DNA from: a virus
Virus record (IMG/VR): IMGVR_UViG_3300017991_000185
Location: 1-42,219 of that record
DNA: 42,219 bases
Reading direction: 5' to 3' (one strand)
Shown piece by piece: positions 1-42,219 of the stretch (the stretch's first letter is position 1; every line of letters starts with the position of its first letter). Under the pieces are notes generated by a model. It made no database searches. It was not told where the DNA came from and was given only the letters and a program-made list of their open reading frames with translations. The position numbers and the translations under genes are program-made.

Positions 1-135
1 CTGGAACATTAAGTCAAGACTCATCTCCAATACCCTCTGGAGGGAATTATTCTCTAAATCCCTGGCAATGACATCGAATAACCCTTGGGCCTGGGCGGTC
101 TTTAATTCCGCTTCCGTTGCTGTCTTGTTCTTGCC
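1..135. repeat. Left copy of imperfect terminal repeat
   Basis: These 135 bases match 42085-42219 in the same orientation with 9 differences, all transitions (at 19, 21, 31, 49, 67, 73, 85, 100 and 124). Eight of the nine fall on third codon positions of the portal gene. Joining the copies restores one uninterrupted portal frame, so this is the overlap of a circular or terminally redundant genome, with allelic differences between the two ends. Confidence 0.92.
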
Positions 136-1305
136 GGAGATTCCCATTATGAACTCAGTAACAGCGGTTCCCTTCTCCATTTCCGTGTTCAGGAAATCAA
201 GGGAATTGTAAACATCATTTCCTACGTTATTGGTCCTGACTTCTCTGACAACCTCTTCCGGGGTATGCTTGAAAATCAACTTGCCGGGATATAACGAAGT
301 TAAATTCCTCGGCTCCTGTATCTGGGTCGGGCGGACCTCAAACATTTTGTTCACGGAAAAGTTCAGATTATCAACCACCATATTCACGATGTTGTTGTAT
401 GCATATTGCATCGTGACCACCGGCTCTACCAAAGAAACCCCGCATATCCCCCGATGAGGATAAACGATGGGAACGGTAGGAACGTAAGGCGGAAGCTGGT
501 GGTCGAATGGGTTCTTCTGTTTGCGAATCAGATACTTATCATTGGCAATTACGAGAATCCGATTTCTCTCCACGCTTTTGCCATCCTCCGAAACAACGTC
601 CCCCCAATACTGGAGCAGCCCAACCTTCTTGTCGTCGTTCTTCTGGTGCTGGGAGAGGCCCCTCCTCCTGCGCCTCTCCTCTTCGTCCTGCTTGTGAAAA
701 TCCTCTTCAATTTTATTTACCTCGCGCATCTTGTATATTGATTTACCTGCGCGTTTATTTATATCCTTTGCCATCTCCCGCAGGTCGGCCAGGTCCATTT
801 CTGCATACTCAATAATATATTTAGGGCGCTTTTCCGAGGGCTCGAATAGCGGGTCGATATAGACATTAAGAATATCTACGTTATAAAACTGAAGCCCGCC
901 GTCCCATAGGACCTTCGGCATTCCCAATCCCAAGAGGAACGCGCCTTTAATCATTTCTCCGTAGGTATTGGCAAAATTAGAATCTTCCAGGTGGCGCTTA
1001 AATAGTTTTTCTACGAGAGGCGCAGCCCGCCTTGCCACTTCGTCGTTTTCAAGTTTCGGTTCGAGCTTGAATAATTTCCTCGTGGAAAGAACGGCCCTCT
1101 TGACCATCGAAGAGGATTGTTCCACCGCCATATATAATTTCGGGATGAAACATTTGCTCTGCCAGTCCTTCTTGGCGGAATAGTCCTGCCGGTTCTGATA
1201 TAAATTCCACAATTCCTGCCACTTCGCGCGACGAGACCTTGAGGCGTCCTTGGCGCGCTTTTTCTGGCTGATTACATATTGTATAACTCGCTCGGATTTG
1301 TTCAT
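1..1305 (-). CDS. Portal protein, N-terminal 435 codons (runs off left edge)
   Basis: The frame is open from ATG at 1305 to the left edge and continues in frame at 42084 after the terminal overlap, giving about 550 residues in total, a usual portal size. It follows the large terminase and precedes the head genes, the standard portal position. Visible are a basic N terminus (MNKSERVIQY), many aromatic and charged segments, a very basic run near residues 215-220, and a central stretch (about 295-340) with VVTMQYAYNNIVNMVVDNL-type helices like those of podovirus portals. As family knowledge, portals form the dodecameric ring at one capsid vertex for DNA packaging and tail attachment. The assignment rests on position, size and general portal character. 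Confidence 0.82.
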   Translation of the reverse strand, partial: MNKSERVIQYVISQKKRAKDASRSRRAKWQELWNLYQNRQDYSAKKDWQSKCFIPKLYMAVEQSSSMVKRAVLSTRKLFKLEPKLENDEVARRAAPLVEKLFKRHLEDSNFANTYGEMIKGAFLLGLGMPKVLWDGGLQFYNVDILNVYIDPLFEPSEKRPKYIIEYAEMDLADLREMAKDINKRAGKSIYKMREVNKIEEDFHKQDEEERRRRRGLSQHQKNDDKKVGLLQYWGDVVSEDGKSVERNRILVIANDKYLIRKQKNPFDHQLPPYVPTVPIVYPHRGICGVSLVEPVVTMQYAYNNIVNMVVDNLNFSVNKMFEVRPTQIQEPRNLTSLYPGKLIFKHTPEEVVREVRTNNVGNDVYNSLDFLNTEMEKGTAVTEFIMGISGKNKTATEAELKTAQAQGLFDVIARDLENNSLQRVLEMSLDLMFQ

Positions 1306-2618
1306 ACGAATAACGTCTTTGGAGAATAAGAATTTGCTATATCAGAATCAGACTCTTCAATGTAAGGCGCGTCGGGCTCCGGGGCCTTCCTTAGCGCCCA
1401 TAGCCCAAGAACAAAGGCGTCGCCCTGGTCGGGGCTCCTGCCTAACCGCTTCTTGACGTCCTTTTTCTTCTCGATGACCACCTGGCCCTTGGAATTGACT
1501 GCATAGGTATGAGCGGCCAGGTCCTCAATGAGCTTGTCGTCGTCGGGCAAACATACTTCCCCCTCCCGGAAAACATCCTGGGCGTGGAACCACATCTCGG
1601 CCTTTAGGTTTTTGTAATGTTCCTTGTCCTCGGCCAAAGCGCCTGAATTAACGCCCATCACCGGAGCGCCTAATTCGTGCAAACGGCTTCTTATCCCCGC
1701 ACCTATGCCAATCTCATCTACCGCGATAAGAGAAGAATGGACGTTTCGGTGCATCCGGTAAATCCTTCCGGCGGTTTCCATTGGCTCTTTTTTTAAGAGG
1801 TATTCAGTGGCAATGATTCGCGGGCCCTCAAACGCATATATGACCGTGTGGTCGTCCCCGAACTCCGCAGGGTCGCAGGAAATTACCCTTTTGGGGGGCT
1901 TGAAGAAATTCAACTGCCTGTCAACGGATTCCAATAAGTCTCTGTACGGAATTATCTTGTCGGCAGTGTCCGTCTCCTCCCACGAGTTAAGGACGTATCT
2001 CCTGTAATGCGCAGGAGATTGCTCCTCCATCTTCTTTAAGTCTTTAATGAAATCTTCAGGGAGGTTTTCTCGATTGTCAAAAGTAGTGGCTTCGTGAAGG
2101 TCATAATCGGAATCGTCGGTGTTCTTCCATAATCGCCATATCCAGTTATGGCCGTTGGTATTGGCTATGATTACCCCCTGATGGGGGACGTTCTCCCTTC
2201 TTAACCTGCCTCGTAATTTCTGGAACTCCTGGTCGGACTCGAATTCTTCAGCCTGTTCTATTAAAAACCAGCCCAGATTGACGTTCTGGACGATACCCGC
2301 CAGCTCGTCCATATGACGGAACATTATCTCTGAGCCGTTGGGTAATCTAACATCCTTTGAAGAAGGGACCTTTATCCTTGTGTATCGCTGGAAGTCCTTG
2401 ATGGTAGAATCACGAAGGTCGGTGAAGTTCTTTCTGACAATCAAGCCCAGGTTATTGGGATGATTGGACAGGACCAAGCCCTTCAGTATCCCGCACATCG
2501 TCTTACCAGTGCCCCAGGCGCTCACCATCGCAGGGAACCGAGCCTGCGAAGAAAAGAAGGACATCTGGAAGGGCTCCAGCTCCAAATCCCACTTTTTGGA
2601 CACCTGGTTACGTTTCAA
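1302..2618 (-). CDS. terL: Terminase large subunit
   Basis: A 438-residue ATPase-nuclease that cuts and pumps phage DNA into the prohead. A Walker A motif (SAWGTGKT) lies at residues 33-40 and an acidic Walker B-like FLIEQAEEF follows near 120-130. The C-terminal RNase H-like nuclease shows SCDPAEFGDD, VDEIG and DQGDAF, giving the expected acidic metal ligands. The start is uncertain: the longest frame begins with TTG at 2618, which has only a weak GGGAA upstream, and an in-frame GTG five codons later sits in a better purine context. It overlaps the portal start by 4 nt, so the two are translationally coupled. Confidence 0.93.
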   Translation of the reverse strand: MKRNQVSKKWDLELEPFQMSFFSSQARFPAMVSAWGTGKTMCGILKGLVLSNHPNNLGLIVRKNFTDLRDSTIKDFQRYTRIKVPSSKDVRLPNGSEIMFRHMDELAGIVQNVNLGWFLIEQAEEFESDQEFQKLRGRLRRENVPHQGVIIANTNGHNWIWRLWKNTDDSDYDLHEATTFDNRENLPEDFIKDLKKMEEQSPAHYRRYVLNSWEETDTADKIIPYRDLLESVDRQLNFFKPPKRVISCDPAEFGDDHTVIYAFEGPRIIATEYLLKKEPMETAGRIYRMHRNVHSSLIAVDEIGIGAGIRSRLHELGAPVMGVNSGALAEDKEHYKNLKAEMWFHAQDVFREGEVCLPDDDKLIEDLAAHTYAVNSKGQVVIEKKKDVKKRLGRSPDQGDAFVLGLWALRKAPEPDAPYIEESDSDIANSYSPKTLFV

Positions 2619-2659
2619 AAAGTCAAGTTCCCGACATAGTCAAGTGTGTATAAACATCG

Positions 2660-2677
2660 ACACTTATTGATAAGTGT
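2660..2677. promoter_or_regulatory. 18-bp perfect palindrome upstream of terminase
   Basis: ACACTTAT-TG-ATAAGTGT is a perfect inverted repeat in the 68-nt gap between the nuclease gene and the large terminase. A related half-site (AAGTGTG) lies at 2642-2648. It could be an operator or a short RNA hairpin; there is no T-run to make it a terminator. Confidence 0.45.
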
Positions 2678-2686
2678 GGATGGGTT

Positions 2687-3355
2687 TTAATCACGCGTTT
2701 TGGCGGCCGCAAGCTCGGAATAGAGTTTCTGTGACACAATTTTGCGGAGGATTTCGTTTATTTTATCGTCGCAGTTGTCGTCAACGGAGACCCTCACAAA
2801 CTCGCAGCCAAGAGCGTTTTCTATGCGCATCTGCCGCAAAGAATCGGCTTCCAAATGCTTGGAATGATGTTCTTCATCAACCTCTATTGCGATATTCCAA
2901 AGGGGCAGGTAGAAATCGACCCAATATAACTGAACCTGGGTTTCTACAGGATACTGCCGCCATACAGGCCCAATCCCAGCCAAAATCCGCATCAGTCGCT
3001 CAGCGAAGCATTCTTCTGCTCTCAATGCGGAAGTATCAGTTAACGGAAGCAGGTTCTCCCCGCAGAATTCGGAGAGCCGAGCTGTAACATCTGCCGGAAT
3101 TGCCCTGCGGAATCGGGTTAACAACAAACGAACTCCTTCTCTGGTATATTTGTAACGATGCCTCGCCCCACCCCAACTATTTGAACTAACCGGTATTTTT
3201 GAGCGGAAATTCTCGCCGTATGCATCAAAATTATTCCGCCTTGCAGCCCGGTTAATAATGCGGGTAGGTACATCTAAAATTTCAGCAAGCTCGCAATCGA
3301 GCAATTCTACCCCTTCTGCTCTTCCAACGCTCTTCGCGGTGGGCCAGCTTCTCAC
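2687..3355 (-). CDS. DUF559/Vsr-like PD-(D/E)XK endonuclease with N-terminal helix-turn-helix
   Basis: A 222-residue protein. The N-terminal half (about residues 15-90) resembles a DNA-binding module that begins LLDCELAEILDVP. The C-terminal half carries a nuclease core: VDFYLPLWNIAIEVDEEHH (VDF acidic residue, then E-x-D and HH) followed by R-x-x-x-x-x-LG-x-EFVRV, as in very-short-patch-repair-like and DUF559 endonucleases. The gene lies between the small and large terminase genes, a common place for homing-type or packaging nucleases. The start is uncertain. ATG 3355 overlaps an upstream small frame by 74 nt. A TTG further in, with AGAAGGGG about 5 nt upstream, is a credible alternative. 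Confidence 0.72.
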   Translation of the reverse strand: MRSWPTAKSVGRAEGVELLDCELAEILDVPTRIINRAARRNNFDAYGENFRSKIPVSSNSWGGARHRYKYTREGVRLLLTRFRRAIPADVTARLSEFCGENLLPLTDTSALRAEECFAERLMRILAGIGPVWRQYPVETQVQLYWVDFYLPLWNIAIEVDEEHHSKHLEADSLRQMRIENALGCEFVRVSVDDNCDDKINEILRKIVSQKLYSELAAAKTRD

Positions 3356-3440
3356 GCTCCTGGGCCACAGATTTCTCTCTGTCAGGCTTGCCCTCGATGA
3401 AAGTCTTGTGGATTATTTCTGCGGCGTCTGTGAGCATCAT
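3282..3440 (-). CDS. Small charged protein, 52 aa, overlapping the nuclease gene
   Basis: The frame starts with two consecutive ATGs at 3440 and 3437, with AAGGG about 10 nt upstream, and encodes a helical, charged peptide (MMLTDAAEIIHKTFIEG..., rich in E, K and R). It overlaps the start of the endonuclease in another frame by 74 nt. Either it is a separate gene, or the nuclease N terminus is joined by frameshifting, because the helical region leads up to the point where the nuclease frame becomes protein-like. Not recognised as a family. Confidence 0.45.
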   Translation of the reverse strand: MMLTDAAEIIHKTFIEGKPDREKSVAQEREKLAHREERWKSRRGRIARLRAC

Positions 3441-3658
3441 ATAATAAGAAATCCCTTATTATAGCTTTGGGCCGAAAAGTAGAATAAGGGCCAGCGCCCG
3501 CCACTAAAATGCCCGGATTGACCGGCTCCGGGCGGGCCTTAGCGCCATCCCACTGATTTATGGCTCAGCGGTCGCAAGCCGCCTTAAGGCCAAAATCCCG
3601 CCTGAGGCTCGAAAAATACGGACGAATACAATTTTTCGTGGCCAAGAGAGGTCCACAA
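3441..3658. other. Short non-coding stretch with hairpins
   Basis: No convincing gene is seen. An 8-bp inverted repeat ATAATAAG/CTTATTAT (3441-3462) lies immediately upstream of the start at 3440 and could fold around its ribosome binding site. A second hairpin CGAAAAAT/ATTTTTCG pairs 3610-3617 with 3631-3638. Neither has a clear U-tract on the minus strand. Confidence 0.4.
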
Positions 3659-3796
3659 TCAGTCAAAGCGATACCAGAGCTCCTTAAGAGCCTCCTCCTC
3701 ATCCATAGCCCTTAAAAGGGCAAGGGCGGTTTTCTCGGATTCTGATAGGTTTTGGGACTCCAAAGTGCTGGGACTCCAAAAGTTATGGGACTCCAA
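3659..3796 (-). CDS. Possible small acidic protein, 45 aa
   Basis: An open frame from TTG at 3796 to TGA at 3659-3661, ending in the protein-like segment LSESEKTALALLRAMDEEE and WYRFD. Its N-terminal third is encoded by the three TGGGACTCCAAA repeats. No strong ribosome binding site precedes the first TTG. A later TTG after the third repeat has GGAG 10 nt upstream. It lies between the small terminase and the nuclease gene in the packaging block. Function unknown. Confidence 0.38.
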   Translation of the reverse strand: MESHNFWSPSTLESQNLSESEKTALALLRAMDEEEALKELWYRFD

Positions 3797-3797
3797 A
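3753..3797. repeat. Three tandem TGGGACTCCAAA repeats
   Basis: Exact 12-bp copies at 3753-3764, 3769-3780 and 3786-3797, spaced 16-17 bp apart. A one-mismatch copy (TGGGAGTCCAAA) lies at 40798-40809 just upstream of the scaffold gene. They may be binding sites or only a local duplication inside the small frame at 3659-3796. Confidence 0.6.
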
Positions 3798-3876
3798 AGT
3801 TATGGCTTTAGGGTCTCTTTTTTACTTATCCCACCTGCCCCTAACCGCCCCCGTGGTCCGGGGGTTACCCGCCCCC

Positions 3877-4302
3877 CTAGTTGCGCCCAAAGCGCCCTTC
3901 AGGGGCCTTTTGGGGCCTTGCAGGGGCCTCTAGGGGCCCTTTGGACTTAATATTGATGCTCAGCCCATCCCCGGACTGCTCCAAGCGATCCGTAAAGAGC
4001 GCCTGCGACTTGCCCAAGAGCTCCAGGGCCCTTATGCGGTCCGCATCCTTTTTGGCAGGATCAAAGGCGATATCGGCAAGGCCCTGCAGGATATCCTCGG
4101 CTTTATGACGCCCCCTTGCCCGCTCAGCGGCCCTTAGGCGCTCAATAGCGGCCCTAACCTTACTATTTGCTAATAGCTCACTCCCTCGGACCGTAGCGCC
4201 TTTGGGGCTATATCCTGCTCTTATCGCTGCCTGCGTGGCATTATTATCTATAATGTACTCCGATGCAAAAACAGCTTGCCTATCTGTCAGCAACTTGCCC
4301 AA
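3877..4302 (-). CDS. terS: Terminase small subunit (Terminase_2-like)
   Basis: A 141-residue DNA-recognition subunit of the packaging motor. It opens with the hallmark of the family: LTDRQAVFASEYIIDNNATQ followed by AAIRAGYSPKGA and ELLANSKVRAAIERL, the helix-turn-helix and linker seen in small terminases. A helical oligomerisation region follows. The C-terminal tail (LEAPARPQKAPEGRFGRN) is Pro/Gly-rich and is encoded by four imperfect AGGGGCC repeats at about 3900-3945, probably a low-complexity extension. It overlaps the upstream 70-aa gene by 23 nt and precedes the nuclease and large terminase. Confidence 0.9.
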   Translation of the reverse strand: MGKLLTDRQAVFASEYIIDNNATQAAIRAGYSPKGATVRGSELLANSKVRAAIERLRAAERARGRHKAEDILQGLADIAFDPAKKDADRIRALELLGKSQALFTDRLEQSGDGLSINIKSKGPLEAPARPQKAPEGRFGRN

Positions 4303-4492
4303 AATACCCTCTCGCGCTCCTGGTTAACTCGATATCTCTTATCTGGCGCTCTAGCTCGTCCAGATCGCCGAACAACACCTTATTTACTAATTCATCCGCC
4401 CGACCGCTGCACACAGGCAATATATCTACTACTATCAAGCGCCTAATCTCTTTAATGCTCTCTAATGCCTTGCCCGTTTCTGCCAGCATCAC
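4280..4492 (-). CDS. Hypothetical helical protein, 70 aa
   Basis: A small protein, largely helical and acidic in the middle (ALESIKEIRRLIVVDILPV; GDLDELERQIRDIEL). It starts at GTG 4492 or the adjacent ATG 4489, with AGGTAG just upstream, two bases after the previous stop. It overlaps the small terminase by 23 nt. Its place directly before the terminase suggests a packaging or transcription accessory role, but no family is recognised. Confidence 0.68.
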   Translation of the reverse strand: MMLAETGKALESIKEIRRLIVVDILPVCSGRADELVNKVLFGDLDELERQIRDIELTRSARGYFGQVADR

Positions 4493-4494
4493 AT

Positions 4495-4692
4495 CTACCT
4501 ATCATAGATATCATCATCCCTGCGCATTGCTTTGTTTTCCGCCAGCCTATCCGCGTATCCCCGCTGCGGCTTATCAATGCGCCTCAATCGGCGCTCTTCA
4601 GCCCGCAAATCCTTATCTGTACACCTGTGTTTCCCTGCCAGCAGCTTGATATCATGCCGCCCGCAAATCGGACAATAAAGCTCGTCATCCAT
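4495..4692 (-). CDS. Zinc-ribbon protein, first gene of the leftward operon, 65 aa
   Basis: The N terminus has a CPICG knuckle followed by a single Cys (HRC) about 15 residues later and His residues, so it may bind zinc. The rest is highly charged (RAEERRLRRIDK; MRRDDDIYDR). ATG 4692 is preceded by GGTAGGG at good spacing and by the minus-strand promoter at 4738-4766, so this is the promoter-proximal gene of the late/structural transcript. It could regulate that transcript; this is inference. Confidence 0.7.
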   Translation of the reverse strand: MDDELYCPICGRHDIKLLAGKHRCTDKDLRAEERRLRRIDKPQRGYADRLAENKAMRRDDDIYDR

Positions 4693-4737
4693 AACGCCCT
4701 ACCATATATAGTAGTTCCAGTCCATTTCAGTACATCC

Positions 4738-4766
4738 ATTATACCATATATTGATTCGCAAGTCAA
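4738..4766 (-). promoter_or_regulatory. Leftward sigma70-type promoter
   Basis: On the minus strand, TTGACT (4766-4761), a 17-bp spacer and a perfect TATAAT (4743-4738). The start would be near 4731, leaving a leader of about 40 nt before ATG 4692. It is the obvious promoter for the terminase-portal-head-tail direction. Confidence 0.85.
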
Positions 4767-4777
4767 GCGCAAAATCC

Positions 4778-4829
4778 AAGAAAATCAAAGTTTTTCCATT
4801 TTTCCCAGGTGTCCAGTCACAATTTTCTT
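4778..4829. promoter_or_regulatory. Inverted repeat between divergent promoters
   Basis: AAGAAAAT at 4778-4785 and ATTTTCTT at 4822-4829 face each other in the A/T-rich 92-bp interval between the two promoters. The position suits an operator for a switch protein, but none is recognised. Confidence 0.3.
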
Positions 4830-4858
4830 ATTTTTTAAGCGATTCTCCGGGGGCCAGC

Positions 4859-4887
4859 TTGACTTTTTGGCTTTTTCGTGCTATAAT
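4859..4887 (+). promoter_or_regulatory. Rightward sigma70-type promoter
   Basis: TTGACT (4859-4864), a 17-bp spacer and a perfect TATAAT (4882-4887). The start would be near 4894, about 34 nt before ATG 4928 with its GAAAGGGG ribosome site. It drives the early + operon. The -35, spacer length and -10 are identical in design to the leftward promoter. Confidence 0.88.
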
Positions 4888-4927
4888 ATGGTAGTGCGAA
4901 AAACAATTTAATTGAAAGGGGCAAAGA

Positions 4928-5185
4928 ATGAGAACGGTATCGCGCTTCACAAATTCAGTCAGTTATTGCGCGGCCCTGAGCAATGATTTCGAATCGTTGC
5001 GACAGGAAATGCTGACGTTTCTTACGCTTTGTAGTCAGAACGAAATGACTCCTGGCGTATATGCAAAATGGTATAATGCTTTCGAGAATTCAAGCCCTAA
5101 GGGTTTTGATTATGCCCTTCATAAACTGCCGCAGAAATGGCAACGACGATTCGTTCGTTATAGTACTGGCAAGATTGAAACATAA
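4928..5185 (+). CDS. Hypothetical early protein, 85 aa
   Basis: First gene of the rightward operon. A strong ribosome site (TTGAAAGGGG) lies 6 nt before the ATG. The protein is a compact, mainly helical sequence with three Cys/Trp-containing segments (FLTLCSQNEMTPGVYAKWYN; LPQKWQRRFVRYSTG) and no membrane segment. The promoter-proximal position suggests an early takeover or regulatory role. No family is recognised. Confidence 0.72.
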   Translation: MRTVSRFTNSVSYCAALSNDFESLRQEMLTFLTLCSQNEMTPGVYAKWYNAFENSSPKGFDYALHKLPQKWQRRFVRYSTGKIET

Positions 5186-5188
5186 TGG

Positions 5189-5210
5189 GCCGACTAACAA
5201 CCCGCCCCCG
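5189..5210 (+). repeat. 22-bp direct repeat, copy 1
   Basis: The stretch from GCCGACTAACAACC to CCCCCG recurs exactly at 5413-5434. Copy 1 is just after the stop of the first gene and forms the left side of the nested hairpin 5196-5243. Confidence 0.85.
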
Positions 5211-5243
5211 ACCGCTCCCCGGAGCGGGAGGGGATAGGTTGTT
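5196..5243 (+). ncRNA. Nested intercistronic hairpin
   Basis: Three consecutive paired segments fold as one long stem: AACAACC (5196-5202) with GGTTGTT (5237-5243), CCCC (5206-5209) with GGGG (5230-5233), and CCGCTC (5212-5217) with GAGCGG (5222-5227) around a CCCG loop. It ends 23 nt before ATG 5266 and has no U-tract, so RNA processing, stability or translation control is more likely than termination. Confidence 0.55.
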
Positions 5244-5265
5244 AACCTTTTGAAAGGGGCAAGTT

Positions 5266-5421
5266 ATGGAGCGCGTTATCGAGATTATCACAATCACGCC
5301 GGAACAAACCTACACAACTACAATCCGCTACAACCCTGATATCGACGGGGATATCTGGCAGCTCTGCCACCGCGTACATAAGCAGTACCGCGGAGCCACC
5401 GCTTATCGCTACGCCGACTAA
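5266..5421 (+). CDS. Hypothetical protein, 51 aa
   Basis: A short gene with a very strong ribosome site (TTGAAAGGGG, 6 nt before ATG 5266). It encodes a beta-like N terminus (MERVIEIITITPEQTYTTTI) and then a helical Cys/His segment (WQLCHRVHKQYRG). It lies between two copies of a 22-bp repeat; the second copy includes its own stop codon. Not recognised. Confidence 0.65.
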   Translation: MERVIEIITITPEQTYTTTIRYNPDIDGDIWQLCHRVHKQYRGATAYRYAD

Positions 5422-5434
5422 CAACCCGCCCCCG
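5413..5434 (+). repeat. 22-bp direct repeat, copy 2
   Basis: Exact second copy of 5189-5210, here overlapping the end of the 51-aa gene. The following 45 nt are G/C-rich with complementary runs (CCCCCGC with GCGGG..GGGGG) that could pair just before ATG 5479. Confidence 0.85.
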
Positions 5435-5478
5435 CCCCGGCCAGTACGGGCGTAGCTGCGAAAGCGGGCAGGGGGCTT

Positions 5479-5664
5479 ATGAAAACTAAAACAGAAATAG
5501 GACGCCTAAACGGGCACGAATATGTCTTGCAATACGGGCGAATGTGCGATGTCGGAGGTTACGAGATTAAGCTCCGCCGGTGGTTCTTGACCTGCGACGG
5601 CGAGTATGTCGGCGACTTCGCCACCAAACAAGAGGCTGTTGATTATTTAGAAAACGAGGCTTGA
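5479..5664 (+). CDS. Hypothetical protein, 61 aa
   Basis: A small protein with an alternating beta pattern and a C-terminal helix (GDFATKQEAVDYLENEA), the layout of small beta-beta-alpha phage proteins. The start ATG 5479 follows AGGGGG. No function can be assigned. It is part of the promoter-proximal cluster of small + strand genes. Confidence 0.62.
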   Translation: MKTKTEIGRLNGHEYVLQYGRMCDVGGYEIKLRRWFLTCDGEYVGDFATKQEAVDYLENEA

Positions 5665-5707
5665 TGAGGTCGCACAGGGCGACCGCAAAGAAGAAAGGGG
5701 CTTGATG

Positions 5708-6028
5708 ATGAAAGTGCCAAAAAGCGCATTTAAGGTAGCGGCTTGCCGCGTGAAGTCCGACTTCGCAACCGGCCATTATGTGCTCGAATTGTGGTGCGGG
5801 CTGGACTCGCAAGGCAAAAAAACAAGCTACCACCGCGAACCCGCGTTGTGGATTGCAGAACACGCCAACGGCAACGACAAAATCCTGCGGTATAGCGGGA
5901 GAAACCTGGAACAGGCAAACACGGACTACGACAAAGCCCTTGCCGAAGTCAAACGCTGTGCCGGAATAGGCGTAGTGGAAATACTGCGAGTTTTCGATAT
6001 ACGAAGAACCCAAAAGCAAGGGGCTTAA
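5708..6028 (+). CDS. Hypothetical protein, about 106 aa
   Basis: Mixed alpha/beta soluble protein with no recognised domain. Two consecutive ATGs occur at 5705 and 5708. The AAAGGGG at 5694-5700 is 7 nt from 5708 but only 4 nt from 5705, so 5708 is preferred. It is followed after 1 nt by the next gene. Confidence 0.66.
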   Translation: MKVPKSAFKVAACRVKSDFATGHYVLELWCGLDSQGKKTSYHREPALWIAEHANGNDKILRYSGRNLEQANTDYDKALAEVKRCAGIGVVEILRVFDIRRTQKQGA

Positions 6029-6029
6029 G

Positions 6030-6218
6030 ATGAGCGCAGAACAACAAGCCATTGAGAGCTTTGCCAAAATGCCATTGAGCAGGTTGCGCAAATATCAGAC
6101 AATAAACGAAATCCAAACCCGACTGGCGTACCGGGACAAAAAAGACTTTGCGCTTGAACGCCTGCAAAAAATGGCACAGATATTAACCGAGGCGGTACTA
6201 ATTAAAACCAGCAATTAA
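6030..6218 (+). CDS. Hypothetical helical protein, 62 aa
   Basis: A short, almost fully helical, basic protein (MSAEQQAIESFAKMPLSRL...). ATG 6030 has AAGGGG 6 nt upstream and follows the previous stop by one base. No family is recognised. It is the last gene before a strong intercistronic hairpin. Confidence 0.62.
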   Translation: MSAEQQAIESFAKMPLSRLRKYQTINEIQTRLAYRDKKDFALERLQKMAQILTEAVLIKTSN

Positions 6219-6223
6219 CGCAA

Positions 6224-6276
6224 GCCCCCGGCTCTGCTGAGCCCCTTTCAAGCCCTGAAAGTGCCGGGCCGGGGGC
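6224..6276 (+). ncRNA. Intercistronic hairpin
   Basis: GCCCCCGGC (6224-6232) pairs perfectly with GCCGGGGGC (6268-6276), and an inner CTTTCA (6245-6250) pairs with TGAAAG (6256-6261). There is no U-run after the stem, which is followed directly by the GAAAGGA ribosome site of the next gene. It is the second strong stem in this cluster placed just before a start codon. Confidence 0.55.
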
Positions 6277-6295
6277 ATTATGAAAGGAAAAGAAA

Positions 6296-6541
6296 ATGCC
6301 GAGACAATACCAAAAAGGCGGAAGCATTGATATTGTGGTTCTAATGAGCCCGGACGATATTAGCATTGAATTCTTCCCAATAACACAAGAAGCCGAAATC
6401 GAGCAAATAGCAAAGCAGCTAAACAAAAAAAACGGTTGTAACGGAAATCGCAACTATCACACTGAAATTCGCAATGTCCTGAAAGCTAAATATCCCCATC
6501 TAACCGGCGACAAACCAAAAGACTTGTCGAGGTATCTCTAA
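6296..6541 (+). CDS. Hypothetical protein, 81 aa
   Basis: ATG 6296 follows GAAAGGAAAAGAA. Soluble alpha/beta protein with a central helix (ITQEAEIEQIAKQLNKKNG) and an Asn/Lys-rich middle. It overlaps the next gene by one base (TAATG). No recognised domain. Confidence 0.62.
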   Translation: MPRQYQKGGSIDIVVLMSPDDISIEFFPITQEAEIEQIAKQLNKKNGCNGNRNYHTEIRNVLKAKYPHLTGDKPKDLSRYL

Positions 6542-6774
6542 TGCGCAAAAGATTGCACCCGATGGATATAGTTGTACACGAAGGCGCCTTGTGGGTGGCT
6601 AATAGTGCCCATTATCAAGATGACCAGGGGCGACAATTGGTAAATCTGTCCCGGTACAAGGCCCTTGGATACAAAAAACGCGTCCCGTATTGGCAATGCA
6701 GGATTGTCACTGGCGCCGAAGAACGCAAATATATACAATTGGAATGTGGATTGAGGTTTTATCCGCAAAAATGA
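6541..6774 (+). CDS. Hypothetical protein, 77 aa
   Basis: Beta-rich small protein (DIVVHEGALWVANSAHYQDD; YWQCRIVTGAEERKYI), possibly an SH3-like or OB-like small barrel. It is translationally coupled at both ends (TAATG upstream, ATGA downstream). Not recognised. Confidence 0.6.
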   Translation: MRKRLHPMDIVVHEGALWVANSAHYQDDQGRQLVNLSRYKALGYKKRVPYWQCRIVTGAEERKYIQLECGLRFYPQK

Positions 6775-6965
6775 AAAGTAAAGAAAAAGCCAACATCCCA
6801 TTGATGATACGCCCGGCCCATCAGCGCTGGTTTCACGACCACGCGGACTTAAGGGACGATGGGGCATACGAAAATTGGCAGGACGCGGCGCGCAGGATCT
6901 TAGATTGGCTCATAGACGCGGACAATGACGCCCCGCCACCGGAATTTTTCAGGGAGCCAGGATAG
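6771..6965 (+). CDS. Hypothetical protein, 64 aa
   Basis: Starts at ATG 6771, overlapping the previous stop as ATGA. Charged protein with a helical Trp-rich centre (AYENWQDAARRILDWLIDAD) and a Pro-rich end. It is the last + strand gene before the integrase region. Confidence 0.58.
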   Translation: MKSKEKANIPLMIRPAHQRWFHDHADLRDDGAYENWQDAARRILDWLIDADNDAPPPEFFREPG

Positions 6966-7000
6966 GCCGAAAAAAAATCGCAAAATTCTCAAGAAAGTAT

Positions 7001-7034
7001 TTGACTTATGCCGATTTGTAGGTTAGGGTATAAT
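7001..7034 (+). promoter_or_regulatory. Possible rightward promoter upstream of structured RNA
   Basis: A perfect TATAAT is at 7029-7034. TTGACT occurs upstream at 7001-7006, but the spacer is 22 bp, too long for a normal sigma70 promoter, so only the -10 is convincing. A start near 7041 would make an RNA that covers exactly the structured segment 7051-7139. Confidence 0.35.
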
Positions 7035-7050
7035 ATGAAAGGATGCAATA

Positions 7051-7139
7051 TGCTGACCACCGTAACGCAGAACAGAGTTCAAACCTGCCCGGCCCATTTC
7101 GCACACCTCAAAAGTGCGGTGGTCAGCAGCCGGGCAGGT
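7051..7139 (+). ncRNA. Candidate structured RNA with pseudoknot topology
   Basis: Two long perfect pairings interleave. TGCTGACCACCG (7051-7062) is complementary to CGGTGGTCAGCA (7117-7128), and ACCTGCCCGGC (7083-7093) to GCCGGGCAGGT (7129-7139). The two 3' strands abut without a gap, as in an H-type pseudoknot with coaxial stems of 12 and 11 bp. A third small hairpin CGCAC/GTGCG (7100-7118) competes with part of the first stem. No open frame accounts for it. It lies between the converging early operon and integrase, ending at the integrase stop codon. Confidence 0.55.
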
Positions 7140-7934
7140 CTATTCCAGAACATCCGTAAGCCCGTCAAGGTCGGACTCCAGCCAGTGTGTGTAGATTTTC
7201 TCAGTTGTGCGGATGCTGGAATGGCCCAACAAGCGCGACACTTTACTCACAGGGACACCGTGCTTAACGATAAGCTGCGTGCAGAAAAAGTGTCTAATGG
7301 CGTGAGGCCCGCCTCTTGGAATATGGGCCTTGCGACACAGCCTGGCAATCATATTCTCTATTGATTGCCGGCGGGAATATGCTCTCTTACATTTGAATAG
7401 CGGGTCGGAGCGCAGGATACGACGCACCGTTTGATTGATGGGAACAGCCCGACGTTTTCTGCCCTTGCCGGTTATCACGATATGCCCGTTAATGATTGAC
7501 TGAGGGCCAAGCGAGAGCAATTCGGACACCCTCAAGCCGGTATTGGCAAAAAGCTGAATAATCTGACGCTCGCAAGGTTTTGCAACACTTAACAGCTTAT
7601 GATATTCCTCTTCGGTGAATACCCTCTGGCGCGGTGGGGCTTCTTTGAGCATCTTGATTTTCTCCGCAGGATTTGGAACCTCAAGGACGGCAGAAGCCCA
7701 CCGGCAAAAGGATTTTATCGCGGTAAGCTGAGAATTGGCTGTTCGATTGGAGCAAGAGACCAAAATGGAATCGACGTACGCAAGGATGTGAGCGGGCCTA
7801 ATTTCGGTGAAGTCAGAGGGCACAAACCTGGCAAATCGCGCCAGCGTGGCGGCATAATGCTGCTGAGTACGCGCAGTGTAACGCCTTGCGTGATAGTGGA
7901 ACCTAAGTAGTAGCAACTTCAGTTTGCAAGGCAT
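7140..7934 (-). CDS. int: Tyrosine recombinase (phage integrase)
   Basis: Site-specific recombinase with the full catalytic set. Numbered from the ATG at 7934, these are Arg135 (NTGLRVSELL), Lys157 (ITGKGRKRR), His211 and Arg214 (HAIRHFF), His238 (LLGHSSIRTT) and the Tyr248 nucleophile (IYTHW). The N-terminal SAM-like core-binding domain spans about residues 10-95. At 264 residues it is short, without an obvious arm-binding domain, so XerC/D-like or minimal integrase. A longer frame begins at ATG 7976, but a good promoter lies inside it (7943-7970) with a predicted start at about 7936, so I favour ATG 7934, nearly leaderless. It lies next to a tRNA-Gly half that is a likely attP. Confidence 0.92.
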   Translation of the reverse strand: MPCKLKLLLLRFHYHARRYTARTQQHYAATLARFARFVPSDFTEIRPAHILAYVDSILVSCSNRTANSQLTAIKSFCRWASAVLEVPNPAEKIKMLKEAPPRQRVFTEEEYHKLLSVAKPCERQIIQLFANTGLRVSELLSLGPQSIINGHIVITGKGRKRRAVPINQTVRRILRSDPLFKCKRAYSRRQSIENMIARLCRKAHIPRGGPHAIRHFFCTQLIVKHGVPVSKVSRLLGHSSIRTTEKIYTHWLESDLDGLTDVLE

Positions 7935-7942
7935 TACTGCGA

Positions 7943-7970
7943 ATTCTATCGCCTTGTCGCCTTTTGTCAA
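7943..7970 (-). promoter_or_regulatory. Integrase promoter P1
   Basis: Minus-strand TTGACA (7970-7965), 16-bp spacer, TAGAAT (7948-7943). The predicted start at about 7936 is within 2-3 nt of ATG 7934, implying a leaderless or near-leaderless integrase mRNA. Confidence 0.7.
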
Positions 7971-7980
7971 ACCCATTCTC

Positions 7981-8022
7981 GCGGGCGTAATTCAGTGGTA
8001 GAATGTCAGCTTCCCAAGCTGG
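7981..8022 (+). other. tRNA-Gly(CCC) 5' half, candidate attP core
   Basis: The 42 bases read as a clean tRNA-Gly 5' half: acceptor strand GCGGGCG, D stem ATTC/GAAT around AGTGGTA, anticodon stem TCAGC/GCTGG and loop TTCCCAA with anticodon CCC. After this the sequence has no T arm (no TTCRA loop) and no matching acceptor strand, and instead forms a tight GAAACC/GGTTTC hairpin (8033-8047). A tRNA segment directly beside an integrase gene is the usual signature of an attachment core. That the 5' rather than the 3' half is kept is less common. Confidence 0.68.
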
Positions 8023-8197
8023 TACTCCACCTGAAACCTCCGGTTTCCCACTCCCTGTAATCACAATTCTATCGTTCCGACCCTTCTCTGTCAAGAAAAA
8101 AGTAGGTATGAGTTGCGGGGGGGCATTTGGGTAGCATAGCCGGGTTGTGCCCGGTATGGGGCTCCTTAAAATCGTGGTGGCATCCGCAACTTGGCGG
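8023..8197. other. Non-coding segment after the tRNA half
   Basis: No gene is seen. It contains the hairpin GAAACC-TCC-GGTTTC (8033-8047), the second integrase promoter (8066-8094) and a short CCGGG/CCCGG hairpin near 8140-8154. Confidence 0.5.
8066..8094 (-). promoter_or_regulatory. Second leftward promoter toward integrase
   Basis: Minus-strand TTGACA (8094-8089), 17-bp spacer, TAGAAT (8071-8066). A transcript starting near 8059 would run antisense through the tRNA-Gly half into the integrase and could also serve the longer ATG 7976 start. Confidence 0.7.
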
Positions 8198-8415
8198 CGG
8201 GGCGGCACGACAGCTTCCGGCCCTGAGCCGGAATCCCGCCCCGTTGCAATCTTTTTTCATCTACTCCTCCTCCGAAGCTGCGGTAGCCGCCTTGCCGCAG
8301 CTTTTGTCACGGATGAATTGCAAGGAGGCTTGCAATTCTTTGACTGGGGCAGCGCGGGTGTTCCTGTAAAACGAGTTGGTTCTGTTTCCGGTGTGTTGCC
8401 GGGCCGTGCTGCCCC
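8198..8415 (+). ncRNA. Highly structured intergenic region (four strong stems)
   Basis: Successive inverted repeats fill this gene-free stretch. CGGGGCGG (8198-8205) pairs with CCGCCCCG (8236-8243), enclosing TTCCGGC/GCCGGAA (8215-8233), with TTTTTT at 8252-8257. AAGCTGCGG (8275-8283) pairs with CCGCAGCTT (8295-8303), followed by T's. AATTGCAAG (8316-8324) pairs with CTTGCAATT (8329-8337) around a GAGG loop that continues an AAGGAGG-like site. GGGGCAGCGCGG (8346-8357) pairs with CCGTGCTGCCCC (8404-8415). It may be a terminator series, a leader controlling the gene at 8441, or a discrete small RNA. Confidence 0.5.
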
Positions 8416-8440
8416 ATATATGAAAACAAGGAGAAAAACG

Positions 8441-8899
8441 ATGACTGAACGAGAATTAAGAATCGTTGACCGTTTGAAAGCAAACGCAATGCCATTCGCG
8501 CTTTGCACCCCAGAGGAGCAAGAAGTTTTCAAGCAGGTCGGGCCAGAGAATTGTATTGTTCTGACCGGCATTGAACGCGCGACAGGATGGGCGAAGGCGA
8601 AGTGGGGGCAAGCTACGAGCTTTTTTCCCGCTCACACTTTCCGGATCAAGAAGGATTACCAGCCGGAGTCGGAGATTGAGCGGTGCCGGGTGTGGCCACC
8701 AAATGAATGTTACACTTTTTGCCACTATCGCCGCACTGGGGAGGGGGAGCAGGACCTGGCAGCCGCCCTCCCGGACCCGGACTTTATGGGGTTTGAATAC
8801 GAAGATGGCAAAACGCGCTGCATTCCGCGTTTGCTGCCAGCCAAGGATAACGAGCCCGCACAAATCCCCGTGGCAGTGCTGTTCAGGAGACGAAAATGA
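8441..8899 (+). CDS. Hypothetical protein, 152 aa
   Basis: ATG 8441 is chosen because AAGGAG lies 7 nt upstream; the frame is open further back, but that part overlaps the structured RNA. The protein is soluble, with helical N terminus (ELRIVDRLKANAMPFALCTP), aromatic motifs and several Cys. It has no clear domain but contains a domain-like stretch (TGIERATGWAKAKWGQ ... TFRIKKDYQPE) resembling phage proteins of unknown function. It overlaps the endolysin start by 4 nt, so they are coupled. Confidence 0.7.
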   Translation: MTERELRIVDRLKANAMPFALCTPEEQEVFKQVGPENCIVLTGIERATGWAKAKWGQATSFFPAHTFRIKKDYQPESEIERCRVWPPNECYTFCHYRRTGEGEQDLAAALPDPDFMGFEYEDGKTRCIPRLLPAKDNEPAQIPVAVLFRRRK

Positions 8900-9342
8900 A
8901 AAAGCTAATAAGCACAATTTCAGCGGCTTTTATCGCCTTGCTCGCCTGCCCGGAACATTGGCTCGGCGGGGCGGTGGCGGTATCGGCGGAGCATAACTTG
9001 TCGGACCTGTTGGACGCCATCGCTGAGGTCGAAAGCGGCGGCGATCCCAACGCTTACAACGAGGCCGAGAACGCGGCGGGGCTATATCAAATCCGGCCTA
9101 TCTATGTCAAGGATTGCAACCGGCTCTGCGGGTACAACGAGTTTTCGCTTGCTGACCGATACAACCCCGACCGCGCGCGAATGATGGTAGCGGTGTATCT
9201 CAAACATTACGGCAACGGCAAGGGCCTTGAAGCTATGGCTCGAATACACAACGGCGGGCCGACAGGACACACAAAGGAAGCGACCAAAGCATACTGGCAG
9301 AAAATCAAAGCAGTTATGGAAGGAGACAAAAATGAGAATTAA
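8896..9342 (+). CDS. Secreted muramidase / lytic transglycosylase-like endolysin
   Basis: 148 residues. The N terminus is a signal or signal-anchor sequence (MKKLISTISAAFIALLACP) with a possible lipobox LLAC. The mature part has the lysozyme-like SLT signature: LLDAIAEVESGGDPNAYN with the catalytic Glu in AEVESGG, then AAGLYQIRPIYV and a C-terminal ARIHNGGP motif. As family knowledge, such enzymes cleave the glycan strand of peptidoglycan. The signal sequence suggests export by the host Sec system rather than holin-only release. It is encoded in the rightward arm, away from the head and tail genes. Confidence 0.85.
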   Translation: MKKLISTISAAFIALLACPEHWLGGAVAVSAEHNLSDLLDAIAEVESGGDPNAYNEAENAAGLYQIRPIYVKDCNRLCGYNEFSLADRYNPDRARMMVAVYLKHYGNGKGLEAMARIHNGGPTGHTKEATKAYWQKIKAVMEGDKNEN

Positions 9343-9547
9343 GAAAATCACATCCCAGTCACGACGCGATTTCTCCGCTATCTATGAATGCGAACACTGC
9401 GGACACGAGTTTGAGAGTAGCGGTTATGACGATAGCTACTTTCACCGAAACGTCATCCCAAAAATGCACTGCCCTAAATGCGGCAAAACGGCTGGCCCTG
9501 ATTATCAACCACGAGCCACCCGATACCCGGACAGCCTGACGGTGTAA
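9332..9547 (+). CDS. Zinc-ribbon protein, 71 aa
   Basis: ATG 9332 follows GGAAGGAGA and overlaps the endolysin end by 11 nt. A CEHCGHEF knuckle and a CPKCGK knuckle about 25 residues apart form a classic four-Cys zinc ribbon. It could bind nucleic acid or protein; no specific family. Confidence 0.72.
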   Translation: MRIKKITSQSRRDFSAIYECEHCGHEFESSGYDDSYFHRNVIPKMHCPKCGKTAGPDYQPRATRYPDSLTV

Positions 9548-9563
9548 GAAAGGAAGGTGCAAA

Positions 9564-9914
9564 ATGAGCCTAACTCAAGCTCAAATTGAGCGAGCCAACA
9601 AAATTAACGCACAAGTTTCTTGGCTAAAAGATTGGGGCGACCGCGTGAGCGCGAAAACCGGCCTGTGCCACGCCGCGCTCTGTGAATCCGTCGCCGAATA
9701 CTGTGGTGAGTCCGGCAACGAAGGGCCGAGCTTGGATTTGATAGAGACGGCAAGGCTATGGGAGAACAACCCGGAGCAGATTTTTGAGTACATCGAGGAA
9801 AGCGGAAAATGGTGCAAACGCCCGACAAGCGGCTGTTTGCGGTACTGCAATATGTGGCGGTCGGGCTGTTTTGCGGAAAGGAAGGTGCAAAATGATACCC
9901 GAACAGAACCTTGA
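9564..9914 (+). CDS. Hypothetical Cys-rich protein, 116 aa
   Basis: ATG 9564 is preceded by GAAAGGAAGGTG. Helical N-terminal half (LTQAQIERANKINAQVSWL) and a C-terminal region with several Cys (WCKRPTSGCLRYCNMWRSGC). The last 23 nt overlap the next gene. A 20-bp segment covering its ribosome site and start is repeated exactly at the next gene. Not recognised. Confidence 0.68.
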   Translation: MSLTQAQIERANKINAQVSWLKDWGDRVSAKTGLCHAALCESVAEYCGESGNEGPSLDLIETARLWENNPEQIFEYIEESGKWCKRPTSGCLRYCNMWRSGCFAERKVQNDTRTEP

Positions 9915-10254
9915 ACAGCCCGCCCCCGTGGTGGTGGGGCAGTGTGAATTTTGTGACGGCGAGATACAGATTGAAGCGCGCGAGTGCGCTGGCTGCGAGA
10001 GACAGGCCTGCTCAATCTGCGCCGATGATTTCCGCTACTGCGATATCTGCAACCAGCGGTTTTGTGATGAGTGCATAGAGGCCACCGAGCCCCTCACGGT
10101 CTGCGGCAAATGCCTGGGCGAAATGAACAAGTGGTGGGACGCACGGAAACTGGTCCTGGATAGCTTGTGGCACATCCACAACAAGACGGAATGCAGTTAC
10201 ACACGGGGCTATGCAGGGACGCTGTTAATCACGCTCGACAAGGAGCCAAAATGA
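9892..10254 (+). CDS. Multi-CxxC zinc-binding protein, 120 aa
   Basis: After ATG 9892, which has a ribosome site identical to that of the previous gene, the protein shows CEFC, CAGC, CSIC, CDIC, CDEC and CGKC pairs in residues 15-80, like a B-box/RING-like or double zinc-knuckle fold, followed by a helical tail. Likely protein-protein or nucleic-acid binding. It overlaps the nuclease start (ATGA). Confidence 0.75.
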   Translation: MIPEQNLEQPAPVVVGQCEFCDGEIQIEARECAGCERQACSICADDFRYCDICNQRFCDECIEATEPLTVCGKCLGEMNKWWDARKLVLDSLWHIHNKTECSYTRGYAGTLLITLDKEPK

Positions 10255-11126
10255 AAACCACCAATAAACATAACTTGCCAGAAGCGATTTACAGGGCCGT
10301 TTCCAAAAACTATCCACTGGACCCCGACAGACTATCCGTGACTCACCTCATCGGCCCGCCACTGATAAGACAATTAATGATAGAGCGCTGGGACGAACTG
10401 GAAGAAGATGCGTCAGAGAAACTCTGGATGCTCCTCGGAAGCGCGATGCACTACATCCTCTCGTTAAACGCAGACGGGATTGTAGAGGAAAAGTTTGAGT
10501 ATGAAGTCAACGGGATAACCGTAGTTGCGAAAATCGACCTGTATATCCCGCGCCGACAACTTAACGGCACAACATGCCCCGCACAGGTTTGCGACCATAA
10601 AACCAAAACCATTTGGGGTCACATCCTCGGCGACGCAAAAGAAATCGAAGCTCAATTAAACTGCTATGCCTGGGCTGAACGGCTCTACGGACGCCCCGTC
10701 GATGAATTGTACGCCAACGCCATACTCCGCGACCACAACAAGCGGCAAGCACAAAGAGAGGCAGATTACCCCCCGATTGCCTTTGATACCTATCCCGTGC
10801 CGCTGTGGGACTTTGAAACCCAACAAAGGTACATCGAAGAGCGAGTAGCGTTACACCTTGAGCCCGCCACCGAATGCACACCGGAAGAAAAGTGGGCCAG
10901 GCCAACACGATACGCCGTAAAGAAGGGCAAAAACAAAACAGCGATGCGAGTCAAAGGGCTAGACACCTACGAAAAAGCCCAAGCCTACATCGACAAGCTG
11001 CCAGAAAGCAAGAAAAAGGGCACGTGGATAGAAGCCCGCCCCGGCGAATTCACGCGGTGCAAAGACTACTGCCCCGTCAGGTCTGTTTGCCCCTACAACC
11101 ACTATCGGGAGATTGAAAATGGCTAA
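10251..11126 (+). CDS. RecB/Cas4-like PD-(D/E)XK exonuclease
   Basis: 291 residues from ATG 10251. The nuclease core is visible as GSAMHYIL (His67), VVAKIDLYI (Asp96) and QVCDHKT (Asp115-x-Lys117), with the downstream helix EIEAQLNCYAWAERL matching the QxxxY motif of this superfamily. Near the C terminus, C-x3-C-x5-C (residues 270, 274, 280) resembles the cysteine cluster of Cas4/AddB nucleases, though no N-terminal partner Cys is seen. It lies just before an SSB-like gene, so a recombination or end-processing role is likely. Confidence 0.85.
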   Translation: MKTTNKHNLPEAIYRAVSKNYPLDPDRLSVTHLIGPPLIRQLMIERWDELEEDASEKLWMLLGSAMHYILSLNADGIVEEKFEYEVNGITVVAKIDLYIPRRQLNGTTCPAQVCDHKTKTIWGHILGDAKEIEAQLNCYAWAERLYGRPVDELYANAILRDHNKRQAQREADYPPIAFDTYPVPLWDFETQQRYIEERVALHLEPATECTPEEKWARPTRYAVKKGKNKTAMRVKGLDTYEKAQAYIDKLPESKKKGTWIEARPGEFTRCKDYCPVRSVCPYNHYREIENG

Positions 11127-11298
11127 TTTCCTATGCCCGAAATGCGGCGAATTTATGCCCCTACAATTTGCCTGTAATACCAAATGGGGCTTTATGTGCC
11201 AGGACTGCGAACAACGAATGTTAGGGCACAAGAGGATTAAGCGGCTCGGCAGGGCAAGACGCCAAACAGAACATCGATTAACGGAAATGCCAAGATGA
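11119..11298 (+). CDS. Zinc-ribbon protein, 59 aa
   Basis: Starts at ATG 11119 inside the end of the nuclease gene. The CPKCGEF knuckle and CQDCEQ knuckle form a zinc ribbon, followed by a basic tail (HKRIKRLGRARRQTE). A small nucleic-acid-binding accessory of the recombination block is likely; function not known. Confidence 0.65.
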   Translation: MANFLCPKCGEFMPLQFACNTKWGFMCQDCEQRMLGHKRIKRLGRARRQTEHRLTEMPR

Positions 11299-11357
11299 GC
11301 GACCCGGAGTGCCAGCGTGTTGGCAACTTCGTGGCCGATTTATTGAAAGGAAAAGAA

Positions 11358-11984
11358 ATGGGACTTGTTGCAAGCCAGAAAAATGGTGGCTCAAGCGAAC
11401 CTATCGAGGCCGGATTGTACCAGGCTGTATGTTACGCGGTGATTGACATCGGAACCCAGTACAACGAGCGGTTCAATAAGTACAACCGCAAGTGCGTGAT
11501 TATATGGGAACTCCCCGACGTGAGAATTGAGATTGACCGGGACGGGGACAAGCTCAACCTGCCCCGCGCCCGGTCGAAACGGTACACAATTTCTCTCCAC
11601 GAGAAATCCAACCTCTATCAAGATTTGGTAAGCTGGCGGGGGAAGAACTTCACCGGGGAAGAACTCGCGGGGTTCGATTTGTTCAACATCGCAGGCAAGA
11701 ACTGTATGCTCAATATCGTCAACGAGCAAAAAGGTGATAGAACCTACGACAAAATCTCCGGGGTGGCCAAGTTAATGAAGAACCTGGAGCCCAAAGACCC
11801 TGAGAACCCGGTGGTTACTTATTCAATCTCCGACCACGGAACGAACATCCCGGAGAACGTACCGGACTGGGTAAAACACGAAATCAAGCAGTCGGAGGAA
11901 TGGAAGAGGCTAACGGAAAAGTCCGCCCCCGACAACCCCCCGGCAACTGATGAAACTATCCCCGACGACGAAATTCCTTTTTGA
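11358..11984 (+). CDS. SSB-like single-stranded DNA-binding protein
   Basis: ATG 11358 is chosen for its GAAAGGAAAAGAA ribosome site; a longer frame begins at 11295. The 208-residue protein has a beta-rich N-terminal two-thirds (GLYQAVCYAVIDIG; CVIIWELPDVRIEI; FNIAGKNCMLNIVNE) compatible with an OB fold, then a linker and an acidic tail ending DDEIPF. That tip matches the interaction tail of bacterial and phage SSB proteins. Its place between a RecB-like nuclease and replication genes fits. Confidence 0.8.
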   Translation: MGLVASQKNGGSSEPIEAGLYQAVCYAVIDIGTQYNERFNKYNRKCVIIWELPDVRIEIDRDGDKLNLPRARSKRYTISLHEKSNLYQDLVSWRGKNFTGEELAGFDLFNIAGKNCMLNIVNEQKGDRTYDKISGVAKLMKNLEPKDPENPVVTYSISDHGTNIPENVPDWVKHEIKQSEEWKRLTEKSAPDNPPATDETIPDDEIPF

Positions 11985-11992
11985 GGCGTGAT

Positions 11993-12352
11993 ATGGAAAT
12001 CACAAAAGTAGCAAACCGAATACAAAAAATCATTCAGGCAATCGGCGAAGAGCGAAGGGCTCTCCGGGACGCCGGGCAAAAAAAGGCCAAAGCCATCTCA
12101 AACTACGACCGGGCGCTCCAGATAAAGATTATGGAGCTCTCTCAAGGAACAGCAAAGGACGATAACGGCGAGCCCGTGCCTAAGCCACCAGCAAGCTATA
12201 CAGAGAAAATAGCCAAAGGCTTATGCTGGCAGGAGAGATTGGAACTGGAACAGGCAGACGGGGCGTACAAGGCCGTCATTAGCAACCTGGAGGCGCTCAA
12301 GGCCCAGTTGAATGGATACCAGTCAATTTTCAGGCATCTGGAGGAAACATAA
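11993..12352 (+). CDS. Helical protein of replication/recombination block, 119 aa
   Basis: ATG 11993 has GAGG 8 nt upstream. The protein is almost entirely helical and basic, with heptad-like stretches near residues 5-45 and 80-115, separated by a Pro-rich loop (EPVPKPPASY). This matches the general appearance of small phage recombination accessories without a specific family. It overlaps the next start (TAATG). Confidence 0.68.
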   Translation: MEITKVANRIQKIIQAIGEERRALRDAGQKKAKAISNYDRALQIKIMELSQGTAKDDNGEPVPKPPASYTEKIAKGLCWQERLELEQADGAYKAVISNLEALKAQLNGYQSIFRHLEET

Positions 12353-12684
12353 TGGAACCCAAACACACACCGCTACCGTGGTTCAATGAGACCGAGTGCC
12401 TAATACCCCGCATATACGGGCCAGGCCACTGTCCGGTAGCATCAAGCAACATTCCCATCAAAGAAATTGACGAGGCCAACGCCGAGTTTATCGTCCGCGC
12501 CTGTAATGCTCATTATGAGCTTGTGGAGGCACTGGAGCAAGCTATGGGGTGGGCTGCTGGCTACCCGCTCAAAGGCCCCGGCAATAGCGCTGATAGGATT
12601 GTGGCTGAACAAGTGTACAGGCAAGCCGAAGCCGCACTCAAAAAAGCAAAGGGCACGGAGGCTCGGTGGAATATCTCAGAATAA
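12352..12684 (+). CDS. Conserved phage protein of unknown function, 110 aa
   Basis: Begins KHTPLPW and has EANAEFIVRACNAHYELV followed by an amphipathic helix. This HTPxPW ... ANAEFIVRACN layout is very common in small phage proteins of unknown function. It is coupled to both neighbours: TAATG upstream and a 19-nt overlap with the next gene. Confidence 0.78.
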   Translation: MEPKHTPLPWFNETECLIPRIYGPGHCPVASSNIPIKEIDEANAEFIVRACNAHYELVEALEQAMGWAAGYPLKGPGNSADRIVAEQVYRQAEAALKKAKGTEARWNISE

Positions 12685-13301
12685 AAAACTGGGAGAAGTT
12701 CCAGCAATATCGGGACAGAGAACCCAAGTGGATTAAGCTCCACAGGGCACTTCTCCGCAACTACGAGTTCAACAAATTACCCGACACCACTAAGGCGCAC
12801 CTCATACTTTTGTGGCTCCTGGCGGCGGAGCTGCACAACCAAATCCCCCTCGATAAGGACTGGATTAAGTCTGAAATCAAGGCAAAAAGCAAAATTGACT
12901 TCGATGCGCTCGTAAGTGCCGGTTTTATAAGCATATACAAACAAGAGGGAGAGTCTGTACAGAATTGTACAGAATTGTACATAGAGAAGAGAAGAGAAGA
13001 GAAGAGAAGAGGAGAGGGAGAGCCCCCCAAAAAGCGATTTCTTAACTACACTTTACTGACTGAAGAAGAACACCAAAAACTCATTAACCAGTTGGGTGAA
13101 AAGCTCACCACTGAATACATAGAAAAAGTGGATAGTTATGTGGGGTCAACTGGCCGCCGGTACAAAAGTCATTATATGACAATTTTGTCCTGGTGGCAAA
13201 AAGACGGCAAGCCGGGCAGCTCGAAAGTAAAACCCCCCGACCGTGAGGCCCAGCGTCGCCGGGCTGAAATCCTGGCAGAAAGCAAGGGACGTGATGATTG
13301 A
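12666..13301 (+). CDS. Replication initiator / replisome organiser-like protein
   Basis: 211 residues from GTG 12666 with GGAGG 4-5 nt upstream. The N-terminal domain (LRIKNWEKFQQYRDREPKWIKLH ... DTTKAHLILLWLLAAELHNQIP) is of the type found in phage replication proteins that precede DnaB-like helicases. A charged low-complexity linker (about residues 108-122) is encoded by a 5-bp AGAGA tandem repeat. The C-terminal helical part (EHQKLINQLGEKLTTEYIEK ... SHYMTILSWW) resembles DnaD/DnaT-like tails. Phage replication origins often lie inside such genes, and phased TGTACA sites are present here. Confidence 0.72.
   Translation: MEYLRIKNWEKFQQYRDREPKWIKLHRALLRNYEFNKLPDTTKAHLILLWLLAAELHNQIPLDKDWIKSEIKAKSKIDFDALVSAGFISIYKQEGESVQNCTELYIEKRREEKRRGEGEPPKKRFLNYTLLTEEEHQKLINQLGEKLTTEYIEKVDSYVGSTGRRYKSHYMTILSWWQKDGKPGSSKVKPPDREAQRRRAEILAESKGRDD
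12956..13022. repeat. Phased TGTACA iterons plus AGAGA tract, candidate origin
   Basis: TGTACA occurs at 12956-12961, 12966-12971 and 12976-12981, exactly 10 bp apart, as two TGTACAGAAT units plus a half unit, so all lie on one face of the helix. It is followed by a purine-only AGAGA tandem tract of about 40 bp. Iterons inside the initiator gene resemble the lambda-type origin arrangement. Confidence 0.5.
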
Positions 13302-13734
13302 AAATGCGAGCGTTAATAAAATCCGAGGATGGGGAAAGCGGGAATGCTGGCACGTCAGTCCGACTGGCAACCACGTGCGGCTTGGCAACTACGTGCAGCT
13401 TGGCAACCACGTGCGGCTTGGCAACTACGTGCAGCTTGGCAACCACGTGCGGCTTGGCGACCACGTGCGGCTTGGCGACGGCGTGCAGCTTGGCAACCAC
13501 GTGCGGCTACCGGTGTACGGGTCGGCAACATACCAAATGCACTGGTATGCGCCTGGAATAATTAGAAGTGGGTGTATTGTGAGGCCATGCGGTTGGTGGC
13601 AAGAAAATGTAAGAAGATGCGCGGAAGAGCACGGTTATACGAACCAGCAACAAGATGATTATGCTTTTTACGTAGACCAAATCATTCGGTGGGAAAAACA
13701 GATGGGCAATAGGCTTGGAAAGCGAGGGGCCTGA
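13294..13734 (+). CDS. Hexapeptide-repeat (left-handed beta-helix) protein
   Basis: 146 residues from ATG 13294, with AAGGGA just upstream and overlapping the previous stop. A short N-terminal part (IENASVNKI) leads into eight perfect six-residue units of the form G-N/D-x-V-R/Q-L (about residues 25-72), the pattern of left-handed parallel beta-helix coils as in hexapeptide acyltransferases. A C-terminal Trp/Cys-rich domain follows. There is no catalytic His in an extended loop, so an enzyme is unlikely; a structural, binding or scaffold role is inferred. The unit alternates His-Arg and Tyr-Gln versions. Confidence 0.75.
   Translation: MIENASVNKIRGWGKRECWHVSPTGNHVRLGNYVQLGNHVRLGNYVQLGNHVRLGDHVRLGDGVQLGNHVRLPVYGSATYQMHWYAPGIIRSGCIVRPCGWWQENVRRCAEEHGYTNQQQDDYAFYVDQIIRWEKQMGNRLGKRGA
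13366..13509 (+). repeat. Eight tandem 18-bp units in the beta-helix gene
   Basis: Units of the form GGCAACCACGTGCGGCTT run without interruption from 13366 to 13509. Units 1, 3 and 5 are identical and units 2 and 4 are identical, including silent positions, so a 36-bp two-unit block was duplicated recently. CACGTG recurs in most units. Confidence 0.92.
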
Positions 13735-14096
13735 TGAATAAGCCTAAAATGAATGAGATTAAGCGGTTAGAAAAGGCACGAGACCATTTGCTAACCCCGT
13801 TGGCTATCTGCGTGCGCGATGACCGGCGAGACGCCGCATTGAAAGCGATTACAGAGGTCGACCGCGCCATCGCCGAGCTTGAGCCTAAGCCGCCGGTGGA
13901 AAAGGGCGGGATTTACAAGGTGGTGGGAAGGGGTTGGCCGTTAACACGGCATCTGTGCGAAGTCGAAAAGGTAGAGGAGGCGCGCTGTCTTGGGAGCCTG
14001 TACCAGGTAGCAAGTACGAGCTCCGAAGTGCGGTGGTTTTGCTACAACGAATGGACCTTCACGCGCCTTGTCGAGGCCCCCGATGCAGGCAGATAG
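13734..14096 (+). CDS. Hypothetical protein, 120 aa
   Basis: ATG 13734 overlaps the previous stop and has GAGGGG upstream. Helical N-terminal half (EIKRLEKARDHLLTPLAICV) and a beta-rich C-terminal half with conserved-looking aromatics (GGIYKVVGRGWPLTRH; VRWFCYNEWTFTRLV). The second half resembles small SH3-like barrels. It overlaps the next gene by 14 nt. Confidence 0.65.
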   Translation: MNKPKMNEIKRLEKARDHLLTPLAICVRDDRRDAALKAITEVDRAIAELEPKPPVEKGGIYKVVGRGWPLTRHLCEVEKVEEARCLGSLYQVASTSSEVRWFCYNEWTFTRLVEAPDAGR

Positions 14097-14286
14097 GATA
14101 TACACAGGCATTAAATTCTTTGGGCGGAAGGTCTTTGTCGAAGGCTTCGGCGATGAGGTAGCGGACGCGGCGTTGAAGCAGCTATTTTATGACAGCTACA
14201 CGCGGACAAGGCCGCTGGAAATGCGTCGGCCCGAGTCGCAGATAGTGTTGGAAGCGGCCAAAAAGCAGAAGGGGCTGTTTGAATGA
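14083..14286 (+). CDS. Hypothetical protein, 67 aa
   Basis: ATG 14083 lies inside the previous gene end. Small alpha/beta protein (RIYTGIKFFGRKVFVEGFGDE) ending in a basic helix. It overlaps the helicase start (ATGA) and is therefore coupled to it, suggesting a replication accessory. No family recognised. Confidence 0.6.
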   Translation: MQADRIYTGIKFFGRKVFVEGFGDEVADAALKQLFYDSYTRTRPLEMRRPESQIVLEAAKKQKGLFE

Positions 14287-15494
14287 GGGACGAACAACTT
14301 TATTCGTTAGAGGCCGAGGCTTACGTCCTGGGCGCGATGATAATCGAGCCGGAAATAATAGGCAAGGTCATTCAGTGCGTCACAGAAGATGACTTCTACC
14401 GCGCGGAGCACAAGATTATCTGTATGGCTCTTGGGCAGATGTTCATTGAAGAAAAGCCCATCGAGGGGCCGTCTCTGCTGAACGAATTGAAAACACGGGG
14501 CGAGCTTGAGATGGCCGGGGGAGTTGAATATCTCCAGCAGTTATTCGACTCGATGGTTGGTTCGGCGTCGTGGGAATACTATACAAAAATAATCAAAGAC
14601 AAGTCCCAGTTCCGCCAGCTCGTTAAGAACGTCAACGAAATGAAGCGCATTCTGGCAACGCCGGGCGAGGTGGGCGACCAGGCCCGCCAGGTACAAAGTT
14701 TGGCTCTTGGTGTAAAGCAGGACGAAGAGGGCGTGATGAGTATAGCCCAGGCTATACAGGCCTACAAGTCGCAGGAGGAGTTTCGGGTAGTCCACCCCAC
14801 GGGCTTAAGAGACATTGACCGTATCATCGAAGGCATAGGGCCGGGCCAGTTTGTGGTATTGGCCGGGCGGCCGTCAATGGGTAAAACTGCTTTAGCGGTG
14901 CAGATTGCCATTGGCTGGTCGAAGAACAACATTTCAGTAGTTCTTTTCACGCTGGAGATGACCTGCGCGGAGCTTGCCGGCAGGGCTTTGAGGGCGGAGG
15001 AAGAACAAGGGCTTGTCCCCCTGCCTTTGACCTTGCACCAGAACGCCGAGACGCCTGATAGTCAGTATGCATATTCCAAAGTCTCAAAATGCGACGCGGT
15101 GGTTGTTGATTACTTACAGCTAATGAACAATGGGAAAACATCAGAGTCCCGCCAACAGGAGATAACCACTATCTCCCGGAAATTAAAACGAATGGCCGTG
15201 TCCCTGAATATTCCTGTTATTGCTTTGAGTCAATTGAACCGCCAGCCCGATGTTCGGGAAGACCATCGGCCGAGAATAAGTGATTTAAGAGAGTCGGGGA
15301 GTTTGGAGCAGGACGCGGATAAAGTCCTCTTGGTTTACCGGGAAGATTATTACAGGAAAAAGAAAGACCCGGGCGCAGAGCCTGACGGCTGCGCTGAAGT
15401 AATAATTGCCAAGAACAGAAACGGAAGGACTGGAGTTGCGCAATTAGTATTCGTTGACGAGCGAGTGAAATTCTATGACAGGAGCCAGATATGA
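14283..15494 (+). CDS. DnaB-like replicative helicase
   Basis: 403 residues. The N-terminal DnaB domain spans about 5-110 (SLEAEAYVLGAMIIEPE). The RecA-like core has Walker A GRPSMGKTAL at 195-204, VLFTLEM at 220-226, Walker B VVVDYLQLM at 273-281 and SQLNR at 316-320 with the arginine region after it. The stretch between LFTLEM and Walker B is about 50 residues, clearly shorter than the roughly 90 of E. coli DnaB, so a loop or helix pair is missing or replaced. As family knowledge this is the hexameric 5'-3' helicase of the fork; it follows the initiator-like gene. Confidence 0.93.
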   Translation: MRDEQLYSLEAEAYVLGAMIIEPEIIGKVIQCVTEDDFYRAEHKIICMALGQMFIEEKPIEGPSLLNELKTRGELEMAGGVEYLQQLFDSMVGSASWEYYTKIIKDKSQFRQLVKNVNEMKRILATPGEVGDQARQVQSLALGVKQDEEGVMSIAQAIQAYKSQEEFRVVHPTGLRDIDRIIEGIGPGQFVVLAGRPSMGKTALAVQIAIGWSKNNISVVLFTLEMTCAELAGRALRAEEEQGLVPLPLTLHQNAETPDSQYAYSKVSKCDAVVVDYLQLMNNGKTSESRQQEITTISRKLKRMAVSLNIPVIALSQLNRQPDVREDHRPRISDLRESGSLEQDADKVLLVYREDYYRKKKDPGAEPDGCAEVIIAKNRNGRTGVAQLVFVDERVKFYDRSQI

Positions 15495-15829
15495 AATGGA
15501 AACCGAAAGTAGGCGAGAAGGTGTGGCGGGCCGGTTGCAAGCCGTGGACAGTTGTTTCGGTCACTGAAGAGCCGCAGGTGCAGTTGTATAGCGATGGGCT
15601 GTCGCAGACAGTTCCGCTCTCCGCCATTCGCCCCGCCCACCCCATCAAGGGGCGGATATACAGGGCCAAGCTTAAGCGCAACGATGAACTTTGCAGGTAC
15701 GGTAAGGTTTCATTGGACGAAAGGCCGGGGGTTTGTTGGTTGCGGTACGACGGAACCTTCCACAAGGTGTCAATTGACGATTACGAATGGACGGAGCTTG
15801 TGCCAAAGGATGGCCAAAACGAACAATGA
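15491..15829 (+). CDS. Hypothetical beta-rich protein, 112 aa
   Basis: Coupled to the helicase by a 4-nt overlap. Two beta-rich modules (KVWRAGCKPWTVVSVTEEP and PIKGRIYRAKLKRNDE ... VCWLRYDGTFHKVSIDDYEW) suggest tandem SH3/KOW-like small barrels. Function not recognised. Confidence 0.65.
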   Translation: MKWKPKVGEKVWRAGCKPWTVVSVTEEPQVQLYSDGLSQTVPLSAIRPAHPIKGRIYRAKLKRNDELCRYGKVSLDERPGVCWLRYDGTFHKVSIDDYEWTELVPKDGQNEQ

Positions 15830-15848
15830 TTAAAAAGCTGAAAGCTCG

Positions 15849-15876
15849 TATCTGTGAGTATATATACACACAGATA
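15849..15876. promoter_or_regulatory. 28-bp near-perfect palindrome
   Basis: TATCTGTG (15849-15856) and CACAGATA (15869-15876) flank the self-complementary GTATATATAC (15858-15867), with a single A:A mismatch on each side. It lies in the 68-nt gap before the NinG-like gene. It could be an operator (AT-rich centre), a cruciform, or an RNA hairpin in the leader. Confidence 0.5.
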
Positions 15877-15897
15877 TAACGGAGACCAACGGCACGG

Positions 15898-16332
15898 ATG
15901 GCAAAAAGGAAAAAGACTGCAATCAAGGAAACCATAAGAAGGAAATTCAGTGAATATGTGCGGCGAAGAGATGCGCTTGAGTATCAGAATGAATGCCCCG
16001 AAACACCGGCTTCTTATTGCAGATGCTGTGTCTGCGGAACAGTTCGCCCCTGGAAGGAATTTGACGCGGGGCACTGGATTGACCGAAGGTTTGAACCCAC
16101 AAGATTTGCCAAGAGGAATGTACACGCGCAATGCCGGAAATGCAACCGCACAAGCAACCCCGAAATCAAAGACAAGTACCGGCTATTTATTGAAAATAAA
16201 TACGGCCTCACGGCCGCCGCAGCCCTTCGTAAAAGGGCGGGCAGGTTGGGCTTCTGGAGACCCGGACGCCTGGAGCGCGTCGAAAGGGCCGTTGACAATA
16301 TGCTGAACAAGTTAAAGAAACAGACTTTTTGA
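15898..16332 (+). CDS. ninG: NinG-like recombination endonuclease
   Basis: 144 residues in the style of lambda NinG (Rap). The two zinc knuckles are CCVCGTVRPW and CRKCN, bracketing the HNH-like core FDAGHWIDRR and NVHAQCRKCN. A basic C-terminal helix follows. As family knowledge, Rap/NinG resolves Holliday junctions and acts in phage recombination. The start ATG 15898 has CGGAGA upstream. In lambda the gene lies in the nin region after the replication genes, and the position here is comparable. Confidence 0.85.
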   Translation: MAKRKKTAIKETIRRKFSEYVRRRDALEYQNECPETPASYCRCCVCGTVRPWKEFDAGHWIDRRFEPTRFAKRNVHAQCRKCNRTSNPEIKDKYRLFIENKYGLTAAAALRKRAGRLGFWRPGRLERVERAVDNMLNKLKKQTF

Positions 16333-16343
16333 AAGAGCGCACG

Positions 16344-16733
16344 ATGAAAGAAGAACTCCAAAACGAGCTTGCGGAGCACGCAGAAATGGGCCGAGAGGGG
16401 ATATTGAGGGCCGTGGAGTTTTTGAAAACGCAAGCCCCGGAAGTTGTTAGAGAATTGCTGTGGTACAAGGGGATTGAGGCAGCCTTTTGGGTTGTTTTCT
16501 GCGGTTTTTGTTTGTGGGTGATGTGGTTTCCGGTTTGGCGCAGAATGCCGGGGTGGTGCAACGACCGGAACGGCTGGGACAGGGTGGAGGTCGGGCCGCT
16601 ACCGGAACTTGTGTGGGGAGCCGCTTCCTTGTTCTTCCTTCTTCCCGGCTTGGGATATGGGTTTGATGTACTACAAATCCTCATTGCCCCCCGTGTGTAC
16701 CTAATCGAGTACGTTAGCAATTTGGTTAATTAA
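16344..16733 (+). CDS. Membrane protein, two predicted helices, 129 aa
   Basis: ATG 16344 is preferred over an upstream TTG because GAAAGAGCG precedes it. Hydrophobic spans lie at about residues 48-66 (AAFWVVFCGFCLWVMWF) and 95-118 (AASLFFLLPGLGYGFDV), with a Cys/Trp-rich loop between them. The gene immediately precedes two small membrane proteins that look like holin and spanin genes, so it may belong to a lysis cassette; its own role is uncertain. Confidence 0.6.
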   Translation: MKEELQNELAEHAEMGREGILRAVEFLKTQAPEVVRELLWYKGIEAAFWVVFCGFCLWVMWFPVWRRMPGWCNDRNGWDRVEVGPLPELVWGAASLFFLLPGLGYGFDVLQILIAPRVYLIEYVSNLVN

Positions 16734-16751
16734 CTTTTGAAAGGACGCAAA

Positions 16752-16985
16752 ATGAACGGCGAAAAGAAATGGTATCAGAGCAAGGGCGTATGGGGCTCGA
16801 TTATCGTGGTGCTTGTAATGCTGCTACGAATGTTCGGGCACGAAGAAACAGCAGGCCAAATCGAAGCGGAATCCGAAGGTATCACGCAGTGGGCTCTTGA
16901 GGTTGTAGGGCTCGTTGCGGGTCTCCTGGCTTTTTGGGGCCGGATAACTGCGGACTCAAAAATCGGGGGTGGCAGCAATGATTAA
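16752..16985 (+). CDS. Holin-like protein, 77 aa
   Basis: ATG 16752 has GAAAGGACG upstream. The layout is typical of small phage holins: a short charged N terminus, a hydrophobic segment at about 13-28 (VWGSIIVVLVMLL), an acidic hydrophilic middle (EETAGQIEAESEG), and a second span at 48-64 (LEVVGLVAGLLAFW). Holins permeabilise the inner membrane at a set time. It is coupled to the spanin-like gene by an 8-nt overlap. Confidence 0.72.
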   Translation: MNGEKKWYQSKGVWGSIIVVLVMLLRMFGHEETAGQIEAESEGITQWALEVVGLVAGLLAFWGRITADSKIGGGSND

Positions 16986-17322
16986 AATGATTGCCGCCAT
17001 CGCAGCGGCCGTGGCCGCGCTGGTGGGACTGTTCAAGTGGTACGTCAACCCGAAGCGCAAAAAGAAGAGCGACCTTGAAGATGAAATCGACGAGGCGCGG
17101 AAAACCCCATCAAGGCTTACGCGGTGGCTCGATAAGGCAAGGCGGCTTGTGCTGGTGTTTGCGATTTTGCTGGCAGGTTGCACACAGCAGATTGTTCTGC
17201 ACCCCATCGAGCAGGCGGACATTATTAAAGTTGAGCAGGGCCAGACTATCACCGCGCCAAAGGACGGTTACTACTTAAGCGACGAGTACGTTGAGGGCGT
17301 TATGCAAGTAACAGTTGAATAA
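16978..17322 (+). CDS. Spanin-like protein with N-terminal helix and internal lipobox
   Basis: 114 residues. Residues 1-22 form a membrane segment (MIKMIAAIAAAVAALVGLF), then a basic and acidic helical stretch (KRKKKSDLEDEIDEARK). A second hydrophobic segment follows ending in the lipobox LLAGC at about residues 61-65, then a polar C-terminal part (APKDGYYLSDEYVEGV). It looks like an i-spanin front and an o-spanin lipoprotein joined in one frame, or a two-helix protein in which translation could also start at a later codon to give the lipoprotein alone. It directly follows the holin-like gene. Confidence 0.58.
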   Translation: MIKMIAAIAAAVAALVGLFKWYVNPKRKKKSDLEDEIDEARKTPSRLTRWLDKARRLVLVFAILLAGCTQQIVLHPIEQADIIKVEQGQTITAPKDGYYLSDEYVEGVMQVTVE

Positions 17323-17332
17323 GGAGCTTTTT

Positions 17333-17515
17333 ATGGCCAAGGAACTACCCAAAAAGATTTACGGCAGGCACGGCGGCCCTATGGACGATGTGCTGTTTGA
17401 GGCCGACCCCGACCCTATGTTCTTCGTTAACGACGAGGAGCCCGCAAAGGTCGGCATTTACATTTTGAAAGGCACAGCCACTATCAGGGCCAGCGCAGAA
17501 GTTAAAGAGGATTAA
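17333..17515 (+). CDS. Hypothetical protein, 60 aa
   Basis: ATG 17333 has AAGGAG 8 nt upstream. Short acidic alpha/beta protein (EADPDPMFFVNDEEPAKVGIY). It follows the spanin-like gene in the same operon; not recognised. Confidence 0.6.
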   Translation: MAKELPKKIYGRHGGPMDDVLFEADPDPMFFVNDEEPAKVGIYILKGTATIRASAEVKED

Positions 17516-17559
17516 GGACAGCCCTGGGCCACGGAGGGCCCGCTTTTTAGGAGCTTGAA

Positions 17560-17799
17560 ATGAAGGTGCAGATAACGAGGGATGAAAATGACGTGCAGGG
17601 CGATTGGGAGCTTTGCGTCTGGCCCTCTTCTGTAAAGTTGGAAAAGAATTCTGCTGCTTGGAATGATGCATCGGGAGAACGGGTCTTGGCTTTGGGACAA
17701 ATGTGGCCGGAACTGTTCGTGGCCCTTGCGGGCAAGGCGTTTCCGCGTGGCTCCAAAGGAACCTACGAAATCACTATCAGGAAGGTGCAAGATGACTGA
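17560..17799 (+). CDS. Hypothetical protein, 79 aa
   Basis: ATG 17560 has AGGAG upstream. Beta-rich at both ends (MKVQITRDENDVQGDWELCVW; YEITIRKVQDD) with an aromatic centre, suggesting a small single-domain fold. It overlaps the next gene by 8 nt. No family recognised. Confidence 0.6.
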   Translation: MKVQITRDENDVQGDWELCVWPSSVKLEKNSAAWNDASGERVLALGQMWPELFVALAGKAFPRGSKGTYEITIRKVQDD

Positions 17800-17989
17800 A
17801 AAAGAGCTAAGGCAAAGGTTGGCGAAGTTGCCCGATATAGCCTTAACAGACTTATATGAATGTTTTGGCCCTATTGTCAACAGGAGCAAGATAATCAGGG
17901 CGGTTCTGGGTACTTGGAAGGAGAGCGAAAGAATGCGCCGGGTAGTAGAAGAAGAATTAAAAGGCTGGGAACGTGAGACAAAGGATTGA
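17792..17989 (+). CDS. Hypothetical helical protein, 65 aa
   Basis: ATG 17792 is preceded by GAAGGTGCAAG. Mostly helical and charged (TEKELRQRLAKLPDIALTDL; RMRRVVEEELKGWERETKD). It overlaps the kinase start by 17 nt. Possibly a small regulator; not recognised. Confidence 0.6.
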   Translation: MTEKELRQRLAKLPDIALTDLYECFGPIVNRSKIIRAVLGTWKESERMRRVVEEELKGWERETKD

Positions 17990-18761
17990 CATCCAGCGCG
18001 AGATAGCCTGGCACGACAGACGCATAAGGGACCTTGAAGGCGAGCTCGTGAGAATGAGGCTCGAAGAGAACGAACGCCAAATGGACAAGACAATACAAGG
18101 AAAGGCGAAGCTGGTGAGGCTATTAGGCTTTTCAGGCAGGATACATTCGGGCAAGACGAGCGCGGCGAAACACACAATAGCAAGGCTGCGGGCCAAGGGC
18201 CACAAGGTTGCCGAGATAAATTTTGCCGACCGGTTGAAGGAGCTTGTGCTTGAGTTGTTTGTGCCAGTGGAATGGGACTGGATTCTGTCTGACCTTGAGA
18301 AAAACAAAGGTATGGTACTCCCCTGTGGGATGACCGTTCGCCAGACCTTGCAATGGTTCGGGACTGATGTTTGCCGCGAAGAGTGGCAGGACGTTTGGGT
18401 CAATGCGTGGAGGCGGCGGGTCCAAGAAGCGGAAGAAGGCGGTGTTGACTACGTCATTGTCTCCGACGTGCGCTTCCCCAACGAGCTAAAGGCCATACAG
18501 GATATGAGCGGGAAGGTGATTAGGTTCTTAAGGGCGCCTCATTTGGATGACCAGCACGAAAGCGAAATAGCATTGGACGAGATAGAGATAGGGTCCTTGA
18601 GGACAGTTTTCCAAGACACACAGCGCTACGTGCGCATTGCCGTTCCGAGAGAGGGGATACAGGAACCGCACTTCGGCGCCCTGATAGACAATACAAATAT
18701 GTCTCTCGACGAAAAAAATAAAGCCGTATGGAAACTGGTAAAGGAAAGGAAATGGATATGA
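17973..18761 (+). CDS. Deoxynucleoside monophosphate kinase
   Basis: 262 residues from GTG 17973. A P-loop GFSGRIHSGKTS lies at residues 52-63, followed by features typical of phage dNMP kinases of the T4 gp1 type: NFADRLKELV, TVRQTLQWFGTDVCR (substrate region) and YVIVSDVRFPNEL. The first 45 residues are a charged coiled-coil-like extension. As family knowledge it phosphorylates dNMPs to dNDPs to feed phage DNA synthesis. The GTG start has a modest AAAAGG upstream; later starts at Met28 or Met37 are possible. Confidence 0.85.
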   Translation: MRQRIDIQREIAWHDRRIRDLEGELVRMRLEENERQMDKTIQGKAKLVRLLGFSGRIHSGKTSAAKHTIARLRAKGHKVAEINFADRLKELVLELFVPVEWDWILSDLEKNKGMVLPCGMTVRQTLQWFGTDVCREEWQDVWVNAWRRRVQEAEEGGVDYVIVSDVRFPNELKAIQDMSGKVIRFLRAPHLDDQHESEIALDEIEIGSLRTVFQDTQRYVRIAVPREGIQEPHFGALIDNTNMSLDEKNKAVWKLVKERKWI

Positions 18762-19192
18762 AGCGCATCGAAGGGCTATGGTATTTTGCACACCCCCACA
18801 CCGCCAAAGACGCCAATGGCAATTATGTGCCCGAAGCGGAAGAAGCGAACTTCCGGCTGTGTAATTACCGGGCAGCGGTGTTGTTACAATTAGGATACAA
18901 CATTTATTCGCCTATCAGTCATAGCCATCCCATCCACAGGGCATCGCCGACATTTCTGGCGCGCCACGAGCACGAGATGTGGTACGAACTTGATAACGAA
19001 ATGATTGTTAAATGTGACTTCAAGGGCGTTATTCTTGCTCCCGGCTGGCAGCACTCAAAGGGTTGTGACGGAGAAAAGAAGGCCTTTGAAAAACTCGACA
19101 GGATTGTCAAGTTCTACGATGATATTGTGAATGCCAATATCAAAAAGGATATGGTGCTTGGCTTGCTTTCTCAAATAGAGGCAATTTCTTAA
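18752..19192 (+). CDS. DUF1937/deoxyribosyltransferase-like protein
   Basis: 146 residues from ATG 18752 with AAAGGAAAGGA upstream. The pattern WYFAHPHTA near the N terminus, NFRLCNYRAAVLLQLGYNIYSP ISHSHPI in the middle and a late VILAPGWQHSKGC matches the small nucleoside 2-deoxyribosyltransferase-like superfamily that includes DUF1937. It sits next to a dNMP kinase, so a nucleotide-handling role is plausible. Biochemical activity is not shown by the sequence alone. Confidence 0.75.
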   Translation: MDMKRIEGLWYFAHPHTAKDANGNYVPEAEEANFRLCNYRAAVLLQLGYNIYSPISHSHPIHRASPTFLARHEHEMWYELDNEMIVKCDFKGVILAPGWQHSKGCDGEKKAFEKLDRIVKFYDDIVNANIKKDMVLGLLSQIEAIS

Positions 19193-19229
19193 ATAGGAAA
19201 ATGGGGATAAATAAGAAGGGAGCAGAACG

Positions 19230-19649
19230 ATGAATGAATTTGGTTTTAAGTTGCTGGCTATAATGTCTATGGGCTGCTTGTTGGCAATGCTCTTGGGCTT
19301 CCTGTTCAGCTTGCCCGGCTGTGGGCGTGACATTGTGCAAGAGCCGGAGCCTCGGAAGATTAGAGCCGCTGAGGTGCAGGAAGTGTATCTGACGAACATA
19401 GAGACGGGCAACAAGGCGTTAGAGCCTGCCTATTTCAACACAGCCACCAACGAATTTAACTGGACGCCGGGGCTTATGGACGAGGGCGTTTACAAGTGCG
19501 AAGTGAACGCGGCCGGGGATACTGAGGTTGTAACAATCACCGTCAATGACGGCGGCGCGCCGAGCCTTGCGGAATTTTTAGAGTACTACCCGCACGAGCG
19601 GAATTTAATTGATTATGCCAGAGAAGCCAAAGATTGGGAGAGGCCGTAA
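19230..19649 (+). CDS. Putative lipoprotein, 139 aa
   Basis: The N terminus (FKLLAIMSMGCLLAMLLGFL) is a long hydrophobic segment ending in SLPGC, a lipobox-like site. The exported part has an Ig-like stretch (TATNEFNWTPGLMDEGVYKCEV ... VVTITVNDGG). Signal peptide, lipid attachment and export are inferred. It may act in superinfection or host surface interaction, or in lysis. It precedes small cytosolic genes in the same operon. Confidence 0.62.
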   Translation: MNEFGFKLLAIMSMGCLLAMLLGFLFSLPGCGRDIVQEPEPRKIRAAEVQEVYLTNIETGNKALEPAYFNTATNEFNWTPGLMDEGVYKCEVNAAGDTEVVTITVNDGGAPSLAEFLEYYPHERNLIDYAREAKDWERP

Positions 19650-19930
19650 TGGACAAGCGAAAATTGCGCGTCGGTGATGTCGTAATTGGTGAATATGGCT
19701 TTTGGGTTGTAACGGCGAGAGCAAGGACGGGCTCGTGCCTTGCGGCTCCTTTAAGTTGTGTGAAAAAGAGAAGCAACTGGGGAACGATGGGTGTTGTTAC
19801 AAAACAGGAAGTGAACGAAAACGACATCCTGTTCAATCTCTGCGAAAACAAGTGGGCCAACTTCGGCGACGAAGATTTAACCGAGCGACTGGTAGTTAGA
19901 GCGACAGAAGAAAAGAAGGAGAGGCCGTAA
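19649..19930 (+). CDS. Hypothetical protein, 93 aa
   Basis: Starts at ATG 19649 overlapping the previous stop (TAATG). Beta-rich N-terminal half (KLRVGDVVIGEYGFWVVTAR) followed by a charged C-terminal part with FNLCENKWANFGDEDLTERL. The 3' end of the gene (GAAGGAGAGGCCGTAATG) repeats the coupling arrangement seen at its own start. Not recognised. Confidence 0.62.
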   Translation: MDKRKLRVGDVVIGEYGFWVVTARARTGSCLAAPLSCVKKRSNWGTMGVVTKQEVNENDILFNLCENKWANFGDEDLTERLVVRATEEKKERP

Positions 19931-20178
19931 TGAAAGGCGCACAGCGGTATGACGGCGAATGGTTTGATATAAGCGTGTTAGACCAACACTACATTGTCTG
20001 CTGTGATTGTGGGCTTGTCCACGAAATAGATTATGCGATTGTCAAGGACGATAACCACGTCCTGTTGAAAATGCGGCGCGTCGATAAGGCCACAGCACAA
20101 CAGCGCAGCAAGAAGGAATGCAGGGCCAGCATTAAATCCATCTATCAGAAACTGTTCAAGAAAAAGAGGCCGAAATGA
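19930..20178 (+). CDS. Conserved phage protein with Cys pair, 82 aa
   Basis: Contains HYIVCCDCGLVHEIDYAI in a beta-hairpin setting, a small Cys-knuckle fold seen in short phage proteins of unknown function, followed by a basic tail (IYQKLFKKKRPK). Coupled to its neighbours on both sides. Confidence 0.68.
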   Translation: MKGAQRYDGEWFDISVLDQHYIVCCDCGLVHEIDYAIVKDDNHVLLKMRRVDKATAQQRSKKECRASIKSIYQKLFKKKRPK

Positions 20179-20459
20179 ACGAGCTAAGCACACCGGGGCA
20201 ATATAAAAGCCCCTATCAAAACGCCGACACAAAGGAATACACGCCTGAAGAGGACGCGCTGCTTCAGCATATTCTGGCTTTTCGCAAGCGCAACGGGATG
20301 CGATGCCTGTCGGCCACACAGACCTTGGTGGTAGTAAAGGACTTTTACGTCCCGATGATACAGGCCGCCAAGATGCTGGCGTATTCCGTCTTGAGTCCCG
20401 GCGCTGTCAAGAGCGAGGACGATATAGAACTGGCGAGAGAAATTGCAGAATGGGACTGA
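20175..20459 (+). CDS. Hypothetical protein, 94 aa
   Basis: ATG 20175 overlaps the previous stop. Mostly helical (EEDALLQHILAFRKRNG; MIQAAKMLAYSVLSPG). No known domain recognised. It overlaps the next start by 10 nt. Confidence 0.62.
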   Translation: MNELSTPGQYKSPYQNADTKEYTPEEDALLQHILAFRKRNGMRCLSATQTLVVVKDFYVPMIQAAKMLAYSVLSPGAVKSEDDIELAREIAEWD

Positions 20460-20647
20460 CCTGTGAGCAATGCCACAAATACCCCGTGGGCGTGGTAGTG
20501 CCTGTTGTTCGCTATGGGGCTATTGAAAGATATAAAAGTTTATGTCTTGTATGCTGGATGAGAAACCACGGCAAGGACATAAGAGCCAGAGAAATTGAAG
20601 AGAGCTATGAAAGGATGCTGAATGCAGATAATCGACAGGGAAGTTGA
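20450..20647 (+). CDS. Zinc-knuckle protein, 65 aa
   Basis: ATG 20450. Cys pairs LTCEQCHKYP and LCLVCWM form a zinc-binding motif; the rest is helical and charged. Overlaps the phosphoesterase start by 26 nt. Confidence 0.58.
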   Translation: MGLTCEQCHKYPVGVVVPVVRYGAIERYKSLCLVCWMRNHGKDIRAREIEESYERMLNADNRQGS

Positions 20648-21545
20648 GTGTGAGTCTTATTCTCACGTTACCACTTTGTTCCCCATTGGAGATGTTCATA
20701 TCGGAGCTTTTAACTGCGCAGAGAACCACTTGAGGGCTTTTGTGAACTACATTAAAAAAACCCCCAACAGCTTATGGGTCGGGGGCGGGGATTACTGTAA
20801 TTGCATTACGCCAAAGGATGTCTCCCGTTTCGACGCGCGGGGCCTTGCCGACTGGATACTTGAAGGCGATGCGCAGACAATAAAGGAAACGCTTACCGAT
20901 ATAGCCCGTCAGGAGCGCAAAAGATTTGAGGATGTGGTACTGCCAATCAAGGAAAAATGTCTTGGTTTGATTGAGGGCAACCACGAAGCTGAACTGATGA
21001 AGCGCTCCCACAATGCGCATCATTATATGATGTGCGATGAAATGGGAACCCCGAACCTTACGGACTGCGCTTTTATCCGCCTGAGATTCAGGTTAAAGAA
21101 GAAGGGCACGAAGTCCAGCGGGGCCACCGTGATAATCTTTATCACCCACGGCTGCGGCGGGGGAAGAAGCGAAGGCGCAGAGCCAAACCATCTTGCCAAG
21201 TTAGCCAAATCCTTCGAGGCGGATATTGTCCTTAGAGGACATTCCCACACCTTTGATATAAGGCCCCCGGAAATCAAGGTCTATATTCCGCGCAAAGGAA
21301 CTCTGCCCGATGAATGTATGCACAAGGAAATAAGGAAGGGAAATTGGGGCTGCTGGCTGAAATCCTACGCTGTGGGACCCCCTACTTATGACTCCCAAAA
21401 GACCTACCCCGCCAGACCCTTACAGGCAATGGAAATCAAAATCAAGCCCTTCTGCCATAGAAAAATGAAAGTCTGCGGCCGAGAAGTTACTCGCCAGGAG
21501 TCCTTAATCAAAATGCAGGAATGCCCCTACGAGATGGATGAATAG
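20622..21545 (+). CDS. Metallophosphoesterase
   Basis: 307 residues of the calcineurin-like superfamily. Metal-binding motifs appear in order: GDVHIG (about residue 23), GGDYCN (about 55), GNHE (about 118), THGCGGG (about 172) and GHSH (about 206). As family knowledge, a dinuclear metal centre hydrolyses phosphodiesters or phosphomonoesters; the substrate cannot be read from sequence. It could be a nuclease or nucleotide phosphatase serving DNA metabolism. ATG 20622 has AAAGGATG upstream. Confidence 0.85.
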   Translation: MQIIDREVECESYSHVTTLFPIGDVHIGAFNCAENHLRAFVNYIKKTPNSLWVGGGDYCNCITPKDVSRFDARGLADWILEGDAQTIKETLTDIARQERKRFEDVVLPIKEKCLGLIEGNHEAELMKRSHNAHHYMMCDEMGTPNLTDCAFIRLRFRLKKKGTKSSGATVIIFITHGCGGGRSEGAEPNHLAKLAKSFEADIVLRGHSHTFDIRPPEIKVYIPRKGTLPDECMHKEIRKGNWGCWLKSYAVGPPTYDSQKTYPARPLQAMEIKIKPFCHRKMKVCGREVTRQESLIKMQECPYEMDE

Positions 21546-21554
21546 GAGAAAGAA

Positions 21555-21794
21555 ATGAACAGGGATGTGAAAATACGGGCTTATAGCAAGACAATCCCCA
21601 AGCTCTACCGGCAGACTTATGTTAAGGCCTGCACAACAAACAGCTTGCGGAAGGCGGTCAACGCTAAATGCCTTGATTGCACTAACTACCAGCGAATTGA
21701 AATCAGAGAGTGCCCGGTAATTGACTGCCCGCTGTGGTCTCATCGGCCCTACCAGAATGGCCGAGAATCTGATAAGTCCCCCGATTTGGGGTAG
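21555..21794 (+). CDS. Conserved Cys-rich phage protein, 79 aa
   Basis: Contains the pattern AVNAKCLDCTNYQRIEIREC followed by CPLWSHRPYQ, a four-Cys zinc site widely seen in small phage proteins of unknown role. ATG 21555 has GGAGAAAGAA upstream. It is the last clear gene of the rightward operon before the convergence region. Confidence 0.72.
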   Translation: MNRDVKIRAYSKTIPKLYRQTYVKACTTNSLRKAVNAKCLDCTNYQRIEIRECPVIDCPLWSHRPYQNGRESDKSPDLG

Positions 21795-21888
21795 TTTAGA
21801 AATAAACAGGCCTGATTCGTCTCTGGATAGGGTAAATTCCTCAAGCCGTTCCCAGACAGGCTATATTTGGCCCTTAAAACGGCTGCTG

Positions 21889-21923
21889 AAAAGAAAAAAG
21901 CCCCCAACCCGGAGGCTGGAGGC
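21889..21923 (-). terminator. Intrinsic terminator of the leftward late operon
   Basis: Read on the minus strand, 21923-21900 forms a 10-bp stem (two G:U-type pairs) closed by a TCCG loop, followed by TTTTTTCTT (21899-21889). It lies 18 nt downstream of the stop of the last minus gene. In the + direction the stem is followed only by TTTC, so it is stronger for the leftward transcript. Confidence 0.82.
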
Positions 21924-21941
21924 TTTCAGAGAAAGGAGATT

Positions 21942-22166
21942 TTATGAACGGAATAATAGCCAGCTTATCCCGCTTAACACAGCCCCTCCCACGGCTGTAA
22001 AAACGCCCATTATGAGCTTGATGTTTCTTGAATTAGCATTAACTTGACTTTGTAATGACTTTCCATTATTATCTATGAAGAGCTTGGTCTTGATTTCCTT
22101 TACTTCTTTGCGGGTTTCTTGGAGCTCCCTGAGGAGCATATTCTCAAAATCAGGTTGTGAGGACAT
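21942..22166 (-). CDS. Coiled-coil plus membrane-anchor protein (XhlA/holin-like), 74 aa
   Basis: Residues 5-35 form a charged coiled coil (LLRELQETRKEVKEIKTKLF). A single C-terminal membrane helix at about 50-72 follows (IMGVFTAVGGAVLSGISWLLF). This is the XhlA-like layout often found at the end of phage structural operons near lysis genes. It is the last gene of the leftward operon, with a terminator 18 nt beyond. A second lysis-related membrane protein, or a tail-associated membrane protein, are both possible. Confidence 0.75.
   Translation of the reverse strand: MSSQPDFENMLLRELQETRKEVKEIKTKLFIDNNGKSLQSQVNANSRNIKLIMGVFTAVGGAVLSGISWLLFRS
21944..22000 (+). other. 18-codon open frame with strong ribosome site at the convergence point
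   Basis: AAAGGAG at 21931-21937 lies 6 nt before ATG 21944, and the frame (MNGIIASLSRLTQPLPRL) ends at 21998-22000. It is antisense to the end of the membrane-anchor gene. It may be a remnant of a rightward gene truncated where the two operons were joined, or a chance ribosome site. Confidence 0.3.
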
Positions 22167-22173
22167 TTTTTTC

Positions 22174-22202
22174 TTGACCTTGGTTGGGGAAAAGGGTAAA
22201 AT
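22174..22202 (+). promoter_or_regulatory. Rightward promoter inside the late region
   Basis: TTGACC (22174-22179), 17-bp spacer, TAAAAT (22197-22202). The predicted start is at about 22209-22210, coinciding with ATG 22210, so the transcript would be leaderless. It opposes the surrounding leftward genes. Confidence 0.65.
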
Positions 22203-22209
22203 TTAGGTT

Positions 22210-22482
22210 ATGGAGACTATTGAAAAAGAACGGCAATTTCTGGGGCGATTGGCGGTAGAAGCTGGCACGAAACGGTCAAACGAAAGTATCGCCCGGACCA
22301 TACAAGAACAAGAGGAGCGGGATGTTTGGCGCTATGTGAAGAGGCGCTACTGGTTCACTGGGTTGATGTTGTTTATTGGTGGCTTTTGTTTGGCGACAAT
22401 TTTCTTCGCTCCTGGTACCGCTGCATTTCTTCTTGGCGTGCTTTTCCTTTTATTTTTGCTCGTGCCGTGGTCTTTGCTCTAA
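22210..22482 (+). CDS. Independently expressed membrane protein (candidate moron), 90 aa
   Basis: The first 50 residues are charged and helical (METIEKERQFLGRLAVEAG; IQEQEERDVWRYVKRR). Two hydrophobic segments fill residues 51-90 (LMLFIGGFCLATIFF; AFLLGVLFLLFLLVP). It has its own promoter, is read against the late operon, and its last 110 nt overlap the end of the ejection-protein gene antisense. The layout fits a lysogeny-expressed membrane protein such as a superinfection exclusion factor; that function is inference. The antisense overlap lowers certainty. Confidence 0.52.
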   Translation: METIEKERQFLGRLAVEAGTKRSNESIARTIQEQEERDVWRYVKRRYWFTGLMLFIGGFCLATIFFAPGTAAFLLGVLFLLFLLVPWSLL

Positions 22483-25195
22483 GAATTGCACCTTCCAGAT
22501 ATTTGCGCTTTGCCTGGTCGGGCATTTTTCCCCACGCGGGAGCGTTAAGCGTCCGGGAAAGCTCGCGCGTCAATTGAGACGTTGTTGACTTGATATACTC
22601 TTCGTATCGCTTGTCGTTTAGCGACCATTCGCCGAGTGTCTTGCTCAATCCGCCGATGGGTACTTTGAGTCGCTTAAGTTCTTCCTGGGCCTTTTTCGGA
22701 AGTTTTTTTTGCACCTGGACACCGGCCTCAAGTTGTTCGGCTTTCAATTCCGCCAACAGGGGAAATTCCTTTCTATCGTATTCCGCTTCGCGGCGCAATT
22801 GCTCCAAGCCGGGGAATTCGCGCTTTAACATCACTTGTTCATCGGGGCCTAAATCGTCCCACTCTTCGCCGAATGTTTCCAAAGCAAGCCCGTCCTGCTC
22901 GTGGGACAACACGCCCCATTTGCTTTGCTCCCAAGTCTGTACGCCCGCGCCGAAGAAGGCCAATGCAGAAGCGGCCACCTTCATTCCCGCGCCGTCCAAG
23001 CCTTGATATCGAATAGCATCCACTACATCCTGCATAAACATTGGAGCGGTGCGTTCCCAGATTTGTTTTGGGATGTTTACTTCTTCCAGCTCCATCGTCT
23101 CGCCGATGGGCGTTTCCCCGGCCTTAATGTCCCAGAGCAAACCGGCCGCCGGGGACATTTTCATCCGCAGGAACCGGGTTAAAATGTCGCCCCATCCGAC
23201 TGGGTATATTTTCCCGGTACTGGTGGACTTTGCTTGTCCAGTGGCTAATTGTGCTACCAGGCGCGCTATTTGTTGGTAGCCAGCCCAGAAATCCAGTCGG
23301 GTATTGCCAACTTTTACCTTGCCGAAATCCGAACTTCTTGGGTCCGTCTCAACTTCCGCGCCGCCCATTTTCGCAAGGGCCAGCCCGGTAGCGCCTGCGC
23401 CCACAAACTTCACAAGGTCGCGGGCAATTACTCTCCTTGCGGGCGCGTTGCCAAGACTTGCAAAAGCGTCATAAATCACTTGCGGCCGGGATATCTGGTA
23501 TCGCGGGGAAAACATAAGAGCGTTCATTTCCGTTGCAAGCGACTGGAACTTCCATAGCGAGCCCCTTCCGGTGGCGTGATTCAAGAATTGGGCCAGCTTT
23601 GTATAGGCCTGGGGGTTTTTGTCAAAAGTTATCCCCGATAATTGCCAGCTGCGAGCAACGTCATCAAAGACGTTTATACGCAACTGGTTGGACATCGTAG
23701 TAAAAGTGCGCTCGGACCATTTTACTCCGGGTATCCATTCCGCAAGAGAGGAATAAAACTGCTCTTCCCTCGTTGGGAGCGTGCTCGTAGGCGCGCCAGT
23801 TAGCCCCCATTCCGTTATTTCTAATCCGGCCTTTCGCCTCAGCCCGGCGTAGCGACTGTTCTCCGCCATATCTTCAAGGTAGCGGGCGTAGTTTTTGCCC
23901 TTTTCGCCGAACCTCGCAGCCTTCAGCATTCGGCCAAAGGATTTTATCCATTGCTTGGGATGGCCCGGAGCGAGAATAATCCCCTGTCTTAGAGGAAAAG
24001 ATAAATCCATCGACGCCAATGTCGCGCGCGGCAAATTAAGTGCATTAAACAGCCCCTCCCACGCCTTTGCGCTTAAGGGCCGTTTACCCAGAAGTGCCTT
24101 GGCAATGCCGGAACCGAAATGCTTCTGCAAAAGGTCGATTTCGCCGCGGGTGGGTAGTTCTCCACTGAATACCTTCATCAGCGCATCAATGGTGTTGCGA
24201 TACCGGAAATGCGGCATATTGCTGTTGCGCACAGAAGCCATTAAATAATACTGGTCAACCGCGTTTATGGCGGGGGCCTCAAAATCCGGAACAGCATATT
24301 CGCCTTTTAACGCACCCCGGCTTCGCAAAGCTCCCTCTTTGGGAGAGCCGGTATATCTAAGCTTCTCGGCTATTGCAACCCTGCGGGCCTTTTCTTTGGA
24401 TATTAACTTTTCTCTTTGAGGGCGTAGCCGTTTTGCTTTTTTTACCGAGGCGACGAGTTTATTAAGAGCGCCTTTCGTCCTTTTCGGTAATTGCGCGGCC
24501 GTATCCTGAAGGCTAGTATTCATAAGAATAGAGCGCGCATTGGCCGGGTGCATTCCCTGAATCTCTATTGGCCTGAATCCGCGCTTTCGTAAGGCTATTT
24601 TTTCCGGGCGCGTGAGGCGCTGTATTTTCTCAATAACGGATTTGCCCTTATGGTAGGGCCTTGCAAGAGCGGCTCGCTTGGCCGCGCCAGCGCCTAACAT
24701 TATTGTTTCGGCGGCGACATCTACAACCGGCGCGTACCATTGAGCTGCTTTCTTGCGCGTCAACGGTTCATACCAGCTGCGAGCCATTGCCTCGCCGAGG
24801 GTGGGGGATTCCTCCGCCATTCCGGGCCACGGAACGAGCGCCTTCGCCCCGCGCACCCGTTCGGAAACGCCCTCTTTACTCACTTGCGCCAGAATCACAT
24901 CCAGTGCGGTTTCGAACGAAGGCTCTTTAAGGAATTCAGAGCCCCGCTTCATTTGCGTCTCAAGGGCCGACAGGCCTGTTATAGCTTTATTCGCCCGCGT
25001 GATGGGAATTGCCGCTATGTCAATCGCCTTTTTGGTAGGCCGAAGCCCTTCCATATAACCCCATCCGCCAGTTGGCCCTTTGCCTGTGGGGGGTTCGGAA
25101 GGGTCGTGAACCTGTTGTTTGGGGACATAGGCTTGAAAGTCCACTTTCTTCGCAGGCTGAAAATCTATCTTTTTGGCTGGTTTGAAATCAATCAC
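22373..25195 (-). CDS. Large internal virion / DNA-ejection-type protein, 940 aa
   Basis: The largest gene. The N terminus has three tandem copies of an I/VDFxPAKK-like motif (residues 2-22), a short-repeat style common at the start of large podovirus ejection proteins. The rest is mostly helical and Ala/Lys-rich, with long amphipathic stretches and a C-terminal charged tail. No tape-measure-type transmembrane cluster and no glycosidase motif is evident. It ends the structural block after two likely ejection proteins, as in short-tailed phages. The start is GTG 25195, overlapping the previous stop. Function is inferred from size, composition and position. Confidence 0.68.
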   Translation of the reverse strand: MIDFKPAKKIDFQPAKKVDFQAYVPKQQVHDPSEPPTGKGPTGGWGYMEGLRPTKKAIDIAAIPITRANKAITGLSALETQMKRGSEFLKEPSFETALDVILAQVSKEGVSERVRGAKALVPWPGMAEESPTLGEAMARSWYEPLTRKKAAQWYAPVVDVAAETIMLGAGAAKRAALARPYHKGKSVIEKIQRLTRPEKIALRKRGFRPIEIQGMHPANARSILMNTSLQDTAAQLPKRTKGALNKLVASVKKAKRLRPQREKLISKEKARRVAIAEKLRYTGSPKEGALRSRGALKGEYAVPDFEAPAINAVDQYYLMASVRNSNMPHFRYRNTIDALMKVFSGELPTRGEIDLLQKHFGSGIAKALLGKRPLSAKAWEGLFNALNLPRATLASMDLSFPLRQGIILAPGHPKQWIKSFGRMLKAARFGEKGKNYARYLEDMAENSRYAGLRRKAGLEITEWGLTGAPTSTLPTREEQFYSSLAEWIPGVKWSERTFTTMSNQLRINVFDDVARSWQLSGITFDKNPQAYTKLAQFLNHATGRGSLWKFQSLATEMNALMFSPRYQISRPQVIYDAFASLGNAPARRVIARDLVKFVGAGATGLALAKMGGAEVETDPRSSDFGKVKVGNTRLDFWAGYQQIARLVAQLATGQAKSTSTGKIYPVGWGDILTRFLRMKMSPAAGLLWDIKAGETPIGETMELEEVNIPKQIWERTAPMFMQDVVDAIRYQGLDGAGMKVAASALAFFGAGVQTWEQSKWGVLSHEQDGLALETFGEEWDDLGPDEQVMLKREFPGLEQLRREAEYDRKEFPLLAELKAEQLEAGVQVQKKLPKKAQEELKRLKVPIGGLSKTLGEWSLNDKRYEEYIKSTTSQLTRELSRTLNAPAWGKMPDQAKRKYLEGAILRAKTTARAKIKGKARQEEMQRYQERRKLSPNKSHQ

Positions 25196-25926
25196 CGAAG
25201 CTTATAGCCTTGTTTTAATGCCTCTTCCAAGTCTTGGGCGCTCACATCGCCCGGCGTGCCGTCGGGCGCAATAACCTCAATGCGTTCCCTGTTGAGTATC
25301 CTGCCGATGATTTCGCGCTTTCTCAGTTGCGGCAAAGGTGATTTCAGAACAGCACCGATACTTGTGCTGCGTTTGTCGCTTGCCTTTTCTGCTTGGGTTT
25401 TTGGGGGTTTGGGTTCCTTCTTGGGTTTGGGTTTCTTTTTGGGTTCTGTGGGCTTTAGCAGGGATGAAATCTCTGCGATTTTTTGCTTTGCCTGATTTGC
25501 AAGGTCTAACGTTCCCTGCTCCAGGCTTGTCCTGTAAATATTAAGCCAATAATTGAGGTCATCTTCGAGGGACTTGGGGTCGATTCCCACAGATACACCG
25601 CCCTCGCCAACCCGATATGACACATCAGGCTTGCCGAAGGATGGTTTGCGGGAAGAAGGTTTTCCTGAATCCTTTTCATCTCCGCCAAGCACGCCGAGGT
25701 TCTTCAGGAATTCCCTGCGGGTCTTGAGCTCTTCCTGCAATCTCTTTTCCTTATCCCGCATCAGCTCCATCTCCAGCATTGTCTTGTCGTGTTGGAGTTG
25801 TTCTTGCTGGCGTCTTTGTTTCAAGAGCAGTGCGGTTTTGTAGGCGTTGGCCAGTTTGCTCGACATTTGAGAAACCTGGCCGGAACGGGTCCTTGAGTAA
25901 GGTGGGGTTACGTTATAGATAGGCAT
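25192..25926 (-). CDS. Putative ejection/internal virion protein, 244 aa
   Basis: ATG 25926 is chosen for GGAG 7 nt upstream; a longer frame starts at 25938. The first half is a long charged coiled coil (SSKLANAYKTALLLKQRRQ ...), followed by a Lys/Pro-rich linker (PTEPKKKPKPKKEPKPP) and a compact C-terminal domain (VIAPDGTPGDVSAQDLEEAL). The composition and position between two other long helical proteins fit an internal core protein delivered with DNA. Not matched to a named family. Confidence 0.65.
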   Translation of the reverse strand: MPIYNVTPPYSRTRSGQVSQMSSKLANAYKTALLLKQRRQQEQLQHDKTMLEMELMRDKEKRLQEELKTRREFLKNLGVLGGDEKDSGKPSSRKPSFGKPDVSYRVGEGGVSVGIDPKSLEDDLNYWLNIYRTSLEQGTLDLANQAKQKIAEISSLLKPTEPKKKPKPKKEPKPPKTQAEKASDKRSTSIGAVLKSPLPQLRKREIIGRILNRERIEVIAPDGTPGDVSAQDLEEALKQGYKLR

Positions 25927-25938
25927 AGTGTTCTCCAA

Positions 25939-26949
25939 TTACCACGCGGGAGTTGCCAGCCAATTGCCAGCTTGGGAAGCAGCGCTTTCGAGCCAGCCTG
26001 AATAATCCCCGCCACCGCCGAGCGCGCTACTAAGTATCAGAGAGGAGCCGATATCTCCCACAACGCTAGGCCAGGACGAAGGTGTTGGGCTCTGGTACAA
26101 ATACGAAGGCTGATATGTAGTAAGTCCTGTAGCCACCTGAACGGGAAGATTAAGGTCTTCAAGCTGTCTCTGCCATTCCTGTCTCTCGGCTTCGAGTTGT
26201 GCCTGCTCCATTGTTCTCGGAAGGGAACCATAGCCAAATGCCGCCTGCATTCTCTGTAATGGCATAGACTCCTCAAAGGCCATTAGCTTCATTGCCTGCG
26301 GTATGGCCTCAGCGCGTTCTCTTTCGTACATAGCGCCTAATTGCTGAGCCAAACTACCAAGAGCCTGCTCTTCCAATTCCCCTTCTGTCTCTATTCTTCC
26401 TCCGCCGAAGTATTTGTCTCTGGCGGAAGTTTGTGCGCCCAGGCGGTCCTTGGATTCCTCCAGCTCTCTTAAGACATTCTGCCGGAGAGATTGATAATAC
26501 TGAGACTCAAACGGGTCATATTCGCCCGAAAGGACATCTTCCAATCTTCCTTTGGCCGCGCCGAACAAATTACTTTGCGTGGGCAATTCGCTGCCTAAAT
26601 ATCTATCCAGTGCGCCGAGCCCGAACTCTTCAAATTCGCTAAGGGGCGCAACAAATTCGCCGGGATATGCCTGCCCGGCGCGCGCAATTCGCGTCAGGGC
26701 TTTATCGGTGGCCGGGGGCAGGATTTGCTTCAGGGCTTCACGCTGCTCCGGGGTCATTTGCGGGCCGGATACACCGCCACCACCATCGTTTCCCATTGAC
26801 GCGGCCGCAATGCCACCCCCGGCGACAATCGCCGCTGATACAGGGTCGCCCGCCGAGAAAGGGAGTATCTGGGATAATCGCGGCAATCTATCGGGCGCCC
26901 AGAATTCAGTCCATCGGTCAGGATTTCTCAGAAACCATCTGTCTATCAT
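25939..26949 (-). CDS. Putative DNA-ejection/internal protein, 336 aa
   Basis: A Gly/Ala-rich segment near residues 35-60 (AAIVAGGGIAAASMGNDGGG) precedes a long helical part rich in Gln/Glu (YERERAEAIPQAMKLMAFEE). The C-terminal region is again small-residue rich (SSLILSSALGGGGDYSGW). This hydrophobic-helical organisation resembles P22-type ejection proteins. It overlaps the GNAT-like gene by 32 nt; ATG 26949 has AAGGTGG upstream. Confidence 0.65.
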   Translation of the reverse strand: MIDRWFLRNPDRWTEFWAPDRLPRLSQILPFSAGDPVSAAIVAGGGIAAASMGNDGGGGVSGPQMTPEQREALKQILPPATDKALTRIARAGQAYPGEFVAPLSEFEEFGLGALDRYLGSELPTQSNLFGAAKGRLEDVLSGEYDPFESQYYQSLRQNVLRELEESKDRLGAQTSARDKYFGGGRIETEGELEEQALGSLAQQLGAMYERERAEAIPQAMKLMAFEESMPLQRMQAAFGYGSLPRTMEQAQLEAERQEWQRQLEDLNLPVQVATGLTTYQPSYLYQSPTPSSWPSVVGDIGSSLILSSALGGGGDYSGWLESAASQAGNWLATPAW

Positions 26950-27358
26950 TTTTTACCACCTTCGAGAGCAGGATTCGTTCCTGCTCAAATCCATACTTGC
27001 GAGTAAAGCCCTTTGGTTTTCGCCGGGTTGCAAAATACAACTTTTCCACTTTGTTCTTTCCGGCCCATTTGCTAACAGCATCCACCAATTCCTGGCAGAC
27101 TGTGGGGTATTCCGGGTCAACGTAAACGCCCTGAATCAAAACAAAAGCCGGGAACATCGGGTTTGTTTGTAACTCGGCCGTTAAGACGCCAACCGGTTCA
27201 TCCTCTTCAATGGCAAGCCAGGCCCCGAAGGTTTCCGTGCCCAGATTCATAGTAAGCCATAAATCCATCTGCTCCGGCGTCTGGTCCAGGTCTTTAATTT
27301 TTTGAGTGAGGTTTTTGATGTCCTCTTTCGCTTCGGGCGCGTTGGCATCGACTATCAT
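26918..27358 (-). CDS. GNAT-like acetyltransferase
   Basis: 146 residues. The central part (FGAWLAIEEDEPVGVLTAEL ... FVLIQGVYVDPEYPTVCQEL ... FATRRKPKGFTRKYGFEQ) follows the GNAT strand-strand-helix order, with an acceptor strand VYVDPEY and a late KYGF-type segment. The usual R/Q-x-x-G-x-G/A acetyl-CoA loop is weak or altered, so activity is unsure. GNAT-like genes occur in many phage structural blocks. ATG 27358 has AGGAGAAGGAG upstream. Confidence 0.72.
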   Translation of the reverse strand: MIVDANAPEAKEDIKNLTQKIKDLDQTPEQMDLWLTMNLGTETFGAWLAIEEDEPVGVLTAELQTNPMFPAFVLIQGVYVDPEYPTVCQELVDAVSKWAGKNKVEKLYFATRRKPKGFTRKYGFEQERILLSKVVKNDRQMVSEKS

Positions 27359-27367
27359 CTCCTTCTC

Positions 27368-27718
27368 CTAAAAGACATACACGGTAAGACTGGTGTTCGT
27401 GACTGAAGAGTCCAGGGAGCATTTCAGGGTGATTTCCGTATCGGTCCACGTTGAAGAATCCGCGTAGATTATCCCCGCCCTGTCTATTGACGTTACAATG
27501 AACCCGGAAGGCGTTCTGCCTAAATGATGAGTAAGTGTAAAATCGGTGTCCGCGCCTACCGTTATAGTAGTTTCAATAGCTTCCGCGCGGCTAAAGGGTA
27601 TCTGGGCTATCTGGCGGAACGTGTTATCAAGGAATCTTACTAACCGTGAAGCCCATTGGCCCGCCTGCCCCTCAACCCCCTGCGGGGATGGAATGAGCTG
27701 GGTGGACTTTAGCCTCAA
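27368..27718 (-). CDS. Tail-associated beta-rich protein, 116 aa
   Basis: Starts at TTG 27718, overlapping the previous stop (TTGA); a longer frame overlaps its neighbour and is not used. After a short N-terminal helix (WASRLVRFLDNTFRQIAQI) it is all beta (TITVGADTDFTLTHHLGRTP ... SSVTNTSLTVYVF), a pattern of small phage tail or fibre proteins. Position among tail genes supports this. Not recognised. Confidence 0.62.
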   Translation of the reverse strand: MRLKSTQLIPSPQGVEGQAGQWASRLVRFLDNTFRQIAQIPFSRAEAIETTITVGADTDFTLTHHLGRTPSGFIVTSIDRAGIIYADSSTWTDTEITLKCSLDSSVTNTSLTVYVF

Positions 27719-28116
27719 TACAGGAACCCGAACAAATACACGGTATTGCCAGCGGAGCCATTGCCGACGGTGACATCTATTTTGATGTCCACTCCGGCGG
27801 CGTAACTCTTCAGGCAAGTGGCGGCATTGGACGACATATCCGGGCCGATTACAGCAACGTCATACTGCGCGTCGATGTTATCAAGCTGCATATCGGCTGC
27901 TGCCACGCCGTTTGCCCCGATGAAGTCGTCCCACGATGCGGTCTGGCCCACCGTGAAGTCGGTAGTACCACAATCGGCGGCCGCAACGATAATGACCTTT
28001 GTCAGAACACATCGCTTTCCTGTGGGGACAGTGTAAAGTGTGGTCTGGCCGGTAGAGCTAAAATCTACCGTGGTAGTGCTCAACAAGGTATCGGCAGATT
28101 CTCTCAAATAGCCCAT
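27715..28116 (-). CDS. Beta-rich structural protein, 133 aa
   Basis: AAGGAG lies before ATG 28116. The sequence is strand-rich (TTLYTVPTGKRCVLTKVIIV ... VDIKIDVTVGNGSAGNTVYL) with short Ala/Asp loops, like fibre or decoration proteins. Its end overlaps the TTG start of the next gene. Role inferred from position only. Confidence 0.65.
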   Translation of the reverse strand: MGYLRESADTLLSTTTVDFSSTGQTTLYTVPTGKRCVLTKVIIVAAADCGTTDFTVGQTASWDDFIGANGVAAADMQLDNIDAQYDVAVIGPDMSSNAATCLKSYAAGVDIKIDVTVGNGSAGNTVYLFGFLY

Positions 28117-28125
28117 ATTTTCTCC

Positions 28126-28317
28126 TTATGATAAATAGACGAGTTCCCCGTCGTGGGTCATTATCTCGCCGTTATGGATAGCAAGATAAGTACCCAGTGT
28201 GTCGAAAAATGTCGAACTGTTATGCGAAGCATCGGCGTTGTGTTCCGTCTGGAGCCAGGTATTCAATTCCGTGCCCCACGTCCCGTCGCTTCCGCCTTGT
28301 GATGGTAAATCAGCCAT
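28126..28317 (-). CDS. Small fibre/tail-spike-like protein, 63 aa
   Basis: Begins ADLPSQGGSDGTWGTELNTW, a motif very common in the short head-binding or trimerisation segment of phage fibre proteins (DLP..GG..GTWG.ELN.WL). ATG 28317 has GGAGG upstream and overlaps the previous stop. Likely an adaptor or short fibre. Confidence 0.7.
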   Translation of the reverse strand: MADLPSQGGSDGTWGTELNTWLQTEHNADASHNSSTFFDTLGTYLAIHNGEIMTHDGELVYLS

Positions 28318-29945
28318 TAAATCCTCCCTCCGGGGACCCAGTACAAAACGCCCCGGTTAAATTTGAACCAGCCGCTTGACGAATTGTTTCTGAACCTGAA
28401 GCGTATCCAGTCGGAATGGGTTCTCAAGGACACCTTCTCGCGCGATAGGGTATTTGCGCTTGAAAGGCTTGACGCCGTTGTCCAGTTTGCTCCCTTGTCA
28501 AGGGAATAGTCAACGTCCATCCCGGAGCCGAGCCAGGATACGTCGAGCCTTAGGTTCCACTGCCTTCTGGCAAGGTCGGTGAAATTGAAATCCCTTGTCT
28601 CAAAATAACCATCTATTGCCGTATCGTTGTCATTATATGAATCGAAGTTTGTTTCATATATCACCCCGTCTTTGTCCCCGAAAATGATGGTAGGATTAAG
28701 CCGGAGCGAATATCTGTCATCGAACTGACCCGTATCGGAGTCCATCGTCCCGGACGCGTCGTCAAATGTCTGCCCGCTTTGCTGCTCGTATTTCCCTATG
28801 GCGGTAAGGTAATCACCATAAGAATGGCGAGTCCAGCCCCCGGAGTCATAATGGTAACACCACGCCACATTCGGGTATGTATTATCTCCGTAAGGGACGA
28901 AGAGCCAGTATTCTTTTAGCTCCTTAATAATGGCAGCAAAACATCTATCCATCTGCGCGGGGTTGATATTACTTATCAACTGGTCCTTCACGTTCGTTCC
29001 TATGGACCGGACGTCTAACCCGTCGAATTCATAAACATCATCGGAGCCGAGAAAAAATACTCTATCAGGAAGGGCCTTTACCGTATGTCCCGCAGCACAG
29101 CCCACTCCGTTTACCTTCTGGTCGAAGGCGAAAATATCATTATCCTCGGTGGCGTAACACAGCCAGATACTATTTTCCTTGCATATTACCAAATAATCAG
29201 AAGCGAACTTACACGCACCCTTTATCCAGTCCTCACCGGGAAGGTCGTTATAAGAAGCGTTCCCATTGGTAAAGTCATCGGGAGTGGCCGTATCGGACCA
29301 TCTGGCTCTCTGGGGGTTCCTTGTGCCCGATTCTGTGGTATCCAGTAGGAATAGATGGTTCTTGAACTCAATGACATAACGGGCCTTTACCGATGCCAAA
29401 TCCTCTACCTGGGTATCATCATTGGGCTTGAATACATAAACGTTATCCACCCCATTGGTAAACACAAACCACGGGTTGGATTCGGTGTTCTTACGAATTG
29501 ATGTATAACTCAACAAAACATCATCATTGCCGGAAAAGGTAGAGGCGTCCCCGTAAACCCCCGACCCATAAGCCCCGCCGCCGTAAGAGCCCGCCCCTAT
29601 GCCTCCGTAAATACCGGAGCCGTAAGTGCTATATCCATAAGGGGTACTGGCCTCTACGCTACTGAACAACCTGTCCCATTCCTCGTTTGTGGTATCCCAT
29701 TTATACGCATTGGACGTAGTGATGGCCAGTAGCCAGCCGTTGCCCTGATAGTCTTTGAAATGATGAGTGCCGAGCACCGACCCGGACAATGAATTTCCTT
29801 TGGTTGCATATCCGGTGCGCTTGGCGACATACCCTTCATCCACGTGGATATTCCGGCAGTCGGCCATTTCCAAGTCGCCGATTAAATCGCCGGGGAAATT
29901 GTATCTCAGTCCTTTATAGGGAGCTATTATGGGATGGATGTTCAT
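28317..29945 (-). CDS. Tail tube / tail hub-type structural protein, 542 aa
   Basis: ATG 29945 is preferred because it overlaps the lipoprotein stop (ATGA) and because its first codons are duplicated at the other side of that gene. The N-terminal part (NIHPIIAPYKGLRYNFPGDL and DEGYVAKRTGYATKGNS) is characteristic of podovirus tail proteins that sit below the head-tail adaptor. A Gly/Tyr-rich segment (YGSGIYGGIGAGSYGGGAYG) near residue 120 and a beta-rich remainder are visible. Final assignment needs structural comparison. Confidence 0.75.
   Translation of the reverse strand: MNIHPIIAPYKGLRYNFPGDLIGDLEMADCRNIHVDEGYVAKRTGYATKGNSLSGSVLGTHHFKDYQGNGWLLAITTSNAYKWDTTNEEWDRLFSSVEASTPYGYSTYGSGIYGGIGAGSYGGGAYGSGVYGDASTFSGNDDVLLSYTSIRKNTESNPWFVFTNGVDNVYVFKPNDDTQVEDLASVKARYVIEFKNHLFLLDTTESGTRNPQRARWSDTATPDDFTNGNASYNDLPGEDWIKGACKFASDYLVICKENSIWLCYATEDNDIFAFDQKVNGVGCAAGHTVKALPDRVFFLGSDDVYEFDGLDVRSIGTNVKDQLISNINPAQMDRCFAAIIKELKEYWLFVPYGDNTYPNVAWCYHYDSGGWTRHSYGDYLTAIGKYEQQSGQTFDDASGTMDSDTGQFDDRYSLRLNPTIIFGDKDGVIYETNFDSYNDNDTAIDGYFETRDFNFTDLARRQWNLRLDVSWLGSGMDVDYSLDKGANWTTASSLSSANTLSREKVSLRTHSDWIRFRFRNNSSSGWFKFNRGVLYWVPGGRI
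29918..29945. repeat. 28-bp repeat flanking the lipoprotein gene, copy 1
   Basis: AGGGAGCTATTATGGGATGG continues to 29945. It matches 30359-30386 at 26 of 28 positions and contains the start codon and first codons of the tail tube gene (minus strand). Confidence 0.9.
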
Positions 29946-30343
29946 TTCTTGTCGCACCGGTCCGTGGTCATTCTGAAAGAAGGGGTCAAATATTCACCAC
30001 AGGTTTCATAAGGGAACCACCAGTACCTGTCTTTGTGAGACTCGGTGTAATCAAACCACTTACAGCCCAGATAGAACCCGTAATCACCCACACCCATAGA
30101 AATAAACGGACATACAATCCAGTCCGTGTACCATACATCCTTTGGCTCTGCGCCCTGCCAGGGGTTCCCTTCTCCGGGGATAGGACGGACCATAGGGCCT
30201 TGACGAAGCGCCAGCTTAATATTCCAGCCCTGACAATCGTCGCATCTGTCCTCGCGGTTGACCCATAAGCCGGTCCTATCAGAAGAAACAGTCATCTGAC
30301 AGCCGGCGAGAAAAAGTAGTGATGTAAAAATCAGCTTTCGCGT
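29942..30343 (-). CDS. Inserted lipoprotein gene with apparent ACG start
   Basis: The first ATG is at 30295, but the frame upstream encodes (T)RKLIFTSLLFLAGCQ, a complete lipoprotein signal with lipobox LAGC. The only plausible start for that signal is ACG at 30343, which has AGGA 7 nt upstream, so an original ATG may have changed to ACG or ACG may be used. The exported domain is Cys/Trp-rich (DRCDDCQGWNIKL; WFPYETCGEYLTPSFRM; 117 residues after Met). It is bracketed by 28-bp direct repeats copying the start of the tail gene, so it is an insertion. Confidence 0.65.
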   Translation of the reverse strand, partial: TRKLIFTSLLFLAGCQMTVSSDRTGLWVNREDRCDDCQGWNIKLALRQGPMVRPIPGEGNPWQGAEPKDVWYTDWIVCPFISMGVGDYGFYLGCKWFDYTESHKDRYWWFPYETCGEYLTPSFRMTTDRCDKK

Positions 30344-30358
30344 TTGTGGTTCCTAAAA

Positions 30359-30386
30359 AGGGAGCTATTATGGGATGGGTGTTCAC
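30359..30386. repeat. 28-bp repeat flanking the lipoprotein gene, copy 2
   Basis: Second copy, directly after the fibre gene stop, carrying GTG in place of the ATG of copy 1. Its frame runs 35 codons to a stop across the inserted gene, so it is probably the displaced original start of the tail gene. Confidence 0.88.
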
Positions 30387-31384
30387 TAAGAGCCCAATTC
30401 AACAGCCGATAGAACCCGCGGATACGAACCGCCGTCTTGATATGAAGTACCGCTACTTCCTACGTGTTGCCATTGAACCTTAAATGTATGCGACCCGGAG
30501 GAAAGCCCCGATACAATGTATTGCATATTTACGACGTCGCGGGAAGCGGTACTCCCGTAAGCCAAATATTTTTGGGTGCAATATTGATTGCTGCCGTCAA
30601 CATCAAAGCGCAGCTCGGCCGCGTATTGCAGGTCATCTCTGAATGTTGCGGTGAACGCGAGAAGAACTTTGCCACCTGTGGTTGTGAGTGTCACGGACAT
30701 ATCTGTCATGTCAGCCCACGACCCAGTTGTTTCGGTGATATTTGTTGTCCCAACAGCTTGGCCTGACTGTATGCGGTCATCTACATATTTCTTATTGGCA
30801 ATATCTTTGCTTTCTGTGGGAGCGGTATCGTCTTTCATCTCGCTGTTAGTTGGGAGAATACACACCTGCCCGAACTCCAGCTTGTTACTGGCATTGAGTT
30901 TCAAGAGAGACTTTGCGGTTCCGGTGCTATCTTTGGCAGTCAGATACGAATTATTATTAAGCTGGATATGGTCCTCGTCGATGGTGTCATCGGGGATGTC
31001 ATCGGCCTCAATATTCAACAACGAGTCAGTGCCACCCGACCCGCCCTTGGTGATTTGCTTTATATCTCCATTCTCGTTTTCCCAGAACAACTCAATGGAC
31101 CCGCCCACGTCCTTGCAATAGACCCATCCGGTATCTGAACCACCTGTCGGGTCGGAAGATTGCGGTCGGAAGCGGAACTTCTTGACGCCATAGTTGCCCT
31201 CGTGGGCATCGGTATCCCCGTCGTCCGAAGTGTTCCATCCGTAGAACTGGTCGGCCATCCTCTCGCCGACATCCTCTCTGGCCCATCTTATATGGTCGTC
31301 GGCGGTGGACCTGTCGTCAGTGCCTAGCGGATTGGACTCGTCCCAGGCGTGGGTGAAGTTGTTACCTGAAGCTGGTTCTCCCAT
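30386..31384 (-). CDS. Tail fibre-like protein, 332 aa
   Basis: ATG 31384 has AAGGAGGG upstream. Acidic, beta-rich protein with the modular look of a receptor-binding fibre: N-terminal region with DDRSTADDHIRWAREDVGERM, middle segment SKDIANKKYVDDRIQSGQA typical of phage fibre repeats, and a C-terminal beta domain (MTDMSVTLTTTGGKVLLAF ... GSHTFKVQWQHVG) resembling exported lectin or TNF-like folds. Likely binds the host surface. Stop TAG overlaps the repeat that precedes the inserted lipoprotein gene. Confidence 0.72.
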   Translation of the reverse strand: MGEPASGNNFTHAWDESNPLGTDDRSTADDHIRWAREDVGERMADQFYGWNTSDDGDTDAHEGNYGVKKFRFRPQSSDPTGGSDTGWVYCKDVGGSIELFWENENGDIKQITKGGSGGTDSLLNIEADDIPDDTIDEDHIQLNNNSYLTAKDSTGTAKSLLKLNASNKLEFGQVCILPTNSEMKDDTAPTESKDIANKKYVDDRIQSGQAVGTTNITETTGSWADMTDMSVTLTTTGGKVLLAFTATFRDDLQYAAELRFDVDGSNQYCTQKYLAYGSTASRDVVNMQYIVSGLSSGSHTFKVQWQHVGSSGTSYQDGGSYPRVLSAVELGS

Positions 31385-31554
31385 CGTCCCTCCTTTTTAA
31401 CCGCCTTTGGCGGTATGTTCTTCTCCGCCTCCAAGAGTTTCTCAAGGCGCACGGATAAATGTAAAATCTGATGATAAATTCGGCGTGTCTCTGGAAGCTT
31501 GGGGCTTGCAGAGGAAAGTAACTCACTAACCTTACTGCTCAGTCCAGGTTGCAC
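31324..31554 (-). CDS. Small helical protein, about 76 aa
   Basis: Starts at GTG 31554 (AGGAA upstream) inside the end of the LamG gene and extends 61 nt into the fibre gene. Helical (TRRIYHQILHLSVRLEKLLEAEKN) with basic patches; possibly an adaptor or chaperone for the fibre. It is overlapped on both sides, so the start and reality are not certain. Confidence 0.5.
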   Translation of the reverse strand: MQPGLSSKVSELLSSASPKLPETRRIYHQILHLSVRLEKLLEAEKNIPPKAVKKEGRWENQLQVTTSPTPGTSPIR

Positions 31555-32470
31555 TGTTCCTGCTCTGGCGGCTCCAGGTAGTTGAGGGAGAGGATTGCTG
31601 CGTCCAGGATGTCGTACGAGAATGTTTGGGGTTCCAGAGAGATTGACCTTTACCGCCCTCGACCCAGGTTACGTGGTCGGTGTCATTGATAGTTCCGCTT
31701 AGCTCTGTTTCCGCGCCATTTACTACTGCGTAACCAGTCACGGTAGAGCCCGACCCGTTATCGCATCGCGTGTACCATCCGTTCCATATATCCCTACCAT
31801 AGGCTCTTGAGCCCTCTCCGTTGTTGTAGATTTCCTCAACTTCGTGAGAAGTAAGCAGTCGCTTGTAAAGGCGAATATCATCCATTGCCCCCGTAAAGGA
31901 CGGCACGGGACTGCCAATAATAGCGCCACTACCACCGATATACAGCGTTTGCCCCCCGCTGTTTATCGTTCCTGAAATTTCAGTTATACCTTCGGTAGTA
32001 CAAAGGCTTGCGTTGGAATAAATGCAGGCATTCCCGTCTCTGTCCAAGGTTATTGTTATATGCTGCCACTCCCCGGTCGGCGACGGCCCTGTTATCCAAC
32101 TGCTATTGACTCCATCACCCAAAAGAACACGAAGCCCTTCGTGCCAACTTGACGCAGTAACCCGATAGCCGTTTGCGGTTGCCTTTGTTGTATCCAATAA
32201 GACTTCACTGGTAGCGTCGGATATAATCGCCCAAAAGCAAACGGAGAAATCCCCGTCCTCCGGCACAAGGGCCGCGTCACTTGTAACCGAGCAATACCCA
32301 CCCCCATCAAAATCCAAATAGTAATAACTCATACAATTAGGGTCCTCTAACCCCCAGTCCTCGACGAGTAGTGCCAAATCCTCAAAGTCAACTCTACAAT
32401 CGCCATTGATGTCAGACCTAAGCCCCCCGAAGCACACCGAACACAACAACAAGGCAATTAAAGTTCTCAT
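31532..32470 (-). CDS. Secreted LamG-domain protein with dockerin-like calcium loop
   Basis: ATG 32470 has AAGGAG 7 nt upstream. Order of parts: signal peptide (MRTLIALLLCSVCFG, residues 1-16), a dockerin/EF-hand-type loop DINGDCRVDFEDLALLVEDW (about 20-39), a LamG/concanavalin-like domain (about 60-230; SGTINSGGQTLYIGG, FTGAMDDIRLYKRLL, EVEEIYNNG), and a C-terminal W-T/S-x-Q repeat tail (about 285-312). The dockerin loop followed by LamG is a hallmark of exported planctomycete proteins. It has its own promoter just upstream. A surface-binding role on host or virion is inferred. Confidence 0.78.
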   Translation of the reverse strand: MRTLIALLLCSVCFGGLRSDINGDCRVDFEDLALLVEDWGLEDPNCMSYYYLDFDGGGYCSVTSDAALVPEDGDFSVCFWAIISDATSEVLLDTTKATANGYRVTASSWHEGLRVLLGDGVNSSWITGPSPTGEWQHITITLDRDGNACIYSNASLCTTEGITEISGTINSGGQTLYIGGSGAIIGSPVPSFTGAMDDIRLYKRLLTSHEVEEIYNNGEGSRAYGRDIWNGWYTRCDNGSGSTVTGYAVVNGAETELSGTINDTDHVTWVEGGKGQSLWNPKHSRTTSWTQQSSPSTTWSRQSRNSATWTEQ

Positions 32471-32492
32471 GGCATTCTCCTTTCTCACTGTA

Positions 32493-32520
32493 TTCTATCT
32501 CACTGTCGGCAAATGTCAAG
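32493..32520 (-). promoter_or_regulatory. Promoter of the LamG/dockerin gene
   Basis: Minus-strand TTGACA (32520-32515), 16-bp spacer, TAGAAT (32498-32493). The start is near 32486, 16 nt before ATG 32470, leaving just enough room for AAGGAG. It has the same -35, spacer length and -10 as the integrase promoter at 7943-7970, so the gene may be expressed with the prophage functions. Confidence 0.75.
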
Positions 32521-32526
32521 CGAAAA

Positions 32527-33249
32527 TTATGAATAATGGGCATCTTCGTCGTTCATCCACCGCGTCAGCGAGTTTACTCGCGTGGCCCCCGCGCCCATAG
32601 ATGAACCGGGGGCGGGAGCCATCCCCTCCTCCAGAGAGCCGAATTTCTGCGTATTATCAGCTTGTATCATTGCCTGGAGCATTCCAACCCCGTCGTTGAG
32701 CCATACTCGGTACTTCTCGTGGTCGTGGTCGTACCTGAAGCCGTAGGCGGTGGCTATTAGCTCCACCACTTCCGGGTGATTGTCTATTAAATCGTTAGTA
32801 TCGGAATCGCCGGACAAATCGTCCAGATAGCCGTAATACTCAAAATTGATAGTCCAGGCGGTGTCGTCGTTATCCGAATGGCCCGGTTCGGGGTATAAAT
32901 GAATCTGGCCGTCCTGAATGGCGTAATGCCGGGGCTCGCCGGGGTCGTCTGTGTCTCTATATCGCCACTTGTTCTCAATGTCCTGTTTGTGGGCCTTGGT
33001 CAAGGGGACCCGATAATCGTCGGAATCTATAAGTTCGCAGTTTATCTCCGACTTGAAATCGTCAGGAAGAGCATAACTTCTCTGCCCATCCACCGTAGAG
33101 GAAGTGCATTCCGTCTCCATAAAGCTGAAATTATGGGCACGGCAGATAAACCTCTGGGCGTCGTTTATCCAGCGGTTCAACTGGGTATCCGTCAGGTCGT
33201 CCCTGTCCAGGTTCTCTTCGACTCTGGTTCTTATATCAGATAAGCTCAT
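32527..33249 (-). CDS. Head-tail adaptor (connector) protein, 240 aa
   Basis: The N-terminal half follows the layout of phage head-completion adaptors: LSDIRTRVEENLDRDDLTDTQ, LNRWINDAQRFICRAHNFSF, then a beta segment RSYALPDDFKSEINCELID. It is of the gp6/P22 gp4 adaptor style, encoded near tail genes. It overlaps the upstream basic small gene as ATGA. As family knowledge these proteins form a ring below the portal. Confidence 0.78.
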   Translation of the reverse strand: MSLSDIRTRVEENLDRDDLTDTQLNRWINDAQRFICRAHNFSFMETECTSSTVDGQRSYALPDDFKSEINCELIDSDDYRVPLTKAHKQDIENKWRYRDTDDPGEPRHYAIQDGQIHLYPEPGHSDNDDTAWTINFEYYGYLDDLSGDSDTNDLIDNHPEVVELIATAYGFRYDHDHEKYRVWLNDGVGMLQAMIQADNTQKFGSLEEGMAPAPGSSMGAGATRVNSLTRWMNDEDAHYS

Positions 33250-33356
33250 TTCTTACACTTTCGTCCTCTACGCCCATAATTGCCGTGACTTTTTCGTCTT
33301 GCAGAGCCCTTGTAAGGCCCTGTGCCGTCTCGTTTATTTCTGCGTGAATATGCCAT
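33246..33356 (-). CDS. Small, very basic protein, 36 aa
   Basis: ATG 33356 follows GAGGAATAA and overlaps the previous stop (TAAATG). The protein is one-third Arg/Lys (MAYSRRNKRDGTGPYKGSAR ...), suiting nucleic-acid or virion binding. Tight overlaps at both ends support it as real. Confidence 0.62.
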   Translation of the reverse strand: MAYSRRNKRDGTGPYKGSARRKSHGNYGRRGRKCKK

Positions 33357-34940
33357 TTATTCCTCTATTGTCTTGGTCTGGTAGTCATATCGTGCGCGAT
33401 AGTAATCGCCTCCCAAACTAAGTGTTTCTATTGCCCTGATTTCGATTCTGCCACCCCACGACCAGACCATTCCAGCGGCGGGGTCTGTGCCTCCGTCGAA
33501 GCCGTCCAAGTCATTAAATACGTATGACTTGTCACTTTCATAGTAGATGCTATCGCAGGGGCCCGTTCCCATCAACTTTATCCAGACATCAGCAAAGCTC
33601 GGCTCTATTGCAATCTCGGAATATCCGTGTTGATGACCTGTGCTCGGCGTAACAGTTGTTTGCCAATCTGGAGGAAATCTCCACGCTGGAACGTCACTGG
33701 TCGGCTCCTCTTTCCATTCCGGGCCGTAACATTTGTCAACATCCGTATCGGCCTCAAAAGCAACAGCCACAGAAATATCATAGCCTTGCTTGTTCCACTG
33801 CTGAGCAACCCACATATAAGGCTCTGCGGCATCGCGAGTCCCTTCGTCCGCTGCTGCGTCCCAATCAACGAAACCATCATAATAAAAATAAATCTCCCCG
33901 CCTGTATATAAACGCCTCAAAGGGTTCGCGCCAGAGCCCCAAATGTCACCCTTATCGACGCCGTTAACAAACAGATTCGGCCCATCTTCGTATTGATTCC
34001 CCACCCCCAAATCTGCCGCAAGGTACGTAAATGGCGCATTCGCCGCCGGGTCGGTATGCGCCCACCCCCCGGTTCCCAGCTTTGCGCCACCATCAGCGCA
34101 ACTGCTTAGATAAAAACTGATATTTGTATTATTACTCGACAGTTGCTGCACAGTCGAATCTAACGAGTTGTCCTCGCCCTGCGCGAAGCCTGCGGCATTA
34201 AACTTTGCCCCAAATTGCGTGTAATAATCCTCACCAATTGTTATTAAATCGTGCCCCTGCGCAGTATTGGCAGAGCGGGTCGTGGAAGGGTCGCCTGACG
34301 AACCGGAATTAAATGTGCGTATGCCTATAATCCTCGCTGTGCCAGCGGCATCATTGTGTGTTACTCGGAACTTCTTGGAACCATCAGCGACTGCGTCGCT
34401 AAAGCAGGTCGTGACGGTTACATTGGTTGCTGTCCCGCTATCATATGTGCCCGTGGAGCCATCAAAACTGTATTGCAAATTAGCCCCATTACCCCCACTT
34501 ACATCATACGTGATGAGCTGTATGATGTTGTGTCCTGCCGGGACTGTAATCTCAGCATAATCGTTCTGCGCGCTAGTCATCCGATACAGCCAGCATCCGG
34601 CCGAACTATCCGCCCAACTGCCGCCCGCATTTTCCGACCAATCAGCAGCCCCATATGGCGTAAATGTTTCGCCTTCACGCACCCTGCCGTAAAAAACCTC
34701 TCTGATATATATATAACTATCTGTGTTGGCTTGGTCCGGGTGCGAATTGGTTAGTGTCCACCGCGACCAATAATCACCATCCGCATCGGCCGGAACGTAG
34801 ATGTACCACGTGTACAAATTAAAAGCATCACGCACAATCACCGGGTCGGGTGTTGCAGCAAAAGCAGCCGCCGCATACAAGGCAGTCTGGGCGAAGCACG
34901 CACTCGCCACCAATAACGCCAAGATTATTCCTCGTCGCAT
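33357..34940 (-). CDS. Large secreted beta-rich protein, 527 aa
   Basis: ATG 34940 has AAAGGAAAG upstream. A cleavable signal peptide covers about residues 1-28 (GIILALLVASACFAQTALYA, then AAAFAA). The rest is long and beta-rich with many Asp, Tyr and Trp, reminiscent of exported carbohydrate-binding or adhesive proteins (TWYIYVPADADGDYWSRW; LGTGGWAHTDPAANAPF). No catalytic motif is recognised. It is encoded amid virion genes, which is unusual for a signal-peptide protein; it may modify the virion or the host surface. Confidence 0.7.
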   Translation of the reverse strand: MRRGIILALLVASACFAQTALYAAAAFAATPDPVIVRDAFNLYTWYIYVPADADGDYWSRWTLTNSHPDQANTDSYIYIREVFYGRVREGETFTPYGAADWSENAGGSWADSSAGCWLYRMTSAQNDYAEITVPAGHNIIQLITYDVSGGNGANLQYSFDGSTGTYDSGTATNVTVTTCFSDAVADGSKKFRVTHNDAAGTARIIGIRTFNSGSSGDPSTTRSANTAQGHDLITIGEDYYTQFGAKFNAAGFAQGEDNSLDSTVQQLSSNNTNISFYLSSCADGGAKLGTGGWAHTDPAANAPFTYLAADLGVGNQYEDGPNLFVNGVDKGDIWGSGANPLRRLYTGGEIYFYYDGFVDWDAAADEGTRDAAEPYMWVAQQWNKQGYDISVAVAFEADTDVDKCYGPEWKEEPTSDVPAWRFPPDWQTTVTPSTGHQHGYSEIAIEPSFADVWIKLMGTGPCDSIYYESDKSYVFNDLDGFDGGTDPAAGMVWSWGGRIEIRAIETLSLGGDYYRARYDYQTKTIEE

Positions 34941-35056
34941 TTTCTTTCCTTTATAAATGCGTCCAGCTCAAGCTCGTCAACACCCAGCGCTTCGGCCATT
35001 TTGATGGCATCGGCAAGAGCTTGAAGGTCTAAATCACATACATTAGTACCAGGCAT
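34925..35056 (-). CDS. Small acidic protein, 43 aa
   Basis: ATG 35056 to TAA at 34925-34927. Compact amphipathic peptide (LDLQALADAIKMAEALGVDE; FIKERKCDEE). It overlaps the upstream gene by 14 nt and the downstream one by 16 nt. The ribosome site is weak, so moderate confidence. Confidence 0.5.
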   Translation of the reverse strand: MPGTNVCDLDLQALADAIKMAEALGVDELELDAFIKERKCDEE

Positions 35057-35630
35057 ACCAGACACTCACATTGCCCGCCTCGGTCCCGGTGGAGCCGTCG
35101 GCGCCCCAGACATACACATAAACATATCTATAGCCCATCAGGTCGAAGCACAGTTTGGCCACCGAGCCTTTATCGTCACTGTTCTCCGCGCCCACAGAAG
35201 TAGGCCATTCGTCCGTAACGGATAAAGTATCCGCCCAGAACTTGCCCGTCCCGCTTGAGCCGTCGGGGTAAGTAACTACATCCTGTGAGCCTAAAGTAGC
35301 AGTTCCGTAACATACGACCGTTGCGGGGCCGCCGTGCCGCCACGCCATAACCATAAAGGAAAAGGAATCATTTGCGGCGTCCCCTCCGGCAAAAATCAAC
35401 TCGACGGCATTTGCGTTGGTTCGGCCCTTGCCGGAAAATATATCAACAGCTCCTGACGCCATATTGGAAAAGGCGCCGCCGTTACCGTCAAGGTCGATGC
35501 ACGCCTCAAGGTCCCCACCATCCTCGTTGGCCGCGGCCCTCAATTCCTGATATCGAACTTCAGGCGTCTCAAGAACAGCCCCCAGAATGAAACAGGCACT
35601 AATTGCTAACAGAAAAAGAAGTTTTTTCAT
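35043..35630 (-). CDS. Secreted protein with signal peptide, 195 aa
   Basis: ATG 35630 is chosen because GAGG lies 8 nt upstream and a signal peptide begins there (MKKLLFLLAISACFILGAV); a longer frame would bury it. The mature part is beta-rich with Asp/Gly loops (EACIDLDGNGGAFSNM; FWADTLSVTDEWPTS; YRYVYVYVWGADGS). No family recognised. It is the first of three consecutive signal-peptide proteins in this direction and overlaps the FkbM gene end by 32 nt. Confidence 0.7.
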   Translation of the reverse strand: MKKLLFLLAISACFILGAVLETPEVRYQELRAAANEDGGDLEACIDLDGNGGAFSNMASGAVDIFSGKGRTNANAVELIFAGGDAANDSFSFMVMAWRHGGPATVVCYGTATLGSQDVVTYPDGSSGTGKFWADTLSVTDEWPTSVGAENSDDKGSVAKLCFDLMGYRYVYVYVWGADGSTGTEAGNVSVWYAWY

Positions 35631-36369
35631 AATCCATCCTCGGCCAGGCCTGAAATAGAACACGATTATTGTATTTGTAGTTAAAGAAAAGATGTGGAAA
35701 TTTGCGCCGCGTATTGCGCCAGAAATATGTCCAGTCGAATATATCGCCCGTTAGATATTTGCGCGCATCGCAATGGTATTCTCCGAGCATCAAACGAAAC
35801 TTTCGCGCGCTTTCGTCGGACATATTTTCAAAAGAATCGACTTCCCCCCCTTCGCAATCCCACTTCACTAAATCGACTATTGGTATGTCTTTGGTCAATT
35901 CTTCGATGGTGATTACAGGAACTTCGTCTTTTTCGATTTGAGTGTAAGACCACGTTCTGTGCCCGGTTGCTATATACATACGAGCCCGTTCGGGACTCAC
36001 AACCAAATGCCCTCCGGTCGTGCGCGAGGCGTGCAACAGGCATCCATTCTTATACCCAACCGCGGCGTTTATAACCCTGCCGTCCATCTTGTTGGATTTA
36101 AGGTTCATCTCATAAAGCCGGGCAGACTCTTCACAGGGCTCCACCGCCACTAAACGGGCGTTAGGCCAGAACGATTTGGCGAAGACCCCAAAGCTCCCTA
36201 TGTGGCCACCGATATCCAGAATAGTCTCAGGCTGTACGCACCGGCTTAATTCTTCAAGTGCGTAACTGTCCGAGGAAATGACCTCGTTGAGAACCTTGTA
36301 GTCCTGAAATCCGTTCCGCACCCGTATATTGAACCGGAAACCGTGATGGTCAATCTGGGTTATGTCCAT
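35599..36369 (-). CDS. FkbM-family methyltransferase
   Basis: 256 residues. The SAM-binding motif ILDIGGHIGSFG (about residues 50-61) is followed by VAVEP near 74 and the FkbM-type late segment VDLVKWDCEGGEVDSFENM, typical of O-methyltransferases that act on sugars or natural products. ATG 36369 overlaps the end of the glycosyltransferase fusion by 10 nt, so the two are co-translated. Likely methylates a sugar added by the fusion enzyme; the acceptor is unknown. Confidence 0.87.
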   Translation of the reverse strand: MDITQIDHHGFRFNIRVRNGFQDYKVLNEVISSDSYALEELSRCVQPETILDIGGHIGSFGVFAKSFWPNARLVAVEPCEESARLYEMNLKSNKMDGRVINAAVGYKNGCLLHASRTTGGHLVVSPERARMYIATGHRTWSYTQIEKDEVPVITIEELTKDIPIVDLVKWDCEGGEVDSFENMSDESARKFRLMLGEYHCDARKYLTGDIFDWTYFWRNTRRKFPHLFFNYKYNNRVLFQAWPRMDYEKTSFSVSN

Positions 36370-38672
36370 TGCGAAACAGCCACCCCCTTCTCTTCCGTGA
36401 AGTCTTTAGTGCCCGTTACGTCGTCAAGAAATTCTCTTACCTCCGCGCTAAAATCACTACTTGATAATTTATCCTCCATTCTCCCGGAGCCGCCCGCCCA
36501 ATGCAGGACCCGCACTTTCCGACCGTTACATTCCAATCCGTCCGGGGTCACTTTCAGGTCTTTCCAGTACTTTCGTGACTGTTCGTTGTAGTAAACATCC
36601 TTCTTATCCACCGTCTTCAATCTGTACCTGCTGGAATGGGCCAGTTCATTGAAATAAACCTGGTTGGAGGGGCCGGAATCCGGCTGGTACATTCGGTCGG
36701 TCCACTCTCTGCAAAATTGCGAACTGGTAATCGCCGAAACACCGGCATTCAAAAACTCATCAGAGCCAATATTCAAGGAACCGGCCACGTCATAATTGGC
36801 ATCGAGAAATTCCGTTAGCCTTCCGCAGGTAACAGTGTCCGCATCGAGGTAAATCACACCATCGTAATCCCGAAGCAGATACTCACACAGTCGAGGCCTG
36901 ATGGCAAAAGACGGACTCGCGCACGCGGAAACTTTTTCTTCTCCGAGAATCTGTTTCTCATTGCGCGGGTCAAACGTATAAAACGGAATGTCAGGATGAA
37001 ACTTCTCAAAGGACCTCTGGGCCCGCTTTGCCAGCCTGTAAGTTATAGGGCTATCCGCAATGGTCATCGCAGCAAATCGCAACTTGTTACGTTCCACCGC
37101 TCGGTTGAATTCCCACTCGTTGTATCTGCGACTAATCTCCTGCAAGACGCGCTCCGGCTTGATGTTTTCCATACACTTCGGAGCAACTCCGGCAATAGTT
37201 CCTTTCGGACAAGCAGATTTGGTATAAATCAGCCGATGGCACGGATAGCATTCGCAATCTTCGGCCCATAACGCCGTGCAGTTCTTCCAGTACTTACACA
37301 AATTCTCAATAGAATTGGTGCTCAGAAAGACTATCTGCGGGGTCTCCCAGCACGAAGCAGCGTTGGCCAGGCCGCTATCGGCACTTATCACCAGGTCAGC
37401 ATATTTTGCCATCAAAAATGACTGCCGAACGGTCCAAACACCCGATTTGTTGGTGGTAATGGGATTTTGCCATTCGAGAATCTTGCACGCACCGTCGCCG
37501 ACCGTAATAATCTCCACATTCTTGGGGTGCTTCATTGCCAGCTCGTTGGCTACATATTCCGACCACGGATATACTTTGTGGTAAGCCGAACCCGCAAGCC
37601 CCCAGAGAATAGTAAACTTGTCCTGATGAGAGGCCAAAAAGTCCTGTGCAAGCGATTCTTCAAGTTCCGAAAAGTGCATTGTGGGCAATGCGCCTTTTAT
37701 CTCAGGATAACCGGCCATCTCCATTGTCCGGTCCTGAAAATTAACATTGCACTCGACGTGACGCTTTTCGTGCGGCCAGTTGAACTCGTCGGAGCCCTCG
37801 CATTTCAATAACGCGCCTTCGACCGATTTAGTCAAATTCAGAACCTTCTCAAAGCCCTGGGAAATAAATTCCCAATAAGTATCAAGCTGTTCATATTCAA
37901 TTGCAGTGGCTTTTTCCTGGACAATAAATTCATCTACATTCGGGTCTTCCTTCAGAACTTGCGCGCTATACTCATCGCAATTAACAACAACGTAATATCC
38001 ATCCTTCTTCAATTGTGAAAGAACGGGCGTCAACCAGAGGCTGTCTCCCAAAGCGCCGTATCGAATGACCAACGCCTCTTTATTGGTCTTTTTCTGCCTG
38101 GGGAAACTTAACCTTCCTTCAGACTTTCGGGGGACCAATATCTCAAAAGGCTTCTTGAGAATTGATGCTTTTTTCTGAACGACTAATTGCCACGAATATT
38201 CATTGGAATCGCCGTGCTTGCTTGCAGAGACAAGTTTCGCGTTGCCGAAGCCCTTTATGATTTTCCACGCTTGCTTCCAGCTTATATCTTTTCGCCGGGC
38301 ATCCGCAGCGCCCGGAGTGCCTATTCGCGGGTAAAAGTCCGGGTCCTGTTCATAAAGGATTAAATGCCCGCCGTAACGAATAACCCGCCACCATTCCTTC
38401 AGGGCGGCTTCCGTGCAAACATAGTTCCCCAGTTGGTGCGCATCAAAAACGTAATCAAAATAATCCGATGAAAAAACCCGAAGCGCATCATTCGCGGTCA
38501 AGTCAACGGGAATGTCCACAGGCCGCCAATGCGGGGGGCCGACCCCAATAGCTGATTCAACAATCTTTTCGTTCTTGCAGCTTAAATCGAGGCCGAGACC
38601 CCGGCAATATGACAGAACTCGGTAACGACACTTCCGAGCTTCATAGCCCTCAGCGAACTGCGGGTTCCACAT
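36360..38672 (-). CDS. Trimodular methyltransferase / GT9 / GT-A glycosyltransferase
   Basis: 770 residues, with AAAGGAG before ATG 38672. Residues 1-170 are a class I methyltransferase-like module (GLGLDLSC; ALRVFSSDYFDYVFDAH; EWWRVIRYGGHLILYE). Residues about 199-515 are a GT9-type (heptosyltransferase-like) GT-B enzyme: LVIRYGALGDSLWLTPVLSQ, ILWGLAGSAYHKVYPWSEY and LVISADSGLANAA. Residues about 525-745 are a GT-A nucleotide-sugar transferase with the DxD motif IYLDADTV (about 610) and VLHWAGG. It lies between the capsid and tail genes, so modification of virion or host-surface glycan is inferred. The first motif is degenerate, so the first module may be inactive. Confidence 0.82.
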   Translation of the reverse strand: MWNPQFAEGYEARKCRYRVLSYCRGLGLDLSCKNEKIVESAIGVGPPHWRPVDIPVDLTANDALRVFSSDYFDYVFDAHQLGNYVCTEAALKEWWRVIRYGGHLILYEQDPDFYPRIGTPGAADARRKDISWKQAWKIIKGFGNAKLVSASKHGDSNEYSWQLVVQKKASILKKPFEILVPRKSEGRLSFPRQKKTNKEALVIRYGALGDSLWLTPVLSQLKKDGYYVVVNCDEYSAQVLKEDPNVDEFIVQEKATAIEYEQLDTYWEFISQGFEKVLNLTKSVEGALLKCEGSDEFNWPHEKRHVECNVNFQDRTMEMAGYPEIKGALPTMHFSELEESLAQDFLASHQDKFTILWGLAGSAYHKVYPWSEYVANELAMKHPKNVEIITVGDGACKILEWQNPITTNKSGVWTVRQSFLMAKYADLVISADSGLANAASCWETPQIVFLSTNSIENLCKYWKNCTALWAEDCECYPCHRLIYTKSACPKGTIAGVAPKCMENIKPERVLQEISRRYNEWEFNRAVERNKLRFAAMTIADSPITYRLAKRAQRSFEKFHPDIPFYTFDPRNEKQILGEEKVSACASPSFAIRPRLCEYLLRDYDGVIYLDADTVTCGRLTEFLDANYDVAGSLNIGSDEFLNAGVSAITSSQFCREWTDRMYQPDSGPSNQVYFNELAHSSRYRLKTVDKKDVYYNEQSRKYWKDLKVTPDGLECNGRKVRVLHWAGGSGRMEDKLSSSDFSAEVREFLDDVTGTKDFTEEKGVAVSQWT

Positions 38673-38697
38673 AACATCTCCTTTCCCTAAAACTCAA

Positions 38698-39144
38698 TCA
38701 CTCAAAACGCTGTACGTACTCCAGATAAACGTCCGCCGATACCTGGCCAAACGTTCCGGCGGTATTATCGCCGGTGGCTTTGAACTTAACCTGCAAAGTC
38801 TCAGTTGAGTCTATATCGGGATAGGTACTACTTATCCCGCCGGTCGTACTCAATCCTGCCACAGTACCCAACGCGCACGTCGCACAAACCCTTGTTCCCT
38901 CCGTAACAATCACTTTGGGGGCATTGTCACTAATCGCCCCGGTCAGAAGCTCCATAGACCGGGTAATAGCTTTAATCCCCGTGAGCTTTACATTTCTGAA
39001 AAACTCAACCCTGTCGTGAACGTTTGCAGAGGTACAGGTCTTGCTCGTTTCGCTTGCCGTCAGTTTAAGTGCGGCAGAAGCAAATGACGCCAGTATAGGC
39101 CCGCGTATCTGGTGTACCGTAAATTCAGGACTATCATAAGGCAT
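38698..39144 (-). CDS. Capsid-associated protein, 148 aa
   Basis: ATG 39144 has GGAGGGAG upstream, immediately after the major capsid gene. Beta-rich and Thr/Ser-rich (SETSKTCTSANVHDRVEFFR; TTGGISSTYPDIDSTETLQV), like decoration or head-completion proteins. Role inferred from position. Confidence 0.6.
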   Translation of the reverse strand: MPYDSPEFTVHQIRGPILASFASAALKLTASETSKTCTSANVHDRVEFFRNVKLTGIKAITRSMELLTGAISDNAPKVIVTEGTRVCATCALGTVAGLSTTGGISSTYPDIDSTETLQVKFKATGDNTAGTFGQVSADVYLEYVQRFE

Positions 39145-39174
39145 AAGATACTCCCTCCAAAAAAGGGCCTCTGG

Positions 39175-40131
39175 TTATTTGCTCGATGAAATGTGAATAA
39201 TATGGTCATCCTGGTCGGTATCCGTGGCCTTCCAGATTTTCTCGAAGCCCAGAATCGCATACCACGCAAGGCCCTTCGACCGGCCGTAATCGGTCGGTAT
39301 TTTGGCCCTGACCTCTTCGGGCACGGCCACGCCCTCGGCAACGGCCTCGGCCCCGAAAATAACCATTTCACCAGTAGTCACACCACTGCCAAGAGTGTTG
39401 GACAGATAGTTGTTTTCCTCAACGAACCTGCAGCCGTAATACCTTCCAACCTCGCCGGAGAACAACCTCTCCGGGTCGCCGTACTTGGCCGCGTCTTCCC
39501 AGTCCGAAGACTTCTTGATATCGGACAGGGCCTGCACGGAACCAATAGCCACATAATTTTCGCCATCGTACTTCGGAATCTTATTCTTCTTGAGCTGGTC
39601 GATGACTTCCTTTACGTGAGTTGCCGTAATCTTCGCAGCGGCAGCTATCGAGCCCAGAGTATTTCCGGCCGCCCGGCTGTAATATGTACCTGTGGTGGCC
39701 GTCAACGGCGTATATTTTCTCTGGGTCAGACGGAACTGCTTGCCGCAAGCCTTGTCGAGAACCTCTGCCATATCCTTGCGCAGGACTCTCTGTACGGGGT
39801 TGGTGACATCCCACTCCGACAGAGCTTCCAGCTTACCCGTATAGGGTATCGAATTACCCCATTCGCTAAGAGCAATCGTGCCGCGACCAATAGTGAACTG
39901 GTGGGCAGGCATTGTAGAAGTTTCGTCAAGCGTACCGCCGGCAGTGCTAACATTGCTGAGCTTGTTCCAAAAAACAGTATCACCCTTGCCCTTGCCCCAT
40001 CCTTCGTGGACATCCACGAACTGACGGAACTTCATAAGGGGTTCAAGGGCATACCTCAATTGACTCGACAGGCGGTCATTTGCTAAATAACCACCGTCGG
40101 CATTGGTTGCCCAATATTGTGAATCAGCCAT
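39175..40131 (-). CDS. Major capsid protein (N4-gp56-like HK97 fold)
   Basis: 318 residues, with GAGGAGT before ATG 40131. Segments typical of the N4-gp56 capsid family are visible: LRYALEPLMKFRQFVDVHEG, GDTVFWNKLSN, MPAHQFTIGRGTIALSEWGN and late KGLAWYAILGFEKIW. It is preceded by a scaffold-like gene, the normal head order. It forms the icosahedral shell. Confidence 0.88.
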   Translation of the reverse strand: MADSQYWATNADGGYLANDRLSSQLRYALEPLMKFRQFVDVHEGWGKGKGDTVFWNKLSNVSTAGGTLDETSTMPAHQFTIGRGTIALSEWGNSIPYTGKLEALSEWDVTNPVQRVLRKDMAEVLDKACGKQFRLTQRKYTPLTATTGTYYSRAAGNTLGSIAAAAKITATHVKEVIDQLKKNKIPKYDGENYVAIGSVQALSDIKKSSDWEDAAKYGDPERLFSGEVGRYYGCRFVEENNYLSNTLGSGVTTGEMVIFGAEAVAEGVAVPEEVRAKIPTDYGRSKGLAWYAILGFEKIWKATDTDQDDHIIHISSSK

Positions 40132-40141
40132 TATTTACTCC

Positions 40142-40780
40142 TCAATTTCCAGCTAACTTCAATGCTTTTTGCTTCCGGCGCTTTATGTAATCACCATAGG
40201 ATTCACCGGGAGTATCCTTGTCGTATTCAACAGTTTTTTTGGGTTCAAGGCCGGACGCTTCCGCCTCTTTTTCCTCTTTTTCCTTGCTGTCTTTTTCCTG
40301 TTGCTCTTTGCCTTTGGCGCGTTCGGCATCAAGGAACTTTTTGGTAGCATCTACAGCGCTTTCAAGGCGGTCCCTCATTGACTTTCGCTTGTCCGTTTTG
40401 TTGGCAAGGAAAGCCCCCACAAGGTCCTCGTATTCGCGCAACTCAGGATACTTCATTCGGAATTCGTTGGTGGTCTGCATCACCTGAAGCTTTCGGTCGT
40501 GTTCCTGCTGCCACCTCTTGAATTCCTTCTTGTCGATGTAGCCTTCATCATCTTCGGGAGTCGTGTAGCCCTGATAGTAAGCAATGAGCTCTTCCTGCTG
40601 CCTCTTCATTGCTTCACGCTCCGCAGTGAGGGACTCTCGTTCCTTCCTGATTTCTGAAAGCTCCTGATGTGCGCGAGTGATTTCCGCCTGGGCGTCCTTG
40701 TACCTTTTTTCCCAGTTGCCAGGGTCCTTCGGGGTCTCCTGGTCTTTTGTCTCAGGGTCCTTTTGGGTGTCCTTAGACAT
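40142..40780 (-). CDS. Capsid scaffolding-type protein
   Basis: 212 residues, with AGAGGAGGA before ATG 40780. Very charged: acidic N-terminal region (KDPETKDQETPKDPG), a long coiled coil (about 30-75), a second helical region, an E/K-rich linker and a basic C-terminal helix (GDYIKRRKQKALKLAG) like the coat-binding tail of scaffolds. Located directly before the major capsid gene. Confidence 0.82.
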   Translation of the reverse strand: MSKDTQKDPETKDQETPKDPGNWEKRYKDAQAEITRAHQELSEIRKERESLTAEREAMKRQQEELIAYYQGYTTPEDDEGYIDKKEFKRWQQEHDRKLQVMQTTNEFRMKYPELREYEDLVGAFLANKTDKRKSMRDRLESAVDATKKFLDAERAKGKEQQEKDSKEKEEKEAEASGLEPKKTVEYDKDTPGESYGDYIKRRKQKALKLAGN

Positions 40781-40822
40781 AGTTCCTCCTCTTAAATTGG
40801 GAGTCCAAAAATGGGTATTCCC

Positions 40823-41092
40823 CTATTCAGAATCCGCAACGTGCGGGTGTTCTTTCTTTAATTCTTCTTTGCCCTGCTGGATGGTAATTTCAATGAATTC
40901 AAGCAGATTATCTATGGCGTTTATTGACTGTTGCAGATAAATAAACTGCTTGAAGTCGTTGGCATTAAGCATCTCGTGGACAAGCTGTTGCCGTCTGGCG
41001 TCAAGGCTGGGGCGCGCAATTTCTCGCCAGCCCCTGCTGGATATCATTGCGCCCACCAATTGCCCGGCTTCGATGGGGCCTCTATCTTCCAC
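40823..41092 (-). CDS. Hypothetical helical protein, 89 aa
   Basis: Starts at GTG 41092, overlapping the small YPKQKQR gene. Helical with a conserved-looking start (GPIEAGQLVGAMISSRGWRE) then RPSLDARRQQLVHEML and a Gln/Glu-rich tail. This kind of protein accompanies podovirus head genes; role unknown. Confidence 0.65.
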   Translation of the reverse strand: MEDRGPIEAGQLVGAMISSRGWREIARPSLDARRQQLVHEMLNANDFKQFIYLQQSINAIDNLLEFIEITIQQGKEELKKEHPHVADSE

Positions 41093-41171
41093 GCCGCCTC
41101 CACTGGCTGTAACAAACCGCGTTGCGCTGCTTTTGTTTGGGATATTCCTTTTGCATTGTTTTGGAACTCAT
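41082..41171 (-). CDS. Small basic protein with KQRxAVCYSxW motif, 29 aa
   Basis: ATG 41171 to TAG. The peptide contains EYPKQKQRNAVCYSQWRRR. Short phage head-region proteins with YP..KQR.AVCYS.W are familiar to me, often fused to or next to portal/protease genes, so I keep it. No strong ribosome site is seen. It overlaps the next start. Confidence 0.52.
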   Translation of the reverse strand: MSSKTMQKEYPKQKQRNAVCYSQWRRRGR

Positions 41172-41187
41172 ACAACGAGAAACAAAC

Positions 41188-41487
41188 TCATCTTTCTTCT
41201 CGCCCTTTCTTGGTTTCGGTAACGGCACGCCATCCCTTTCTCGGCTTCACTAATTCAATTTTCTTTATGGAGCCCGTGGGTATTGACCATTTCGTCCTGT
41301 CGGTGTTTCCATCTATACCAATCGTGTCCGATAAATATATATAGTCTCCGTCAACGCCGTTGAAAAACCCAATCGACCGGAACGTTGCATTGGGCTTCGT
41401 TGCCGCATCCTCCTGGCTTATCCACCTACTGGCCTGTTCCGCGTCGAGCCATATGACGCTGACTATATCGCCCGTAGTGAATCTCAT
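41188..41487 (-). CDS. Hypothetical beta-rich protein, 99 aa
   Basis: ATG 41487 overlaps the previous stop. Strand-rich in the first two-thirds (RFTTGDIVSVIWLDAEQ; GFFNGVDGDYIYLSDTIG) then a basic C-terminal tail. Looks like a small barrel. It sits between portal and scaffold; not recognised. Confidence 0.65.
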   Translation of the reverse strand: MRFTTGDIVSVIWLDAEQASRWISQEDAATKPNATFRSIGFFNGVDGDYIYLSDTIGIDGNTDRTKWSIPTGSIKKIELVKPRKGWRAVTETKKGREER

Positions 41488-41738
41488 TGCTTGCGGTATC
41501 CTTTCTCGTTATACCATTCCATCCTGGCGTCGTGCTTAAAACCTTTGGTTGATTCTTTAGACAAATCAGGCCTGGCGTCCTGCCACTTCTCTGCCGAAGG
41601 CGCTTTTGCTATCGTTGACTTCGGGCCTCGGTGCGGACGTACCTTGTTCCATACACGCGTTGCCCCGCGATTAAATTCCTTGGGCGGCTCCGCGCCCTTT
41701 GAAGGGGTAACTTTTTCTTTCTGGGTAAGGTCTTTCAT
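41484..41738 (-). CDS. Hypothetical Lys/Pro-rich protein, 84 aa
   Basis: ATG 41738 has GAGGACTTAA upstream and follows the portal stop by 1 nt. Highly charged and likely disordered (KDLTQKEKVTPSKGAEPPKE; ARPDLSKESTKGFKHDAR). Coupled to the next gene by a 4-nt overlap. Role unknown. Confidence 0.62.
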   Translation of the reverse strand: MKDLTQKEKVTPSKGAEPPKEFNRGATRVWNKVRPHRGPKSTIAKAPSAEKWQDARPDLSKESTKGFKHDARMEWYNEKGYRKQ

Positions 41739-41739
41739 T

Positions 41740-42219
41740 TTAAGTCCTCATTTGTGCTAAAACCTGATTCTTCTGGGACGGGCTCATTTCAGAAACCATA
41801 TTCTTGGCGTCCTCGGCGGCTTTCTTTTGTATCATCTGGGCGTGTTCCATAGTGGGCTTTTGAGGCTGTTCGGTGTAAGCTTCACTCAATCCCCTTAAAT
41901 CAAGATACTTCTGCCACAAAGACTTCAAATCGGTCTGCTGGCGCAATTCGGGGACCTTGACGGCGAAAGTGACCGCCTCGATGACATTTCTGACCTGTTC
42001 TCTCTGCGCAAGAAGCAAAGACAAGCCCCCTACTCGTAATTTCAACCGGCCCTTAAGCTCCTGATATTGAGCTAGCGGTCCGTACTGGAACATTAAGTCA
42101 AGGCCCATCTCCAACACCCTCTGGAGGGAATTGTTCTCTAAATCCCTGGCGATGACGTCGAATAACCCCTGGGCCTGGGCGGTTTTTAATTCCGCTTCCG
42201 TTGCTGTTTTGTTCTTGCC
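41740..42219 (-). CDS. Portal protein, C-terminal part (runs off right edge)
   Basis: The open frame enters at the right edge and ends at 41740. Its first 45 codons duplicate the last 45 codons of the left-edge portal fragment, with one amino-acid difference (Gly here, Ser there, in LEM-G/S-LDLMF). The unique C-terminal part is a helical tail of about 115 residues (LSLLLAQREQVRNVIEAVTF), with a Gln/Met-rich end. Joined with the left fragment it makes one portal of about 550 residues. Confidence 0.85.
   Translation of the reverse strand, partial: GKNKTATEAELKTAQAQGLFDVIARDLENNSLQRVLEMGLDLMFQYGPLAQYQELKGRLKLRVGGLSLLLAQREQVRNVIEAVTFAVKVPELRQQTDLKSLWQKYLDLRGLSEAYTEQPQKPTMEHAQMIQKKAAEDAKNMVSEMSPSQKNQVLAQMRT
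42085..42219. repeat. Right copy of imperfect terminal repeat
   Basis: Matches 1-135 with 9 transitions (93% identity). Marks the overlap that closes the genome; the portal gene is read through it. Confidence 0.92.

Follow-up and report, generated by a model that had tools for sequence, protein, structure and literature searches.

Morons, as defined in PMC6469090, are extra genes with a promoter of their own that lie in the late operon of a temperate phage. The gene that we describe here, on a viral DNA of 42,219 nt (IMG/VR record IMGVR_UViG_3300017991_000185, the whole of which we call the window), is likewise an extra gene in such a setting, although its own promoter is only predicted and no terminator was seen. 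In LUZ24-like podoviruses the same slot of the genome holds tail spike and tail fiber genes (tf_63 and tf_58 of Pseudomonas phage tf); a signal-like N-terminus and a promoter of its own set the window gene apart from these. On the planctomycete side, a cohesin-dockerin planctosome involving peptidases has been proposed in another planctomycete family (PMC6461901), so some use of cohesin-dockerin pairing in the phylum is possible. The planctosome concerns secreted planctomycete dockerin proteins, whereas the phage protein has only one half of a dockerin and lacks a cohesin. The main text of PMC11266412, on the class Phycisphaerae, contains neither dockerin nor phage, and in the literature that we searched, which was not exhaustive, we found no description of phages of Phycisphaerae or of a phage-encoded dockerin-LamG protein. 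What might such a protein do for a phage?

The gene occupies positions 31532 to 32470 on the minus strand and encodes a 312-aa F-hand/LamG protein with a signal-like N-terminus. The open reading frame given in an earlier note on this DNA is present from 31532, but its upstream GTG start (318 aa) gives way to the ATG at 32470, which has the Shine-Dalgarno sequence AAGGAG (32477 to 32482, minus strand) 6 nt 5' of it. The frame is intact, and its G+C content is phage-like (0.507 versus 0.508). Residues 1 to 19 (32414 to 32470) resemble a signal peptide and are a hydrophobicity outlier. The N-terminus MRTLIALLLCSVCFGG has a mean Kyte-Doolittle value of 2.97 over 11 residues, and the signal-like hydrophobic stretch of the first 16 residues places the protein second when 59 genes of the window are ranked by N-terminal hydrophobicity; seven genes reach 2.57 or higher, and the rest, set clearly apart, stay at 1.74 or lower. 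The same N-terminus aligns with those of Phycisphaerae secreted proteins and of a phage homologue (L178, below). Signal-like N-termini were also seen in two other genes of the virion operon, at 33357 to 34940 (527 aa) and 35043 to 35630 (195 aa), both on the minus strand; the 527-aa protein had no relatives in phages or in 150 genomes of the class.

Residues 20 to 39 (DINGDCRVDFEDLALLVEDW; 32354 to 32413) form a single dockerin-type F-hand calcium loop plus helix that matches a Planctomycetota signature. By sequence, DINGDCRVDFED satisfies the calcium-loop pattern D-x-N-x-D-x-x-V-D-x-x-D, and calcium binding is predicted. A type I dockerin has two repeats of about 22 residues; we found no second F-hand repeat in the protein, including after the LamG domain, and no match to Pfam Dockerin_1 (PF00404) at an E value of ≤1. 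The phage loop therefore corresponds to one F-hand, half of a complete dockerin. Residues 56 to 211 (31838 to 32305) form a LamG, or concanavalin A-like, domain that matches Laminin_G_3 (PF13385) with an E value of 2.7e-19 (70.3 bits against a cut-off of 27.6). The earlier note had described a dockerin-like calcium loop followed by LamG, and this observation holds: the LamG domain by profile search, the loop by its sequence pattern. Structure prediction bore out LamG as well: AlphaFold2, with 16 to 17 aligned sequences, gave a jelly roll at residues 51 to 220 (block pLDDT of 61 to 92), and the calcium loop was low-confidence in the same model. Foldseek matched pentraxins and the LG domains of agrin, as well as a large number of LamG-like proteins from viruses. 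Matches to a clostridial neurotoxin receptor-binding domain (Pfam E value of 3.5e-4, below the cut-off, and similar PDB matches) reflect the shared jelly roll only, and nothing points to a toxin function.

The remainder of the protein is its own. A C-terminal beta module (residues 229 to 273; 31652 to 31786) is common to the L178 homologue and partly to a second one, L226, and was modeled more confidently by AlphaFold2 once these two were aligned. It is followed by a tail of three repeats of about 10 residues (TSWTQQ, TTWSRQ, and ATWTEQ; residues 283 to 312; 31535 to 31624) with pLDDT values below 50. No relatives of this tail were found, and the C-terminal region gave weak matches at most against phages and 101 class genomes. 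A phage-repeat origin of these TW-type repeats was rejected, because a pattern scan of viral contigs gave five matches, none of them in the reading frame of anything but a very short open reading frame.

The closest cellular counterparts are in planctomycetes. The F-hand/LamG protein had matches in 13 of 13 sampled planctomycete genomes, on LamG or the loop separately, and two Planctomycetota proteins, L026 (VGXU01000098.1, at least 1374 aa) and L074 (DSDR01000129.1, at least 691 aa), begin at their N-termini with the same succession of signal peptide, D[h]NGDCRVD F-hand loop, and LamG. BLASTP aligned the phage protein with L074 at 26% identity over 244 aa (E value of 2e-12) and with L026 over the N-terminal 54 aa at 41%. 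In both cellular proteins LamG is followed by another F-hand and by long additional regions. Neither is present in the phage protein, which ends about 100 aa past LamG with a different C-terminus and tail. When an alignment of the two phage proteins (A3) was searched against 397 class genomes, with at most five candidates scored per genome, its matches at E values of ≤1e-13 were confined to the LamG regions of larger frames.

Phage relatives were also found. A 290-aa full-length homologue at 985 to 1857 of viral contig L178 (IMGVR_UViG_3300047196_000100) is 32% identical over 282 aa and has the same full architecture and a similar length, but its loop reads NGDG, not NGDC, and it lacks the repeat tail. 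It adjoins terL and DUF1353 genes and starts 10 nt past its upstream gene, with no promoter of its own apparent. A looser, 431-aa homologue (L226, 4802 to 6097) has a signal peptide, a dockerin, and a weak LamG match. It shares a similar C-terminal motif (DEGSGTTVTD) with the window protein and differs in having two F-hands (Dockerin_1 E value of 1.7e-7, above the cut-off) and an extra middle region. This gene lies in a siphovirus-like tail region beside minor tail and tape-measure genes and overlaps its upstream neighbor, again with no promoter of its own apparent. Since L178 and L226 differ from the window in terminase or gene order, this type of gene recurs in different phages, and L178, as an unrelated phage with a full-length homologue, shows that the architecture is maintained. 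A tblastn search of the window protein against the phage collection gave no match, nor did single-sequence scans of viral contigs for the adaptor and head-closure genes. The strict loop pattern occurred in no viral contig; this absence is not evidence of uniqueness, because a looser pattern matched at least 119 stretches in viral contigs, and L178 and L226 are among the matches listed. In one viral contig (L200, 1 to 11418), a gene starting LEPRILLSA continues into a dockerin loop and then a region resembling a protease, in the manner of a planctomycete secreted protein.

The earlier note had taken the protein as planctomycete in style and as a clue to the host, and two independent tests agreed. 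In a scan of 84,980 genomes for D[h]NGDC[RS]VD, which gave at least 118 stretches, 108 of the 118 genome stretches among the matches listed belonged to Planctomycetota by record title. The loop of a Phycisphaerales genome (L068, DLNGDCRVDFEDLAILAEQW) is identical to the phage loop at 16 of 20 positions. The other test concerns a 41-nt stretch at 7981 to 8021 (plus strand), which is identical to the 5' part of a Phycisphaerae tRNA-Gly(CCC) gene, ends just past the anticodon arm, and is seen by Rfam as a weak tRNA. These 41 nt match the tRNA-Gly(CCC) 5' end exactly in more than 12 genomes of the class (that of G006), and 152 of 298 class genomes carry them with at most two mismatches; an Isosphaeraceae genome differs by one mismatch, and ten genomes outside Planctomycetota, one of them unassigned, had no match. 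Together, the loop signature and the tRNA stretch are strong evidence for a Phycisphaerae host. They fall short of proof at the class level because the control set was small and tRNA genes are conserved (that of Escherichia coli for tRNA-Gly is 87.5% identical to the 41 nt), and the class name of the sampled genomes comes from record titles. Homologues of the major capsid protein (MCP) were present in 3 of 298 class genomes, and no head-closure protein was found in a search of 298 class genomes. In one genome with an MCP homologue (L142), a GT9-like gene lies about 1.4 kb downstream, and such a gene likewise lies near the MCP gene in L003 and in the window. Between the capsid and adaptor genes of the window (35599 to 38672, minus strand) are an FkbM methyltransferase gene and a gene whose 770-aa product combines methyltransferase, GT9-like, and GT8-like regions.

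The phage is temperate, on the evidence of a tyrosine integrase gene at 7140 to 7934 on the minus strand (PF00589, E value of 7.8e-24; start read as the ATG at 7934). The 41-nt stretch lies alongside it, between two exact promoter matches upstream of the integrase on the minus strand, TTGACA-16-TAGAAT at 7943 to 7970 and TTGACA-17-TAGAAT at 8066 to 8094; the simplest reading is that it is probably the attP core. A divergent pair of TTGACT-17-TATAAT promoters at 4766 (minus) and 4859 (plus) is possibly an early/lysogeny switch, and an 18-bp tandem repeat in eight copies (13365 to 13508, plus strand) encodes a repeated GNHVRLGNYVQL protein segment. No exact-match end repeats were found in the window. 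Its two ends (1 to 135 and 42085 to 42219) share a 135-nt overlap that contains 9 mismatches, and a portal-like gene is split between them (open reading frames 1 to 1305 and 41740 to 42219), so the genome is probably complete.

The F-hand/LamG gene has a predicted sigma-70-type promoter of its own, TTGACA-16-TAGAAT at 32492 to 32519 (minus strand), an exact match located 21 nt 5' of the start codon inside the gap of about 56 to 57 nt that follows the adaptor gene. Transcription would be expected to start at about 32484 to 32486. The promoter is of the same design as the first of the two integrase promoters, as the earlier note had said. Across the window, TTGACA-15..19-TANAAT occurs at three sites versus 0.06 expected, the other two being those upstream of the integrase; none of 100 shuffles reached three, and no site with exactly one mismatch was found in the window. 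The match is therefore far above chance. The virion-operon setting was confirmed too: upstream is an SU10-type head-tail adaptor (32527 to 33249, minus strand; PF24175, E value of 4.2e-30), and downstream are a virion structural/head-closure protein (28317 to 29957, minus strand; phrog_3287, E value of 5e-52; phrog_578, E value of 4e-10) and an ejection protein. The immediate downstream neighbor, 147 nt away, encodes a tail-fiber-like protein (30386 to 31384, minus strand; phrog_26630, a weak match with an E value of 9e-4). Morons frequently, though not universally, have a terminator of their own. Between the F-hand/LamG gene and the downstream tail genes (31385 to 31531) we found no intrinsic (U-tract) terminator, so the promoter would also transcribe those genes. 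In a distant relative (L003, MCP 45%), the next structural gene follows an adaptor-like gene after 1 to 2 nt, with none between; its match to the window head-closure gene (E value of 0.003) did not establish the two as the same gene. In phages tf and VS-ABTNL-3, by contrast, tail genes fill this interval.

Taken together, these data make a moron-like cargo gene, encoding an exported lectin and carried by a temperate, podovirus-like phage of Phycisphaerae, the most likely explanation, and we give a roughly 58% probability to an exported lectin that modifies the surface of the infected cell. Its export, transcription in the lysogen, residence at the surface, ligand, and benefit are what we infer. 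The protein would be transcribed in the lysogen from its own integrase-type promoter and carried out by the host Sec pathway as a calcium loop plus LamG lectin, resembling the N-terminus of the host's giant secreted proteins. It would stay at the surface of the infected or lysogenic cell and bind glycans or envelope components, and the outcome may be altered adhesion or a masked phage receptor (superinfection exclusion). Export is favored because a signal-like N-terminus is present in all three phage proteins and agrees with those of cell-secreted proteins. The claim of cargo on a promoter of integrase design gained support, as did its retention, since the architecture is kept in the unrelated L178 phage. 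Against it stand the non-canonical signal-peptide cleavage site, the lack of a downstream terminator, the occupation of the slot by tail spikes or fibers in LUZ24-like podoviruses, and the tight packing of the L178 and L226 homologues among virion genes. The further suggestion that the protein captures host partners through dockerin-cohesin pairing found no support: such capture is unlikely because the protein has just the one F-hand and few genomes of the class encode a cohesin (12 of 61 sampled genomes, versus 45 of 61 with dockerins).

Alternatively, LamG could bind the host surface from the particle, as part of a virion receptor-binding or tail-fiber protein whose hydrophobic N-terminus anchors or folds in the tail. 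In both Pseudomonas phage tf and Vibrio phage VS-ABTNL-3, the interval between adaptor and head-closure genes is taken up by tail spike or tail fiber genes; the L178 and L226 copies also lie amid virion genes, and viral proteins often contain LamG (BFVD gave 453 matches at an E value of ≤0.001, and cyanophage structural proteins are further examples). We consider this less likely than export, though next in probability: a signal-like N-terminus followed by a calcium loop, as in cell-secreted proteins, is kept in L178, a separate tail-fiber-like gene (the weak match above) lies directly downstream, and the gene has a promoter of integrase type. The slot is a place for variable genes that interact with surfaces, and by itself it decides neither for exported cargo nor for a virion protein. 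Less likely still, the protein could be a late lytic factor that is exported and attacks the envelope or exopolymer as infection ends, with most of it made from transcripts that read through the virion operon. The position inside the late operon, the two further signal-like genes upstream there (195 and 527 aa), and the homologues without an apparent promoter would fit; Pfam found no enzyme or lysis domain, and the separate strong promoter would be left unexplained. The architecture of host proteins, minus the second F-hand and the long remainder, could also mean that a fragment of a host gene was captured recently and has no function, but this is made very improbable by the homologue along the full length in unrelated L178 (32% identity), together with the intact frame, Shine-Dalgarno sequence, promoter, and phage-like G+C content.

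The genome offers a testable host link through its probable tRNA-Gly(CCC) attachment site and host-type secreted protein, and it points to one specific gene by which a prophage might modify the cell surface. More tentatively, and rather doubtfully at present, phages of Phycisphaerae may repeatedly carry exported half-dockerin lectins that enter the calcium-loop surface-protein system of the host and re-label the surface from inside, so that, for example, other phages would be excluded or attachment changed. Dockerin-like loops are abundant in the class and cohesins scarce, which makes the role of the loop a question in its own right, and the small phage version, with its single loop and single lectin domain, offers an uncomplicated setting for asking what the loop does.
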